NCBI RefSeq assembly: GCF_000027225.1
Contig: NC_013892.1
Coordinates: forward strand, 2,914,001-2,978,000
Origin: Xenorhabdus bovienii SS-2004
Lineage (GTDB): Bacteria; Pseudomonadota; Gammaproteobacteria; Enterobacterales; Enterobacteriaceae
DNA length: 64,000 nucleotides
Direction: 5' to 3'
This document shows positions 1 through 64,000 of this stretch, one piece after another. Position 1 is the first letter of the stretch. Each line of letters begins with the position of its first letter. A program made the position numbers and the translations under genes. The notes under the pieces were generated by a model. It was not told the origin of the DNA, did not search any database, and worked only from the letters and a program-made list of their open reading frames with translations.

Positions 1-1996
1 CGGGCTGGGCATTAGCCGTGTCCGTCAGCCGTTGTTGGTGTATCTGGCGCTCGTCATCTGAAAAGGTCGGTACGGGATAAACCACTGGCGATAATTCATG
101 CCCTAATTCGCTGATGGATACTTCATCCAGTGTTTCCAGCGATTGCCGCATTTCAGGGTAATCGTTGGCAATATCGCGCGCCATGTTGACATACTGCGAC
201 CCCTGACCGGGGAACAGAGCAACAATTTTGCCATCCAGCATTTTTCCTTGGGGCTGGTAATAGATCCCGCGCGGATGTTCCCAACCATGAGTGCTATTCT
301 GCTGCAACTGTTTGATGGCAATCGACAACAATTCAACGGTCTGTTCTGCGGATTGAGAGACAAACAGCACTCTGGCCTGTTGCGGCTGTAAGCTGTCAAT
401 GTCCTGCTGCTCAAGATGTTGGCGGATGGCGATATCAGGCAAGTTACCACTGAAACGGGTCAGAGCTTCTTCACACTGTGCAAGCAATTCCGCCGGATTA
501 TGACCTTTAAACAGCATAACCCAAGGTGATTCATTCAGCCGGTAACGCCCATGTGTATGTTTTTCATACTCTTCGAGAATGACATGGAAATTGGTGCCAC
601 CGAAACCAAAGGCACTCAGTGCCGCACGACGCGGTGCACTGTTGAATGAACGCAACCATGGCCTGGCTTCGCTGTTGACATAAAACGGGCTGTTTTCTGC
701 TTTCAGCAAGTTTGTCGGCTTATCCACATTGAGAGTGGGAGGGAGGACTTTATGATGCAGTGCCAACGCGACTTTCATCATAGACGCAGCACCCGCTGCA
801 CAACGAGTATGGCCGATCTGAGACTTGATGCTGCCAATTGCCACCGATTTTGCAGGCACCTGATATTCACCAAACACAGTGTGTAAGCTTTTTAGTTCTG
901 TATCATCACCTGATGCCGTACCCGTGCCGTGCGCCTCAACCAATTGAATATCATTGGGCGAGAGCCCTGCGCTGGCATAAGCCCGCCTCAAGGCTTTGGC
1001 CTGTCCTTCCAGACGAGGGGCAAAAATACTCTTGGCTCTGCCGTCACTGGAAGCTTCAATGGACTTGATGACAGCATAAATTCTGTCACCATCCAGTTCC
1101 GCATCTTCGAGACGTTTCAGTACCAGCATTCCCACGCCATCGCCAAGCATCATACCGTCAGCACTCTGATCGAAAGGACGGGACAAATTACTTTTTGACA
1201 ATGCCGGTGTTTTACTGAAACACAGGAATGAAAAAATGGAGTTTTCCAAATTGACGCCACCTGTTAACACGGCATCACAACTACCAGAATGCAGTTCACC
1301 GATAGCGGCCTTAATTGCCGCAAGGCTACTGGCACAGGCAGCATCTACCATATAAGACGTGCCACCGAGATCAAAATAACTGGCAATCCGGCCACAAGCG
1401 ACGTTACCCAAAAACCCCGGGAAACTGTCTTCATTCCATTCAAGGTACATGCCATGCATCCGTTCGATGATGTCATTTGCCACTTTTTCTGACAGGCCGG
1501 ATTTGACCATAATTTTACGTAAGTAAGGTGCCTGCTGGCGTGAAGCCAGTGAAAATGACGTGTTGCCATTTCCTGCGCCACCTAAAATGACGCCGATACG
1601 ATCACGGTCTACCCTGCTATTCTCCTGTCCAACCAAGCCCGCATCCAGCATGGCCTGTTTAGCAACATAGAGTGCAAACAACTGCGCCGTACTAATTGAG
1701 TCAATAATCGCGGGTGGAATTTTGAACTCCACCGGATCGAAGTCAATCGGAGGCACAAAGCCAGCACGATGGCCATAGGTTTTATCTGCCACTGCCGGGT
1801 TGGGATCGTAAAAATCCTCTTTTTGCCAATATTCGTCTCCTAACATGGTAGAGACATCAGTCAGCGAGTCCTTTTTGCCGATGATATTTTCCCAGAATTT
1901 ATACAAATCCGGTGCATCCGGGAAATGACTGGCCATACCAACAATCGCTATATCCCCACGAACTTTCCTATCATGCAAAAAATATGTCTCAGACAT
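1..1996 (-). CDS. Polyketide/PUFA synthase, KS-AT part (partial, 3' end outside window)
   Basis: My reading of the minus strand gives one open frame from the ATG at 1996 to the left edge, about 665 residues with no stop. Residues 12 to about 475 form a ketosynthase with the full triad: Cys221 in DAACASSLA, His356 in VEAHGTGTASGDDTE and His396 in KSQIGHTRCAAG. An acyltransferase domain begins near residue 590 (ALFPGQGSQY), so the order is KS-AT. The KS resembles the iterative PfaA type of polyunsaturated fatty acid synthases; relatives in Xenorhabdus, Serratia and Dickeya make the polyamine chain of fabclavine and zeamine. The start is favoured because the upstream ATG at 2000 meets a stop at once and a GAGG-like stretch precedes 1996. 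The exact product is inferred, not shown. Confidence 0.8.
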   Translation of the reverse strand, partial: MSETYFLHDRKVRGDIAIVGMASHFPDAPDLYKFWENIIGKKDSLTDVSTMLGDEYWQKEDFYDPNPAVADKTYGHRAGFVPPIDFDPVEFKIPPAIIDSISTAQLFALYVAKQAMLDAGLVGQENSRVDRDRIGVILGGAGNGNTSFSLASRQQAPYLRKIMVKSGLSEKVANDIIERMHGMYLEWNEDSFPGFLGNVACGRIASYFDLGGTSYMVDAACASSLAAIKAAIGELHSGSCDAVLTGGVNLENSIFSFLCFSKTPALSKSNLSRPFDQSADGMMLGDGVGMLVLKRLEDAELDGDRIYAVIKSIEASSDGRAKSIFAPRLEGQAKALRRAYASAGLSPNDIQLVEAHGTGTASGDDTELKSLHTVFGEYQVPAKSVAIGSIKSQIGHTRCAAGAASMMKVALALHHKVLPPTLNVDKPTNLLKAENSPFYVNSEARPWLRSFNSAPRRAALSAFGFGGTNFHVILEEYEKHTHGRYRLNESPWVMLFKGHNPAELLAQCEEALTRFSGNLPDIAIRQHLEQQDIDSLQPQQARVLFVSQSAEQTVELLSIAIKQLQQNSTHGWEHPRGIYYQPQGKMLDGKIVALFPGQGSQYVNMARDIANDYPEMRQSLETLDEVSISELGHELSPVVYPVPTFSDDERQIHQQRLTDTANAQP

Positions 1997-2118
1997 ACAT
2001 TCCTCGTGTATTGAATAAAACACCCCCGTAAACAGCATAGATTTATATACTGAGTGAGTGTTTTCACCGCCATACTCAACCAGAAAAAATAATTCTGTAT
2101 CTACCCAATACCTCCTTG

Positions 2119-2139
2119 ATATATGATCGAATCATATAT
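2119..2139. repeat. Palindrome upstream of polyketide gene (site 1)
   Basis: ATATATGAT, a 3-base spacer CGA, then ATCATATAT: a perfect inverted repeat with 9-base arms, 123 bases before the polyketide start. It could be an operator for a dimeric regulator. No regulator gene lies beside it in the window. Confidence 0.55.
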
Positions 2140-2158
2140 TAGCCAAAGTAGATTACCG

Positions 2159-2180
2159 TAATATTCTTACAAGAATATTA
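2159..2180. repeat. Palindrome upstream of polyketide gene (site 2)
   Basis: TAATATTCTT, a 2-base spacer AC, then AAGAATATTA: a perfect inverted repeat with 10-base arms, 40 bases from site 1. The centre-to-centre distance is about four helical turns, which would place both on the same DNA face. Operator function is inferred. Confidence 0.55.
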
Positions 2181-2238
2181 TATATATTTTTCTGGGGTAA
2201 TTTTTTTTATTCTTTTTTCCGTAGCACAGTGTTTTGAA

Positions 2239-2286
2239 CTGTTATAGCTACTTTTACTCTGCCTGTTATAGCTATTTTTATACTGC
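2239..2286. repeat. Tandem 24-base repeat, two copies
   Basis: Two directly adjacent 24-base copies, 2239-2262 and 2263-2286, each starting CTGTTATAGCTA and ending in CTGC, with only a few T/C/A changes between them. It lies about 250 bases upstream of the polyketide gene. It may be a duplicated binding site or replication slippage. Confidence 0.6.
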
Positions 2287-2543
2287 CAAAAATTTCAATT
2301 ATCTTTATCTAAAAATAATATGCTTTCTTTGATATCGATCAGTATTCTTTGCTATTTAATACAAAAAGACCATTACAAAATAATATAGACCACTCTGACT
2401 AATTAAAATACCATTATCGAAACAATAACGTTCATAAATAGATTACAACAAAAAATCAGCAGGACAATAATTCAAAACTAATATAACAACGTTATGGAAA
2501 AATAAACAAAGTAAAAAACCACTAAAAAGCCATGACAAAACTC

Positions 2544-2894
2544 TTATTTTTGATAATAAGGAGTAAATAGGTAGTATTTATAAAAAATGAAACACCAGTA
2601 CATAGAGGTAATCAGTCCCCACAACTGATAAAAACCTCGATAATTTCCCTTAACTTCAATTAGTGCCATAACATTATTTAACAGAGTCTGATTAAGGTAT
2701 TTCGAAGAAAAGCTATTGATATTATCATAAATTATTTCAACAGAAATTTGAATGCAAGAAAAAAATAAAAAAAAGATCAGATAATCGCCAATAGATGAAG
2801 CAACTCGCGATATATTCATCAGGAAAAAGTAAATTACACCAACAATAGCAATATTAATAGCTTTACACCAAAAAGAATTAGCGTAATTTATCAT
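2544..2894 (-). CDS. Small hydrophobic membrane protein of unknown function
   Basis: A 116-residue protein that I do not recognise. I chose the ATG at 2894 because AGAGGT lies seven bases before it; the longer frame (to 2927) adds eleven residues without such a site. Three or four hydrophobic stretches are visible: near residues 10-30 (IAIVGVIYFFLM), 35-55 (YLIFFLFFSCIQI) and near the C-terminus (LWGLITSMYWCFIFY). Codon use is very AT-rich, unlike the housekeeping genes to the right. It sits in the same direction as the polyketide gene and could belong to that cluster, for example in export or self-protection, but nothing in the sequence shows this. It may also be a chance frame. Confidence 0.5.
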   Translation of the reverse strand: MINYANSFWCKAINIAIVGVIYFFLMNISRVASSIGDYLIFFLFFSCIQISVEIIYDNINSFSSKYLNQTLLNNVMALIEVKGNYRGFYQLWGLITSMYWCFIFYKYYLFTPYYQK

Positions 2895-3708
2895 AGTTAG
2901 ACCTCTTTTGAGGTTAAATGCAATCATAAAGCTTTTTCCTTGTTACAATTTTGACAGGTGATCATCTTATATTTATCATTTCCCATGTTACAAAATTGAT
3001 TATGAATATCATTTGGAACATAAAATTCTGATGTTTTTCCTTAACACTATATTGGTATACCTTTAATTTATTTTTCTTTCAATTCCTTAAAAAAATCACC
3101 TGAATCGTATGTGTTTTTGATTTTTTTTAAAAAAACAAATAGTTAATAACAAGCCATTAATATATAAAATCGCAATTACTGGTAAACTGGCAAAAAAAAG
3201 AATATTAAACCATGACAATACAGAAGATTAGTTAATTATTGCCGATAATTTATTTTAACAGACCCATAAGAAAATATCATACCTAATGTATGATTTTATA
3301 AATAATATCAATATTATATTGTCATGCTTATTTAATCATACTTACCTAATCATTTTTACCATAAACTCATCAATCAGAATCATTCAGTAATGAATATTTG
3401 ATATTTCATGATTTGAAATTAATGCTTTAATCATATCTATTGATTTAATTTACTTAGAATTTTTATTTAATTGAATTCTATGCTGCATATAATAATTTTT
3501 ATTTTTAATCACTGTGAATAGTAAAATTCTCTAATTTATAAAGGGCGTTTTTAAAACAATAGACTAAACTATTTTATTCATTTTTATTCACATACATATA
3601 TTAATTAATCAGCAATAACCTGAATATTCATAAGGGATATATTCCAAGCTCATCAATCATAATGTCAACTAGATCTCATACCGCTAACTTGCAAAAGAGA
3701 CAAATAAA
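2895..3708. other. AT-rich gene-free stretch
   Basis: About 800 bases of strongly AT-rich sequence with stops in all frames and no gene, RNA or repeat that I can name. It marks the edge between the polyketide-linked segment and the conserved chromosome starting at yfcD. Confidence 0.6.
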
Positions 3709-3731
3709 AAGCTCCTCATAAAGAGGAGCTT
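3709..3731 (-). terminator. Rho-independent terminator after yfcD
   Basis: AAGCTCCTC and GAGGAGCTT form a 9-base stem with a 5-base loop; on the minus strand the stem is followed by TTTTTATTTG. It lies about 30 bases after the yfcD stop. Confidence 0.85.
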
Positions 3732-3761
3732 GCACATTAAGGGGTAATGAAAGTCATTACG

Positions 3762-4295
3762 TCATCCATTTTCAGGCAGTTCCCTCTGTCTGTTACGCGC
3801 TAGCCACAAAGACAGGGCTTTCAGAGAATCCGGCGTAAATTCATCACAACGGGCAGTAATTTCTTCTGGCGACAACCAGTAAACAGCCGAGACTTCTTCT
3901 TCCTGTAATGCAAACGGCCCGTGGCTGACACAACTGAATAACCCTCCCCATGTCCGGCAGGTTTTTTCTTCATAATAGAAGATACCATGTTCAGCAAAAG
4001 GCACACCCGCGATCCCCAGCTCTTCTTCTGCTTCCCGGCGGGCAGAATCAAGCATGTTTTCTCCCACCATGACCACGCCACCGGCCGTTGCATCCAATCT
4101 TCCAGGGTAAAAATCTTTCGTTTCTGTACGATGCTGAACCAGAATTTTGCCCATACCATCATGCACAACAATGTAAGTCGCACGATGCCTCAAGTTTTGG
4201 CTACGCATCTGCTGCCGAGTCGCCTGCGCGATCACTTCATTGCCTTCATTGACGATATCAATCCACTCAATACCTGCTGATTTCTCTTCCACCAT
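3762..4295 (-). CDS. yfcD: Nudix hydrolase YfcD
   Basis: A 177-residue Nudix hydrolase. The Nudix box is complete at about residues 75-97: a G, five residues, E, seven residues, then REAEEELGI. The N-terminal sequence [17 protein letters not shown] and the stretch [19 protein letters not shown] are typical of enterobacterial YfcD, a close relative of isopentenyl-diphosphate isomerase-like Nudix proteins whose substrate is not settled. It forms its own unit with a strong terminator behind it, and is divergent from yfcG as in E. coli. Confidence 0.93.
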
Positions 4296-4500
4296 CCCAA
4301 AAACCTTAATAAACGATTTGCATGCCAGTTTCTACTGTAACGCGCCTAATTAAAAGGCCAAAGATAAAGGTTGCCATAACTGAATAAAATAAATCCACGC
4401 ACAGTGAAATGACGGATGGGTGGCATTTTACAGACAACTCAAATCAGTGGTAATGTACTGAAACTATATTTACCAATCCGTTATTATTACCAGAGGTTAT

Positions 4501-5121
4501 ATGATAGACCTATATTATGCTCCAACGCCAAACGGCTATAAAATATCATTGTTCCTTGAAGAAGCCGGCCTACCTTACACTATCTACCCAATCAATATCG
4601 GCACCGGAGAACAATTCAAACCCGAATTTCTGGCCATTTCGCCTAATAATAAAATTCCGGCAATTGTTGATCACCAACCCGCCGATGGAGGAGAACCCAT
4701 TTCCATCTTTGAGTCAGGCGCTATTCTACTCTATCTGGCGAATAAAACCGGTCAACTGTTAAGCAAGGATGTACGTGAACGCAATCAGCAATTGCAATGG
4801 CTATTCTGGCAGGTTGCCGGCTTTGGCCCTATGCTCGGCCAAAATCACCATTTCAATCATTACGCTTCTGAAGTCGTACCTTATGCCATTAATCGCTATA
4901 TGGAAGAATCACGGCGTTTAGTCAATGTTCTGAATACCCAACTGGAAAAAACGCCGTATCTTGGCGGAAATGAGTACAGCATCGCCGATATCGCTACCTA
5001 TCCGTGGGCTAGATGTCATGAACATCAAAAAATTAATCTGAATGATTACCCTGCGGTTGAAAAATGGCTTAAGAAAATTGAACAACGCCCTGCAACACAA
5101 GCCGCATACAACAATGGCTAA
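4501..5121 (+). CDS. yfcG: GSH-dependent disulfide-bond oxidoreductase YfcG
   Basis: A 206-residue glutathione S-transferase family protein. The N-terminal thioredoxin-like half begins with YYAPTPNGYKISLFLEEAGL, which carries the Thr and Asn that E. coli YfcG uses in place of a catalytic Cys or Ser; the IPAIVD and ESGAI motifs for glutathione binding follow. The helical C-terminal half spans about residues 90-200. AGAGGTTAT directly before the ATG fixes the start. The E. coli protein reduces disulfides with bound glutathione; the same role is assumed here. It stands directly before yfcH, as in E. coli. Confidence 0.93.
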   Translation: MIDLYYAPTPNGYKISLFLEEAGLPYTIYPINIGTGEQFKPEFLAISPNNKIPAIVDHQPADGGEPISIFESGAILLYLANKTGQLLSKDVRERNQQLQWLFWQVAGFGPMLGQNHHFNHYASEVVPYAINRYMEESRRLVNVLNTQLEKTPYLGGNEYSIADIATYPWARCHEHQKINLNDYPAVEKWLKKIEQRPATQAAYNNG

Positions 5122-5261
5122 TCATGCTTACTCGGCTAACGACAAAATTTTTCACCGAAAAACTTGATACTGCTAACAGATAACAGCATTTTTCGCTGTT
5201 ACGCAGGCCATCCCCTGCTATAGTCAATAATCGACTATCTATTTGGTCACTGGGGGTGGCT

Positions 5262-6176
5262 ATGCGTATCTTAATTACTGGGGGTACGGGGCTGATTGGT
5301 TATCGATTGACTTGCCAATTACTTTCGCTTTCCCATTCCATCACCATTTTGAGCCGTTCTCCACAAAAGGTATATTCTCTGTTCTCCGAACAAGTTGAAT
5401 GTTGGGCAACACTGAATAATAAAAATAACCTGAATGATTTTGATGCAGTCATCAATCTTGCTGGTGAACCCATTGCAGATAAGCGCTGGACATCAGCACA
5501 AAAAACAAAACTCTGTCAAAGCCGCTGGCAACTCACTGAGAAATTAAGTCATTTGATTAATGCCAGTGAATTTCCGCCTTCTGTATTTATTTCCGGTTCA
5601 GCCGTTAGCTATTACGGTGATCAGGGGCAAGCGGTAGTCTCTGAAAATGATCTTCCTCATGACGAGTTTGCCCATCAGCTCTGTAAGCAGTGGGAAACAC
5701 TGGCATTACAGGCAGAAAGTGAAAAAACCCGAGTGTGCCTGCTGCGGACAGGAATTGTGCTGGCAAGTAACGGCGGAGTGCTGAAAAAAATGCTGCCACT
5801 ATTTCGATTGGGTTTAGGCGGTAAAATGGGTGATGGGAAGCAATATATACCTTGGATCCACATTGATGATATGGTCAATGGTATCTATTACCTGCTGGTA
5901 TCACCTGAACTGAGCGGCCCATTCAACATGACAGCCCCTTATCCTGTGCATAATGATCTGTTTAGTGCAGCACTGGCGAACGTGCTGCATCGCCCCGCTT
6001 TCATTCGCATGCCTGCTTTTGTATTAAAAATAATCATTGGAGAGGCTGCTATGCTGGTTTTAGGTGGACAACAGGCTATTCCCAAGCGGCTGGAAGAAGG
6101 AGGATTCGGCTTCCGCTATTTTGAATTAGAGGAAGCCTTCAAAGATTTATTAAAGGAGGAAGCTAATTCACCTTAA
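5262..6176 (+). CDS. yfcH: NAD(P)-dependent epimerase-like protein YfcH (TIGR01777 family)
   Basis: A protein of 304 residues in the extended short-chain dehydrogenase group. The N-terminal [15 protein letters not shown] is a Rossmann nucleotide-binding motif (GGTGLIG), and the conserved WIHIDDM follows near residue 205. I prefer the ATG at 5262, preceded by GGGGGT, over the GTG at 5256. The substrate of this family is unknown. Its stop overlaps that of ubiX on the other strand: the four bases TTAA at 6173-6176 end both genes. Confidence 0.9.
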
Positions 6177-6757
6177 ATTTCAATTTGTTTCGCTCCCTGC
6201 CACCGGTTGAATAAATCTTGTGGCAGCTCGATATTAAACTGATCGAGTACTCGGTTGACCGTCTGGTCAATAATGTCCTGAATATGATCGGGACGGTGGT
6301 AAAATGCCGGCACAGGCGGCATAATCACCGCCCCTATTTCAGCCGCCTGAGTCATTAATCTCAAATGCCCTAAATGCAGAGGCGTTTCCCGGACACTCAA
6401 TACCAGCTTGCGTCCTTCTTTCAAAACAACATCAGCAGCACGGGTGATCAAGCCATCAGTATAACTATGCACGATACCCGACAGGGTTTTTATCGAGCAG
6501 GGCAAGATAACCATCCCTAAGGTTTTAAATGACCCTGAAGAGATAGAAGCAGCGATATCGCGGTTATCATGCACCACATCAGCCAGTGCCTGCACATCCC
6601 GCAGCGTATAATCCGTCTCCAGAGCCAATGTTTGCCGGGCAGACTGGCTGATAACCAGATGCGTTTCAATGCCCTCAACCGACTGCAAGACCTGCAATAA
6701 TCTGACGCCATAAATCGCGCCACTTGCTCCCGTCAGCCCGACAATCAATTTTTTCAT
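6173..6757 (-). CDS. ubiX: Flavin prenyltransferase UbiX
   Basis: A 194-residue flavoprotein of the UbiX/Pad1 family, with the N-terminal [15 protein letters not shown] motif that binds FMN and the conserved [11 protein letters not shown] near residue 145. It joins dimethylallyl phosphate to FMN to make the prenylated cofactor of the decarboxylase UbiD in ubiquinone synthesis. It is the last gene of the cvpA-purF-ubiX series, starting about 48 bases after purF. GAGGGAAGC precedes the ATG. Confidence 0.95.
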
Positions 6758-6805
6758 GCTTCCCTCTGAGATACTGGAAATAATTTGATGATAATAAATA
6801 TGTTA

Positions 6806-8323
6806 TTATCCCTCATTATATATTTCCAGATCCTCAATTTCGCTCTGCCCACGCAATTTCATGGCATCATCTTTACGAAGATTCTCCAGATAATCGAGGT
6901 AAATCTGGTCGATATCTTTCGTAACATAGATACCATCAAATACAGAACATTCGAATTTTTCAATATCAGGGTTTTCTTCACGCACCGCGTTGATAAGATC
7001 GCGAAGATCCTGATATATCAGCGCATCAGCACCAATGAGCTGGCGAATTTCATCAACTTCTCGACCGTGGGCAATCAGTTCATTAGCATTAGGCATATCT
7101 ATACCATAGACATTCGGGAAGCGAACTTCCGGTGCTGCCGAAGCAAAATAGACCTTCTTAGCGCCAGCTTCGCGAGCTAATTCCACAATTTGCTCTGAGG
7201 TCGTACCACGTACAATTGAATCATCTACCAACAAGACATTTTTACCACGGAATTCAGCACGATTGGCATTCAGTTTACGACGAACCGATTTGCGGCGTTC
7301 CTGCTGGCCGGGCATGATAAAGGTGCGCCCCACATAACGGTTTTTGACAAACCCCTGACGGTAGGGTTTATCCAGAATATGGGCTATTTCCAGTGCGGTA
7401 TCACAAGACGTTTCAGGAACAGGGATCACGACATCAATATGCAGATCTTCCCATTCGCGGGCAATTTTTTCGCCCAGTTTCCGGCCCATCCGTAACCGCG
7501 CGTTATATACTGATATTTTGTCAATAAAGGAGTCAGGACGGGCAAAATAGACAAACTCGAATAAACAAGGCGTTAATGCAGGATTTTCTACACACTGGCG
7601 GGTAAATAACTGCCCTTTTTCAGTGATATAGATCGCTTCGCCAGAAGCCACATCACGCAGGAATTCAAAACCCAATGTATCCAGTGCCACGCTTTCCGAT
7701 GCGACCATATATTCATTGCGCCCATCTTCCAGCACACGTTTCCCCAGAACCAAAGGCCGGATACCGTTCGGATCACGGAAAGCCACCAAGCCATGTCCAA
7801 TAATCAGGGCAACACAGGCATAAGCTCCACGGATTTTTTTGTGCATCTCTGCAATCGCCGCAAAGATATCATCTGGCTCCAGTGGAAAATCCGGGAATTG
7901 GGTAAGTTCATTGGCAAAAATATTGAGCAGGATTTCAGAATCTGATGTGGTATTAACATGGCGGCGTGCATGTTCAAACAGCATTTTTTTCAACTTATGT
8001 GCGTTTGTCAGATTGCCGTTATGCGCCAGTGTGATACCAAAGGGCGAATTCACGTAAAAAGGCTGCGCTTCAGAGGCGCTGGAACTACCCGCTGTTGGGT
8101 AACGGACGTGTCCGATCCCAGTTGTTCCCTGTAAACGCAGCATGTGCCGTGTCTCAAACACGTCCTTGACCAAACCATTGGCCTTGCGTAAACGGAACTC
8201 ATTGTTACCATCAATAGTTGCAATGCCTGCTGCATCTTGCCCACGGTGCTGAAGCACCGTTAATGCATCATAAATCGACTGGTTAACCGGTGTAAAACCG
8301 ACGATACCGACAATACCGCACAT
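6806..8323 (-). CDS. purF: Amidophosphoribosyltransferase PurF
   Basis: A 505-residue enzyme of the first committed step of purine synthesis, making phosphoribosylamine from PRPP and glutamine. The start is set at 8323 so that the protein begins MCGIVG; the Cys after Met is the N-terminal nucleophile of the glutaminase domain. The second half holds the phosphoribosyltransferase motif [12 protein letters not shown]. Length matches E. coli PurF. It follows cvpA by 14 bases and shares its PurR-controlled promoter. Confidence 0.97.
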
Positions 8324-8337
8324 GTAGTTTTTCCTCA

Positions 8338-8844
8338 TCAGCCAAGCGGAGAGAGTGATTTCTCCGGTAGGAAACTCGACGCGTTTTGCAGGTAGTCAAA
8401 AAACCACCTGATAATTTGACTGAACTGTGGGATGAGTTGTGACTGTTGCCAATCCTCACTTTTAGGGAGCGGCGTGAAAGAATCTGCAATAAATAAAATT
8501 GCAGAAACAATTAATACACCACGCAGTGCCCCAAAACAGATCCCCAGAACCCGATCAGTACCTGACAGGCCTGTCCGCTGAACAAGTGAACCAAGCACAT
8601 AGTTTACGACTGCACCAACAATCAGTGTTGCAATAAATAAGATAGCAATCGCTACCCCATTACGCACCAGTTCATCTTCCAGGCGGGTGAAATAAGCCGC
8701 CAGATAAGTATAAAAGTGACTTGCAACAAAGAAAGCACACCCCCAAGTGACCAGTGAGAGCGCTTCGCGAACAAAACCGCGTATCAGGCTAACCAGTGCC
8801 GAGAAACCAATGATGGCAATAATTGTATAATCAATCCAGACCAT
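8338..8844 (-). CDS. cvpA: Colicin V production membrane protein CvpA
   Basis: A 168-residue inner membrane protein with four hydrophobic segments (near residues 5-25, 28-48, 62-85 and 102-125). The sequence [20 protein letters not shown] and the [19 protein letters not shown] segment are characteristic of CvpA. It is first in the cvpA-purF-ubiX operon, as in E. coli, where it is linked to colicin V export and envelope homeostasis. A PurR box lies just upstream. Confidence 0.95.
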
Positions 8845-8898
8845 ATTCTAATCCAAAACAGGCTCCCGACATTCAGGTCGGGCGCATTCTAACAGAAA

Positions 8899-8914
8899 AC
8901 GAAAACGTTTGCGT
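8899..8914 (-). promoter_or_regulatory. PurR operator of cvpA-purF
   Basis: ACGAAAACGTTTGCGT fits the 16-base PurR consensus (ACGCAAACGTTTNCGT) with one change. It lies 55 bases before the cvpA start, where the purF operon operator sits in E. coli. PurR with hypoxanthine or guanine would repress here. Confidence 0.88.
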
Positions 8915-8999
8915 AGCAGATTTTTCAGTCTACTGAAAATAATTCGTAACAGATTCAAAAACAACAATCGCCGCAAAAACCTAACCTGTAACTATCACG

Positions 9000-9022
9000 A
9001 CGGGAAGCCAGACACTTCCCGT
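9000..9022 (-). terminator. Hairpin between dedD and cvpA
   Basis: ACGGGAAG and CTTCCCGT form an 8-base GC-rich stem with a 7-base loop, 15 bases after the dedD stop. The T-run behind it on the minus strand is weak, so it may be a partial terminator or a 3' end stabiliser that separates dedD from the PurR-controlled unit. Confidence 0.5.
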
Positions 9023-9036
9023 AAGACGCCAATAAG

Positions 9037-9726
9037 TCAGGGACTGTAGTTTTTGATTTGCCCTTGCAAACCCGTCAATTCTTTCAATTCAGGCAAAGTG
9101 GATTCAAGGGTTTGCCTTGATGCATTCGGCCCGACATAAATCCGCGTTAGTTCTCCCTGTACTGGAGAAGAAGGAATAACATAGACCTGATGACCCGAAA
9201 GACGCAGCTTCGCCACAATCTCATCCACTTTACCCGCATTCTTCAATGCACCAAGCTGAACAACATATGCCACTCCCTGCGGTGCCTTTACTGGCGTGGT
9301 TTTGCTTTCAGACTTAACTTCAGGTTTGGTTTCAGCCCTCGTTTCCCGTTTAACGTCCACCTTTGGCTGAGGATTGGGTTCAGATTTAACCGTCGCTTTG
9401 GGCGCTTGTGTGATCTCCACAGGCGGCGGTGCCATTGGCGCAGGCTCTGACAATAACGAACTGGACAGCATATCTGGCTGTAGCTCTTGTGCTTGCTTTG
9501 CCATCGCTTCAGCCGCCCCTTCCGGTGGTGTCGATGGCATATCCTGCGTCAGGGGTGCAATCAAATCGATATCTTCTTCATCACCAGGCTTGAGTGCCAG
9601 CGGGATGGAAGCAAACTGGCTTTCATTATGTTTCTTATCGCCGTCAAATAGCACCGGTAACACAATTATACCCAGTGCCACAAGAACGAGGGTTCCAACT
9701 AAACGATTTTGAAATTTACTTGCCAC
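9037..9726 (-). CDS. dedD: Cell division SPOR-domain protein DedD
   Basis: A 229-residue inner membrane protein with one N-terminal membrane segment (about residues 8-26, LVGTLVLVALGIIVLPVLF), a long Pro/Lys/Glu-rich linker, and a C-terminal SPOR domain from about residue 150 (VAYVVQLGALKNAGKVDEIV). SPOR domains bind denuded peptidoglycan glycans at the division septum. It starts with GTG and overlaps the end of folC by 11 bases, which indicates coupled translation. Confidence 0.93.
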   Translation of the reverse strand: MASKFQNRLVGTLVLVALGIIVLPVLFDGDKKHNESQFASIPLALKPGDEEDIDLIAPLTQDMPSTPPEGAAEAMAKQAQELQPDMLSSSLLSEPAPMAPPPVEITQAPKATVKSEPNPQPKVDVKRETRAETKPEVKSESKTTPVKAPQGVAYVVQLGALKNAGKVDEIVAKLRLSGHQVYVIPSSPVQGELTRIYVGPNASRQTLESTLPELKELTGLQGQIKNYSP

Positions 9727-11014
9727 CTTCCTTCACCTCCTCCAGAGCCTCCATGACATGAGCAACAGTATGGAAAGAGCCGCAGACCACGATGATATCC
9801 TGCACTGAGGCTTCTGCCATGGCCTGATGCCATGCCTGCTCAACTTCCACAAATGTTCGGGCATCGCCAAGGTGCTCGGCCAATATGTTTGCTTCTGCCC
9901 CACGGAATTCATGCAATGATGCGCAGTACCATTCGTCAACCTGCTGGGCAAGACAAGCAAGCGTACCCGCTATATCCTTGTCTTCCAGCATGCCAACGAC
10001 ACCACGGATCTTACTGTCTGGTGCGCGGGGCAATTTTGCCAGTTTCTGTACTAGATAACCTGCTGCATGGGGATTATGTGCCACATCCAAAATCACCAGC
10101 GGGTTTTCCCTGACGATTTGGAAACGCCCCGGTAACTGAGCCTTACTTAACCCTTCACGGATCGCCTGTTCATTAATGGCCTGACTGACGTTATCATTCT
10201 GCTGCAACAGACAGTAAATCACTCCCATCGCTGTTGCAGCGTTCGCCAGAGGCAGATTAGGGACGGGTAATTCACTGAACTGTTGATCTCCTGTGCGCCA
10301 GTACCAACTGTTCGCATCCTGTGAGAAATCCCAGTCAGCACCGCGACGAAACAATTTCGCTCCCAGCTCATCAGCCACTTCAGCGATGGTATGTGGCATA
10401 TCAGGCTCCCCCACCACGGCAAAACGCCCCTGACGGAAAATACCTGCTTTTTCACGGCCAATATGTTCGCGATCCGCACCCAGCCAATCAATATGATCGA
10501 GTGCAATGCTGGTGATTGCCGCAACATCTGAATCCACAATATTGGTCGCATCCAGACGCCCGCCCAGCCCCACTTCCAGAATGACGACATCAAGATCAGC
10601 TTCTTTAAAAAGCTGTAACGCAGCCAAAGTACCGTATTCAAAATAGGTTAGTGTGATATCACCACGTTGAGCTTCGATGTCCGCGAATACACGGCAGAAA
10701 TCCTGTTCCGCCGGCTCTTTACCCTGTATACGTACCCGTTCGGTATAACGCACCAGATGCGGGGAGCTGTACACTCCGACCTTCAGGCCAGCGGCCAGTA
10801 GAATGGATTCAAGGGTATGACAAGTCGTCCCCTTGCCATTCGTGCCGGACACGGTGATGACTTTCGGCGCCGGATGCAGCAAATCTAACTGATCGGCGAG
10901 TGCTCCCACACGTTCAAGCCCCATATCAATGGCTTTTGCGTGTAGATTTCCAAGATAGGAAAGCCACGTTATCAGTGACGACGTGGCTTGAGGAATTTGC
11001 AATATATCAGACAT
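9716..11014 (-). CDS. folC: Dihydrofolate synthase / folylpolyglutamate synthase FolC
   Basis: A 432-residue Mur-ligase-fold enzyme that adds glutamate to dihydropteroate and later polyglutamate to folates. The ATP loop [15 protein letters not shown] lies at about residues 55-70, the DATNIV and HPDW-like elements follow, and the C-terminal domain begins near [10 protein letters not shown] with [11 protein letters not shown]. It overlaps accD by 8 bases and dedD by 11, so accD-folC-dedD are likely one transcript. Confidence 0.96.
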
Positions 11015-11954
11015 CTTCTTTATTAGGATTGATGTTTATGTCAGTTTCAACCTCAGCGGGTTCAGCAACCATTTCCGCTACCGTTTCTACTTTTGTGCCG
11101 GGATGAGGCTGACGAGTCAACATCGAAAGCAGATTGGCTATTTTCTCACGCATTTCTGGACGACGTACAATCATGTCAATTGCGCCTTTTTCCAGCAGAA
11201 ATTCACTGCGTTGGAAGCCTGCCGGCAGTTTTTCACGCACGGTCTGTTCAATGACGCGGGGACCAGCAAACCCAATCAATGCCTTAGGTTCAGCAATGTT
11301 GATGTCACCCAGCATTCCCAGACTTGCTGTCACTCCTCCCATCGTCGGGTTAGTCAGGACACAGATATAAGGCAGACCTCGATCTTGCATTTTCGCCAGC
11401 GCGGCACTGGTTTTTGCCATCTGCATCAGAGACATCAGCGCTTCCTGCATCCGTGCGCCACCACTGGAAGTAAAACAGACGAGTGGGCAGTTGTCTTCCA
11501 GTGACTGTTCGACAGCGCGGACAAAACGCGCACCGACTACAGAGCCCATGGAGCCACCCATAAAGGCAAATTCAAATGATCCTGCTACAACTGGCATTTC
11601 GTACAGTGAGCCTTTCATCACAATCAGCGCATCTTTTTCCTGCGTCTGCTTCTGGGCTGCTACCAAACGATCTTTGTATTTTTTAGTGTCACGGAATTTC
11701 AGAAGATCTTTAGGTTCCAGTTCACTGCCTAATTCGATACCGGTTCCTTGATCCAGAAATGTATGCAATCGCTCACGGGCTGAAATCCGCATGTGGTGGT
11801 CACACTTCGGGCACACTTCAAGGTTACGCTCTAATTCAGCACGATAAAGTACCTGACCACAACTATCACATTTTGTCCAAACTCCCTCAGGTATACTTGC
11901 CTTACGAGTTTGCATGATTTTGCTTTTATTGAGAATCTTTTCAATCCAGCTCAT
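11007..11954 (-). CDS. accD: Acetyl-CoA carboxylase carboxyltransferase subunit beta AccD
   Basis: A 315-residue carboxyltransferase beta subunit that works with AccA to make malonyl-CoA. The four Cys of the zinc finger are visible in CDSCGQVLY and CPKCDHH (near residues 29-52). The catalytic part includes [14 protein letters not shown] and [16 protein letters not shown]. The acidic tail after residue 295 differs from E. coli in length, which is usual. Upstream lies dedA in the same direction. Confidence 0.96.
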
Positions 11955-12068
11955 TAATGAACCTTTCCGTCTGATTCTGGCCTATGCCAGCTTTTGTTTT
12001 ACGTGCCATTAAACCACAATGCCATTACAGTGTGGATAAAAAAACTGTTCAAACCTACTAACGGTTAT

Positions 12069-12758
12069 CTACTTGCCATCTACTGCTTTTTTGGATGCAG
12101 CTCGTCGATGACGCCAAATTTCAATGATGCCTGGCAGGATAGAAATAAAGATAATTGCAACAATCAATAATTTCAGGTTCTGCTGTATGATTGGCATATC
12201 GCCGAATAAATAACCGGCATACGTGAATAATAGCACCCATATAAATGCACCGATTACATTATAAGCAGCAAAATGGCGGTAAGACATTTTCCCCATTCCC
12301 GCAACGAACGGTGCAAATGTTCTAATAATCGGCACAAATCGTGCCAGAATTATCGCTTTTCCACCGTGTTTTTCATAAAACTCATGGGTTTTATCCAAAT
12401 AACTGCGGCGGAAAATCTTTGAATTCGGGTTGGTAAATAATTTTTCACCAAAAATACGACCAATTGTATAGTTTACAGCGTCACCAATAATTGCCGCTGT
12501 AATCATCAACGCCACCATAATATGCACATTCAGATCATTGGAATCTAATGCAGATAATGCGCCTGCCACAAACAGCAGCGAATCTCCCGGCAAAAATGGC
12601 GTGACCACCAGACCCGTTTCACAAAATATGATCAGGAATAAGATGCCATATACCCAATTGCCATAATCACTGACCAATTCCTTCAAATGTGCATCAATGT
12701 GTAAAATAAAATCGACAATGAACTTAGCAAAATCAACAAAATGAGTTAAAAATTCCAT
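12069..12758 (-). CDS. dedA: DedA-family membrane protein
   Basis: A 229-residue DedA-family protein with about five hydrophobic segments. The family signature is present: [22 protein letters not shown] (residues 46-67) and the [19 protein letters not shown] segment with its conserved Arg residues near residue 140. Members act in membrane lipid (undecaprenyl phosphate) flipping and proton-motive-force maintenance. GAGGAATATT precedes the ATG. The position between truA and accD matches E. coli. Confidence 0.93.
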
Positions 12759-12804
12759 AATATTCCTCGTTATGCTCGAACATCCCTGTCACATTTTGAA
12801 AATG

Positions 12805-13644
12805 TCAGATTAAATCATTAGCTAGAAACAACGGCCCCATAGTGGGTGCAGGTAAACCAAAGTGCTCAGGATAATCCACCGCAACTAAATATAATCCCTC
12901 AGCTTTGGCTGTTGCCGCCGCTTTTGTTCTGTCTTTCAGTGCCAGTAGTTCAGCCATCCAGCCGATATCCTGATTACTACAACCAATTTCCAGCAAACTG
13001 CCAACAATATTACGTACCATGTGATGAACAAATGCATTCGCTTTAATGTCCACCACCACATAATGCCCGTGCCGACTGACATTAATGTGCATCATATTGC
13101 GCCACGGTGAATTAGATTGGCACTGTACTGCCCTGAAAGAAGTAAAGTCATTCTCTCCCAGTAAACTCTGCGCCGCTTCATGCATTTTTCTCTCATCGAG
13201 TAGATAGTGAAAATGCGTGACGCCCTGTGCTAACACCGCAGGGCGATAGCGATGGTTAAAGATTATATATCGATAACGACGTGCCGTTGCACTGAAACGG
13301 GCATGAAATTCATCATCCACCGTTTTTACCCAGCGCACTGCGATATCGGGTGGCAAATGACTATTGACTCCCATTGTCCAGGCAGCATCTTTACGTTGTG
13401 CTGAGGTTTTAAAATGCACTACCTGCCCAGTAGCATGTACCCCCGCATCCGTTCTGCCTGCACAGAAAACCGAAATCGGTTCATCTGCCACTTTTGACAA
13501 AGCTTTTTCCAGACATTCCTGCACACTTTTTACTTCTTGCTGGCGCTGCCAACCATAATAGCGGCTGCCATCATATTCAATCCCCAGTGCAATTTTCACT
13601 TTTTCTGCCTCTGGTACAGACTGACTCAGCTCTGCATCAGACAT
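12805..13644 (-). CDS. truA: tRNA pseudouridine(38-40) synthase TruA
   Basis: A 279-residue pseudouridine synthase. The catalytic Asp sits in [18 protein letters not shown] (Asp near residue 67) and the later motif [17 protein letters not shown] is clear. It modifies uridines 38 to 40 in the anticodon arm. Its ATG overlaps the stop of usg by one base, so translation is probably coupled. The N-terminus is about nine residues longer than in E. coli. Confidence 0.96.
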
Positions 13645-14654
13645 CAGTAGAATTGCTCCTGCATCAGTTTTTCTGCGATTTCAACCGCCATCAGCGCACC
13701 GCCAAAACGGATATTGTCGGCAACCGACCAGAATTGCAGCATCTCCGGCATACCATAATTATTACGCAGACAGCCAATACTCAACCTGTCACTACCGGAT
13801 GCATCCGTGACCTGAGTGGGATAATCTCCCTCTTCTGAGACCTGAATTTCTGCAAAACGTTCAAGCTCTTCACGCGCTTCTTCTGTGCCGACTGGACGCA
13901 GTGTTTCCACACTCACCATCTGGGCAATTCCGTAGAAAACCGAAGATTGAACACAACTGACTGAAATAGGTAGCCCTTCGTCCTGTAATATTCTGCGAAT
14001 TTGATCGACAATGCGACGCTCTTCACGTACTGAGCCTTCGGCATCAGGCAATAAAGGCAGCAGATTGAAAGCTAATTGTTTGTTAAAAAGACTTTCATCC
14101 GGCGGAACGCCGCTCAATAAACGGGCACTTTGCCCTGCCAATTCATTAATGGCGGCTTTGCCATGTACGGAAACCGGCAATAAATTGGTCAGATTTAAAC
14201 GTGCAATACCTGCGAGATCGATCAATGGCTTAATGGCCGTCAAAACCTGGCTTGTTGAGCTGTCCGCCACAGCAATAATGTTGCGGTTGCGATATTCAGC
14301 CAAAGCGTGTGGGTTAACTCCCGGTACGACCAGAGGTACATCCGGCTCTGCGGCAAACAATCCGCTGCTGTCGATCACCAGACAGCCCGCTTCCGTTGCC
14401 TTTTCAACATATTGTGCCGTTGCTTCTTTCGTCGCAGCAAAAAACGCAAGCTGCACCTGTGACCAATCAAATTCTGCGGCATCATAAACGGTGATGCTTT
14501 TACCATTAAAACGCTGAATTTTCCCAGCATTTTGCTCACTGGCAAGAAGATGCAGTTCACCAACCTGAAACTGGCGCTCCTGTAATAACGCCAATATCGC
14601 TTCACCTACTGCGCCTGTTGCACCCAAGAGCGCAATATTCCAGCCTTCTGACAT
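13644..14654 (-). CDS. usg: USG-1 protein, aspartate-semialdehyde dehydrogenase homologue
   Basis: A 336-residue homologue of aspartate-semialdehyde dehydrogenase beginning [18 protein letters not shown] (Rossmann loop). I place the start at 14654, as in E. coli Usg, not at the ATG fifteen bases earlier. The spot of the catalytic Cys in true dehydrogenases reads VADSSTSQ here, with no Cys, so the protein is not expected to have that activity; the same holds for E. coli Usg. Function unknown. It lies between pdxB and truA in the usual operon. Confidence 0.93.
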
Positions 14655-14707
14655 GTTGGTTTTCTCCACTTCTTTATTTTGCTGACAGGCAGGAACGCCT
14701 GCCTGTA

Positions 14708-15844
14708 TTAAATCACTTTGGCGTTAAACCCAATTTCAGACAGTAATTGGGCGCTGCTTTCTGAGTCACAATGCACCGTCAGGGAAGACCATTCCCGGCG
14801 CTCTGGATAGTTTTTACGCAATCGGTCAAAAGCGCCATTCTGTTCAGCGACCTGACGTAGTGGTGCGTCATCACGGCGCACATCATACACTAAATGTATC
14901 AAGCGCTTCAGGATGCTTTGTGTCACTTCGCCATGTACGGTGATATGGCTGAAATCAGGTTCAGGCAAAAGGTCGGACAATTCCGCCCTGTATGGTTGCC
15001 CCAGAAATTCGCAGTAAGCCTCAAAGACCTGAGTCGTACCACGTGCTTTGCCTTCCAGAGTGTACCCTGCAATATGGGGTGTACCGATATCAACCAAAGC
15101 CAGTAAGGGTAATGAAAGGTTAGGCTCTGGTTCCCAGACATCAAGCACAACACGTAATTTTTTTCCACTTTGCAATACTGAAAGTAGTGCTTGATTATCA
15201 ACCACTTCACCACGGCTGGCATTAATCAAAATTCGGTTGTCCGGTAATGCAGAAAGTAATCCTGCATCGGCCAGATGATAAGTCTGATAACGGCCTGATT
15301 GATTAAGCGGAGTATGGAAAGTCAGAATATCCGCTTCCTGTACTAATTTTTCCAACGGCCAGAATTCACCTTCATCACCCCGATCGACACGAGGAGGGTC
15401 GCACAGTAAGGTTTTCACACCCAAAGCAGCCAGCCGATCAGCCAGACGCCCCCCGACATTACCCACACCGACAATGCCGACAGTTTTATCTTTGAGTTGA
15501 AATTGATCCCGTTCCGCCAATAACATCAGTGCAGAAAATACATACTCAACAACCGCAATCGCATTGCATCCCGGCGCGGCTGAGAAGCCAATTCCTGCCT
15601 GCGACAACCATTGCTGATCAACATGATCCATCCCCGCAGTGGCAGTACCCACAAATTTAACAGAACTGCCTTTCAACAAGGATTCATTAACTTTAGTGAC
15701 AGAACGCACCATAAAGGCATCAGCCTGTTCCAGAGCACCCGCAGGGACTGGGCGCCCCGGGATTGCCTGTACTTCGCCTAATTGCTGAAAAAGTTGTTCA
15801 GCGTAAGGCATATTTTCATCAACCAAAATTTTCACTTTTCTCAT
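14708..15844 (-). CDS. pdxB: Erythronate-4-phosphate dehydrogenase PdxB
   Basis: A 378-residue D-2-hydroxyacid dehydrogenase family enzyme of the DXP-dependent pyridoxal phosphate pathway. Visible are the NAD-binding [16 protein letters not shown] (about residues 124-139), the [11 protein letters not shown] motif and the C-terminal dimerisation domain with [13 protein letters not shown] that is peculiar to PdxB. It heads pdxB-usg-truA. An IS1-type element sits about 125 bases upstream of its start, so its native promoter could be affected. Confidence 0.95.
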
Positions 15845-15998
15845 CCAACGACTTAAATGGGCGTGATCCCCTATTCTGCCACTTAATCGACATAAAACCT
15901 ATTGTCAGAAATGAGAGAGTTATCTGGATTGCCACATCTGTTGTCTGATTATCACTATATACAAAAAACGGTCATGTATTAAATGATTAGATTAGGTA

Positions 15999-16442
15999 TT
16001 AAAAATAATGTTCACGTTCAATAAAGGTTCCTATCACTTTATCGTGCATTTCTTCCGATTTTGAATACCCAATGGTTTTTCTATTCAGCCTTTTGATTCG
16101 GGTACGATGCGTTAAATTCGTTCTCTCTATACGCTGAGTAAACGCCTTTCCAGTCAAGTGCTCTTCCTCGGGAAGTGGGTCATAAACAACATAGTCATCC
16201 GTGCAGTAAAACCGAATAGTAAAGGAAGATAAGAGGGTAAGCAGCTTGTCTAACGTTTTTCGACTGCGATCGCCAAAAACATGAGCCACTATTCGCTTCA
16301 GGCGGGGTTCCCAAGCATACCAAAGCCAGCGTTGGTTTTTCTTATTGCCGACAAACGACCATTGCTCGTCGATTTCACAGACAATCTGGATGCCACATTC
16401 CGCAAGGGGAAGTGTCGTTACGTTTCGGGGTCTGAGGTTTTT
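15999..16442 (-). CDS. insB: IS1-family transposase catalytic part InsB
   Basis: This frame carries the catalytic domain of the IS1 transposase (I read NLRPRNVTT, then EIDEQWSFVGNKKNQRW, AHVFGDRSRKTL, and the end YSKSEEMHDKVIG). It has no good start of its own and is made as a fusion with InsA by a -1 ribosomal shift; a run of five A followed by C on the minus strand at 16442-16437 is the likely slip site. The IS1 archetype has six A there. The frame is open to its stop. Confidence 0.85.
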   Translation of the reverse strand, partial: KNLRPRNVTTLPLAECGIQIVCEIDEQWSFVGNKKNQRWLWYAWEPRLKRIVAHVFGDRSRKTLDKLLTLLSSFTIRFYCTDDYVVYDPLPEEEHLTGKAFTQRIERTNLTHRTRIKRLNRKTIGYSKSEEMHDKVIGTFIEREHYF

Positions 16443-16693
16443 AATGTTTTCATGACGGTGGCGGTGGCGACTTTCAGGATCCGAGCGGTGTCACGAATTC
16501 CCCCGTTATTCATCGCGATATCGACAATCTGTTCTTTAACGCCGGGTTTGCAGGCCTGATAGGTATACGCCAACTGAAAGACCTTACAGCAGCTATAACA
16601 GCGATAACGAGGATGTCCGCCATTTCCTTTCCCATGTCCTTTGACCTGTTCTGATTTGTGGCAATAACGGCAATAGACATCAACTTTGGCCAT
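16418..16693 (-). CDS. insA: IS1-family InsA DNA-binding protein
   Basis: A 91-residue protein with an N-terminal zinc-finger (CRYCHKSEQVKGHG, RYRCYSCCKVFQL) and a helix-turn-helix (GGIRDTARILKVATATVMKTL). It binds the IS ends and represses transposition; when the ribosome shifts frame near residue 84 the InsA-InsB transposase results. It is followed at once by insB in the -1 frame. Confidence 0.9.
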   Translation of the reverse strand: MAKVDVYCRYCHKSEQVKGHGKGNGGHPRYRCYSCCKVFQLAYTYQACKPGVKEQIVDIAMNNGGIRDTARILKVATATVMKTLKTSDPET

Positions 16694-16811
16694 ACTTCAT
16701 CCTTAAAAAGCCGGAAGCATATCACAGCAACTAACCATTTAATACATGACCCAAAAAACGGGTCATTGTTACACTAAATACACTATGCACTTACATGAAT
16801 AAATTAATTCA

Positions 16812-17699
16812 ATGATAAATTTCTTGTTTCCCTTTATTGCTGTTCTGATTTGGTCAATTAATGCCGTTGTCAGTAAAGCAGCAGCCACTGCAATTGAGCC
16901 TGCTGCCATTGCTTTCTATCGTTGGTTCATTGCGTTTCTGGCTTTAACTCCTTTCGTTTTATGGCCTGTCCTGAAACAGCGGAAAATGGTTATCCAGTAT
17001 TGGTGGAAGTTATTGATTCTGGGTACTCTGGGCATGGTACTTAACCAAAGTATGGCCTATTACGCTGCTCATACTGTGAGTGCAACATTGATAGGAATCT
17101 TTACTTCACTGATTCCGTTGTTGACGGTTATCATCAGTATCTTTGCCTTACGGATTGCTCCCACAGTAGGTATCACCCTGGGTACTGTGTTTTCGTTGTT
17201 CGGCCTAGTGTGGCTGGTCAGCAAAGGTGAACCCGCTTCCTTATTAGAGCACGGTCTGGGGATCGGCGAAGTGATGCTATTTATTGCATCCGCTTCCTAC
17301 GCCTTATATGGGGTGTTGACAAAACGTTGGGCGATCCCATTACCCAATTGGCAATCACTTTATATACAAATCGGGTTTAGCCTTTTGCTGCTTTTGCCTA
17401 ATTTCATGATGACAAAAGATGTCCAGTTAACTAGCGATAACATTTCCTTAGTCCTGTTCGCGGGCATCCCCGCCTCAATTCTTGCGCCCTATCTGTGGAT
17501 ACAGGGCGTGACTCGCCTAGGCGCGAATATGACTTCTGTATTTATGAATCTGGCTCCTGTATTTACCGCCATTATCGCCATTGTGTTTCTGCGTGAGAAA
17601 ATGCAAAGCTATCATCTGATCGGCGGCGGCATTGTTCTGGCAGGGGTTATACTCGCCCAGCGCCTACGTATTCCTCTCACCCGCAGGAAGGCGGAATAA
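16812..17699 (+). CDS. EamA-family (DMT) transporter
   Basis: A 295-residue protein with ten hydrophobic segments in two repeats, the EamA layout: residues about 1-138 and 145-287. The first repeat has FYRWFIAFLALTPFVLWP and the second ends in EKMQSYHLIGGGIVLAGVILA. The family exports amino acids, sugars or other small metabolites; substrate unknown here. Its last 36 bases overlap the end of tctE on the other strand. The start lies about 60 bases beyond the IS1 end, so the element may have changed its promoter. Confidence 0.85.
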   Translation: MINFLFPFIAVLIWSINAVVSKAAATAIEPAAIAFYRWFIAFLALTPFVLWPVLKQRKMVIQYWWKLLILGTLGMVLNQSMAYYAAHTVSATLIGIFTSLIPLLTVIISIFALRIAPTVGITLGTVFSLFGLVWLVSKGEPASLLEHGLGIGEVMLFIASASYALYGVLTKRWAIPLPNWQSLYIQIGFSLLLLLPNFMMTKDVQLTSDNISLVLFAGIPASILAPYLWIQGVTRLGANMTSVFMNLAPVFTAIIAIVFLREKMQSYHLIGGGIVLAGVILAQRLRIPLTRRKAE

Positions 17700-19097
17700 A
17701 ATTCTCACCAGCAAACCGCCCAGTACAATACTGGGCAAAAGCTGGAGAGTCGCACCGTGGTACAGGCTGATATCCTTAACAATAGTCAGCCCCAATCCAG
17801 CGCCTTCCAGCCCCGCTGCATTATCCAGACGGTTAAACGCCATCAACGATTGAGTAATATTTTCTTGCGCGATGCCCGGCCCTGAATCATCAACTTCGAG
17901 GCAACAGTATTTTTTGTCCGCTGTCATACTTACTCTTGCCGTCACCATTCCCGCAGCAGGCGTATATTTAATGGCGTTATCCAACAAGTTAGCACACATT
18001 TCTGTCAACAATACGGGTTCTCCCTTGATCCAAAAGGTATTTTCTCCTTCATAACCCAAATCAATATTTTTACTTTCCGCCTGTTGCAAACGGGAAAAAC
18101 AGGCTTGCTGTAATAATTCCACAATATTGACGGGCTGATAATTCTGGATAGCTTCTTTCTCATGCACTTTCAACTGTGAAAGATATAACAGACGATCAGT
18201 CAGTGAGATCATGTTATCTACGGTCTTGTTAATAGAGTTGATGATTTTTCTGCTCGGATAAGGATCTTTATCATTGAGTGCCACGGCTATCTGTGTTTTT
18301 AATACACTTAAAGGTGTCCTGAGTTGATGAGAAGCATCAGCACTGAACCGGGCTTGACGCCCAACCATCAGTTTTAACCGTTCTATGTAGCGATTAAATG
18401 CCCGAAGCAATGGTGAAAGCTCTGACCACGGCAAAATATCCGGCAATGGGGTTAAGTCATTGGCTGAACGGAGCACCATCATGCCTGATAACCTGCGCAG
18501 TGGTTTAAGAAGCTGCTTTAACAGGAAATAGGCAAGAATCAGTGTCAATACCACTACGGTTCCCTGGCTTATCAGGGAAGAAATCAGTAATTGTCGCGCT
18601 AAATATTGGCGGGAATCCACAGTTTCAGCCACCAGTATCAATGCCATGCCCATTACCCCTCCTTCGTTGATCGGCTGATACAAGGCCGCAACACGGATGG
18701 GGTATCCCTGATATTCCGCGTTATAAAAATATACCAAGGCCGTATACAGTTGCGAACGCTGGGTATATTGAGGAATGGGAGGTAAATTATCGTAACCGGA
18801 AATGGTTCTCCCTGCCGGTGATATCACCTGATAGTAGAGACGATCATTCGTATTACGTTCAAAACTGTCCAAAACGATATAAGGCACATCAACGTTTAAC
18901 TGTTTATTCTTTACTGTCAGACGCTCCGCAACTGTTCTTGCCGATGCAAGTAACGTCCGATCATAGGCAAGTGTCGCCGCATTTTCCGCACTAAAATAAT
19001 GGGTATACACAGAAGCCCCGCCCAATAACAACAATGGCGCACCAAAGAACAGGAGTAACTGATGAAACAATGAGCGTGGGGCTTTGAACAGTTTCAT
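17664..19097 (-). CDS. tctE: Sensor histidine kinase TctE
   Basis: A 477-residue membrane kinase. The start at 19097 (MKLFKAPRSL) overlaps the tctD stop by one base; the longer frame to 19142 is inside tctD. Membrane segments at about residues 12-32 and 170-195 enclose a periplasmic sensor domain. His257 in FSADASHQLRTPLS is the phosphorylation site, followed by the N box (NLLDNAIKY) and G boxes (DSGPGIA, GAGLGLTIV). With tctD it matches the tricarboxylate-responsive TctDE pair of Salmonella. The 3' end overlaps eamA by 36 bases. Confidence 0.88.
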   Translation of the reverse strand: MKLFKAPRSLFHQLLLFFGAPLLLLGGASVYTHYFSAENAATLAYDRTLLASARTVAERLTVKNKQLNVDVPYIVLDSFERNTNDRLYYQVISPAGRTISGYDNLPPIPQYTQRSQLYTALVYFYNAEYQGYPIRVAALYQPINEGGVMGMALILVAETVDSRQYLARQLLISSLISQGTVVVLTLILAYFLLKQLLKPLRRLSGMMVLRSANDLTPLPDILPWSELSPLLRAFNRYIERLKLMVGRQARFSADASHQLRTPLSVLKTQIAVALNDKDPYPSRKIINSINKTVDNMISLTDRLLYLSQLKVHEKEAIQNYQPVNIVELLQQACFSRLQQAESKNIDLGYEGENTFWIKGEPVLLTEMCANLLDNAIKYTPAAGMVTARVSMTADKKYCCLEVDDSGPGIAQENITQSLMAFNRLDNAAGLEGAGLGLTIVKDISLYHGATLQLLPSIVLGGLLVRILFRLPAGERNT

Positions 19098-19762
19098 TAT
19101 TTTTGCAATTCCAATCGATATCCCAATCCTCGCAATGTACATATTCCGACATCACTGTTAAAAAGCTTCTTCCGTAACCGATGCACATACAGTTCGATGC
19201 TTTGTGGATTTGCTTCATCAGATAAAGAAAATACCTGCTCAAACAGTTGTTGTTTCGAGACAGGGCGTCCACGACGGTGAAACAGGGTTGTTAAAACTGA
19301 GAATTCCCTGGGAGTCAACGCCAGCGGTTGATTATCCAATAAGAAATAACCTGCGTCTTCGTAAACCAATGAGCCAAATTGCTGTATCCCTAGCGGCAAT
19401 CCCATGCCACGGCGTAACAGTGCTCGAATACGAGCTTCTAATTCTTCAAAATCAAAAGGCTTAGTTACATAGTCATCAGCGCCCGAATTTAACCCTTTCA
19501 CGCGATCGGCAACATCCACTTTGGCAGTCAATAACAACACGGGCAAATTTTGCCCGCGCTTACGCAGCCGTGATAACAGGGAGATTCCATCCAATCTGGG
19601 TAAGGCAACATCCAAGATTAGCAGGGTATAATCTTCCGTCAGCAAAAGCTGATCCGCCGCAATTCCATCTTCAGCAATATCAACTGCAAATCCAGAACTG
19701 CTTAATGCTTTTTGCAGCCAATGTGACAAGTCAGGGTGGTCCTCAACTAATAAGAGACGCAT
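19097..19762 (-). CDS. tctD: Response regulator TctD
   Basis: A 221-residue OmpR-type regulator. The receiver domain shows the acidic pair Glu7-Asp8, the phospho-acceptor Asp51 (LILDVALPRLDG) and Lys near residue 101 (VTKPF). The C-terminal winged helix begins near residue 125 and contains LTPREFSVLTTL and IELYVHRLRKKL. It likely controls the divergent tctC gene, in answer to citrate or related acids; that is inferred from Salmonella. Confidence 0.9.
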   Translation of the reverse strand: MRLLLVEDHPDLSHWLQKALSSSGFAVDIAEDGIAADQLLLTEDYTLLILDVALPRLDGISLLSRLRKRGQNLPVLLLTAKVDVADRVKGLNSGADDYVTKPFDFEELEARIRALLRRGMGLPLGIQQFGSLVYEDAGYFLLDNQPLALTPREFSVLTTLFHRRGRPVSKQQLFEQVFSLSDEANPQSIELYVHRLRKKLFNSDVGICTLRGLGYRLELQK

Positions 19763-20124
19763 TTTTAAGTATCTCCTTGCTTTTTTATGGTTTCAAGAAT
19801 CAATAATATTTATAATCATTAATCAATACCTCAACATATTCAGTGCGCTGAATATGTTTACCTCATATAAATTGGCAAGATAAATAAGAAACCTGCTGTT
19901 TTTTTCATTTTCCCACACTACAACAAGATCATAAGCAAAAGAAAGTTGGTAATCATTTATTAGCACCGTTATCCGAGGTGTTATGTAAATTGAGTGACTA
20001 ACGTCACATCCAAATAAATTTTTCTGATTAATGAAAGGTAAATGAAAGGTTTTATATCTATAAATGGTGTAGCCCAACAACTTGCCTGAGTTATCTCATT
20101 TACTGATACGATGAGAAGAAACAA
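19763..20124. promoter_or_regulatory. Divergent control region tctDE / tctC
   Basis: About 360 AT-rich bases between the divergent tctD and tctC genes. It should hold both promoters and TctD sites, but I could not define a repeat or -35/-10 pair with confidence. A frame of 85 codons on the minus strand has no good ribosome site and no known relatives. Confidence 0.4.
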
Positions 20125-21102
20125 ATGGAAACAATATTAATCAAGGTATTAGCTGTTGCTACTTTACTTGCCTGTACCAATACATTTGCAGACAATGCTC
20201 CCGATAAAACGGAATGTATTGCTCCAGCCAAACCTAGTGGTGGGTTTGATTTAACCTGTAAGCTAGCACAAATAACATTATTAGATACTAAAGCTATCAA
20301 CTCTCCTATGAGCGTGGCTTTCATGCCTGGAGGAATCGGAGCTGTCGCTTATAATACCATCATCGCTCAACGTCCCGCAGAGCCTGGAACCATAGTGGCA
20401 TTCTCTGGTGGTTCTTTGCTTAACCTTTCTCAAGGAAAATTCGGTCGTTACCATGTGAATGATGTACGCTGGTTAGCTAGTATGGGTACTGACTATGGAA
20501 TGATAGCTGTGCGCGGAGACTCTCCCTATAAGACTTTAAAAGACTTAATGGGTGCCTTCCAAAAAGACCCTAACAAGATAGTATTCGGTGCAAGTGCATC
20601 CATAGGAAGTCAAGATTGGATGAAAACAGCACTACTGGCGAAAGAAGTGGGTGTTGATCCGCAAAAAATACGCTATGTTGCGTTTGAAGGCGGTGGAGAA
20701 CCTATCACTGCTCTACTAAGCAATCACATTCAAGCCGTTTCCTGGGAACTCAGTGAAACCGTACCTTACCTCACTGACGATAAAATCCGTGTTCTTGCTG
20801 TCTATGCTGAACAACGTTTGAAAGGTAAGCTAGCAAATATTCCAACCGCAAAAGAACAGGGATATAACATCGTTTGGCCAGTTGTTCGTGGTTTCTATAT
20901 GGGTCCAAAAGTCACAGATGAACAATATCAATGGTGGATAAAAACATTTAAAAAATTACAGCAAACAGAAGAGTTTAAAAAGGAACGTGATTTACGTGGA
21001 TTATTTGAATTCAACATGGTCGGCAAAGAATTAGATGATTATGTAAAAAAACAAGTTGTCCAATATCATGGGTTGGCTAAATCCTTTGGCTTAATTAAAT
21101 AA
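20125..21102 (+). CDS. tctC: Tricarboxylate-binding protein TctC
   Basis: A 325-residue periplasmic binding protein, same length as Salmonella TctC. A signal peptide (residues 1-22, hydrophobic core VLAVATLLA, end TFA) is followed by ECIAPAKPSGGFDLTCKL and the MPGGIGAVAYNTI and FSGGSLLNLSQGKFGRY motifs characteristic of TctC. It binds citrate or related acids for the TctAB permease. No tctA or intact tctB follows in this window; only a short trace of tctB is seen, so this binding protein has no obvious local partner. Confidence 0.92.
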   Translation: METILIKVLAVATLLACTNTFADNAPDKTECIAPAKPSGGFDLTCKLAQITLLDTKAINSPMSVAFMPGGIGAVAYNTIIAQRPAEPGTIVAFSGGSLLNLSQGKFGRYHVNDVRWLASMGTDYGMIAVRGDSPYKTLKDLMGAFQKDPNKIVFGASASIGSQDWMKTALLAKEVGVDPQKIRYVAFEGGGEPITALLSNHIQAVSWELSETVPYLTDDKIRVLAVYAEQRLKGKLANIPTAKEQGYNIVWPVVRGFYMGPKVTDEQYQWWIKTFKKLQQTEEFKKERDLRGLFEFNMVGKELDDYVKKQVVQYHGLAKSFGLIK

Positions 21103-21115
21103 TGTAGGAGTAACC

Positions 21116-21199
21116 ATAAACGATAGTATCTATGCGACTGTATAGCTAATGCTGTATGAGGGGTGCCGAAACATTCACAGTGAATATTCCTATGAATTT
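21116..21199 (+). pseudogene. tctB: Remnant of tctB (start lost, stop in frame, 3' part missing)
   Basis: After TAGGAG at 21105 the codon where a start is expected reads ATA (21116). The frame then gives NDSIYATV, a TAG at 21143-21145, and further on IHSEYSYEF. From memory, TctB begins with a similar short N-terminus and contains HSEYSYEP in its first 30 residues. The match, the position right after tctC and the spacing support a decayed tctB cut off after about 28 codons. Nothing resembling tctA follows before fabB. Confidence 0.55.
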
Positions 21200-21284
21200 C
21201 TAAACACCACTTTATTGATAATAATTGTTCCATTTATTTTACTAAAAATAAAACGCGGTAACAGACGTACAACAATATAATAAA

Positions 21285-21316
21285 AAACCAACCCATCTAA
21301 TCAATGGATTGGCTTT
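21285..21316 (-). terminator. Terminator after fabB
   Basis: On the minus strand AAAGCCAATCCAT pairs with ATGGGTTGGTTT (two G-U pairs) across a 7-base loop and is followed by a T-run, about 35 bases after the fabB stop. Confidence 0.7.
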
Positions 21317-21351
21317 CATTTTAACTGATGAATTTTTCAGCCGTCAAAAAA

Positions 21352-22566
21352 TCAGTTCGAATATTTGCGCATCACCAGGGATGCATTTGTACCGCCGAAC
21401 CCGAAGCTATTGGACATTACTGTTCTTAGCTCGCGTTCGGTAGGTTCAGTGATAATATTCATGCCTAACGCTTTCTCATCCAAGTTATCAATATTGATAC
21501 TTGGTGCAATAACACCATGTTCCAGCATTAATAAACTGTAAATGGCTTCGTGCGCACCAGCCGCTCCTAAAGAGTGCCCCGTCATCGCTTTGGTGGCCGA
21601 AATAGCAGGGGTGTTATCACCAAACACTTCGCGGATAGCTCCCAACTCCTTCAAGTCACCAATCGGGGTTGATGTTCCGTGGGTATTGATGTAATCCACG
21701 CCACCTTCAATACCATCAAGAGCCAGCTTCATGCAGCGAACAGCCCCCTCGCCAGAAGGTGCAACCATATCCGCGCCATCAGAATTTGCCCCATAACCGA
21801 TGATTTCAGCATATATGTGCGCACCACGAGCTAATGCGTGCTCTAATTCTTCAACCACAACGATACCGCCACCGCCTGCGATGACAAAACCGTCACGCCC
21901 CTGATCATAAGTGCGGGAAGCAAGTTCTGGTGTTTCGTTATATTTAGTAGAAAGCGCTCCCATTGCATCAAACTCACAGGCCATTTCCCAGCTCAGTTCT
22001 TCACCGCCGCCGGCAAAAATAACATCCTGCTTACCAAGCTGGATCAATTCAACTGCGTGGCCAATACAGTGTGCAGAAGTTGAACAGGCAGAACTAATGG
22101 AATAGTTCACCCCTTTGATTTTGAATGGTGTTGCCAGACAGGCTGATACACCAGAAGCCATTGCCCGCGTCACCATATAAGGCCCAACGCCACGCAGCCC
22201 TTTGGCTCGCATACCATCCGATCCACTAACCTGATTACGTGGAGAACCGCCACCTGAACCCACAACCAGACCCGTGCGCAAATTGGAAACTTGCTCATCG
22301 GACAAACCAGAATCTTTAATCGCTTCATCCATTGCAAGATAAGCATAAACAGATGAATCGCTCATAAAACGCTGAGTTTTACGATCAATTAGACCAGATA
22401 TATCCAGTTTTATATTACCCCAGACGTGGCTACGAAGCCCCATCTCTTTGAATTCTTCAGAAAAAGTTATCCCGGAACGGCCTTCTCTCAGAGACTCCAG
22501 CACCTCTTTCTGGTTATTACCAATACTGGAAACAATCCCCAGACCAGTGATTACTGCACGTTTCAT
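21352..22566 (-). CDS. fabB: 3-oxoacyl-ACP synthase I FabB
   Basis: A 404-residue condensing enzyme needed for unsaturated fatty acid synthesis. The catalytic Cys lies in [16 protein letters not shown] (about residue 163) and the two His in [11 protein letters not shown] and [17 protein letters not shown] (about residues 298 and 333). Length equals E. coli FabB within two residues. Upstream stand FadR and FabR sites in the same arrangement as at the E. coli fabA and fabB genes. Divergent from mnmC, as in E. coli. Confidence 0.97.
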
Positions 22567-22612
22567 TCATTACCTCATCATTTTTACCTGCGGGATTTCT
22601 GCCCTGCACTTT

Positions 22613-22630
22613 AGCGTACACTTGTACGCC
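22613..22630 (-). promoter_or_regulatory. FabR operator of fabB
   Basis: The dyad GCGTACA-CT-TGTACGC (22614-22629) matches the FabR palindrome found upstream of E. coli fabA and fabB. It lies about 50 bases before the fabB start and directly beside a FadR site. Confidence 0.85.
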
Positions 22631-22631
22631 G

Positions 22632-22648
22632 AACAAGTCCGATCAGGT
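22632..22648 (-). promoter_or_regulatory. FadR activator site of fabB
   Basis: On the minus strand CTGATCGGACTTGTT fits the FadR consensus CTGGTCCGACCTGTT with three changes and equals the E. coli fabA site as I remember it. At fabA and fabB FadR acts as activator from this upstream position, immediately before the FabR palindrome. Confidence 0.82.
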
Positions 22649-22765
22649 TAAAAACTCACGGAAAAGTTGATCTGGACTCAAGTGCTAACTTTTCTCACGG
22701 GTGGTACAACAGTATGAACACCGTTAAAATCTCATATTATTTTTATCAACCATACAGGCATTATT

Positions 22766-24817
22766 GTGAAAAAGAGTGCTATCAGCAGCGCAACCCTAAA
22801 CTGGAATGAACAGGGTACACCTGTTTCTGAGCAGTTTGATGATGTTTATTTTTCAAATCAAGATGGCTTGGAAGAAACTTTATATGTTTTTTTAAAAGGT
22901 AATCATTTTCCCCAACGTTTTAATACGCACTCCCGCCCTGATTGTATTATTGCTGAAACTGGATTCGGTACTGGGTTGAATTTCCTGACACTTTGGCGAG
23001 CTTTTTCAACCTTCAGACAACAATATCCTGATACACCTTTAAAACGGCTTCATTACATCAGTTTTGAAAAATACCCATTAACGACAGCGGACTTGAAGAC
23101 TGCGCATCAGCGCTGGCCAGAACTTCAAGTATTTTCTGAAGAGTTATGTCAGCAATGGCCTTTACCTCTTGCAGGCTGTCACAGGCTAATGCTGAATAAT
23201 GGCACTGTCACACTGGATCTCTGGTTTGGTGACGTAAATGATCTATTACCGAGGATAAATTCGAATTTAACTGGAAAAATTGATGCTTGGTTTTTAGATG
23301 GTTTTGCACCATCCAAAAATCCGCAGATGTGGAGCGAACAACTGTTCACTGCAATGGCAAGATTTTCTCGTCCAGAAGGAACATTTGCAACATTTACGTC
23401 AGCGGGAATCGTTCGACGTGGATTGCAGGGAGCCGGATTTGATGTCAAAAAAATAAAAGGCTTTGGACATAAAAGAGAGATGCTGACAGGGGTTCTGGCT
23501 CCATCTGCACATTTCCTTTTTTCCTCATCAGATACTCCATGGTTTGCCCGACAAGCAGCTACCGATACCGATGATATCGCCATCATTGGTGGCGGCATCG
23601 CCAGTGTATTAACTGCACTTGCACTATTACGCCGGGGCGCGAAAGTGACACTGTATTGCCAAGATAACCAACCCGCACAAAATGCATCAGGCAATCAGCA
23701 GGGAGCCATTTATCCGTTACTGAATGGCCGTGACGACTTACTGGAACGTTTCTTTATCTCCGCCTTTACCTTTGCCCGCCGTCAATATGATCAGCTAATT
23801 GATGAAAATGTTTCCTTTGATTATCAATGGTGCGGTGTCAGCCAGTTGGCTTACGATGAAAAAAGTGACAAAAAAATTGCCAAGATGCTGCAAACATCGT
23901 GGTTAGAAGAGATTGCAATTGGAATGGATCGCCAGAAATTGAGCCAAGCGAGCGGATTAGATGTTAATTATCATGGTATCCACTATCCACAGGGAGGATG
24001 GTTATCTCCGGCTCAATTGACTCAGGAAGCCATCAATCTGGCAGAACGGCGTGGAATGCTCACCTATTTCAACCACAAAATGACTCAATTAGTTCAAGAT
24101 GAATACGGTTGGCAGTTGCATATTGAGCACCAGGGGCAATCACTGCACAAAAACCACAGGGTCGTTATCATTGCTAATGGACACTGCCTGACGCAATTTG
24201 CACAAACTGAAAAACTGCCCGTTACTGCTGTTCGTGGACAAGTCAGCCATATCCCGACCACTACCCGTCTCAGTCAACTGAAAAACGTACTGTGTTACGA
24301 TGGCTATCTGACTCCTGCGAATCCTCAAAATCAACATCATTGTATCGGTGCCAGCTATCAGCGAGGGAACGTTGATACTCAGTATTCTCCCGCAGAACAG
24401 CAAGAAAATCGTGATCGTTTATTAAAATCTTTACCCGATGTCGATTGGGTGAAACAAGTCAATATTTCAGAAGCGAAATCCCGTCAAGGGATACGATGTG
24501 TTATTCGGGATCATATGCCGATGGTAGGCAATGTACCTATTTTCAGTCAAATTATGGTCAAATATGCTGGTTTATCTCAAAGGATAAACACTGATGAGAC
24601 AATTGAAGAATCTCCTTATTATCCTGATTTATTTGTTATTGGTGCATTAGGTTCCCGTGGATTATGTTCTGCTCCGTTGAGCGCAGAATTACTCGCAGGG
24701 CAGATTTTTGGGGAAGCTCTACCACTTGATGATGAAACATTGGCGGCCTTGCACCCAAACCGATTCTGGGTCAGAAAATTATTACGAGGCAGGGAAGTTA
24801 AAGCTGGAAAACCTTAA
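22766..24817 (+). CDS. mnmC: tRNA 5-methylaminomethyl-2-thiouridine bifunctional enzyme MnmC
   Basis: A 683-residue two-domain enzyme with GTG start. The N-terminal methyltransferase domain (residues 1 to about 240) shows [15 protein letters not shown] for SAM binding and [17 protein letters not shown]. The C-terminal FAD oxidase domain begins at about residue 272 with [24 protein letters not shown] and ends with [13 protein letters not shown]. It performs the last two steps from cmnm5s2U to mnm5s2U in wobble position 34. It is slightly longer than the 668-residue E. coli protein. Confidence 0.96.
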
Positions 24818-24907
24818 ATCACACACTATAAAGTCATATATCTGCATCAGGCACAGTCAAACAGTGTTTGGTGCAGAGTAACAACCCGCAGTCTCTATTC
24901 TCAAAAC

Positions 24908-25441
24908 TCAATCGTGATAATCTGTTGTAACAACCAAACGCTTCATCGCACAGCGTTGATTTTCTGCAAACCCGTATTCAATTTCACGTTGCAGGATCTG
25001 ACACAAAGCACCAGCAATTTGTCGAGGTTCTAAGATAAAAAACCCCAGTCGCCGATAAAATGGGGCGTTCCAGTTTATATGACGAAAAGTTGTCAATGTG
25101 ACAGCCTGAAAGCCGCGCTGCTCAGCGACCTGAATAACGGTATCAATCAACGCTTTTCCTATACCTTTCTTCTGCCAATCCCTATGCACCGAGAGTTCCA
25201 TAATATGTAAGCCATCATCCAGCGGTTTTGCCAGAATAAAACCGACAGGCTGATTATCGCCATTCAAGGCAACCCAACTATTCTGTTGCAAAATATAATC
25301 TAAATGCTGCTGTTCCGTTTGGGTATGGCCATCAGCAATCCATGCCAATTCAGGTGTCGAGAGAAATAGCTGGCTCGCTGACCGTTCTATTGCTGGTAAT
25401 ACTCCTGCATCTAATATCTGTGTTGGACGAATAAAAAACAT
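24908..25441 (-). CDS. GNAT-family N-acetyltransferase
   Basis: A 177-residue acetyltransferase of the GNAT fold. The acetyl-CoA loop reads VHRDWQKKGIGKAL (residues about 84-97), with NAPFYRRLGFFILEPRQI later. The substrate cannot be told from sequence; similar proteins acetylate amino acids, amines or drugs. GAGGGAAGGC precedes the ATG. E. coli has no gene in this place between mnmC and yfcL, so it is an insertion relative to that order. Confidence 0.85.
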   Translation of the reverse strand: MFFIRPTQILDAGVLPAIERSASQLFLSTPELAWIADGHTQTEQQHLDYILQQNSWVALNGDNQPVGFILAKPLDDGLHIMELSVHRDWQKKGIGKALIDTVIQVAEQRGFQAVTLTTFRHINWNAPFYRRLGFFILEPRQIAGALCQILQREIEYGFAENQRCAMKRLVVTTDYHD

Positions 25442-25577
25442 GCCTTCCCTCTCAATTTGTTAAAGACATTTATATATCCTGATAAATTTAATATCCTATT
25501 TTATTTAACCTTAAAAAATAAATTAACATTTATATATTTACAGATGATAATTACACCAACATAACAGAAAAAATAAA

Positions 25578-25597
25578 GGGGCTATATGAATAACCCC
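25578..25597 (-). terminator. Terminator after yfcL
   Basis: GGGGTTAT and ATAGCCCC (one G-U pair) on the minus strand enclose a 4-base loop and are followed by TTTATTTTTT, ten bases after the yfcL stop. Confidence 0.8.
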
Positions 25598-25606
25598 ACA
25601 TATAAG

Positions 25607-25900
25607 TTATTTATAATCAATTAATTGGTCTTTCGCACTATCCAGTAGATTTTGCCATGTCGATAAAACCAAAACCTGATCTGGTGGAGCCAGCTCTCCT
25701 GCCCTGATCGCCCTATGGATGCTCTCTTCAACACGCTGATGAAGCTGTTCAATGGTATTAGCGCCTTCTTGTTCCAACTCAGCAACAGCCAATGTCAGAT
25801 GCCCACGGAGGTATCCACCAGCAAATAATTCGTCATCACTGGCATGTTCAACCATGTTATCTATATGTGCCAGAATGCGTGTTTCAAACTCTGCGAGCAT
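25607..25900 (-). CDS. yfcL: YfcL family protein
   Basis: A 97-residue acidic, all-helical protein of the enterobacterial YfcL family, function unknown. It begins MLAEFETRILAHIDNMVEHASDDELFAGGYLRGHLTLAVAE-like, without membrane segment or signal peptide. GAGGAAATATA precedes the ATG. It is the last gene of the yfcA-epmC-yfcL series and ends at a clear terminator. Confidence 0.88.
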   Translation of the reverse strand: MLAEFETRILAHIDNMVEHASDDELFAGGYLRGHLTLAVAELEQEGANTIEQLHQRVEESIHRAIRAGELAPPDQVLVLSTWQNLLDSAKDQLIDYK

Positions 25901-25922
25901 TATATTTCCTCAAAATCAAATA

Positions 25923-26474
25923 TCAGTTAGCAAAAGGATTTTCCGGACAAGGAAAGTGTTCTGCTGTCAGTGAGGGCGTATTGTAGAACGAGTGCAGTCC
26001 TTGAATAAAGCGCGCTGCTCGTGTGGGTATTCCGTTTTCAAGATATGCGATAACTTGTGTATGAACTTTACGCTGAAAAGCAAAGCGATCTGGCTCACAA
26101 TCCCCTTCAAGATTGTCACAACTGACGTTGAAAGGAAAACCCGCTGCCATACAGAATAGCCATTCCAGTGCCTGTGGTTTGATTTCGACTTGCTCAAACT
26201 CAGACTGAGTTTGGGCATCACGCCCATCAGGGCAGTACCAGTAACCAAAATCGACCCGTTTGCGACGCTCTTTACCCGCAATGCACCAATGCGATATTTC
26301 ATGCAAACCACTGGCATAAAAACCGTGGGCAAACACTACCCGATTATAGCCGACTTGATCATCTACAGGCAGATAAATCGGCTCGTCATCACCTTTTATT
26401 AAACGGGTGTTACAGTCATCGCTAAAGCAATTATCAAAAATTTCAATGAGTTGTTGATAGTGATGTGCAGTCAT
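25923..26474 (-). CDS. epmC: Elongation factor P hydroxylase EpmC
   Basis: A 183-residue enzyme (old name YfcM) that hydroxylates the beta-lysylated lysine of EF-P. The metal motif is visible as FAHGFYASGLHEISHWCIAG near residues 49-68 with HEISHW, and the DFGYWYCPDGRD segment follows. It is the final step after EpmA and EpmB, which are not in this window. It ends 22 bases before yfcL, with which it is probably cotranscribed. Confidence 0.93.
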   Translation of the reverse strand: MTAHHYQQLIEIFDNCFSDDCNTRLIKGDDEPIYLPVDDQVGYNRVVFAHGFYASGLHEISHWCIAGKERRKRVDFGYWYCPDGRDAQTQSEFEQVEIKPQALEWLFCMAAGFPFNVSCDNLEGDCEPDRFAFQRKVHTQVIAYLENGIPTRAARFIQGLHSFYNTPSLTAEHFPCPENPFAN

Positions 26475-26496
26475 GAGTTAAGGCAGGATCCTAAAA

Positions 26497-27297
26497 TCAA
26501 AAATAAAATGCTAACCAAGAGCGGATAGTATCGCCATGATGGTCATGGAGTAGTTTGATACTCATCAGAAAAGAAATTGTTACCAGCATCGGACGGATCA
26601 TTTTTTGCCCTCGGCTCAGGACTAAACCCGCTCCTAGCCGAGCACCAATCGCTTGCCCTATTAGCATCACAAGACCCAATAGCCACAAGACCTGCCCACC
26701 AAGAATAAAAAAGCCCAGTGAACCTATATTGGATGCAAAATTCAGCACCTTCGCATGTGCCGTCGCTTTCGCCAGATTGTAACCGTAGAGCATCACATAA
26801 GACAGCGCCAGAAAGGAGCCTGTTCCCGGCCCAAATACACCATCATAAAAGCCAATTCCGCCTCCGGCAAGGCAACCAAATGCCAGAGGCTCCAAGCGAC
26901 GCGGCCGATCTTCAGCGCCAATATTCGGCACTAGCAGAAAATAAAGACCAATGATAATCACCAGAACCGGCAGGAGATAACGCAGAAAATCTGGGGATAC
27001 AAATTGAACCAGCAAGGCTCCCAGCATGGCACCAAGCAGAGTCATAGCTATCGCAAAACGTTGGGAGCGCCAATCCACTGCGCCACGACGAATAAAATAA
27101 AGGCTGGCGGAGAAAGAACCGCCAACCGCTTGAAGTTTATTCGTCGCCAGCGCCTGAACAGGAGAAACACCGACTGACAGTAATGCAGGAATGGTCAACA
27201 ACCCACCACCACCTGCAATAGAATCGATAAACCCAGCAACTATCGCAACCAAAAACAGGAAACCGTAAATTTCCGGACTTAATAATGACCATTCCAT
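26497..27297 (-). CDS. yfcA: TSUP-family membrane transporter YfcA
   Basis: A 266-residue member of the TauE/SafE sulfite exporter family with about eight hydrophobic segments. The two family repeats are visible as AGFIDSIAGGGGLLTIPALL near residue 21 and CLAGGGIGFYDGVFGPGTGSFLAL near residue 145. Substrate is probably a small sulfur-containing anion but is not proven. In E. coli mepA stands between aroC and yfcA; here only 89 bases separate them and mepA is absent. Confidence 0.9.
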   Translation of the reverse strand: MEWSLLSPEIYGFLFLVAIVAGFIDSIAGGGGLLTIPALLSVGVSPVQALATNKLQAVGGSFSASLYFIRRGAVDWRSQRFAIAMTLLGAMLGALLVQFVSPDFLRYLLPVLVIIIGLYFLLVPNIGAEDRPRRLEPLAFGCLAGGGIGFYDGVFGPGTGSFLALSYVMLYGYNLAKATAHAKVLNFASNIGSLGFFILGGQVLWLLGLVMLIGQAIGARLGAGLVLSRGQKMIRPMLVTISFLMSIKLLHDHHGDTIRSWLAFYF

Positions 27298-27386
27298 GAT
27301 TTATTTCACCAGAAAACTGCTTACCAATGATCATGATGCCTGCCGCATCACCCAGATGCTTGTATTTCAGACGTTCTCTTACCGAT

Positions 27387-28472
27387 TTACCAGCGTGGCA
27401 ATGGAAAGATGACGTCAGCACATTGCGCCCGCTGACGCAGTAAGTGATCCATCAGTACAATCGCCATCATCGCTTCTGCAATCGGTACAGCACGTATCCC
27501 TACACAAGGATCGTGGCGGCCACGGGTCACCATATCGACTTCTTCACCCTGGCGATTAATAGTTTTGCCGGACACCATAATACTGGACGTCGGTTTCAGA
27601 GCGATATGAGCGATAATCGGCTGGCTGCTACTGATCCCGCCCAGAATGCCGCCAGCATGATTACTGGTGAATCCCTGAGAGGTAATTTCGTCTCGGTTTT
27701 CACTACCGCGTAAGTTGACAACACCAAAACCATCACCGATTTCAACGCCTTTCACTGCATTAATGCTCATCAAGGCGTGCGCGATATCTGCATCCAGACG
27801 GTCAAAAACAGGCTCACCCAATCCGACAGGCACATTCTCAGCAACAAGGGTCACTTTGGCACCAATAGAATCACCTTCTTTTTTCAGGGTGCGCAATAAT
27901 TCATCAAGCTGGGTCAGTTTACTTTCATCAGGGCAGAAAAAAGGATTCTGTTCAACGAGATCCCAATCTTTCAATTCGCAATGAATATCCCCCATCTGAG
28001 TCAGGCAAGCACGAATTCGGATACCGTGTTTTTCCAGTAGATATTTTTTAGCAATTGCGCCAGCCGCGACGCGCATCGCTGTTTCACGGGCAGAGGAACG
28101 CCCGCCTCCGCGATAATCACGCAGCCCATATTTTTGTTCGTAGGTATAATCAGCATGTCCCGGGCGAAAAACATCTTTAATTGCACTGTAATCTTGTGAA
28201 CGCTGGTCGGTGTTTTCAATCATCAGGCCAATGCTGGTGCCCGTTGTTACTCCTTCAAAGACACCTGAAAGAATACGGACTTGATCAGGTTCGCGGCGCT
28301 GTGTCGTATAACGGGAGGTTCCCGGACGTCGCCTGTCCAAATCGATTTGCAGATCAGCTTCAGTAATGGCAATTCCTGGAGGAACGCCATCGACAATACA
28401 TCCCAATGCAATTCCGTGAGATTCACCGAATGTGGTAACACGGAAAAATTGCCCAATACTATTTCCAGCCAT
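27387..28472 (-). CDS. aroC: Chorismate synthase AroC
   Basis: A 361-residue enzyme making chorismate from 5-enolpyruvylshikimate 3-phosphate with reduced FMN. It begins [20 protein letters not shown] (signature 1, His17) and carries [20 protein letters not shown] (signature with catalytic basic residues) and [18 protein letters not shown] near the end. It follows prmB in the same direction. Confidence 0.97.
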
Positions 28473-28622
28473 TCCTACCCTGCCATCAATTAATTATGCG
28501 TTAAAGATTAGATTAATTAACAATAACTCACTCAATGATTAAAACCTATCTTATTCCGGCACTTTTATTTGCCTTGAATTTAATCAAGAACAGCCTTATC
28601 CATTGAGTATGATGAAAAAATA

Positions 28623-29555
28623 TTAATCTTTAAACAGGCGAAAATATTCGTGATGTTCGACTAATTGCTCGCGTGTCAGCATAAAGACACCATCACCACC
28701 GTTTTCGAACTCCAGCCATGTAAATGGCACGTCAGGATATTGATCAATCAGATGCACCATGCTGTTACCCACTTCACAGATCAGCACCCCTTCTTCGGTC
28801 AGGAAATCCGGCGCATTCGCAAGAATACGACAAGCCAGTATCAACCCATCAACTCCCGCAGCCAATCCCAATTCAGGTTCACGGAGGAATTCATCGGGCA
28901 GATCGTTCATGTCTTCTTCGTCCACATAAGGAGGATTAGTGACAATCAGATCGTATTTCATCGGTGGCATATCACGGAATAAATCAGAAAGGATAGGAAT
29001 AACGCGATTCAAAAGCCCATGATTTTCAATATTCTGTTCAGTCACTGCCAATGCATCACCTGAAATGTCAACGGCATCAACTTCGGCTTCAGGGAACTCA
29101 TGTGCGCAGGCAATCGCGATACAGCCACTTCCGGTACACAGATCCAAAATAGTAGATGGCTCCTGTGGAAGCAATCCTGCAAATTGGTTGTTAACTAATT
29201 CACCAATCGGTGAGCGGGGAACCAGCACACGTTCATCAACATAAAATTCATGACCGCAGAACCAGGCCCGGTTAGTCAGGTAGGCAACCGGAATACGTTC
29301 ATTAATACGGCGCAGAACACGTTCCACAATACAATGACGCTCGGTTGAGGTCAGACGAGCTGCCATCATGGATTCAGGAACGTCCAGAGGCAGGTGCAGT
29401 GTTGGCAGAACCAACTGCAAAGCCTCATCCCACGAATTGTCCGTCCCATGACCGTAATAGATATTGGCGGCATTAAAACGGCTGGCTGACCAGCGCAGCA
29501 TATCCAGAATGGTATGCAGCTCCGCGACGGCCTCATCCACAAAAATCTTATCCAC
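28623..29555 (-). CDS. prmB: Ribosomal protein uL3 glutamine methyltransferase PrmB
   Basis: A 310-residue SAM-dependent methyltransferase. The SAM motif [14 protein letters not shown] (about residues 135-148) and the catalytic NPPY motif ([13 protein letters not shown]) are clear. It methylates a glutamine of ribosomal protein uL3. I chose the GTG at 29555 ([10 protein letters not shown]), which has GGAG six bases ahead and matches E. coli PrmB; the frame also runs to a TTG at 29567. Its E. coli neighbour smrB is separated here by the hut block. Confidence 0.95.
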
Positions 29556-29780
29556 AAGCATCTCCAAGCCACAAAAATGTATTAGCGCGTTATTTTGCCA
29601 TGATCCCAGTCACAAATCAGCTATCTGAGCATGGGAATTATGTCAGTGAATAATGAGCCTATCTCAGTGAGTACCTATGTTACAGCCAGTTTGTACAGAA
29701 AGAGTACGCAAATAAGCAAATAGAATGGCCTACTGGGAGAGTTCAATAAAGCGCAATTATTTTCTGGAGAGGGTAAGAAA

Positions 29781-29804
29781 ACCACCCTGTATTCACAGGG
29801 TGGT
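29781..29804 (-). terminator. Terminator after the hut permease gene
   Basis: ACCACCCTG and CAGGGTGGT form a perfect 9-base stem with a 6-base loop, followed on the minus strand by TTTTCTTA. It lies 12 bases after the permease stop and closes the hutUH-permease unit. Confidence 0.85.
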
Positions 29805-29815
29805 ATATTTGGGCG

Positions 29816-31189
29816 TTATCTCGTTTTTTTCACCCACAACTTTTTCACCCACAAGAAATAACTAAGGGTGAGTAATGCTATCCATGCTATCCCGACGTAC
29901 AGCGCGATGCGGGTACTGGGGAAATATCCCAATACGACGATGATAAATGCCATGAATGAAATCGTCAGAATAGGTGCTGCAGGCCAAAGGGGAACAGGGA
30001 ATTTTAACTTTTTGACCTCTTCCGCCGGTATTTTTCGGCGCATGATGAATTGTGACAACAAAATCATCAGCCATACCCACACCGTTGCAAATGTCGCAAT
30101 GGAAGCAATGATCCCAAACACTTTTTCAGGTAACAGGTAGTTCAAAACGACACCGATTAGCAGTACACACGACATCACCAGCACAGTGATCCACGGTACG
30201 CCGTTTTTGGTTAATTTCGTGAAGGCTGAGGGCGCTTGTTTCTCCTGTGCCATGCCATACATCATCCGTCCTGAGCCGAAGATATCACTGTTGATCGCTG
30301 AAATCGCCGCAGTAATTACGACAACATTCAGAATATTAGCCGCAGAATCGATTCCCAGACTTGAGAATATCTGGACAAATGGGCTGCCATTTTGGCCAAT
30401 TTGATTCCACGGATAGATACACATCAGGACAAACAGAGTGAGTACATAAAACAGCAAAATACGGAATGGAACAGCGTTGATTGCCTGGGGGATGGATTTT
30501 TCTGGATTTTTCGCTTCACTGGCTGTAATACCGATTACTTCGATACCACCGAATGCAAACATGACCACCGTAAACGAAGCAATCACTCCCGCAATGCCAT
30601 TTGGCATAAATCCGCCATGTTCCCACAAGTTTGACAGGCCAGTGACATGACCCGCTTCCTGGCCGAAGCCATACATCATGATCACAAAGCCACCGACAAT
30701 CATGGCAACAATTGCAGTGACTTTAATGATAGAAAGCCAGAACTCCATTTCACCAAAAACTTTGACGTTACACAGATTTATCGCCCCAATGAAAAAGACG
30801 ATGCTGAGTACCCAAATCCATTGGTCAACATGCGGAAACCAGAGTTTCATATAGAGACCAAATGCGGTGATATCAGCAAGGCAGACAACCAGCATTTCAA
30901 ATACGTAAGTCCATCCCGTCAGAAAACCTGCCAATGGCCCTAAGTAGTGACTGGCATAATGAGAGAAAGAACCCGCCACAGGGTGATGAACCGCCATCTC
31001 CCCCAATGCCCGCATGACCATGAAAACGGCCGCCCCACCAATGGCATATGCCAATAATACCGCAGGACCCGCGGCTTTAATGGCTTCTGCTGAACCATAG
31101 AAAAGCCCAGTCCCGATTGCTGACCCCAACGCCATAAACCGAATGTGGCGAACGCTCAAGCCTCGCTTGAGTTGTGAAGTGTTTTGCAT
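29816..31189 (-). CDS. proY: Amino acid permease (ProY/HutT-like), probably histidine uptake
   Basis: A 457-residue permease of the amino acid-polyamine-organocation superfamily with about twelve hydrophobic segments. It begins [28 protein letters not shown], nearly as E. coli ProY, and contains [27 protein letters not shown], a family signature. Sequence alone points to ProY; its place directly after hutH in the hut block makes histidine the likely substrate, as for HutT proteins. AAGGATAAATC precedes the ATG. Confidence 0.87.
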
Positions 31190-31279
31190 GATTTATCCTT
31201 GTGTCTTTATTATTAGATATGAAAGATAAATACAACGATAAGGCCGGGCAGAAACCGGCCTTAGACGACTTATTTATGT

Positions 31280-32812
31280 TTAATTTATCAATAATTTTCC
31301 GGTAGGTAGCAGTGCTGAAAGTTGTTGTTCAATCAACAGTTGGATAGCTGCGTCAATATCTGGTGCAAAAAAGCGATCTTTATCGTAATAAGCGACTTTA
31401 TTACGGAGGATATGACGGGCTTTTTCCAGTATCGGGCTGCTCTTCAATCCGTCACGGAAATCCATGCCCTGACAGGCAGTCAGCCACTCAATCGCTAAAA
31501 TACCCCGCACGTTGTCAGCCATTTCCCATAAACGACGACCTGCCGCCGGAGCCATAGATACATGGTCTTCCTGATTCGCTGATGTCGGCAAGCTGTCAAC
31601 GCTGGAAGGATGCGCCAATGCTTTGTTTTCACTCGCCAACGCTGCCGCTGTCACCTGAGCAATCATAAAGCCGGAGTTCACCCCGCTGTTATTGACGAGG
31701 AACGGCGGTAACTGGGACATGTTGCTATCCATCAGCAAAGAGATACGGCGTTCTGACAGTGCACCTATTTCCGCCAGTGCAATAGCCAGATTATCCGATG
31801 CCATAGCAACAGGTTCAGCATGGAAGTTACCGCCAGAGATCACTTCATCTTGGTCGGTAAAGACCAACGGATTATCAGAAACCGCATTGGCTTCAGTCAT
31901 AATCACGTCGGCAGCATGACGGATCTGTGTAAGGCAAGCGCCCATTACTTGTGGCTGGCAACGCAATGAATAAGGGTCTTGAACTTTCGGACAGTTTTTA
32001 TGAGATTCAGATAGACCACTTTGTTCTTCCAATACCAGACGATACAGAGCAGCTACATCGATTTGCCCCTGCTGGCCTCGTGCTTCATGGATACGCGCAT
32101 CAAATGGTTTACGAGAACCCAGTGCCGCTTCAACAGACATCGCGCCACAAATCACTGCTGAGGCAAGTAAGTCTTCTGCTGCAAAAAGTCCTTTCAAGGC
32201 AAAAGCAGTAGAGGTTTGTGTGCCATTAAGCAACGCCAGACCTTCTTTTGCCGCCAACCGAATCGGTTTAAGATTTGCCTTCTCCAAGGCGTCTTTAGCT
32301 GGCAGCCATTCCCCACGGTAACGCGCTTTACTCTCGCCCAGCAATAACAGGCTCATATGCGCCAGTGGAGCCAAATCTCCCGAAGCGCCCACAGAACCTT
32401 TGCTCGGAATACAGGGATAAACTTCTGCATTAACCAAAGTGATCAACGCTTGAATGACGTCTAAACGAATACCGGAATAACCACGGGCAAGGCTATTGAT
32501 TTTCAATACCATAATCAACCGGACAATCTCATCCGGCAAAGGCTCACCGACACCAGCAGCATGTGACAACACAAGGGAACGTTGCAGTTCTTCTAAATCC
32601 TGCTCGGCAATCCGAGTACTCGCCAGCAGGCCAAAACCCGTGTTGATACCATAGGCTGTTCTGTTTTCATTGATAATACGGTTAACACAATCAACGCTGC
32701 GTTCAATGGCAGGAACGCATTGCTCATCTAAGGTAATTTGCACCGGATACTGATAAATGTGGCGTAACTCTTCAAGCGTCATTTTTCCGGGATGAATAGT
32801 AATGTGTTTCAT
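31280..32812 (-). CDS. hutH: Histidine ammonia-lyase HutH
   Basis: A 510-residue lyase that turns histidine into urocanate and ammonia. The Ala-Ser-Gly that cyclises into the MIO electrophile is in [17 protein letters not shown] (about residues 142-144). YGINTGFG near residue 53 supplies the conserved Tyr. It starts 14 bases after hutU, so both are on one transcript. Confidence 0.97.
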
Positions 32813-32826
32813 ATTAATGACGCTCC

Positions 32827-34530
32827 TTATTTTGTTTCGACGGTTTTTGTGTCTGATGATTTTGTATCAAGCATCGGCAGGTTTAAGTCCCTCTCTTTGG
32901 CACACTGGATGGCCTGTTCATAACCCGCATCAGCATGACGCATGACACCAGTTGCAGGGTCATTGTGCAACACACGAGCAATACGTTCTGCGGCTTCATC
33001 CGTGCCATCACAGACAATCACCATACCGGAATGCTGTGAGAACCCCATACCAACTCCGCCCCCATGATGCAGGGAAACCCATGTCGCACCACTGGCCGTA
33101 TTTAATAAGGCATTCAGCAATGGCCAATCTGAAACGGCATCAGAACCGTCCTTCATGGATTCGGTTTCACGGTTGGGACTCGCCACGGAGCCGGAATCCA
33201 AATGGTCACGCCCAATCACGAGCGGTGCTGAAAGTTCGCCGCTACGTACCATTTCATTGAATGCCAATCCCAATTTAGCGCGGTCTCCCAAGCCAACCCA
33301 ACAAATACGGGCAGGTAAACCCTGGAAGCTGATGCGTTCCCGCGCCATATCCAGCCAGCGATGCAGGTGTTCATCATCTGACAGTAACTCTTTAACTTTA
33401 GCATCAGTTTTGTAAATGTCTTCAGGGTCACCGGAGAGCGCGACCCAACGGAAAGGCCCAATTCCCCGACAAAAAAGAGGACGAATATAAGCAGGAACAA
33501 AACCCGGGAAATCAAAGGCATGCTCAACACCCATTTCTTTCGCCATTTGACGGATATTGTTACCATAATCGAAAGTAGGAACACCCTGTTTCTGGAAAGC
33601 CAGCATCGCTTCCACGTGTACTGCCATCGATGCTTTCGCGGCTTGAATCACGACTTCTGGCTCAGTTTCGGCACGGCGACAATATTCTTCCCATGTCCAG
33701 CCTGCCGGCAAATAGCCATGCAGTGGATCATGTGCACTAGTTTGATCCGTCACCATGTCCGGACGAACGCCACGACGTACCAACTCAGGGACAATTTCTG
33801 CCGCATTACCACACAATGCCACCGATACTGCCTTACCTTCTTGGGTATATCGCTTGATACGCGCCAACGCATCATCCAGATCGGTTGCCTGTTCATCGAC
33901 GTATTGGGTACGCAGACGGAAATCAATGCGACTTTGCTGACACTCAATATTCAGTGACGAAACACCTGCCAACGTTGCCGCCAGCGGCTGTGCTCCCCCC
34001 ATACCGCCCAAACCCGCAGTCAGTACCCAGCGTCCGGTCAAATCACCGTTATAGTGCTGGCGTCCCGCTTCAACAAACGTTTCGTAAGTGCCTTGCACAA
34101 TGCCCTGACTGCCAATATAAATCCAACTACCTGCCGTCATCTGACCATACATTGCCAGCCCTTTAGCATCCAGTTCGTTAAAATGTTCCCACGTTGCCCA
34201 ATGCGGAACCAGATTCGAGTTTGCAATCAATACACGCGGTGCGTTTTCATGAGTTTTAAAAACACCCACTGGCTTACCTGACTGCACCAGTAATGTTTCG
34301 TTATTTTCTAAATTTTTCAGGGTTTCCACAATTTTTTCATAACATTCCCAATTTCTGGCGGCACGGCCTATCCCTCCATAAACGACCAGTTCATGAGGAT
34401 TTTCAGCCACATCAGGATCGAGATTATTCATGAGCATGCGGAGCGGGGCTTCCGTTAACCAACTTTTTGCTGTGAGCTGCGTTCCTCTGGGGGCACGGAT
34501 GACCTCGTTGCTGAATTTATTATTTTGCAT
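32827..34530 (-). CDS. hutU: Urocanate hydratase HutU
   Basis: A 567-residue NAD-dependent urocanase, giving imidazolonepropionate. I start it at 34530 ([16 protein letters not shown]), with AAAGGAAAA upstream; the frame continues open to 34668 but that part is promoter. NAD-binding [12 protein letters not shown] lies near residue 175 and the catalytic Cys is in [16 protein letters not shown] (about residue 410). It heads the hutU-hutH-permease unit, with a HutC-type operator 50 bases upstream. Confidence 0.96.
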
Positions 34531-34580
34531 CGTCACGGTTTTTTCCTTTTCATCGTTATAAAGTTTGTTAATTGTATAGT

Positions 34581-34590
34581 TGTATATACA
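34581..34590 (-). promoter_or_regulatory. HutC operator in the hutU promoter
   Basis: TGTATATACA is a perfect dyad of the TGTA-N2-TACA form used by HutC repressors. It lies between a TTGAAT (34601-34596, minus strand) and a TACAAT (34576-34571), a plausible -35/-10 pair of hutU with a 19-base spacer. The identical ten bases occur upstream of hutI. Confidence 0.8.
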
Positions 34591-34721
34591 TGTAGATTCA
34601 ATAGAAAAAAATGTGACACAGATAAAGTCAATAATTTGGAGGATGGTATCTTTTATGCTAGATATCAATAAGATGATAATGATTTATTCTTCAGTTGGCA
34701 GGTGAATGTTTTTATTATTTT

Positions 34722-34737
34722 TGTGTTTTACATCACA
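34722..34737. promoter_or_regulatory. Possible CRP-cAMP site upstream of hutU
   Basis: TGTGTTTTACATCACA fits the CRP consensus TGTGA-N6-TCACA with one change. It lies about 130 bases before the suggested hutU -35. Klebsiella and Salmonella hut genes are CRP-dependent, which supports it, but the distance is large. Confidence 0.45.
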
Positions 34738-34769
34738 TCGGATTTACATGATGGTCACAATTGTTTGTG

Positions 34770-34809
34770 AAAAAATCTCCCTATATTAAAAACAAAGGGA
34801 GATTTTTTT
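34770..34809 (-). terminator. Terminator after hutC
   Basis: AAAAAATCTCCCT and AGGGAGATTTTTTT form a 13-base stem across a 13-base loop. On the minus strand it starts 8 bases after the hutC stop and ends in a T-run; it can work in both directions. It divides the hutIGC unit from the hutUH unit. Confidence 0.85.
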
Positions 34810-34816
34810 ATGCAAA

Positions 34817-35548
34817 TCATGAGCTGAAATGCCCTTTCAATTTATATCGATGCCCGGGAAATAATAATTTAGCACTTGAGACAATATGTTCTTTCGACCA
34901 TGTTCGGCGGCTAATTAAAAGACAAGGCGTATCTGCCTCAATTTGCAGCAACCGACAAGAACGGACATCTCCCGCAACCGCTTCAACAATATGCTCCCCT
35001 TCCGTCAGGGGAGCCACCATTGATAAGTAATCGTGGGTAGTTTGCTGGTTGAAATCTTGTCGCAGATACGCCGGCACAGCCTGAGCGTTGACATAACGAT
35101 TTTCAATCTGCACAGGGACATCATTTTCATAGTGCACAATAATCGAATGGTAGATTGCCGTACCAGCCACAATTCCCAATTCTGCCGCCTGTGTTATATT
35201 GGCATTCACTTCTGCAAGTTTCAGTACCTTACAACTATGCTGGTTAGAACGTTCCGCAATCTCATCGGCAATACTGTGAATTTCAAACAGAGCGGACTGT
35301 CCTTTGGGTTCAGACACAAACGATCCCACTCCTTGCAAACGAAATAGAAAACCTTCTGCCATCAACTCCCGCAACGCCCTGTTTGCCGTCATGCGGCTAC
35401 AGCTAAACTGTTTAACCAATTCAGATTCTGAGGGAACCCGATCATGGGGTTTCCATTCTCCTGTATATATTTTTTCAATAATCGCCTGCTTAACTTTTGC
35501 ATACAAAGGCACAGGTTTGACAAATGTATCTGATAAATCGACTGTCAC
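34817..35548 (-). CDS. hutC: Histidine utilisation repressor HutC
   Basis: A 243-residue GntR-family regulator: N-terminal winged helix (VPLYAKVKQAIIEKI, VPSESELVKQFSCSRMTANRALRELMAEGFL) and C-terminal UTRA ligand domain binding urocanate. I choose the GTG at 35548, with AAGGGA seven bases before it; the longer frame overlaps hutG. It lies last in the hutI-hutG-hutC unit and would bind TGTATATACA before hutI and hutU, so it represses itself too. Confidence 0.93.
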   Translation of the reverse strand: MTVDLSDTFVKPVPLYAKVKQAIIEKIYTGEWKPHDRVPSESELVKQFSCSRMTANRALRELMAEGFLFRLQGVGSFVSEPKGQSALFEIHSIADEIAERSNQHSCKVLKLAEVNANITQAAELGIVAGTAIYHSIIVHYENDVPVQIENRYVNAQAVPAYLRQDFNQQTTHDYLSMVAPLTEGEHIVEAVAGDVRSCRLLQIEADTPCLLISRRTWSKEHIVSSAKLLFPGHRYKLKGHFSS

Positions 35549-35568
35549 AATAAATCCCTTCTCATTAG

Positions 35569-36528
35569 CTACCCATTCCACCAATGCACCAATTGCCACG
35601 TAAGGCGAGCCGCTGCTTTGCCTCCCATTCCTTGAATGTCATACAAAGGATTAAGCTCAACCAAATCGACAGCCTGTAACTTTTTGCTTTGGCAGATGAG
35701 TTGAATTAACGGCAACAAACGCTCTAACGGCACTCCCAGAGCAGCGGGAGCAGAAACCGACGGCATTTGCCAGATTGGCAGTACATCCAAATCGATGGTC
35801 ATATAAATTATATCAACTTGATTAATCACATTTTGAATTTGTTCCTTTACTTTATCCAGCATCGACTCAATACATTGAGTATCCCAAATGATGGTGACAT
35901 CAAGATGATTGGCTTCGTCCAACAAAGCCTGAGTATTTGATGCCAAACTGGCTCCAATACAAGTGTAATTGAACGGACGCTGATGCTGCTGGCAATAATC
36001 GGCAAGCTGCCGGAAAGGAGTTCCTGATGTAGGTTGCGCCGAATTACGCAGATCCAGATGCGCATCAAAATTAATAATACCTACGCGTTGTGTCGGAAAC
36101 GCGCGGTAAATTCCCATTCCATGAGCAAATGCCGTTTCATGCCCACCGCCAAAAATGAGTGTTCGCATGTTCTGGTGTTGACACTCATAGACAGCTTCAC
36201 TCAGCACGTTCTGTGCTTCAGCCAATTTTTCAGGATCAGCGCGAATATTTCCCAAATCCACCAGCCGCTCATGACCATCATAACTGGCCATATTGGCCAA
36301 TGACTGACGCAGATATTCCGGCCCTAATTTCGCTCCCGGCCGACCATGGTTAAGTTTAACGCCTTCATCACACTCAAATCCCAATAACGCAATATGGTGA
36401 GGAAATTCTTCCGGAGAAAAATTGGCGGGTTGTTTTATTGTCTGGAACACACGCAGGGCATTATCCGCTTCTGCGAGATCATTACGTCCTTGCCAAATGT
36501 TTTCTGATGTCGGGTGCCATAATTTCAT
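35569..36528 (-). CDS. hutG: Formimidoylglutamase HutG
   Basis: A 319-residue arginase/agmatinase-family hydrolase splitting N-formimidoylglutamate into glutamate and formamide. Manganese-binding motifs are visible: FGGGHETAFAHG, INFDAHLDLR and TIDLDVLPIWQMPSVSAPA. Start at 36528 (MKLWHPTSENIW); the frame extends fifteen codons further without a better site. It makes this the four-step pathway, without HutF. Confidence 0.95.
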   Translation of the reverse strand: MKLWHPTSENIWQGRNDLAEADNALRVFQTIKQPANFSPEEFPHHIALLGFECDEGVKLNHGRPGAKLGPEYLRQSLANMASYDGHERLVDLGNIRADPEKLAEAQNVLSEAVYECQHQNMRTLIFGGGHETAFAHGMGIYRAFPTQRVGIINFDAHLDLRNSAQPTSGTPFRQLADYCQQHQRPFNYTCIGASLASNTQALLDEANHLDVTIIWDTQCIESMLDKVKEQIQNVINQVDIIYMTIDLDVLPIWQMPSVSAPAALGVPLERLLPLIQLICQSKKLQAVDLVELNPLYDIQGMGGKAAARLTWQLVHWWNG

Positions 36529-36544
36529 GTTGTTTCTCTCACCA

Positions 36545-37798
36545 TTATTGAACATTGTGTGTAATTTCACCACGATAGATACGATGAATCAGTGGGTTAC
36601 GTCCAAGTTCATATAAGATATCCACCGGGTTCTCGGCATCCCAGACAATAAAATCTGCCATATAACCTTCCGCCAACTGGCCGTGGCTTTCAGCTCTCCC
36701 CAATGCACGGGCGGCATGAATGGTTACGCCCTGCCATGCTTCTTCTGGGGTAAACCCAAATTGCACGCAGGCCATATTCATAATCAGACGCAAAGAAGCA
36801 AAAGGACTGGTACCCGGATTGAAATCTGTCGATATTGCCATCGGCACTCGGTATTGACGCAATAGCGAAATAGGGGGGAGTTTTTTCTCTTTAAGGAAGT
36901 AAAATGCGCCGGGCAGTAACACGGCCACACTACCGCTACGACTAATGGCTTCAATACCTTTTTCATCCAGATATTCAATGTGATCAACCGACCAGCCTTG
37001 ATAATCAGCAACCAATTCACTGCCTCCCATGTTAGACAATTGCTCAACATGGCCTTTTACAGGAATATTCAGGCGTTGTGCCGCATCAAACACACGTTTG
37101 GTCTGGTCGAGATTAAAACCGACGGTTTCGCAAAAAACATCTACAGATTCAAATAATTGTTTTTGCCACAGTGTAGGAAGAATGGAATCACAAATTAAAT
37201 CGATATAAGCATCAGAGTTGTGTTTATATTCAGGTGGAACGGCATGAGCAGAGAGTAATGTGGGGCTGATTTCGATGGCATTTTTCTGCGCCAGTGCCTG
37301 AACGACATTCAACTGTTTTTCTTCATTTACCAGATCCAGCCCATAACCTGATTTCATCTCAATCGTCGTTACCCCTTCAGCGATCAAAGCATTGAGTCGC
37401 TTCTGGGCGGCCACTTCCAATTGTTGCGCGGAATTGTTTCGGGTCGCATTGACCGTAGAATTAATTCCTCCTCCTTTAGCACTGATTTCCTCATAAGAAG
37501 CGCCATTGAGACGCTGCTCCCACTCTGATGCCCGATTGCCACCAAAAACCAAATGAGTATGGCAGTCAATTAATCCGGGGGTGATCAGCCGCTGTTCCAC
37601 ATCAATAATGTGACAATGGTGAGTTGGCATGCTAGCCGTCGGAATAATCGCCAATATTTTTTCACCCCGAACGATCAGATCATGCTGCTCCAGCATGCCA
37701 TAATGATGTTTGCCATCAATGTTGTTGATTGTAGGGTTCATTGTGGCAAGTCTGGCATTACGCCAAATAACGTCAGTATCTTTCAGCTCAATAGGCAT
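36545..37798 (-). CDS. hutI: Imidazolonepropionase HutI
   Basis: A 417-residue amidohydrolase that opens the imidazolone ring to formiminoglutamate. The metal-binding [13 protein letters not shown] lies near residue 75; [22 protein letters not shown], and [13 protein letters not shown] follow in the family order. It heads hutI-hutG-hutC, sixteen bases before hutG, with a HutC operator upstream. Confidence 0.96.
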
Positions 37799-37841
37799 TG
37801 TATCGTCCTGTTATTTTTCTTGTTGGTATCAACCTTTATGT

Positions 37842-37851
37842 TGTATATACA
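37842..37851 (-). promoter_or_regulatory. HutC operator in the hutI promoter
   Basis: TGTATATACA, identical to the site before hutU, stands 44 bases before the hutI start. On the minus strand a TTGACA lies some 25 bases further upstream and could be the -35 element. Confidence 0.78.
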
Positions 37852-38059
37852 TTTATTTTATAACCAGCCAAGATTGTCAAATAATTTTATGGGCAGGGAT
37901 GAATATCATGAATTTTTCAGAAGCTATCCGCCACGATGCGAATATTTTACAATTTACACAGTCACCTGAGTGCACATATTAATCTTATGCAATAGCTTCT
38001 AAGCAAAATCGCAAAAAATCGGGTACAATTACCAAAATTTGTCAGTGAATTAGAGAGTA

Positions 38060-38602
38060 ATGAAGAAGAAAAACCTGATGAGTGAAGAAGATATCAGTCT
38101 ATTTCGAACGTCTGTCACGGGAGCCCGCCGCATCGTTCAAGACACCGTTTTGCACTCCCCTCAAAGAAAAAAAATGAGCTATATTGCACCTGAACGCTTG
38201 ATGCAAGAACAAGTCGATGCCAGTTACTATTTTTCCGATGAGTTCCAACCTAATTTGGATATGGAAGGCCCAACCCGCTATATTCGAGAAGGTGCCAATC
38301 ATTATGAATTGAAGAAGCTACGTCGTGGTGATTATTCCCCTGAGCTTTTTCTGGACTTACATGGATTAACCCAACTACAGGCCAAGCAAGAAATTGGCGC
38401 TCTGATTGCGGCCTGCCGTCGTGAACACATTTATTGCGCCTGCGTCATGCATGGTCACGGTAAACATATTCTTAAACAGCAAACGCCTTTATGGCTTGCC
38501 CAGCACCCTGATATTATTGCTTTCCATCAAGCCCCCAAAGAGTGGGGAGGTAACGCTGCACTGCTCATTTTGATAGAAATGAATGAACTCATGGAGCGTT
38601 AA
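38060..38602 (+). CDS. smrB: Ribosome rescue factor SmrB
   Basis: A 180-residue Smr-domain endonuclease that cuts mRNA between collided ribosomes. The conserved [15 protein letters not shown] and the [12 protein letters not shown] motifs with catalytic His lie at about residues 98 and 135. The N-terminal helix [15 protein letters not shown] that contacts the ribosome is present. GAGAGTA precedes the ATG. In E. coli it is the direct neighbour of prmB. Confidence 0.95.
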
Positions 38603-38620
38603 TTTATCCTCTGGATGAAG

Positions 38621-39103
38621 TTAATCTTTTGCTGCTAACTGCGCCGGAGAGGTTTGCCATAACAGGCGACCTTTCTCTGTTTGAGGATCTAATTCCACAC
38701 AGGCAATACTGGAAGTCGAAAACATAGGTGGCGTTTGTTCAGGGCAAAGCTCAGAAACTAAATATCCCACTAAGGGTAAATGAGAAACCACCAATACAGC
38801 GTTGTACTTTTGCGTTGCCAAAACTTGCAAATAACTCGCCACCAATGCGACATCTCCCGACGGTGTCAACTCCGCCAGCTCTTCCTCATTGCCGGGCAAC
38901 GTTAAGTTTTCACGAACCACCTTTAAAGTCTGCTTTGCCCGGATATAAGGGCTGACTAAGATACAATCAACATCAGGCTCTTGTTGCGTAAGCCAGCAGG
39001 CCATTTCCTGTGATTCTTGCTGCCCACGGGGAGTCAGCTCCCGTGTTACATCGCTGATCGAATTTACGGCAGCATCACCGTGGCGCATAATAAAAACGTA
39101 CAT
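38621..39103 (-). CDS. sixA: Phosphohistidine phosphatase SixA
   Basis: A 160-residue histidine phosphatase. The catalytic RHG is at the N-terminus (MYVFIMRHGDAAVNS), and SPYIRAKQT with the second Arg follows near residue 53; HLPLVGYLVSEL holds the later His. E. coli SixA removes phosphate from ArcB and from NPr of the nitrogen phosphotransferase chain. It is convergent with smrB. Confidence 0.94.
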   Translation of the reverse strand: MYVFIMRHGDAAVNSISDVTRELTPRGQQESQEMACWLTQQEPDVDCILVSPYIRAKQTLKVVRENLTLPGNEEELAELTPSGDVALVASYLQVLATQKYNAVLVVSHLPLVGYLVSELCPEQTPPMFSTSSIACVELDPQTEKGRLLWQTSPAQLAAKD

Positions 39104-39371
39104 AATCCACCGTTTAGTTAATTTCAGAACCTGTCTTAATCCAATATATAATTAAATATTTATGAGACAAGCCATTGGTTTACGGCATTAATAATGAAAT
39201 CCAAGTAATATTATCAAGATAATCTTTTAGAACTAACTGGCATTCTGCCCTAAAACAAAAACAAATAAAATGACTAAAAATGATTTATATCTGATTGTCT
39301 CAATATCATTATCTCCTGCTATTCAGTGGGTTAAAATAATCAAAAAAATATCAATTATTTTTCATAAAAAA
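39104..39371. other. Gap between sixA and the fadJ terminator
   Basis: AT-rich spacer in which I see no gene. It must hold the sixA promoter; no clear -35/-10 pair stands out. Confidence 0.4.
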
Positions 39372-39396
39372 ATCGGCTCCGATGACAAGAGCCGAT
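39372..39396 (-). terminator. Terminator after fadJ
   Basis: ATCGGCTC and GAGCCGAT enclose a 9-base loop; on the minus strand the stem runs into TTTTTTTATG. It lies 30 bases after the fadJ stop. Confidence 0.85.
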
Positions 39397-39425
39397 ATAA
39401 CTGATTTTGCGAATGAAACTGTTAT

Positions 39426-41603
39426 TTATTTGTAGAATTTCTTTTTCTGTTCAGCCATCTGAACTAAATACTCACAGGGCGTAAATCTCTCTCCGTACTG
39501 CTGTTCCAGACGATGTAAAATTGCCACAACTTTATCGCTGCCAAGCCTATCGATATAACGGAATGGCCCCCCCAGGAATGGAGGGAAACCGATGCCAAAT
39601 ACCGCACCAATATCACCATCACGGGGGCTTCTGATAATACCTTCATCTAAACAGCGAACTGCTTCATTCAACATGAGCATCATGCAACGCTGGGCAATGT
39701 CTGATGGTTGCATTTTTGCATGTGGCTTAATTTTTAACAGGGAATAAATCGAGACATCCACCTCTTTGGTTTTGTTACCAAAAGGCCAGAATTTGCTCTT
39801 TTTAGCGCCATATGAATAGAAACCACGGCCATTCTTTTTACCTTTTCGGTTATCTTTTAAAACTGCATCCAAGAAGCCCGGTGCGGTAAATCTGCTCCCC
39901 AATTGCGCCACCAGAATAGGAATAATTTTTGTACCAACATCAATGCCGACTTCATCCAGCAAATTAATGGGCCCAATCGGGAAACCAAAATCTACCAGTG
40001 CCTTATCGATATGATCGATCGGTTCACCTTCCGCCAGACAATAACCCGCTTCATTAATGTAAGGGGACAAAATCCGGTTAACATAGAACCCGGCTTTATC
40101 ACCCACGACAATAGCCGTTTTTCCCTGTTTTTTGGCTAGTGCGACTGCGGTGGCAATCGTTTTTTCATTTGTTCCCGTATGTGGAATAACTTCCACCAAT
40201 GGCATTTTATCAACGGGACTGAAATAGTGGAGGCCAATCACTTTCTCTGGTCGAGAGGCTATTTCAGCGATCTGGCAAATTGGCAACGATGAAGTATTCG
40301 AAGCAAAAATAGTTTCAGGTTTCGAATGTTCTTCAACTTCTGCAACCATTTTTCGTTTCAGCGCCAAATCTTCAAATACGGCTTCAACCACAATATCGAC
40401 CTGCCTGAAGCCACTGTAATCTGTGGTTCCCGAAATCAAAGCCATCTGGCGAGAACGATCGCTTGATTTCAAACGACGCTGTTTTACTCGCTTGGAAAGG
40501 ATATCCCAGGTATATTTCAAAGCCTGATTGATGCCGTTCTGATTGATGTCTTTGATACGAACAGGCAAATTCCCGCGTGTCATGGTCACGTTGGCAATAC
40601 CGCCCCCCATCAAACCGCCACCCAAAATTCCCACAGACTTGATCTCGGCAGGCTGTTCCGACGAGCCGGTTTCATTTTTTAGCGACGTTGAGGCAAAAAA
40701 TAAGCTGCGTAAGGCTGCCGATTCCGGTGACATTGCCAGTTCACCAAACGCCTTGGCTTCTGCCTGAAAGCCTTTTTTAAGCCCCTTTTCCAATCCTGTG
40801 CGAACGACATTAATAATCAGCTCTGGTGCAGGATAATGCCCATGGGTTTTCGCACGCGTTTTTTGATGAACCATATGGAACAACAATGGCCTGCCCAGAG
40901 CGCTCGCCAAAATACGCTGAGACCATGCCAATGGCTTACGCTTGGGGGTGCCTTTCTTAACATACTGAACAGCCACATCCAGCAAAATATCCAAGGGAAC
41001 TGCATCATCCACCACACCCAGACGCTGTGCCTGCTTAGCCTTGAGCTGTCGGCCAGTCAATATTATGTCCAGTGCTGCGCTGACACCTATCAGGCGAGGT
41101 AATCGCTGAGTTCCTCCAGAGCCCGGCAATAATCCAAGCTGAACCTCCGGCAAACCAAGACGAGTTTTATCATCCAGAGAACAGACACGTATATGACAGG
41201 CCAAGGCCAGCTCCAGCCCTCCCCCCAAACACGCACCGTGAATGGCGGCAACTACAGGTAAAGGATAATTGGCAATCTGAGCAAATAATCTCTGACCTTT
41301 TTCAGCCAGTTCCGTCGCATCTTCTTCGGTTTGGCAGCCTGCTATCATCGTGATGTCGGCACCAGCGATAAAAGTATCAGGCTTACCAGACACGATTACC
41401 AACCCTTTCAAGCCGGAAGCCTGTTGTGCCTTCTCAAAGACTGTCAGAAATTGCTCAACAAATTCAGCTTTCAGTGTGTTTACTTTTTCACCTGGTACAT
41501 CAATAGTAATCACACCAACCTTGTCATCTCTGACCGAAAAATTGAATACCGATTGCTTCGGTTGTGTCTCTGACATAATGGTTTCTTTTTCGCCCTGAGC
41601 CAT
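39426..41603 (-). CDS. fadJ: Fatty acid oxidation complex subunit alpha FadJ
   Basis: A 725-residue multifunctional enzyme of (anaerobic) beta-oxidation. The enoyl-CoA hydratase half holds IAGADITMI and [16 protein letters not shown] with [22 protein letters not shown]; the 3-hydroxyacyl-CoA dehydrogenase half begins near residue 320 with [15 protein letters not shown] (NAD loop) and has [15 protein letters not shown]. Its ATG overlaps the fadI stop by one base and GGAGG lies seven bases ahead, which decides for this start over the ATG nine codons on. Confidence 0.96.
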
Positions 41604-42913
41604 TATTCTACCTCCAATACCATCGCTACACCCAATCCACCTGCGGCACAGGCTGTCGTCAGCCCAAACCCGCCACCACGACGACGCAATTCGTTCAATG
41701 TCTGGGTGACCATTCTGGCACCTGTCGCGGCAAATGGATGACCATAAGCTATTGAACCACCTAATACGTTGAATTTATCCATATCTACGTCACCCACTGC
41801 CTGAGAGCGCCCCAGTTTTTCACGCGCAAACTTTTCACTGGCAAACATTTTCAAGTTCGCCAGTGTTTGAGCGGCAAACGCTTCATGCATATCAATAAGT
41901 GAGAGTTCATTCAAAGTGATACCCGCCCGCTCCAGCGCAATCGGCGTCGCATAGGATGGCCCCAACAGCATATCCTGCCAGACATCAATCGCAGAAAACG
42001 CATAACTACGCAAATAACCCAGCGGAGTCATACCAAGCTCTTTGGCGACCGATTCGCGCATTAACATGACTGCGGCAGCACCATCAGTCAACGGAGTACT
42101 ATTCGCCGCGGTTACGGTTCCGTACTTACGATCAAAGGCCGGCCGCAATTTGGAGTAAGACGTGAGAACTGAATTTTTTCGGATGTTATTATCTTCTGTC
42201 AATGTGTCTCGGTATGGCGGAAAATGCGCCGCTACCACTTCCTCATTCAAACAACCCTGCTGCCAGGCTTTAGCTGCCAGTATATGGGAACGGTGTGCCA
42301 ACTTATCCTGCTCTTCGCGGCTGATATGGTAGGTTTTAGCCATTTGTTCCGCCGTATCGCCCATCCTCAATCCGGTGGAATATTCAGCAACCGCAGGAGA
42401 TACTGGCAGTAAATCCCGCAATTTCAATCGACTGATTAATTTTAAGCGCTGTGACAAACTCTTGGCTTTGTTCATATCGACCAAAGTGCGAGCCAGTGAT
42501 TTTGTTACCCCAATCGGTAACACAGATGAGGAATCAGCGCCGCCGGCAATGCCTACATTCACTGTGCCAGCCATAATGCTTTCAGCTACATTCGCAATCG
42601 CCTGAAAGCTGGTTGCACAGGCACGGGAAACACTATAAGCATCAGTGCTAACACTTAATCCTGCGCCTAATACAATTTCCCTTGCGATATTTGGTGCTTC
42701 CGGCATTTGAACGACTTGTCCAAACACCAGTTGGTCGATCTTCTCTGGCGACAATCCGCTTCTGATGACCAGTTCACTGACAACGGCTTTTCCCAAATCG
42801 ACAGCTGGGATACCATGGTAACTCGTTGCCTGTTTCGCAAAAGGAAGGCGCAACCCACTGACAATAGCAACACGCTCCTTTTGCTGTGCCACTTTTGTTG
42901 AAGAACGACCCAT
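41603..42913 (-). CDS. fadI: 3-ketoacyl-CoA thiolase FadI
   Basis: A 436-residue thiolase, partner of FadJ in the beta-oxidation complex; same length as E. coli FadI. The active-site Cys is in [15 protein letters not shown] (about residue 99), the His in [11 protein letters not shown] and the second Cys in [17 protein letters not shown] take the ATG at 42913 with CAGGAG before it, not the TTG at 42928. A FadR operator lies 66 bases upstream. Confidence 0.96.
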
Positions 42914-42978
42914 AGCAACTCCTGACAATAATTATTAATTAAATCAATTGATTGATTAAAAACATTTGCTCACCTCAC

Positions 42979-42995
42979 AAGAGGTCAGACCTGAT
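42979..42995 (-). promoter_or_regulatory. FadR operator of fadIJ
   Basis: AAGAGGTCAGACCTGAT has the dyad core AGGTCAGACCT, close to the FadR core TGGTCNGACCA. Placed 66 bases before the fadI start, it fits repression of fadIJ in the absence of long-chain acyl-CoA. Confidence 0.72.
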
Positions 42996-43095
42996 GGAGC
43001 ATTGTTAACGCAATGTTGGAAAATAGCAAACAGGAATAGACGAAAAATGCGAGCAAAAGCAACAAACCGCGATAGGAAAACGGTTATGAAGATAA

Positions 43096-43392
43096 TTAGC
43101 GTAATCCTAATTGAAAAATCAGAGCCTCAGCCTGACAGCTAAACGTAAAATCTATAGTCAGTTTCACCCCATCGTCAACTGCTTCGATTTTATGGCTTAT
43201 TACGCATGGCTCTGACTCTCCTGATTTTGCCTTTACAGTCAATATATTAAGCATCATTTCCGCTTCCTGATTATTGGCAAAAACACTCTGGTAAGAGGCA
43301 GTGCAGTTTTCATTGTCAATGATGGTACCGACATCAACACAACAGCAAGCAGCGGTTTCTTCCGCATTACAACGTTTAATTGTATCAGGCAT
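43096..43392 (-). CDS. yfcZ: YfcZ/YiiS family (DUF406) protein
   Basis: A 98-residue protein of the DUF406 family, function unknown. It starts at 43392 (MPDTIKRCNAEETAACCCVDVGT), with CAGGAG before the ATG; a longer frame adds 28 unlikely residues. The run of three Cys near residue 17 and the C-terminal FSCQAEALIFQLGLR are family marks. It stands between fadI and fadL, as in E. coli. Confidence 0.9.
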   Translation of the reverse strand: MPDTIKRCNAEETAACCCVDVGTIIDNENCTASYQSVFANNQEAEMMLNILTVKAKSGESEPCVISHKIEAVDDGVKLTIDFTFSCQAEALIFQLGLR

Positions 43393-43641
43393 TTTTTTCT
43401 CCTGCGATGAAAGCCTATCGATGATTTTACGTTGTTCCAACCCCCGATAACCAGCGTTTACGCTGTTTGGCATCACTTATTTCATTATTTATTGATCTCA
43501 TCGCGCTAACAAACTAGCCATCACAATTCGTTAACATGCGCTGACTGTTTTTTGTTAAGTTCGTCCCATTTCGGCAATCATTTTGAACATATCTTAAAAA
43601 CATTCTTGCAACATCTTCTAATGTCAGGCCTATACTTCCTG

Positions 43642-43658
43642 CACTGGTCTGATTTGTC
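43642..43658 (+). promoter_or_regulatory. FadR operator of fadL
   Basis: CACTGGTCTGATTTGTC resembles the FadR consensus AACTGGTCNGACCNGTT and overlaps the -35 element of the suggested fadL promoter, a position suited to repression. Confidence 0.7.
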
Positions 43659-43682
43659 ATTATGATAAACCGACTCTACAAT
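43654..43682 (+). promoter_or_regulatory. fadL promoter (-35 TTGTCA, -10 TACAAT)
   Basis: TTGTCA (43654-43659), a 17-base spacer and TACAAT (43677-43682) form a good sigma-70 promoter, each element one base off consensus. Transcription would begin near 43690, leaving a leader of about 55 bases. The rest of the 43393-43743 gap shows no gene. Confidence 0.7.
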
Positions 43683-43743
43683 CCCGCGCTCTCAGCTACT
43701 TGAGTAGCATGTTAAATAATAATTAAATAATGAGGTTTTGGTT

Positions 43744-45060
43744 ATGAGCCAAAAAAACCTGTTTACACGTTCAGCATTAGCAGTGGCGGTTGCAGTCATT
43801 TCATCCAACGCTAGTGCTGCCGGTTTTCAATTAAATGAGTATTCATCATCAGGACTCGGTCGTGCTTTTTCTGGAGCAGGTGTCGTTGCAGACAACGCGT
43901 CTGAGGGTAGTCGTAACCCCGCAGCCATGACCCTATTTGATCGCCCATCATTTTCCAGCGGTTTGGTTTATGTAAATCCAAATGTTGATATCACGGGTAG
44001 ATCTCCAGTTCCTCAACTAGGAACTGGCGTTAAAAACAGCACTGATGCTAAAAATATTGCCCCACATGCATGGATACCAAACTTACATTTTATTACACCG
44101 ATCAATGATCAGTGGTTCCTTGGTGCATCAGCGACTTCCAATTTTGGCTTAGCAACCGAATTCAGTAATAACTATGCTGCTGGCTTGGTTGGAGGCAAAA
44201 CCTCACTTAAAACCGTTAACCTGAATCTGAGCAGTGCATATAAGCTTAATGATCAATTTAGCTTTGGTTTGGGCGTAAACGCCGTCTATGCAGATGCCAC
44301 AATTGTTCGTCACATGGGTGAAGTTGGTCCTTATAACCCACGAGCACCTATTCCAGCAACCTATGAAGCTTCCCGTTTAGAAGGCAAAGATTGGGGCTAT
44401 GGCTGGAATGCAGGCATTTTGTATCAGTATGATGAGAATAACCGTTATAGCCTGACTTACCGTTCAAAAGTCAAAGTGAAGTTTAAAGATGGCGATTTCA
44501 GCAATGACTTACCAGAACCCCGTGGCACTGGCGGCAATACAATTAAAGGTACGCTGGATCTGAATTTACCTGATATGTGGGAAGTCTCCGGCTATAACCG
44601 CGTCGCACCTCAGTGGGCCATTCACTATAGCTTCCTCTATACTGGCTGGAGTGAATTTAAGGAGTTGAGAGGTAAGAATAAAGACAACGGTAAGACGCTG
44701 TTCCAAAAAGATGAAAATTTCCGTAATGCTTACCGCGTCTCTCTGGGTACAACTTACTACTATGATGACAACTGGACATTCCGTACCGGTATCGCCTTCG
44801 ATGAAAGCCCTGTGCCCGCCAAAAACCGCTCTATCTCCATTCCAGATCAGGATCGTTTCTGGTTAAGTGTGGGAAGCACTTACGCATTCAATAAAGACGC
44901 TTCTGTGGATATCGGTGTTTCCTACATGCGTGGAAAGAAAGTACGTGTTAGCGAAAAATTACCAGAAGATGCTCAACAAGGACCTTTTAGTCAACCCTAT
45001 GAGTTCGATTCCAAAGGAACTGCATGGTTGTACGGTATGAACTTTAACTACACGTTCTAA
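43744..45060 (+). CDS. fadL: Long-chain fatty acid outer membrane transporter FadL
   Basis: A 438-residue outer membrane porin. It begins [20 protein letters not shown] with a signal peptide ending at SNASA, then [19 protein letters not shown]: the N-terminal hatch with the family NPA motif ([13 protein letters not shown]). The C-terminus ends in Phe (MNFNYTF) as needed for insertion by the BAM machinery. The ATG at 43744 has GAGG eight bases ahead; a TTG two codons earlier is less likely. Confidence 0.96.
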
Positions 45061-45076
45061 CCGAATACTGAAATCG

Positions 45077-45106
45077 AAAAAAGGATAGCGGGTGCTATCC
45101 TTTTTT
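45077..45106 (+). terminator. Terminator after fadL (shared with mlaA)
   Basis: AAAAAAGGATAGC and GCTATCCTTTTTT form a long stem across a GGGT loop; A-run and T-run on the two sides let it serve the convergent fadL and mlaA genes. Confidence 0.88.
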
Positions 45107-45122
45107 GATCATGGTTCCATCA

Positions 45123-45872
45123 TTAATCAATGGAATCCAATTCATCCTGAATCACCGTCGCATTAGGGTTTTGTTCTGGCAAAAGCTTGCCTCCATTGAC
45201 CATAAAATCATGGCGCTGGAAGTACGCTTCACGCATCATCAAATATGGATCGGAAGAGTTTTTCAATAGGCCATCGGAATCCAACAAACGTGCGCGGGTT
45301 TCAATACCTCCAAATACCCATTTTCCTACGGACATCCAAGGTGTGAGATAGCTTAATACGGGGTAAGTCATATCCGCGACATTCCCTCCATCGTCACGCA
45401 GAGTGAAATTGCCATAACCAGGCAAAACAACATAAGGACCATAACCAACATTGTAATACCCCAACGTACTACCAAAACGCATTGGATCTTCTTTTGCCAG
45501 CTTCGGATTCGCCATTGAAGCGACATCAATCAACCCGCCCATTCCCAGAAGGGTATTCAAAAAAAATCGGTTGAAATGCTTCGCGCCATTATGGAGATCA
45601 CCGCGCAGAATACTGTTGACCATACTGGCCGGCTCTTCAAGGTTACTCACGAAGTTACCAATGCCATTTCGTGCTGGCATCGGCACATAATCTCGCCAAA
45701 CTACAGCAACGGGTCTCAGAAGATAAGGATCGAGAACATCATAATTAAAGTTGAACATGGCACGGTTGAAGCCCTCCAGCGGGTCAGAACGCCCTTGTTC
45801 CACCGAATTCGAACTGGCACATCCCACCAATAATACTGCTGTAAGAGCCACCCCGCTCAGACGATACTTCAT
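45123..45872 (-). CDS. mlaA: Phospholipid-binding lipoprotein MlaA
   Basis: A 249-residue outer membrane lipoprotein (VacJ). The lipobox LLVGC puts the lipidated Cys at residue 18; the body has DPLEGFNRAMFNFNYDVLD and GLIDVASMANPKL, family marks. With OmpC and the Mla transporter it removes stray phospholipid from the outer leaflet. Start at 45872 with GGAG before it. As in E. coli it follows fadL, but on the opposite strand. Confidence 0.95.
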   Translation of the reverse strand: MKYRLSGVALTAVLLVGCASSNSVEQGRSDPLEGFNRAMFNFNYDVLDPYLLRPVAVVWRDYVPMPARNGIGNFVSNLEEPASMVNSILRGDLHNGAKHFNRFFLNTLLGMGGLIDVASMANPKLAKEDPMRFGSTLGYYNVGYGPYVVLPGYGNFTLRDDGGNVADMTYPVLSYLTPWMSVGKWVFGGIETRARLLDSDGLLKNSSDPYLMMREAYFQRHDFMVNGGKLLPEQNPNATVIQDELDSID

Positions 45873-46285
45873 GTTATTCTCCACGTAATCACTTTTAGAC
45901 ACTGGCTCTCACCTTGCATTCTGCCAATATTTACCAATGCGTTAAATATACTTTCAATTTCTCATTATTGGTAATCAAAAAGAGTGGTGATTAAATAGGC
46001 AAACAGAACGTCATGTCTTATCTCAAGCAAAAAGGAGTTAAGTTAAAGGGGACAATTATCTCCTTTAAACTCTAAGTTTTATCAGTGGGATATGGATTTT
46101 ATTAATTTCCAAACCGTCATTTCGTGTCATCCTGACATCACAAACATACAATTCACCAACCGAACTTAGTCAAAACGTCCTCTCCAGTATTGATGAACCT
46201 ATTTTATTGATGTTCACTGGCGGAGAAGTAGCCCGCCTTCATGTTATTTAGCAATGTGTATTGTTGATTAAATGAGGGATTAAGT
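45873..46285. other. Gap between mlaA and the tail-fibre gene
   Basis: About 410 bases without a gene. A weak hairpin at 46041-46071 (AGTTAAAGG against CCTTTAAACT, followed by a short T-run at 46076-46080) is the only structure that I see. No attachment site or integrase remains. Confidence 0.4.
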
Positions 46286-47137
46286 ATGAGTATTCAAAAT
46301 AATAAGCCTGAGACACCATGCCCTTGTGACTGTGATCTTTTCGTGGTACCCAGTCGTAATTATGTAAAAGAATCTATTGAAGAACACGCCCAAAGCCGTA
46401 ATCACCCCAATGCAACACTACAGGATAAAGGTTTTGTTGTTCTGAGTAATGATGTCGGTAGTGATAGTGAAACTATGGCGGCAACACCAAAGGCAGTGAA
46501 AGTAACGTATAATTTGGCTAATACAGCTAATCAGAATGCCAGTAATGCGAATGACAATGCCAATACTCGTTTAGCAAAAGATCGGAATGGAGCTGATATA
46601 CCTGATAAAAAAGAGTTTGTTAAGAACCTTGGAATAGAGCCATTAATGGAAGGGTTGTCCTTACCTGTCGGCGTTCCTGTTCCCTGGCCTACAGAAACAC
46701 CGCCAGAAGGCTGGCTGATATGTAACGGTAACTCGTTTGATATAGTAAGATATCCGAAACTTGCCCTTGCTTATCCCTCTGGTGTACTACCCGATTTGCG
46801 AGGGGAGTTTATTCGCGGCTGGGATAATGGGCGAGGAGTGGACACTGGGCGACATCTGCTTTCTAATCAAGCAGCAGATATCGCTCCACATAGCCACAGA
46901 ATTAACCGCATGTGGTCCAGCTCAACTGCTGGAGCCGAGAATTTAGGTACAGGGAACCGCATTTTCAATAGCATCCAGGAAAACATTAACTACGGAGCTG
47001 ATCCTCGGGGATTGGGTATTGCTATAGGAATGGGTTCGGGTGGTTATGGTTACATGGATAATGCGGTTGCTAATTCAACAGGAACAGAAACCCGACCCCG
47101 CAACATAGCATTCAATTACATAGTAAGAGCCGCCTAA
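46286..47137 (+). CDS. Orphan phage tail-fibre protein with collar domain
   Basis: A 283-residue protein with the layout of short phage tail fibres: a fibre repeat region (ATPKAVKVTYNLANTANQNA, about residues 68-87), the NGADIPDKKEFVKNLGI joint common in enterobacterial tail fibres, and a C-terminal tail-collar domain (GVPVPWPTETPPEGWLICNG, LPDLRGEFIRGWDNGRG, RPRNIAFNYIVRA). GAGGGATTAAG precedes the ATG. No other tail gene or chaperone is near, so it is a stray remnant of a prophage or a phage-tail bacteriocin, yet its frame is intact. Confidence 0.85.
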   Translation: MSIQNNKPETPCPCDCDLFVVPSRNYVKESIEEHAQSRNHPNATLQDKGFVVLSNDVGSDSETMAATPKAVKVTYNLANTANQNASNANDNANTRLAKDRNGADIPDKKEFVKNLGIEPLMEGLSLPVGVPVPWPTETPPEGWLICNGNSFDIVRYPKLALAYPSGVLPDLRGEFIRGWDNGRGVDTGRHLLSNQAADIAPHSHRINRMWSSSTAGAENLGTGNRIFNSIQENINYGADPRGLGIAIGMGSGGYGYMDNAVANSTGTETRPRNIAFNYIVRAA

Positions 47138-47211
47138 TTCTGAGCTAACAATTAAACCCGCAACTTTCTGTTGTGCTTTAATAAATTCGGACACTTTGGT
47201 AAAGGAATAGA

Positions 47212-47343
47212 ATGACTTTATCCCCGGTTGGGTTGTTGAGCAAACTGAGTCGCAGTCAGTTGCTCATCCTGGATGACCGGAGACTGGAGAGTCTGACTGC
47301 CGACCAGCGCAGTGATTTACTGGAGATAGTCGATCAACTGTAA
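47212..47343 (+). pseudogene. istB: Fragment of an IS21-family helper gene istB
   Basis: A short frame of 43 codons whose reading LLSKLSRSQLLILDD followed by ESLTADQRSDLLEIVDQ resembles the Walker B region of the IstB ATPase of IS21 elements (LLILDDWGLESLTADQRNDLLEI as I recall it). The residues after DD read RR instead of WG. Walker A and the rest of the element are missing, so this is a scrap of a lost insertion sequence. Confidence 0.65.
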
Positions 47344-48563
<1,220 letters not shown>

Positions 48564-48573
48564 TAATTAAAAT

Positions 48574-48603
48574 CAGGAATATCGGATAACACCTATATTC
48601 CTG
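48574..48603 (+). terminator. Weak terminator after hemF
   Basis: CAGGAATAT and ATATTCCTG pair across a 12-base loop, 10 bases after the hemF stop, followed by TTCTAT. The stem is AT-rich and the T-run short. Confidence 0.45.
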
Positions 48604-48765
48604 TTCTATATCAGAACACTAATAATTTAATTTATTATTTTTCATTGGCAATTCCCTGACATAAAAAATCAATATTTACCCTAGTGACTAACTCAACTAT
48701 TATAGTTAGTATTCAAACGGGCCCAAAAAACACAAACATAACATCTAATAATAAAGGGGATAATC

Positions 48766-49833
48766 ATGAAAAATAATGAAATCAACAGATATAGCTTAAT
48801 CCCTCCATTTGTTTTAGAACACATCTCTAGCGATTGTGATGAGTGCTCTAATCATTATGTACTAAAAACATTAGATCATGTTCATCACTTAATGAATATC
48901 TCTATTGGAGAAGAGCTTTTACAACAGGAAAATGAAGTAGAATTTGATGATGAATTAAATCGAACTATCTACGATGCAGAATATGAAGAGATATTTCCAG
49001 GTGATAGGGTAGCACGACGCGAAGGTATGCCTGAGAGTGAGGATGTTGCTGTCAATGAAGCCTATGAGTATCTCGGTAAGACCCATGAATTCTACAAAAA
49101 AGTTTTTGGCCGTAATTCACTCGATAACAAAGGCATCAAGCTAGTCGCAACTGTACATTATGGTCAAAACTACATGAATGCATTTTGGTCTAGAAAACAG
49201 ATGGTTTTTGGCGATGGAGATAAAAGTGGAAAATATTTCAATCGCTTCACTTCTGCCATTGATGTTATAGCACATGAATTAACGCATGGTGTGATTGAGA
49301 GTGAAGCACGACTTTTTTATGCTTATCAATCTGGCGCGTTAAATGAATCCATCTCAGATGTGTTTGGTATTATGGTAAAACAGTACTTCGATAAACAAAA
49401 AGCCAGTGAATCCGATTGGCTTATCGGAAAAGGACTACTTGGATCTAAGTTTAATCCAGACAATAAACCGGATGTTGCCTTACGTACATTTGTAAATCCG
49501 GGAACGGCTTTTTCCGGAGACAAGCAAGTTGGTCATATGGATCAATATAAAGAGCTACCGTTCACAAAGGACAATGGCGGAGTTCATATATATTCTGGTA
49601 TTCCTAACAGAGCCTTTTATCTACTGGCAGTGGAGCTCGGTGGTTATTCATGGGAACGTGCAGGTAAAATCTGGTATGAAACGTTACTCGACGAACGTTT
49701 ATCTTCAGATGCCAATTTTGATGATTTTGCAGAATTAACCATTAAAAACGCTGAAAAATTATTTGATAAAGAAATTTCAGATATCGTGAATAATTGCTGG
49801 AGCAAAGTTGGGATTATCATTCCAACAAAATAA
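48766..49833 (+). CDS. prtS: Protealysin-type metalloprotease (M4 family)
   Basis: A 355-residue thermolysin-family protease without signal peptide, as for protealysin of Serratia and PrtS of Photorhabdus. The short propeptide (about residues 1-50) has IPPFVLEHI, the conserved PP motif. The zinc site is HELTHGVIE (about residues 169-177) with the third ligand in NESISDVFG; a second His of the family lies in HIYSGIPNRAFYLLA. AAAGGGGATAATC precedes the ATG. Family members cleave intracellular or insect proteins; PrtS is antigenic-peptide processing in insects, so a role against the insect host is possible. Confidence 0.92.
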   Translation: MKNNEINRYSLIPPFVLEHISSDCDECSNHYVLKTLDHVHHLMNISIGEELLQQENEVEFDDELNRTIYDAEYEEIFPGDRVARREGMPESEDVAVNEAYEYLGKTHEFYKKVFGRNSLDNKGIKLVATVHYGQNYMNAFWSRKQMVFGDGDKSGKYFNRFTSAIDVIAHELTHGVIESEARLFYAYQSGALNESISDVFGIMVKQYFDKQKASESDWLIGKGLLGSKFNPDNKPDVALRTFVNPGTAFSGDKQVGHMDQYKELPFTKDNGGVHIYSGIPNRAFYLLAVELGGYSWERAGKIWYETLLDERLSSDANFDDFAELTIKNAEKLFDKEISDIVNNCWSKVGIIIPTK

Positions 49834-49903
49834 TTAACACCAACATCAATATAATCATTAATACAATATCAATTATTATTAAACAGAATAATTGATATTA
49901 AAC

Positions 49904-49931
49904 AAGAAAGGGCTAAGGATAGCCCTTTCTT
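49904..49931 (+). terminator. Terminator after the protease gene
   Basis: AAGAAAGGGCTA and TAGCCCTTTCTT form a perfect 12-base stem with loop AGGA, about 70 bases after the stop. A near copy stands behind the propeptide gene at 50492. Confidence 0.85.
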
Positions 49932-50113
49932 AATATTTATAGCTCAATATATTTTAGATTTAGACTACCCTTGCATTAATACATTGATTTTAATAAAAAA
50001 ACATAGAAATACAATAAATTTACATTTCTACCAGTGACTAATATGATTATTTTAGCTAATATCTAAGTACCCTAAAACAGATACATATAACAACACACAA
50101 ACTGGTTAACATT

Positions 50114-50335
50114 ATGCGTAATAGTAAAATAGACAAGTACAATATCATTCCTCCCTATCTACTGGAATATATTGCCAATAATTGTGATGAAAATGACAGG
50201 GAATGTGTGATAAGGACGTTAAAACATGTTAATAATACAATGAAAAATTCAGCTAAAGAAGAGGAGGCGTTACATCCGGAAGATAATTTATCAACTGATA
50301 ATAAAAAGATAAATAAACCTGACAAGTTGCAATAA
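50114..50335 (+). CDS. Free-standing protealysin propeptide homologue
   Basis: A 73-residue protein whose first 46 residues match the propeptide of the protease gene just upstream at 20 positions by eye, including IIPPYLLEYI and CDE. The catalytic domain is missing; a charged Lys/Asp/Glu tail replaces it. The flanks are also copied: the sequence AGTGACTA lies 81 bases before this ATG and 83 before the protease ATG, and both genes end in a GGGCTA/TAGCCC terminator. It is either a duplicate reduced by deletion or a retained small protein that folds with or inhibits the protease. Function unproven. Confidence 0.75.
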   Translation: MRNSKIDKYNIIPPYLLEYIANNCDENDRECVIRTLKHVNNTMKNSAKEEEALHPEDNLSTDNKKINKPDKLQ

Positions 50336-50491
50336 TAAAAAATAATTATACATTAATAAATTGAATTAGTTTTGGCTGTAAATTGATAACAAATTTCCAT
50401 TCAGACAGTAGTAATGAAATTATTTTATTACCTTAAAAAGAATCAAAAATAAATTAATAAGATAGCTAAGTAAATCATATATATCAGTAAC

Positions 50492-50519
50492 AATAAAGGG
50501 CTAAAAATAGCCCTTTATT
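50492..50519 (+). terminator. Terminator after the propeptide gene
   Basis: AATAAAGGGCTA and TAGCCCTTTATT form a perfect 12-base stem with loop AAAA, followed by TTCATG. It resembles the terminator behind the protease gene in size and core. It may also serve the convergent der gene. Confidence 0.85.
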
Positions 50520-50541
50520 TCATGCATATTTATTTTAATAT

Positions 50542-52032
50542 TTAACGCTTTTTCAAATGCGACATTAAACGTTTACGTTTACGAAGCTGTGTGGCCGTCA
50601 AAGTATTCTTCTTATCCGCATAAGGGTTAGTCCCTTCTTTAAATTGAATGCGAATAGGTGTTCCCATGACTTTTAAAGAGCGACGGAAGTAGTTCATCAA
50701 GTAACGTTTATAAGAATCAGGCAAATTTGTCACCTGATTGCCGTGGATCACCACGATAGGTGGGTTATATCCCCCTGCGTGGGCATATTTCATTTTAACT
50801 CTGCGCCCACGTATCATCGGCGGCTGGTGATCTTCTTCTGCCATATGCATGATACGAGTCAGCATGGAAGTACTAACGCGATGGGTAGCACTTTCGTAAG
50901 CTTCCAGAATCGAGTCAAATAAGTTGCCAACCCCACTGCCATGCAGCGCAGAAATAAAGTGAACACGAGCAAAATCGACAAAACCGAGACGCAAATCCAG
51001 CATATCCTTAACGTGATCTCTGTCTTCCTGGCTCATGCCATCCCACTTGTTGACCGCAATAACCAAAGAGCGCCCACTATTGAGAATAAAACCGAGCAGA
51101 GAGAGATCCTGATCAGAAACCCCTTCACGGGCATCAACTATCAGCAAAACAACATTAGCATCTTCAATGGCCTGAAGCGTTTTGATAACAGAAAATTTCT
51201 CAACCGTTTCGGTTACTTTGCCACGTTTACGAACCCCTGCTGTATCAATCAGGATATATTCGCGGCCATCACGCTCCATTGGAATATAAATACTGTCTCG
51301 GGTAGTTCCCGGCATGTCATAAACAACGACTCGCTCTTCGCCCAGAATACGGTTAGTCAATGTGGATTTACCCACGTTTGGACGACCAACAATCGCCAAT
51401 TTCAGCGGCAAAGTAGTAGGATCAAAAACGGCCTCCTTCTCTTCCTCTTCAGCAGCCTCCAATTCAGCCTGCTCTATTTCAGACCAATAAGCTGCATTGG
51501 CTTCTTCTTCCGTTAATTCAACTTCTTCCGTTTTCTCTTTTTCGGAGAATGGCAACAACACATGCTCGATCAGTTGTGTCACACCACGGCCGTGGGAAGC
51601 GGCGATGGAATATATATCCCCCAACCCCAGTGAGTAGAACTCAGGGATAGCAGTATCGGTATCAATACCATCGGTTTTATTCGCTACCAAAAAGGTGGCT
51701 TTTTCACGGCTACGCAGATGTTTTGCAATCGCATGATCGGCTGGCATCATTCCGGATCTGGCATCGACCATAAACAGGACGATATCCGCTTCTTCAATTG
51801 CCATCAAAGATTGCGCAGCCATATGCGTTTCTACGCCATCTTCTGTACCATCGATACCACCGGTATCAATGATGATGAATTCCTGCCCTTCAACCTCTGC
51901 CCGTCCATATTTACGATCACGGGTCAAACCAGGGAAATCCGCTACCAACGCATCTCGGGTTCGGGTTAAACGGTTAAATAAGGTGGATTTTCCGACATTC
52001 GGGCGCCCAACCAGCGCAACAACAGGTATCAT
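50542..52032 (-). CDS. der: Ribosome biogenesis GTPase Der
   Basis: A 496-residue protein with two GTPase domains, each with GRPNVGKST (residues 8-16 and about 210-218) and a G3 motif (DTGG, DTAG) plus NKTD and NKWD. An acidic linker lies between them (about residues 165-200), and a KH-like domain with a basic tail ([13 protein letters not shown]) closes the protein. It acts in 50S subunit assembly. It follows bamB as in E. coli. Confidence 0.97.
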
Positions 52033-52123
52033 TTTTTTGATGCCTCATAACTAGATGTAAATCGATATCCTGCTGAAAGTGATCCACTCGAAGCTCCACT
52101 ACAACAGATACTAAAAAGACGAA

Positions 52124-52155
52124 ACGGCTCCTGTTACTGTCAGCACAGGAGCCGT
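52124..52155 (-). terminator. Hairpin between bamB and der
   Basis: ACGGCTCCTGT and ACAGGAGCCGT form an 11-base GC-rich stem with a 10-base loop, followed on the minus strand by TTTCGTCTTTTT. It lies 35 bases after the bamB stop and probably ends or weakens transcription into der. Confidence 0.75.
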
Positions 52156-52189
52156 GTTATTTCGTGTTGTGTTAAAACACGTGATGAAA

Positions 52190-53362
52190 TTAGCGCGTAT
52201 ACAGGTAAACCTTACCGTCCTTCGCCTGTACCATCAGCTTATCTCCGGCAACAACCGGGCGACTCAGCAAGCCAGAACCATCAACTTTATGCTGAGCCAC
52301 AAATTTGCCATCAGCCATATTCAACCAATGTAGATAACCTTCAGAATCGCCAGCAACCAGATAACCATTGTACATTTCCGGTGCTGTCAGGTTACGGTGC
52401 AATAAATCGCTTTGCGTCCACAGTGTTACCCCGTCATTTTTACGCAGGGACAGAATACGGTCGTTTTGGTCAACAATGAAAATATGGTCATCCGTCACAA
52501 CCATATCATTCACAGAACCGATATCACGTTTCCAGATAAGCTGGCCGGAACGCATATCCATTGCCACCAAATTGCCATTATAAGCAATGGCATAAATAAT
52601 ATTATTAGAAATGACCGGAGTCATATCAACATCATTCAGGCGGCCGATTTCAGTTGAACCTGTCATCTGAGCAATACGCTGCTGCCAAATCAATTGCCCT
52701 TGTGACATCAGAACCGCACTAATACGGCCATTATCACCACCAACAATCGCAGCACCATAGGCTACGGCTGGAGCCGATTCACCACGGACTGACAATGAAG
52801 GTGTATCCATATTGACTGACCAGACAGCGGAACCATTGGTTTCGTTCAATGCCTGCAACAAACCGTTACCCGTGTGGATTAACACAAGGCCATCACTCAC
52901 CACGGGACGTGACAACGCTTCACCCGCAACGCTTGATTCCCATTCAACTTTACCGTTAGTAGTATCCAGTGCGATGACTTTTGCCTGTTCTGTACCGACA
53001 TACAGGCGCTCACCTGACACGGTCAAACCACCAGAAAGCAATGCAGGTAAACGGGATGACAGAAAACCGGCTTTTTCCGACAGGTCTGTGGCCCACAGCT
53101 CTTTACCCGTATCTACTTCAAGTGCTTTAACGACACCGGTGCGATCAGCAACATAAACCGTTGAACCTTGCCAGACAGGTGACAAGTGAGAATAATATTG
53201 CCCAACACCGCTTCCGACTGATTTATCCCAAATTACACGGGGATTGAATTGATTTTCAACCTTCGGCAGCGGTGACATTGCTAGCGTATCCTGTTCGCTT
53301 GAACAACCAGCCAACAGAATAGAAGCAACCAGCCCAACCAAGAGTGTTTTTCGCAGTTGCAT
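52190..53362 (-). CDS. bamB: Outer membrane assembly lipoprotein BamB
   Basis: A 390-residue lipoprotein with eight PQQ-type beta-propeller repeats. The lipobox LLAGC places the lipid on Cys19. Repeats are visible as GKELWATDL, GKVEWESSV, GSAVWSVNM, GQLIWQQRI, GQLIWKRDI and GVTLWTQSD. It supports the BAM complex that inserts outer membrane proteins such as FadL. It starts 14 bases after yfgM. Confidence 0.96.
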   Translation of the reverse strand: MQLRKTLLVGLVASILLAGCSSEQDTLAMSPLPKVENQFNPRVIWDKSVGSGVGQYYSHLSPVWQGSTVYVADRTGVVKALEVDTGKELWATDLSEKAGFLSSRLPALLSGGLTVSGERLYVGTEQAKVIALDTTNGKVEWESSVAGEALSRPVVSDGLVLIHTGNGLLQALNETNGSAVWSVNMDTPSLSVRGESAPAVAYGAAIVGGDNGRISAVLMSQGQLIWQQRIAQMTGSTEIGRLNDVDMTPVISNNIIYAIAYNGNLVAMDMRSGQLIWKRDIGSVNDMVVTDDHIFIVDQNDRILSLRKNDGVTLWTQSDLLHRNLTAPEMYNGYLVAGDSEGYLHWLNMADGKFVAQHKVDGSGLLSRPVVAGDKLMVQAKDGKVYLYTR

Positions 53363-53376
53363 TAAAGTTAGCTCCC

Positions 53377-53997
53377 TTAGCTGGATAAATTATTAAGTTT
53401 AATTTGAATACTACTTTTCAAAGACTGTGGGCCATCAGCTTCCAGCCCCCTGGAATAGGCTGCACGCGCACCCGCAATATCCCCTTTTTTCGTCAGAATA
53501 TCACCACGAATGTTCTCAACAGCTACCAACCAACCTTTCCCCTTGACCTGTTCCAGCGTTTTCAGTGCAGCATCCGTTTTATCTTCTGCGAATTGAACTC
53601 GAGCCAGACGAATACTGGCCAAAGCCTGCATATTCTCGTCTTTGGCTTTGCCAGAGGCGGCCAACAAGCGCTTTTCTGCCTGAGCCAAATCATTCTGCTC
53701 AACTGCACGCTTTGCCAGATCCATATCGGCCATGACACCATAGATATTATTCGTTTCATTAGCGAATTTTTCTGTGGCAACAACACTTTCTTTCGAGCCC
53801 GATTCCAATGATTTATTCAATTTTTCAAACGTCGCTGCAGTATCCTGCAACTGGTTTGTCTGATGAGACTGCCAGTAATGCCAGCCAGCCAGCACCCCAA
53901 TGCCCAGCACCAAGCCAACAGCAAGATATTTACCGTTGTTGGCAAAAAAACGCTTTATCACATCAATTTGTTCAGTTTCAGTGGTATAGACTTCCAC
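53377..53997 (-). CDS. yfgM: Periplasmic chaperone/ancillary translocon protein YfgM
   Basis: A 206-residue inner membrane protein with one membrane segment at about residues 24-42 (LAVGLVLGIGVLAGWHYW) and a periplasmic TPR-like region (LAKRAVEQNDLAQAEKRLLAA). E. coli YfgM joins PpiD at the SecYEG translocon. It lies between hisS and bamB, eleven bases after hisS. Confidence 0.94.
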   Translation of the reverse strand: MEVYTTETEQIDVIKRFFANNGKYLAVGLVLGIGVLAGWHYWQSHQTNQLQDTAATFEKLNKSLESGSKESVVATEKFANETNNIYGVMADMDLAKRAVEQNDLAQAEKRLLAASGKAKDENMQALASIRLARVQFAEDKTDAALKTLEQVKGKGWLVAVENIRGDILTKKGDIAGARAAYSRGLEADGPQSLKSSIQIKLNNLSS

Positions 53998-54008
53998 AGA
54001 GTCTCTCC

Positions 54009-55286
54009 TTAGCCTAACAGTTCGCTCAAACGTGCTGCAATCGCTTGTTGTGACAACGTTTCTTGTTCACCATTACGTAAATCTTTCACAGTGATATTAC
54101 CTGCACGAATTTCATCTTCTCCAAGGATCAGGGCAACTTTGGCACCATGCTTATCTGCACGCCCCAACTGTTTCTTGAAGTTGCCACCACCATGATTGGT
54201 CATCAAGCGTAATTCAGGCAACTCATCACGGATCTGCTCCGCCAGATTCAATGCCGCCTGCTGACTACCTTCACCAAAGGAGGAGAGATAAACATCCGCA
54301 ACAGCCAGATCTGCAACGAACTCAGGATTGACTTCCTGAACTAACAGAACCATACGTTCCATTCCCATTGCAAAGCCTACTGCTGGTGTAGATTTCCCAC
54401 CCAATTGCTCAACCAGGCCATCATAACGACCGCCCGCACAGACTGTTCCCTGTGCACCCAATGCAGAAGTTACCCATTCAAAGACAGTACGATTGTAATA
54501 ATCAAGGCCACGAACCAGACGCTGATTGAGGTGATACTTGATACCTGCACTATCCAGAATCCGGCACACCCCATCAAAATGTTCTTTTGATTCGGTATCA
54601 AGATAGTCAAACAGTGCCGGCGCATCATTAAGAAGAACCTGAATTTCAGGATTTTTGGAATCCAGTACACGCAGCGGGTTGGTATACATACGGCGCTGAC
54701 AGTCTTCGTCCAGCGTTTCTTTATGCTGTTCAAGGAACGCCACCAAAGCTTCACGGTAATTCGCACGGGCGTCCAGTGAACCAATGGAGTTTAATTCAAG
54801 TGTAACGTGTTCAGCGATGCCCAGTTCACGCCACCAGCGAGCAGTCATTAAAATCATTTCAGCGTCAATATCCGGCCCTTGCAGGCCAAAAACTTCAGCA
54901 CCCAACTGATGGAATTGACGGTAGCGGCCTTTTTGTGGGCGTTCGTAGCGGAACATTGGCCCAATGTACCACAAGCGCTGTTCCTGATTGTACAGCAGAC
55001 CATGCTGAATACCAGCGCGGACACAACCTGCGGTATTTTCTGGGCGCAGGGCCAGGCTTTCCCCATTGCGGTCGTCAAATGTGTACATTTCTTTTTCGAT
55101 CACATCGGTGACTTCGCCAATTGCGCGTTTAAATAACGGGGTCTGCTCTACAATCGGTGTTCTGATTTCACTGAAACCATAACCTGCCAGCACACGCTTA
55201 ACCGTAGATTCAACACGTTGCCAGATGGCGGTTTCAGCAGGAAGGCAATCGTTCATGCCACGAATAGCTGGGATATTTTTTGCCAC
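54009..55286 (-). CDS. hisS: Histidyl-tRNA synthetase HisS
   Basis: A 425-residue class II synthetase. Motif 1 ([19 protein letters not shown]), motif 2 ([23 protein letters not shown]) and the histidine motifs ([26 protein letters not shown]) and motif 3 (GFAMGMERM) are all present; the C-terminal anticodon-binding domain begins near residue 325. It is in the ispG-hisS-yfgM-bamB direction. Confidence 0.97.
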
Positions 55287-55370
55287 GTTTTATCTCTTAT
55301 TAATATTTCTACAATAGCGTCGATTATAAAAGCGAAAGCTCGCGGGGTTCAATCAGCAATCAGAAACAAT

Positions 55371-55396
55371 ACTGGCTCATGATAGCATGAGCCAGT
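55371..55396 (-). terminator. Hairpin after ispG
   Basis: ACTGGCTCAT and ATGAGCCAGT form a perfect 10-base stem with a 6-base loop, ten bases after the ispG stop. The following bases (ATTGTTTC) are only moderately T-rich, so termination may be partial. Confidence 0.6.
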
Positions 55397-55406
55397 ATCA
55401 GGTATA

Positions 55407-56528
55407 TTATTCATCAAGCTGATTGATGTTAATCCGGTTACTTGCATCAAGGATCGTGGCCTTGGCACGGATCTTCGCTTCAAGTTGATCAATTAAATTA
55501 TTGTTGTCAAAACGCTCTTTCTGACGGATGCCATCTTCATAAAAACCGCTTTTATTTTTTGCACCAGTCACACCGAGTGTTGAAACTTCAGCTTCCCCGG
55601 GACCATTCACGACACAGCCAATAATGGAGACATCCATCGGCGTAATCAAATCCTCAAGGCGCTGTTCAAGCGCATTCACGGTACCGATGACGTCGAATTC
55701 CTGACGGGAGCAAGTCGGGCAGGCAATAAAATTGATCCCCCTTGAGCGGATACGTAATGCCTTAAGGATATCAAAACCGACTTTAACTTCTTCCACCGGA
55801 TCAGCCGCCAGCGAAATACGTAATGTATCACCAATCCCTTCAGACAACAGAAGCCCCAGACCAATTGAGGATTTCACCGCACCTGCACGAGCGCCCCCCG
55901 CTTCGGTAATACCCAAATGTAATGGTTGATCGATTTTCTGTGCCAGCAAACGGTAAGCACCGACAGCCAGAAAGACATCTGACGCCTTGACGCTCACCTT
56001 GAATTGATGAAAGTTCAAGCTATCAAGTATATCAACATGCCGCATTGCCGACTCAACCAAGGCTTCTGGTGTTGGTTCTCCGTACTTTTCCTGTATATCC
56101 TTTTCCAGCGACCCACCATTAACCCCAATACGAATAGGGATATTGTAATGACGAGCACAATCCACAACCTGACGGATGCGTTCTTCATTGCCAATATTGC
56201 CGGGGTTAATACGCAGGCAGTCAACGCCATATTCTGCGACTTTCAATGCGATACGGTAATCGAAATGAATATCAGCAACGAGAGGAATATTGACCTGCTG
56301 TTTGATGGATTTGAACGCTTCCGCAGCGTCCATGGTTGGAACAGAAACACGGACGATATCAACACCTACACGCTCCAGCGATTTGATCTGCCTGACCGTC
56401 GCTTCTACATCATTTGTCCGTGTGTTCGTCATTGATTGCACCGCAATAGGTGCGCCATCGCCAATGGGCACATTACCGACATAAATACGTGTAGATTTAC
56501 GTCTTTTTATCGGTGATTCATTATGCAT
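55407..56528 (-). CDS. ispG: 4-hydroxy-3-methylbut-2-enyl diphosphate synthase IspG
   Basis: A 373-residue iron-sulfur enzyme of the MEP isoprenoid pathway. The cluster-binding Cys residues are in [12 protein letters not shown] and in the [10 protein letters not shown] segment. The N-terminal TIM-barrel part has [17 protein letters not shown] and [13 protein letters not shown]. It lies between rodZ and hisS. Confidence 0.96.
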
Positions 56529-56663
56529 TTTTACATTACTCCCCTACATCCCTGTATTTTGTTTATAAAAATTACAACTATGCTGTGGTGAATAATACAC
56601 ACAGGCGAACTTGAATTTCTATTCAATATTCGCCTATAAATGTTCGCCAATTTGCCAAAATTG

Positions 56664-57635
56664 TTAATTATTTTCTGGCAATTTCAGTTGGGCAATACGG
56701 TTCACCTTGACAAAACGAGTCATGTCCACGGTTTTTCCCTGAAACTGGATATCAACCGCCGTAGGCGCACCAATTTTCAGCTTATAAGGCAAGGCACCTG
56801 AAAGTTTCAGACTACTGCCTTTATCTTTTGTGCCCATGAACAAAGTCTTACCATTGGCATCCGTAATCTGTAACCAGCATCTTGCCTTAAAATTCATCAC
56901 CAGTTCATTACTGTTAACCGCACTGGTATTATTCACGTCAGCCGATAATGTATTCACAGCAGAATTTGGTGCTGTATTAGTTGTCGCTGGTACTGAATTT
57001 ACAACTGATTGATTGCCCGGCGATGATGTATTGCTGTTCGCTGCCGGATTTGCTAATACTGAAGAGGTTTCTTCTTGAGCCGCAGCAACTGAGTTATCAT
57101 CTTTAGCATGGTCAGGTAGTTGACTTAGATCTGTTGTTGAAGTGCCCAAGTCACTTTCATCTCCTTGCGTCTGGGCGTTATAAGCATCAGATTGTGTTGT
57201 CATTGAAGCTAAGTCTTTTTGCTGCGCGGTGTAATTCTGCCACCACCACCACCCAGTCATTCCCAGCAGCACAATGAGCACGCCCCACGTTGTTTTCATC
57301 AACCAACCATCACGTTTTTTCCGCTTTTTTCCTGACGAAAAGCTTTGCATCGGGGAAACTTTCCCAGACTTAGCGGGCATTTGTTTATTTAATGTACTTA
57401 AAATATCGGATTCAGGGACTTGGACAAGTTTCGCATAAGCCCGAATATATCCACGTAAGAATGTCAGGGCGATATTTGACTGCGTATTATCTTCTTCAAT
57501 ATCACGAACAGTGGACAGTTTGAGACACAAACGATCTGCCACAGTTTGCTGAGAAAGCTCAAGTTTTTCACGAGCCTGGCGCAGAATCTGACCCGTTGTC
57601 AGATTGGCTTCTTCTGGGTAAGTTTCAGTCTTCAT
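56664..57635 (-). CDS. rodZ: Cytoskeleton protein RodZ
   Basis: A 323-residue cell-shape protein linking MreB to the elongation machinery. The cytoplasmic N-terminus is a helix-turn-helix (ILRQAREKLELSQQTVADRLCLKLSTVRDIE, residues 13-43); a basic stretch precedes the single membrane segment at about residues 114-132; a long Thr/Asn/Ser-rich linker and the C-terminal DUF4115 domain (LVMNFKARCWLQITDANGKTLF) follow. Upstream is the shortened pilW. Confidence 0.95.
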   Translation of the reverse strand: MKTETYPEEANLTTGQILRQAREKLELSQQTVADRLCLKLSTVRDIEEDNTQSNIALTFLRGYIRAYAKLVQVPESDILSTLNKQMPAKSGKVSPMQSFSSGKKRKKRDGWLMKTTWGVLIVLLGMTGWWWWQNYTAQQKDLASMTTQSDAYNAQTQGDESDLGTSTTDLSQLPDHAKDDNSVAAAQEETSSVLANPAANSNTSSPGNQSVVNSVPATTNTAPNSAVNTLSADVNNTSAVNSNELVMNFKARCWLQITDANGKTLFMGTKDKGSSLKLSGALPYKLKIGAPTAVDIQFQGKTVDMTRFVKVNRIAQLKLPENN

Positions 57636-57749
57636 TAGCTAAGGGCACTGGTACTGTTCAGGTTAAAGTATTTACGCAAATTAATTTGATAGAACATCCA
57701 ACTTAATTTGTGCAGCGAAATCATTTCATACTGCGTCGAACGCAGAAAA

Positions 57750-58160
57750 TCATTTATCACAAGTGTAGTGGCTTGTGTTGTTTCCCGTGACCAATTTTTT
57801 AGCCTCTTCATTCCGCTTTTGTTCACAGAGAAAAGCAGCATAATGACGTATTACAGTATCATTTCCTGCCGCATACTGCATGGCCATTCTATAATGCTGA
57901 TCGGCAGCTTTGGGTTGACCTGCATAATATTCATACAACGCCATACCCAAATGCGCTTCTGGATGGCGAGGTTTCGCCAGCAAAACCTTTTGAAAATGAT
58001 ATTTAGCAGCCGATAAATTTCGTTCCGCTAAATAGGCTTTCCCTAGCTGTAATCGAGTATCTATTGCAACGATCTGATGACCGTGATGCGGGGCACGTTC
58101 CGCACAACCCGTGATCAGGCCAAAACAAACTATAGACCAAATTATTGATTTCCGTATCAT
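57750..58160 (-). pseudogene. pilW: Truncated PilW/PilF-type TPR lipoprotein
   Basis: A 136-residue frame with lipobox (LITGC, Cys19) and TPR repeats (LQLGKAYLAERNLSAAKYHFQKVLLAKPRHPEAHLGMALYEYYAG-like region, residues 37-82). The AAFLCEQKRNEEAKKL segment corresponds to the middle of PilW, which is normally about 250 residues. After it the frame goes into unrelated residues (VTGNNTSHYTCDK) and stops; only 114 bases remain before rodZ. The 3' half has been lost. A short functional form cannot be excluded. Confidence 0.72.
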
Positions 58161-58232
58161 ACCATTTTCATTTATAAGGTTATGTTAAACTTCGCCAGAT
58201 TTTTAACCATTAATCGCTATTAAACAAACAAA

Positions 58233-59411
58233 TTAGACTGGTTTTACCTGAATTGGTTCACCTGCCAGACGTTTTTTCAGTGTCCGTTTTGTTCTATCAA
58301 TAACATCACCAGCAAGCTGCCCACATGCGGCATCAATATCATCCCCTCGCGTTTTACGCACAATAGTCGTAAAACCATATTCCATCAGGACTTTCGAAAA
58401 ACGGTCAATCCGGCTGTTGGAGCTACGCCCATAAGGTGCTCCCGGGAACGGGTTCCATGGGATCAAGTTGATTTTGCTTGGTGTATCTTTTAGGCATTCC
58501 GCCAATTGATGTGCCTGTTCCACGCTGTCATTGACGTGATCAAGCATCACATATTCCACCGTAACCCGCCCTTGATTGGCATTAGATTTTGCCAAATAGC
58601 GACGCACTCCCGCCAAAAATTCTTCGATATTGTACTTGCGGTTAATCGGCACGATTTCGTCACGGACATCATCGGTAGGTGCATGCAGGGAAATTGCCAG
58701 TGCAACATCAACCATATCGCCCAATTTGTCTAAAGCAGGCACTACACCAGATGTTGACAACGTCACGCGGCGTTTTGACAATCCAAAACCGAAATCATCC
58801 ATCATGATTTCCATAGCGGGCACGACATTGTTTAAGTTAAGCAATGGTTCTCCCATCCCCATCATGACGACATTGGTGATTGGGCGACGACCACTGGATT
58901 TCAGCGAGCCAATAATTTTAGCGGCACGCCAGACTTGACCAATAATTTCGGAAACCCGCAGGTTACGGTTAAATCCCTGCTGGGCAGTGGAACAGAATTT
59001 ACACTCTAAAGCACATCCGACCTGAGATGAAACACATAATGTCGCGCGCTCATCCTCTGGGATATAAACCGTTTCAACCTGTTGATCACCAACAGTAATT
59101 GCCCATTTAATGGTGCCATCCGCAGAACGCTGTTCTTCTGCCACTTCAGGTGCTTTGATTTCTGCCACCTGCTGCAATTTCATTCTGAGCACTTTATTGA
59201 TATCAGTCATCTGCTCAAAATCGTCATAGCAATAGTGGTACATCCATTTCATGACTTGATCGGCACGAAAAGGCTTTTCCCCCATATCGATAAAAAATTG
59301 ACGCATTTGTTTACGGTTAAGATCAAGCAGATTGATCTTGCCGTTTTTCTTTTCAGGAGTGACAGATACAGCGGCGGTTGAAGGTTGTACGGTTTCGTTA
59401 AGTTGGGACAT
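58233..59411 (-). CDS. rlmN: 23S rRNA/tRNA adenine-C2 methyltransferase RlmN
   Basis: A 392-residue radical SAM enzyme that methylates A2503 of 23S rRNA and A37 of tRNAs. The cluster motif CALECKFC (CxxxCxxC) lies near residue 132, the GEPLLN motif follows, and the catalytic Cys near the end is in DIDAACGQL. The N-terminus ([14 protein letters not shown]) is longer than average. Confidence 0.96.
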
Positions 59412-59618
59412 TTTTACATCGCCTCGTTGTTACACTTTCGGCTCTGTGCTGATTTAATTTCAGCACTAAGTTTTGATTCGGTGACTATCAATTCAATAAC
59501 CACTATATACAGTGATAATTGAGTATTGAGATAAAATAATAAACACCCCACTAAATCAAATCAGTGAGGCGCGACATTGTACAAACTTTACTGTTCAGAT
59601 GCTACGAGTAACTGAATA

Positions 59619-60047
59619 TCAGTGGCGGGGGAAGATTTCATCATCACTGAAAAAATAAGCAATCTCACGGTTTGCAGATTCAATGGAGTCTGAACCGTGA
59701 ACCGCATTTTCAGTAAAGCTATCTGCATAGTCCGCACGCAGAGTACCGGCCAGTGCATTGTCCGGGTTGGTAGCACCCATCAGATCACGATGGCGCTGAA
59801 CCGCATTTTCACCTTCCAGAACCTGTACCACAATTGGGCCAGAAGTCATAAATTCTACCAGACCATCAAAGAAAGGACGGCCTTTGTGCTCAGCGTAAAA
59901 ACCTTCAGCCTGCTCACGTGTTAAATACAGCATTTTGGCTGCGATGATTTTAAACCCTGCACTTTCAAAACGGGCATAAATAGAACCGATAGCATCTTTC
60001 TTCACAGCATTAGGCTTAATAATGGAAAAAGTACGTTCAATCGTCAT
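59619..60047 (-). CDS. ndk: Nucleoside diphosphate kinase Ndk
   Basis: A 142-residue kinase beginning [21 protein letters not shown]. The catalytic His is in [19 protein letters not shown] (about residue 117). It balances nucleoside triphosphate pools. It lies upstream of rlmN in the same direction, as in E. coli. Confidence 0.97.
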
Positions 60048-60457
60048 TAGATAACCTCTTTGGCACTTTCAGCGATGATTCATTTTAATTTTTTATTCTC
60101 CCTTTGCTAAAACAGGGAGACGAGATTTATCCTGTACCTGACAGGAATAAAAATAGGCGTTGATTATAGGAGGAGACTTTCTGCTTGCCTACAAAAAACA
60201 TAACATTTTATTAAAGCTTTCTTAGCGAAAATTATCATTTTTTAGCATAAATCACATTTTTACTATACAGACACTTTGAGACAAAGCGAATTAAGCTGTT
60301 TTTTACACCAATCCAGGATATTGGAGATCACTTACTTTCTGCCAATGCATACCATCCTGCCCGATTGATTCTATAAAATAATACCTATTCAGGCGATAAA
60401 ATCCCAAATAGGCATTCTGATCAAGATCATTGACTCAGCGTTTTAATGCAGTTCCGA
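60048..60457. other. Gap between ndk and the small secreted protein gene
   Basis: About 410 bases without a gene. The part next to ndk must hold its promoter. I see no strong terminator or repeat. Confidence 0.4.
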
Positions 60458-60784
60458 TTACAGAACCGTCTCTGTTACGCATTGAATAAAAGGTTTACTC
60501 TCTTCATTTCTTTTCTTATCCAATGGCTTTTTACTTCCACTCGATAGTTTAAATTCCCCTTTGAACTGCTTATTGGCCTCTTTTGTTGTCTTATCTGATG
60601 TACCAATAATGCTAATGGTATACTTATGACCTTCAGGCAATAGATGTGTACATTTTCTCAACGCTCCTTGATTACCTGATTGTTTATTCTCCATTTTATT
60701 ATCAACACCTTTTGCTGACGAATCTGCAAAAGAAACAGGAATGTAAAATAACCCCAGTAGCAAAGCATATAAAAAAATTTTCAT
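60458..60784 (-). CDS. Small secreted protein of unknown function
   Basis: A 108-residue protein that I do not recognise. It has a clear signal peptide (MKIFLYALLLGLFYIPVSFA, cleavage about residue 20), then a Lys-rich basic mature part of about 88 residues with two Cys (in LRKCTHLL and FIQCVTE) that could form a disulfide. GAGG lies eight bases before the ATG. It stands between ndk and an XRE/DUF2975 unit in the same direction, at a place where E. coli has pbpC next to ndk. Confidence 0.65.
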   Translation of the reverse strand: MKIFLYALLLGLFYIPVSFADSSAKGVDNKMENKQSGNQGALRKCTHLLPEGHKYTISIIGTSDKTTKEANKQFKGEFKLSSGSKKPLDKKRNEESKPFIQCVTETVL

Positions 60785-60834
60785 CTTTTTTCCTCGCGAT
60801 TTAAATTAATAGAACTACCGACATGATTTACTGA

Positions 60835-61041
60835 TTAATCATCTTTGGATTCCAATATATCCCCAGGCTGACAATCTAGATATTGGCAGATGGCATCAAG
60901 AGTAGAGAATCGAATCCCTTTAATTTTTCCCGTTTTCAGCAAAGAAAGGTTTTGTTCAGTAATACCAATGGCTTGTGCTAATTCTTTAGATTTAACCTTT
61001 CGTTTTGCCATGAGCACATCTAGAGTGATATAAATTGCCAC
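60835..61041 (-). CDS. XRE-family transcriptional regulator (YozG type)
   Basis: A 68-residue protein that is a single Cro/CI helix-turn-helix: KELAQAIGITEQNLSLLKTGKIKGIRFSTLDAICQYLDCQPGDIL. It follows the DUF2975 gene by eight bases; this pairing of a tiny XRE regulator and a DUF2975 membrane protein is widespread in bacteria. It may bind the inverted repeat at 61657. Confidence 0.88.
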   Translation of the reverse strand: MAIYITLDVLMAKRKVKSKELAQAIGITEQNLSLLKTGKIKGIRFSTLDAICQYLDCQPGDILESKDD

Positions 61042-61049
61042 AATATCTC

Positions 61050-61613
61050 CTATATAATGCTCTTATTTTCGTCATATATATCACATGCTTGATAAAGAAT
61101 ACGCGAAATGACAGCCAGGCAAACCGAAATAAAAATAGCAACAAGATGGCTAGGACTTAGACTCAATGAAAAAAATCGCTGACCCGCTGGCGCTCCCATG
61201 GTGAGCCAAACAGTTAATAAAGGTTCAAAAAGAATATCTAACATAGCCCAGATGATGACCCCCCAACCTGCATATTCCAAATATTTCACCGTATTCTTGG
61301 AAAAATAATTACTCTTCCGATAATTGCTGAATAACTGATGAAAAGCCCAGAGGCTCCCTCCCAAGAACAATAATGGGATTGTCGATATAAATATCCCACT
61401 GGTCAGTTTCCACGGGCTAAGAGTATTCTCATTAAAATGCAATAATATTCTATTTGTCAGCGAAAATCCTAACCCATATTTCTCTAATATTAACTTTGGC
61501 TCCAGCCAGCTATAAATATTAATTACTATCAATATGATAATAATTAATAAAGATAATTTAGATATCACCAAACTGCAAGCCGTCATTCTTGTAAATTTTG
61601 AAGAGTGCATCAT
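61050..61613 (-). CDS. DUF2975-family membrane protein
   Basis: A 187-residue protein with four hydrophobic segments (about residues 17-37, 72-92, 112-132 and 150-170), the layout of DUF2975 proteins, which are of unknown function. The FSKNTVKYLEYAGWGVIIWAMLDI stretch resembles the family core. It is the first gene of a two-gene unit with the XRE regulator; a perfect inverted repeat stands 44 bases upstream. Confidence 0.8.
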   Translation of the reverse strand: MMHSSKFTRMTACSLVISKLSLLIIIILIVINIYSWLEPKLILEKYGLGFSLTNRILLHFNENTLSPWKLTSGIFISTIPLLFLGGSLWAFHQLFSNYRKSNYFSKNTVKYLEYAGWGVIIWAMLDILFEPLLTVWLTMGAPAGQRFFSLSLSPSHLVAIFISVCLAVISRILYQACDIYDENKSII

Positions 61614-61656
61614 GTTTATGACCCATTATTTAGCGTGATCAAATTATAGCTTTAAA

Positions 61657-61694
61657 TTATCGTAAAACAATAATTTTTTATTGTTTTACGATAA
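61657..61694. repeat. Perfect 17-base inverted repeat upstream of DUF2975/XRE
   Basis: TTATCGTAAAACAATAA, four T bases, then TTATTGTTTTACGATAA: a perfect palindrome with 17-base arms, 44-81 bases before the DUF2975 start. It is not followed by a T-run outside the stem on the minus strand, and pbpC ends 91 bases away, so an operator fits better than a terminator, though a bidirectional stop for neither gene cannot be ruled out. Confidence 0.7.
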
Positions 61695-61784
61695 AAATAA
61701 GGTGTTGAGATTTAAAGGATATGGTTAAGACCATGTTTTAAAAGCAGAATATTTCTTTAATCAAGGTCACAAACACACCATCAA

Positions 61785-64000
61785 TCACTTCAAAACAAAA
61801 TTGATTGCACTGATTTGCCCACTCAAATCTAAAACACTAAGTTGATATTTCCCAGGCTGTGACAAAGTTTCCCCCCACGACTGGTTGTTTTTTGTCACAA
61901 AAACTTGTTCACCATTCAAAAACCACCATTGCTGACCGCTACCACCCTGCGTTGTTATCCGTAAGTCCAGCGTATTTTTCCCCGGAATGCGTTTCAGGAT
62001 ATCCCCTTCACGAATTCCCACAATGAGCAAGGGAGCCACATCTATTTTCAGAGGGGGACATTGGGGATTAATCGGTGGTAACCGATTCGACCGACGTTCT
62101 TTTGCCGGTAGCCATGCTTCCAACGTAATCGGCCACAAGACTACGGTTTCAGGCCGGGCATCAGGACAATCGGAAGCAACACGTAAACCATTTTTATCTA
62201 TCCATATCTGTTCGTTAATACCCGAAATCCCTTCTTGCCCAACGGCAGGCAACGTTGGTGGAATTGTATTATCCAAAATCCAGCTTAAGCGACGCTGACG
62301 GCAATTACTGCCTCCTTTAGCAATTATTTCTTTAGTAAACATTGTTCCGCTCGGCCAGCAAATAGTTGCCTGACTGACACTTATCGGTCGCGGATCAACA
62401 GGAATACGCTGTGAGCTATAGCGTAAATTTTCCATTAACAGCCCGTTGATCTGGTTCATAATGGGGATCGCCGTAGCATAACCAAATTGCCCTACTACGG
62501 GAGTGCCATCTGGCCTGCCGACCCACACGCCTATGGTGTAACGGGCATTCAGGCCTATCGCCCATGCATCACGATAACCGTAACTCGTACCTGTTTTCCA
62601 CGCTAAAGGGACTTCGGCAGACAGGCTATCATCAGGCTTTGGTCGTCCTTCACCTGCCATGACCCTCCTGACAATCCAAGCTGCCCCTGCTGAGAATAAT
62701 TGTCTGTCACGAATTTTCTGCTGTGGTGTAAAGCGCAACGGCGAAGCTTTCCCCTGACGGGCGAAAGCGCTGTAAACAGATACCAGTTCATCCATCCGAG
62801 CCGCCGTTCCTCCCAAAATAAGCGATAAGTTCGGCTCACTGCCAAGCGGGAAACGCAGTACCATTCCCACATTACGCAAATTAGCGGTGAATCGTTTAGC
62901 ACCATAAGATTCGAGAAGTTGTACTGCTGGCAAATTCAACGACCGCGTCAGCGCTTCACTGGCACTGACAGGCCCATTAAAGCCGCTGTCAAAATTTCCC
63001 GGACGGTAATCATTAAAACGACGGGGAACATCCTGCAATAAGGATTCCCCATGAATCAATCCATCATCCAGCGCCATGGCATATAAAAAAGGTTTGAGTG
63101 TGGAGCCCGGTGAACGCCATGCGCTTATCATATCCACATGCCCAAAACGACTGTCATCCTGAAGGTCTACCGAACCAATATAGGCTTTAACTGCCATATC
63201 CGTATGATCAACAACCAACACCCCAATCGATGTTTTGTCCGCCAGTTGGTATTTCCAATTGAGAACCATATCCTCCAGTTGGCGCTGTAATCCTGTATCA
63301 ATGGTTGTCTGGATCACTTCCTGCGGGTTTCCATTTGCCACTCGCCTTACCAGTAAAGGCGCAAGGTGAGGAACCTGACGAGGCGCCAGCCATACATTTT
63401 CTTCTTTGATATCAGCGACGTTTTCCGCTGACCAGACATTGTATCGCTTCAGTCGCTGTAATACTTTGTCTCGAGCAGCCTGTGCACGTTCTGGGTAGCG
63501 ATCTGGCCTTAAGCTACTGGGAGCTTGTGGTAATACCGCCAATAATGCCGCTTCACCCGGCGAAAGTTCTGACGGCGGCTTGCCCAGATACGCCCAGCTT
63601 GCTGCTCCAACACCCTGCAACGTACCACCGAATGGTGCACGGTTCAGGTACATTTCCAAAATTTGATCTTTTGAATAATGCCATTCAAGTTGCAACGTGC
63701 GCCAAATCTGCCTGAATTTTCCTGCGAAGGTGCGCGGATGTGGATCAATCAATCGAGCCACTTGCATGGAGATTGTGCTGCCCCCCGACACAATTTTTCC
63801 TGCACGGATGTCCTGCCATGCCGCCCTCAGCAAAGAAACAGGATTGATGCCCGGATGTTTGTAAAACCAGCGATCTTCGTAGGTCAGCAATGCCTGAATA
63901 TATTCAGGAGAAACCTGCTCCAAAGTAACAGGATAACGCCAGACCCCCTCATTGTCGGCAAAACGCCACAGTGGCGAGCCATCTTCTCCCACCACAACAC
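61785..64000 (-). CDS. pbpC: Penicillin-binding protein 1C PbpC (partial, 5' end outside window)
   Basis: About 738 residues of a bifunctional peptidoglycan synthase; the frame is open to the right edge, so the N-terminal membrane anchor (some 40 residues by comparison with E. coli) is missing. The glycosyltransferase domain has YEDRWFYKHPG with the catalytic Glu and GGSTISMQVARL; the transpeptidase domain has SPGSTLKPF (Ser nucleophile), SRSLNLPAV and KTGTSYGYRDAW; a C-terminal PBP1C domain ends in QISAINFVLK. E. coli PbpC has 770 residues. Confidence 0.95.
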   Translation of the reverse strand, partial: VVVGEDGSPLWRFADNEGVWRYPVTLEQVSPEYIQALLTYEDRWFYKHPGINPVSLLRAAWQDIRAGKIVSGGSTISMQVARLIDPHPRTFAGKFRQIWRTLQLEWHYSKDQILEMYLNRAPFGGTLQGVGAASWAYLGKPPSELSPGEAALLAVLPQAPSSLRPDRYPERAQAARDKVLQRLKRYNVWSAENVADIKEENVWLAPRQVPHLAPLLVRRVANGNPQEVIQTTIDTGLQRQLEDMVLNWKYQLADKTSIGVLVVDHTDMAVKAYIGSVDLQDDSRFGHVDMISAWRSPGSTLKPFLYAMALDDGLIHGESLLQDVPRRFNDYRPGNFDSGFNGPVSASEALTRSLNLPAVQLLESYGAKRFTANLRNVGMVLRFPLGSEPNLSLILGGTAARMDELVSVYSAFARQGKASPLRFTPQQKIRDRQLFSAGAAWIVRRVMAGEGRPKPDDSLSAEVPLAWKTGTSYGYRDAWAIGLNARYTIGVWVGRPDGTPVVGQFGYATAIPIMNQINGLLMENLRYSSQRIPVDPRPISVSQATICWPSGTMFTKEIIAKGGSNCRQRRLSWILDNTIPPTLPAVGQEGISGINEQIWIDKNGLRVASDCPDARPETVVLWPITLEAWLPAKERRSNRLPPINPQCPPLKIDVAPLLIVGIREGDILKRIPGKNTLDLRITTQGGSGQQWWFLNGEQVFVTKNNQSWGETLSQPGKYQLSVLDLSGQISAINFVLK

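Follow-up and report, generated by a model that had tools for sequence, protein, structure and literature searches.

What use might a bacterium have for the propeptide of a protease in a gene that encodes nothing else of the protease? The question is raised by a locus in the window, that is, the whole stretch of Xenorhabdus bovienii DNA analyzed here (64 kb), in which a sequence-only reading had recognized, next to an entire protease gene, a propeptide that lacks the catalytic domain. Pfam searches confirm both halves of that description. The complete gene (48766..49833, forward strand) encodes a protealysin-type M4 protease of 355 aa, hereafter P1 and the likely target of the small protein, which matches Peptidase_M4 (7.7e-30), Peptidase_M4_C (1.8e-45), and PLN_propep (1.9e-9, 37.5 bits), carries HELTH at residues 170–174, and has its own propeptide at residues 9–43 (48790..48894, forward strand). 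The stand-alone protealysin propeptide gene follows on the same strand (50114..50335) and encodes 73 aa, in which residues 9–50 form the PLN_propep domain with the segment I11-I12-P13-P14-Y-L-L (50138..50263, forward strand) and residues 51–73 a variable, charged tail that is predicted to be mostly disordered (50264..50332, forward strand). The small protein fits PLN_propep (PF16485) better than the propeptide within P1 does—1.4e-17 and 63.6 bits, with a cut-off of 28.1, over positions 1–42 of the 43 in the profile—and within its 73 aa the Pfam search found neither a Peptidase_M4 match nor an HExxH catalytic domain. As had also been noted, P1 and the small protein share 20 of their first 46 residues (counted by eye).

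Both genes lie in a conserved slot bordered on the left by hemF (47655..48563, forward strand; Coprogen_oxidas 5.1e-135, and synteny) and on the right by a convergent gene (50542..52032, reverse strand) that, from its frame and synteny, we take to be der. A phage tail-collar/tail-fiber protein is encoded at 46286–47137, immediately left of hemF, so prophage remains border the slot.

Whether so short a frame is a gene at all can be judged from its relatives. In databases, its counterparts in Xenorhabdus, a genus of insect-killing bacteria, go by the names "protealysin propeptide domain-containing protein" or "peptidase M4"; the frame is therefore already annotated. A profile search gave propeptide matches in 30/30 Xenorhabdus genomes, many of them within proteases, and gene maps placed a propeptide-only gene in 28 of the 30 (the maps cover 32 Xenorhabdus stretches, namely the window, 19 named loci, and 12 further ones, with two genomes covered twice). 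The contigs of G008 and G015 break off 124 and 86 bases beyond P1, respectively, before the slot of the small gene, and the propeptide search found no well-scoring small frame elsewhere in either genome. The order is hemF, one or two proteases, the small gene, and der: hemF and at least one protease lie upstream of the small gene in 28/28 loci, and der follows it in 27, the contig of X. koppenhoeferi ending before der. The frame is open in all 28 loci, with products of 63–80 aa. Among the small-protein clusters of X. bovienii, one has 19 members at 78% identity and another 3 members at 97%. The X. beddingii protein (L084:5342-5551) has QLMKN repeated threefold directly after the propeptide part.

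Selection was assessed on all 28 small proteins, 26 of which were used in the profile search. For the propeptide part of the small gene, the codon model gave an omega of 0.233, with lnL -1396.3, compared with -1452.2 when omega was set to 1 on that tree, that is, 2 delta lnL = 112 in favor of purifying selection; the NG86 median was 0.24 over the 171 unsaturated of 378 pairs. The cis propeptides are under purifying selection as well (omega 0.13 for P1 and 0.18 for P2, a second protease found at most loci; NG86 medians 0.17 and 0.21), so the propeptide part is constrained, somewhat less than in cis. The tail, from residue 47 to the end, gave omega 0.44 on a doubtful alignment (lnL -1554.3 vs -1570.6) and an NG86 median of 0.98. 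A check of the small frame in relatives had been proposed from sequence alone, and the frame proves neither broken nor neutral. That the gene is a relic of a decaying protease copy is a thought invited by its derivation from a protease gene and by its fast-evolving tail, but frames that are open throughout and an omega of 0.23 in the propeptide part led us to reject a decayed pseudogene, and we regard this as the least probable reading of all, with almost no chance of being right. A search for catalytic-domain remnants within 400 bases 3' of the small gene found no coherent one in the 28 loci, its top match (E 5.7e-4) being on the reverse strand in one species and its second having an E of 0.02.

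The origin of the gene is a separate matter. The sequence-only reading had taken it for a copy of the transcription unit of this very protease, and here the evidence points elsewhere. In a propeptide tree of 83 rows and 50 columns, which has a midpoint root, a bootstrap that had not settled, and no fixed order of splits, P1 (100/99) and P2 (98/96) each form one group with the small genes outside both, and small genes, P1, and P2 together are separate (97/93) from an outgroup of five rows, of which two are Photorhabdus-like. In this tree the small genes are not monophyletic (three changes; united in 2% of bootstrap trees). Their mean propeptide identity is 0.53 with P2, 0.47 with P1, and 0.40 with the outgroup, the corresponding values for P1 and P2 with the outgroup being 0.37 and 0.34; by this measure they are nearer to P2, which is not in the window genome, than to P1. 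Their place outside the two groups, taken with these identities, argues for an old split on the Xenorhabdus stem, before the genus spread. A recent duplicate of the neighboring protease was rejected, P1 and P2 each being grouped and the small genes standing apart. On that stem, a protealysin gene may have multiplied into P1, P2, and a third copy that kept the propeptide only.

Two GGGCTA/TAGCCC repeats had been read as a further mark of duplication, and both exist: a terminator-like stem after P1 (49904..49931, forward strand; terminator scan and pattern search) and an inverted repeat, likewise resembling a terminator, that separates the small gene from the convergent der (50492..50519, forward strand; core by pattern, arms by eye), the second not being listed by the terminator scan that gave the first. 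They are the only two matches to GGGCTA-N3-6-TAGCCC in the window (shuffles gave 0). Across loci, a GGGC(T/C)...(A/G)GCCC stem occurs within 400 bases downstream of 17/28 small genes, 5/25 P1, and 0/25 P2, and the GGGCT version after P1 in only two loci, both X. bovienii; the terminator is therefore no trace of a duplicated unit. As a sign of duplication it was rejected, the stem not being general across loci.

The similar promoter stretch reported about 82 bases before each ATG is likewise present: AGTGACTA starts 83 bases before the ATG of P1 and 81 before that of the small gene, and a third AGTGACTAA is found in the window at 19993. By pattern search, promoter-like blocks precede both P1 (TGACT-N17-TAGTAT, 48685..48712, forward strand) and the small gene (TGACT-N17-TAATAT, 50035..50062, forward strand). 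The general pattern TGACT-N17-TANTAT, which was picked after seeing the data, occurs upstream of 21/28 small genes, 21/25 P1, and 1/25 P2, with 0.01–0.02 expected from base shuffles; in innexi and stockiae it does not occur within 160 bases upstream of the small gene, and a generic scan for the sigma-70 consensus found 12 sites, no more than the 12.0 of shuffled sequence. The blocks suggest that the small gene may have its own promoter of the P1 kind. In X. griffiniae BMMCB (L041:4450-4519), 13.8 copies of CATAA separate the promoter-like block from the start of the small gene, and the length of this repeat could vary, altering expression. In L047 and L050 (before the small gene) and in L037 (before P1), the block has given way to, roughly, GTGA...AGC(C)A(G/A)(C/T)AAAGAAGCA, a stretch that resembles a repeated mobile element.

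In related genera, the slot belongs to an inhibitor. The protealysin operon of Serratia also encodes emfourin, which is described as binding the active-site region 1:1 and restraining protealysin; upon its removal, actin cleavage by extracts rose from 40% to 65% and FtsZ was lowered (PMC9505478). The sequence-only reading had seen no emfourin at this locus, and rightly so: the whole genome of the window has no match up to E 10, and emfourin (PF20242) scores over the cut-off in 0/30 Xenorhabdus genomes. Candidates elsewhere in Xenorhabdus (12–17 bits in 13/30 genomes, with a cut-off of 27, several in 1050-aa frames) were rejected. The small protein itself has no PF20242 match up to E 1.

Outside Xenorhabdus, 49 of 291 family genomes match the small-protein profile, always in frames of at least 146 aa, and emfourin is over the cut-off in 48 of the 49, on the same contig and 1037–1416 bases away; none of the 49 has a short propeptide frame, and these figures share ancestry, so that the contrast amounts to one replacement event. 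The profile misses diverged propeptides, and 49 is therefore a lower bound on protealysin carriers: three genomes (G172, G174, and G266) have PF16485 matches and no small-protein-profile match, and 29 of 77 emfourin genomes have no such profile match. Two Photorhabdus-like genomes of genus g138 show the order hemF, protease, emfourin, and der, and in one of them the protease is 94% identical to a Photorhabdus luminescens protein. In G042 (L110:3973-5472), the remaining one of the 49, a protealysin-type protease lies directly before der, but emfourin and a short propeptide gene are both absent, which shows that a protease of this kind can do without an inhibitor gene. An exchange on the Xenorhabdus stem, in which an M4 copy reduced to its propeptide displaced emfourin and became a genus-wide trans inhibitor, perhaps also an immunity factor, has in our judgment slightly better than even odds.

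The candidate targets are close at hand. P1 is full length in 25/28 loci and P2 in 25/28; P1 is absent from X. szentirmaii, X. poinarii, and MAG G024, and P2 from the window genome and X. bovienii T228, so that the small gene is retained without P1 in three loci, without P2 in two, and with an interrupted P2 in one. The interrupted gene, that of G007 (L081:4937-7078), is split by about 1.1 kb holding two transposase-like frames (by eye), which leaves a natural 130-aa frame of propeptide and linker beside an intact P1 and small gene. All 50 full-length proteases have the HE(L/M)TH, ALNES(I/V)SD-type, and GGVH motifs (47 by strict pattern, 3 read separately), and every one of the 28 loci has one or more intact protease genes next to the small gene. 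This last count speaks against an immunity factor that would guard, by the same binding mode, against protealysin-type enzymes from kin or competitors; such a role has been proposed for emfourin (PMC9505478), and the small gene is kept whichever paralogue is lost, yet we think this other target distinctly improbable.

Our preferred reading, to which we would assign a probability of about 65%, is that the small gene encodes a trans-acting inhibitor of the neighboring M4 proteases that replaced emfourin on the Xenorhabdus stem. From sequence and gene order, we infer that the protein binds these proteases, inhibits them, does so in the cytoplasm, and has taken over the job of emfourin, in whose slot the gene would now sit. 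In the 2vqx paper, the PPL motif is reported to be in contact with the S' subsites, the site for the substrate being blocked by the propeptide. In the protealysin propeptide, hydrophobic residues at P1' and P2' come before a conserved PPL motif (PMC6778150), and the small proteins keep a PPL-type motif with the preceding hydrophobic residues in their IIPPxLL segment: I11, P14, L17, C24, D28, T35, and L36 are invariant in 28/28, position 12 is I or V in 28/28, and P13 and H38 are each kept in 27/28. A 32-row profile of the small proteins matches residues 6–43 of 2vqx, that is, SVIPPYML and the following helices, with an E of 4.3e-5.

AlphaFold2 predicts helices at residues 14–23 and 26–53 of the small protein (mean pLDDT 71, with blocks in 11–40 above 90 and residues 57–73 under 50) and at residues 14–21 and 26–44 of P1 (mean 89). 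The top PDB match of the P1 model is 2vqx, the protealysin precursor; the small-protein model alone gave no PDB fold match (Foldseek, VIA-align). The free propeptide probably shares the two-helix fold of the cis propeptide, and its I-I-P-P-Y-L-L segment would enter the active site on the primed side, just as the propeptide in cis does until the enzyme is activated. The small protein is not tied to a catalytic domain, so it could act on enzyme that is already mature and be made under the control of a promoter of its own.

The same residues can be read in other ways. The protease might cleave the small protein at N10-I11, as a decoy substrate or timer that delays its action without a stable complex: stepwise self-cleavage upstream of PPL has been described (PMC6778150), and the known first self-cleavage positions there are kept hydrophobic (I11 in 28/28; residue 10 is N in 19/28), but the conservation extends into the helical part (T35 and L36 in 28/28, H38 in 27/28), beyond the needs of a substrate, and we give this idea a very slim chance. 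Marginally less improbable, and still a poor prospect, is recruitment of the propeptide fold to bind something besides M4 proteases, which would suit residues of its own such as residue 40 (N in 25/28 small proteins; Y, H, or F in 49/50 proteases) and sits badly with the retained PPL-type motif and the strict linkage to proteases. One should also keep in mind that each protease already carries its own cis propeptide, which counts against a trans inhibitor. It counts too against a folding helper in trans, a free propeptide that would give P1 and P2 a higher yield or greater stability, in the manner of intramolecular chaperones, and would not be a resting inhibitor: conservation spanning the whole propeptide part fits such a helper, but P1 and P2 retain their own propeptides under purifying selection (omega 0.13 and 0.18) and related genera use the slot for an inhibitor. 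We consider the helper unlikely, though ahead of the other alternatives. The trans-acting inhibitor remains our choice, and with it the functional idea of the sequence-only reading finds support in the main, a separate, conserved, and selected propeptide-only gene having been found beside the protease; its picture of a unit duplicated from P1 does not.

How far does such a gene extend beyond the genus? Among 398 genomes of the phylum, the only short-frame PF16485 match over the cut-off was the window's own, with three sub-cut-off matches in frames of 22–45 aa. A protein search with the small-protein profile gave 32 clusters, of which 27 were named Xenorhabdus, one was the window's own, and one came from a MAG labelled Enterobacteriaceae. 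With 25 cis propeptides as queries, 62 short proteins were found, mostly with 1–5 members and 9 of them labelled partial, in a search that missed known Xenorhabdus small proteins and so is no proof of absence. One cluster, P0171, has 80 members and holds a 103-aa "partial" protealysin propeptide protein of Enterobacter hormaechei, which might go back to truncation of a protease gene in a single lineage. A plasmid search gave a single weak match, in Hymenobacter (E 0.4). Searches of open-licence papers in PubMed Central found no stand-alone M4 propeptide.

If the preferred reading is true, thermolysin-like metalloproteases would, within the open papers searched, gain their first stand-alone propeptide inhibitor, and the locus would show how the propeptide of a protease can be turned into an inhibitor and take the place of an unrelated one. 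Protealysin attacks proteins of the very cell that makes it, cleaving FtsZ, RecA, and OmpX (PMC9505478), which makes its restraint a practical question. The 28 natural small proteins with one or two proteases each, together with an emfourin-keeping sister group, are a ready test set, and an encoded M4 inhibitor only about 50 residues long would offer a useful starting point for inhibiting thermolysin-like proteases.

Among the nearest known systems is the protealysin propeptide itself (PF16485; 2vqx, Serratia proteamaculans), which is homologous to the small protein and has the same predicted two-helix order; the small protein differs in being a separate gene product without a catalytic domain and with a tail of its own. 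Emfourin (PF20242) is another, a small protein encoded directly after the protease and, in the two g138 genomes, in the same hemF–der slot. Emfourin and the Xenorhabdus protein belong to unrelated sequence families and likely do the same job. In Pseudomonas savastanoi, the small protein RhpC is encoded beside the M4 protease RhpP and lowers the proteolysis of HrpL by RhpP; it differs in being described as a chaperone specific to RhpP and in not being a propeptide (PMC6490944).

Inhibition by a propeptide in trans has its precedents in another protease class. Stand-alone propeptide inhibitors of subtilases include POIA1 of Pleurotus, PBI2 of yeast, SPI-1 of Arabidopsis, and SUB1-ProM of Plasmodium. 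Such propeptide-like proteins are described as an established class that inhibits its subtilases, and SUB1-ProM is, like the Xenorhabdus small gene, a protein of its own that is genus-wide and syntenic with its proteases (PMC6993865). These inhibitors belong to a protease class and a fold (subtilase, I9) other than the M4 of this locus, and the Xenorhabdus small gene, unlike the subtilase examples, is bacterial and encodes a recognizable sequence relative of the propeptide of the protease next door.
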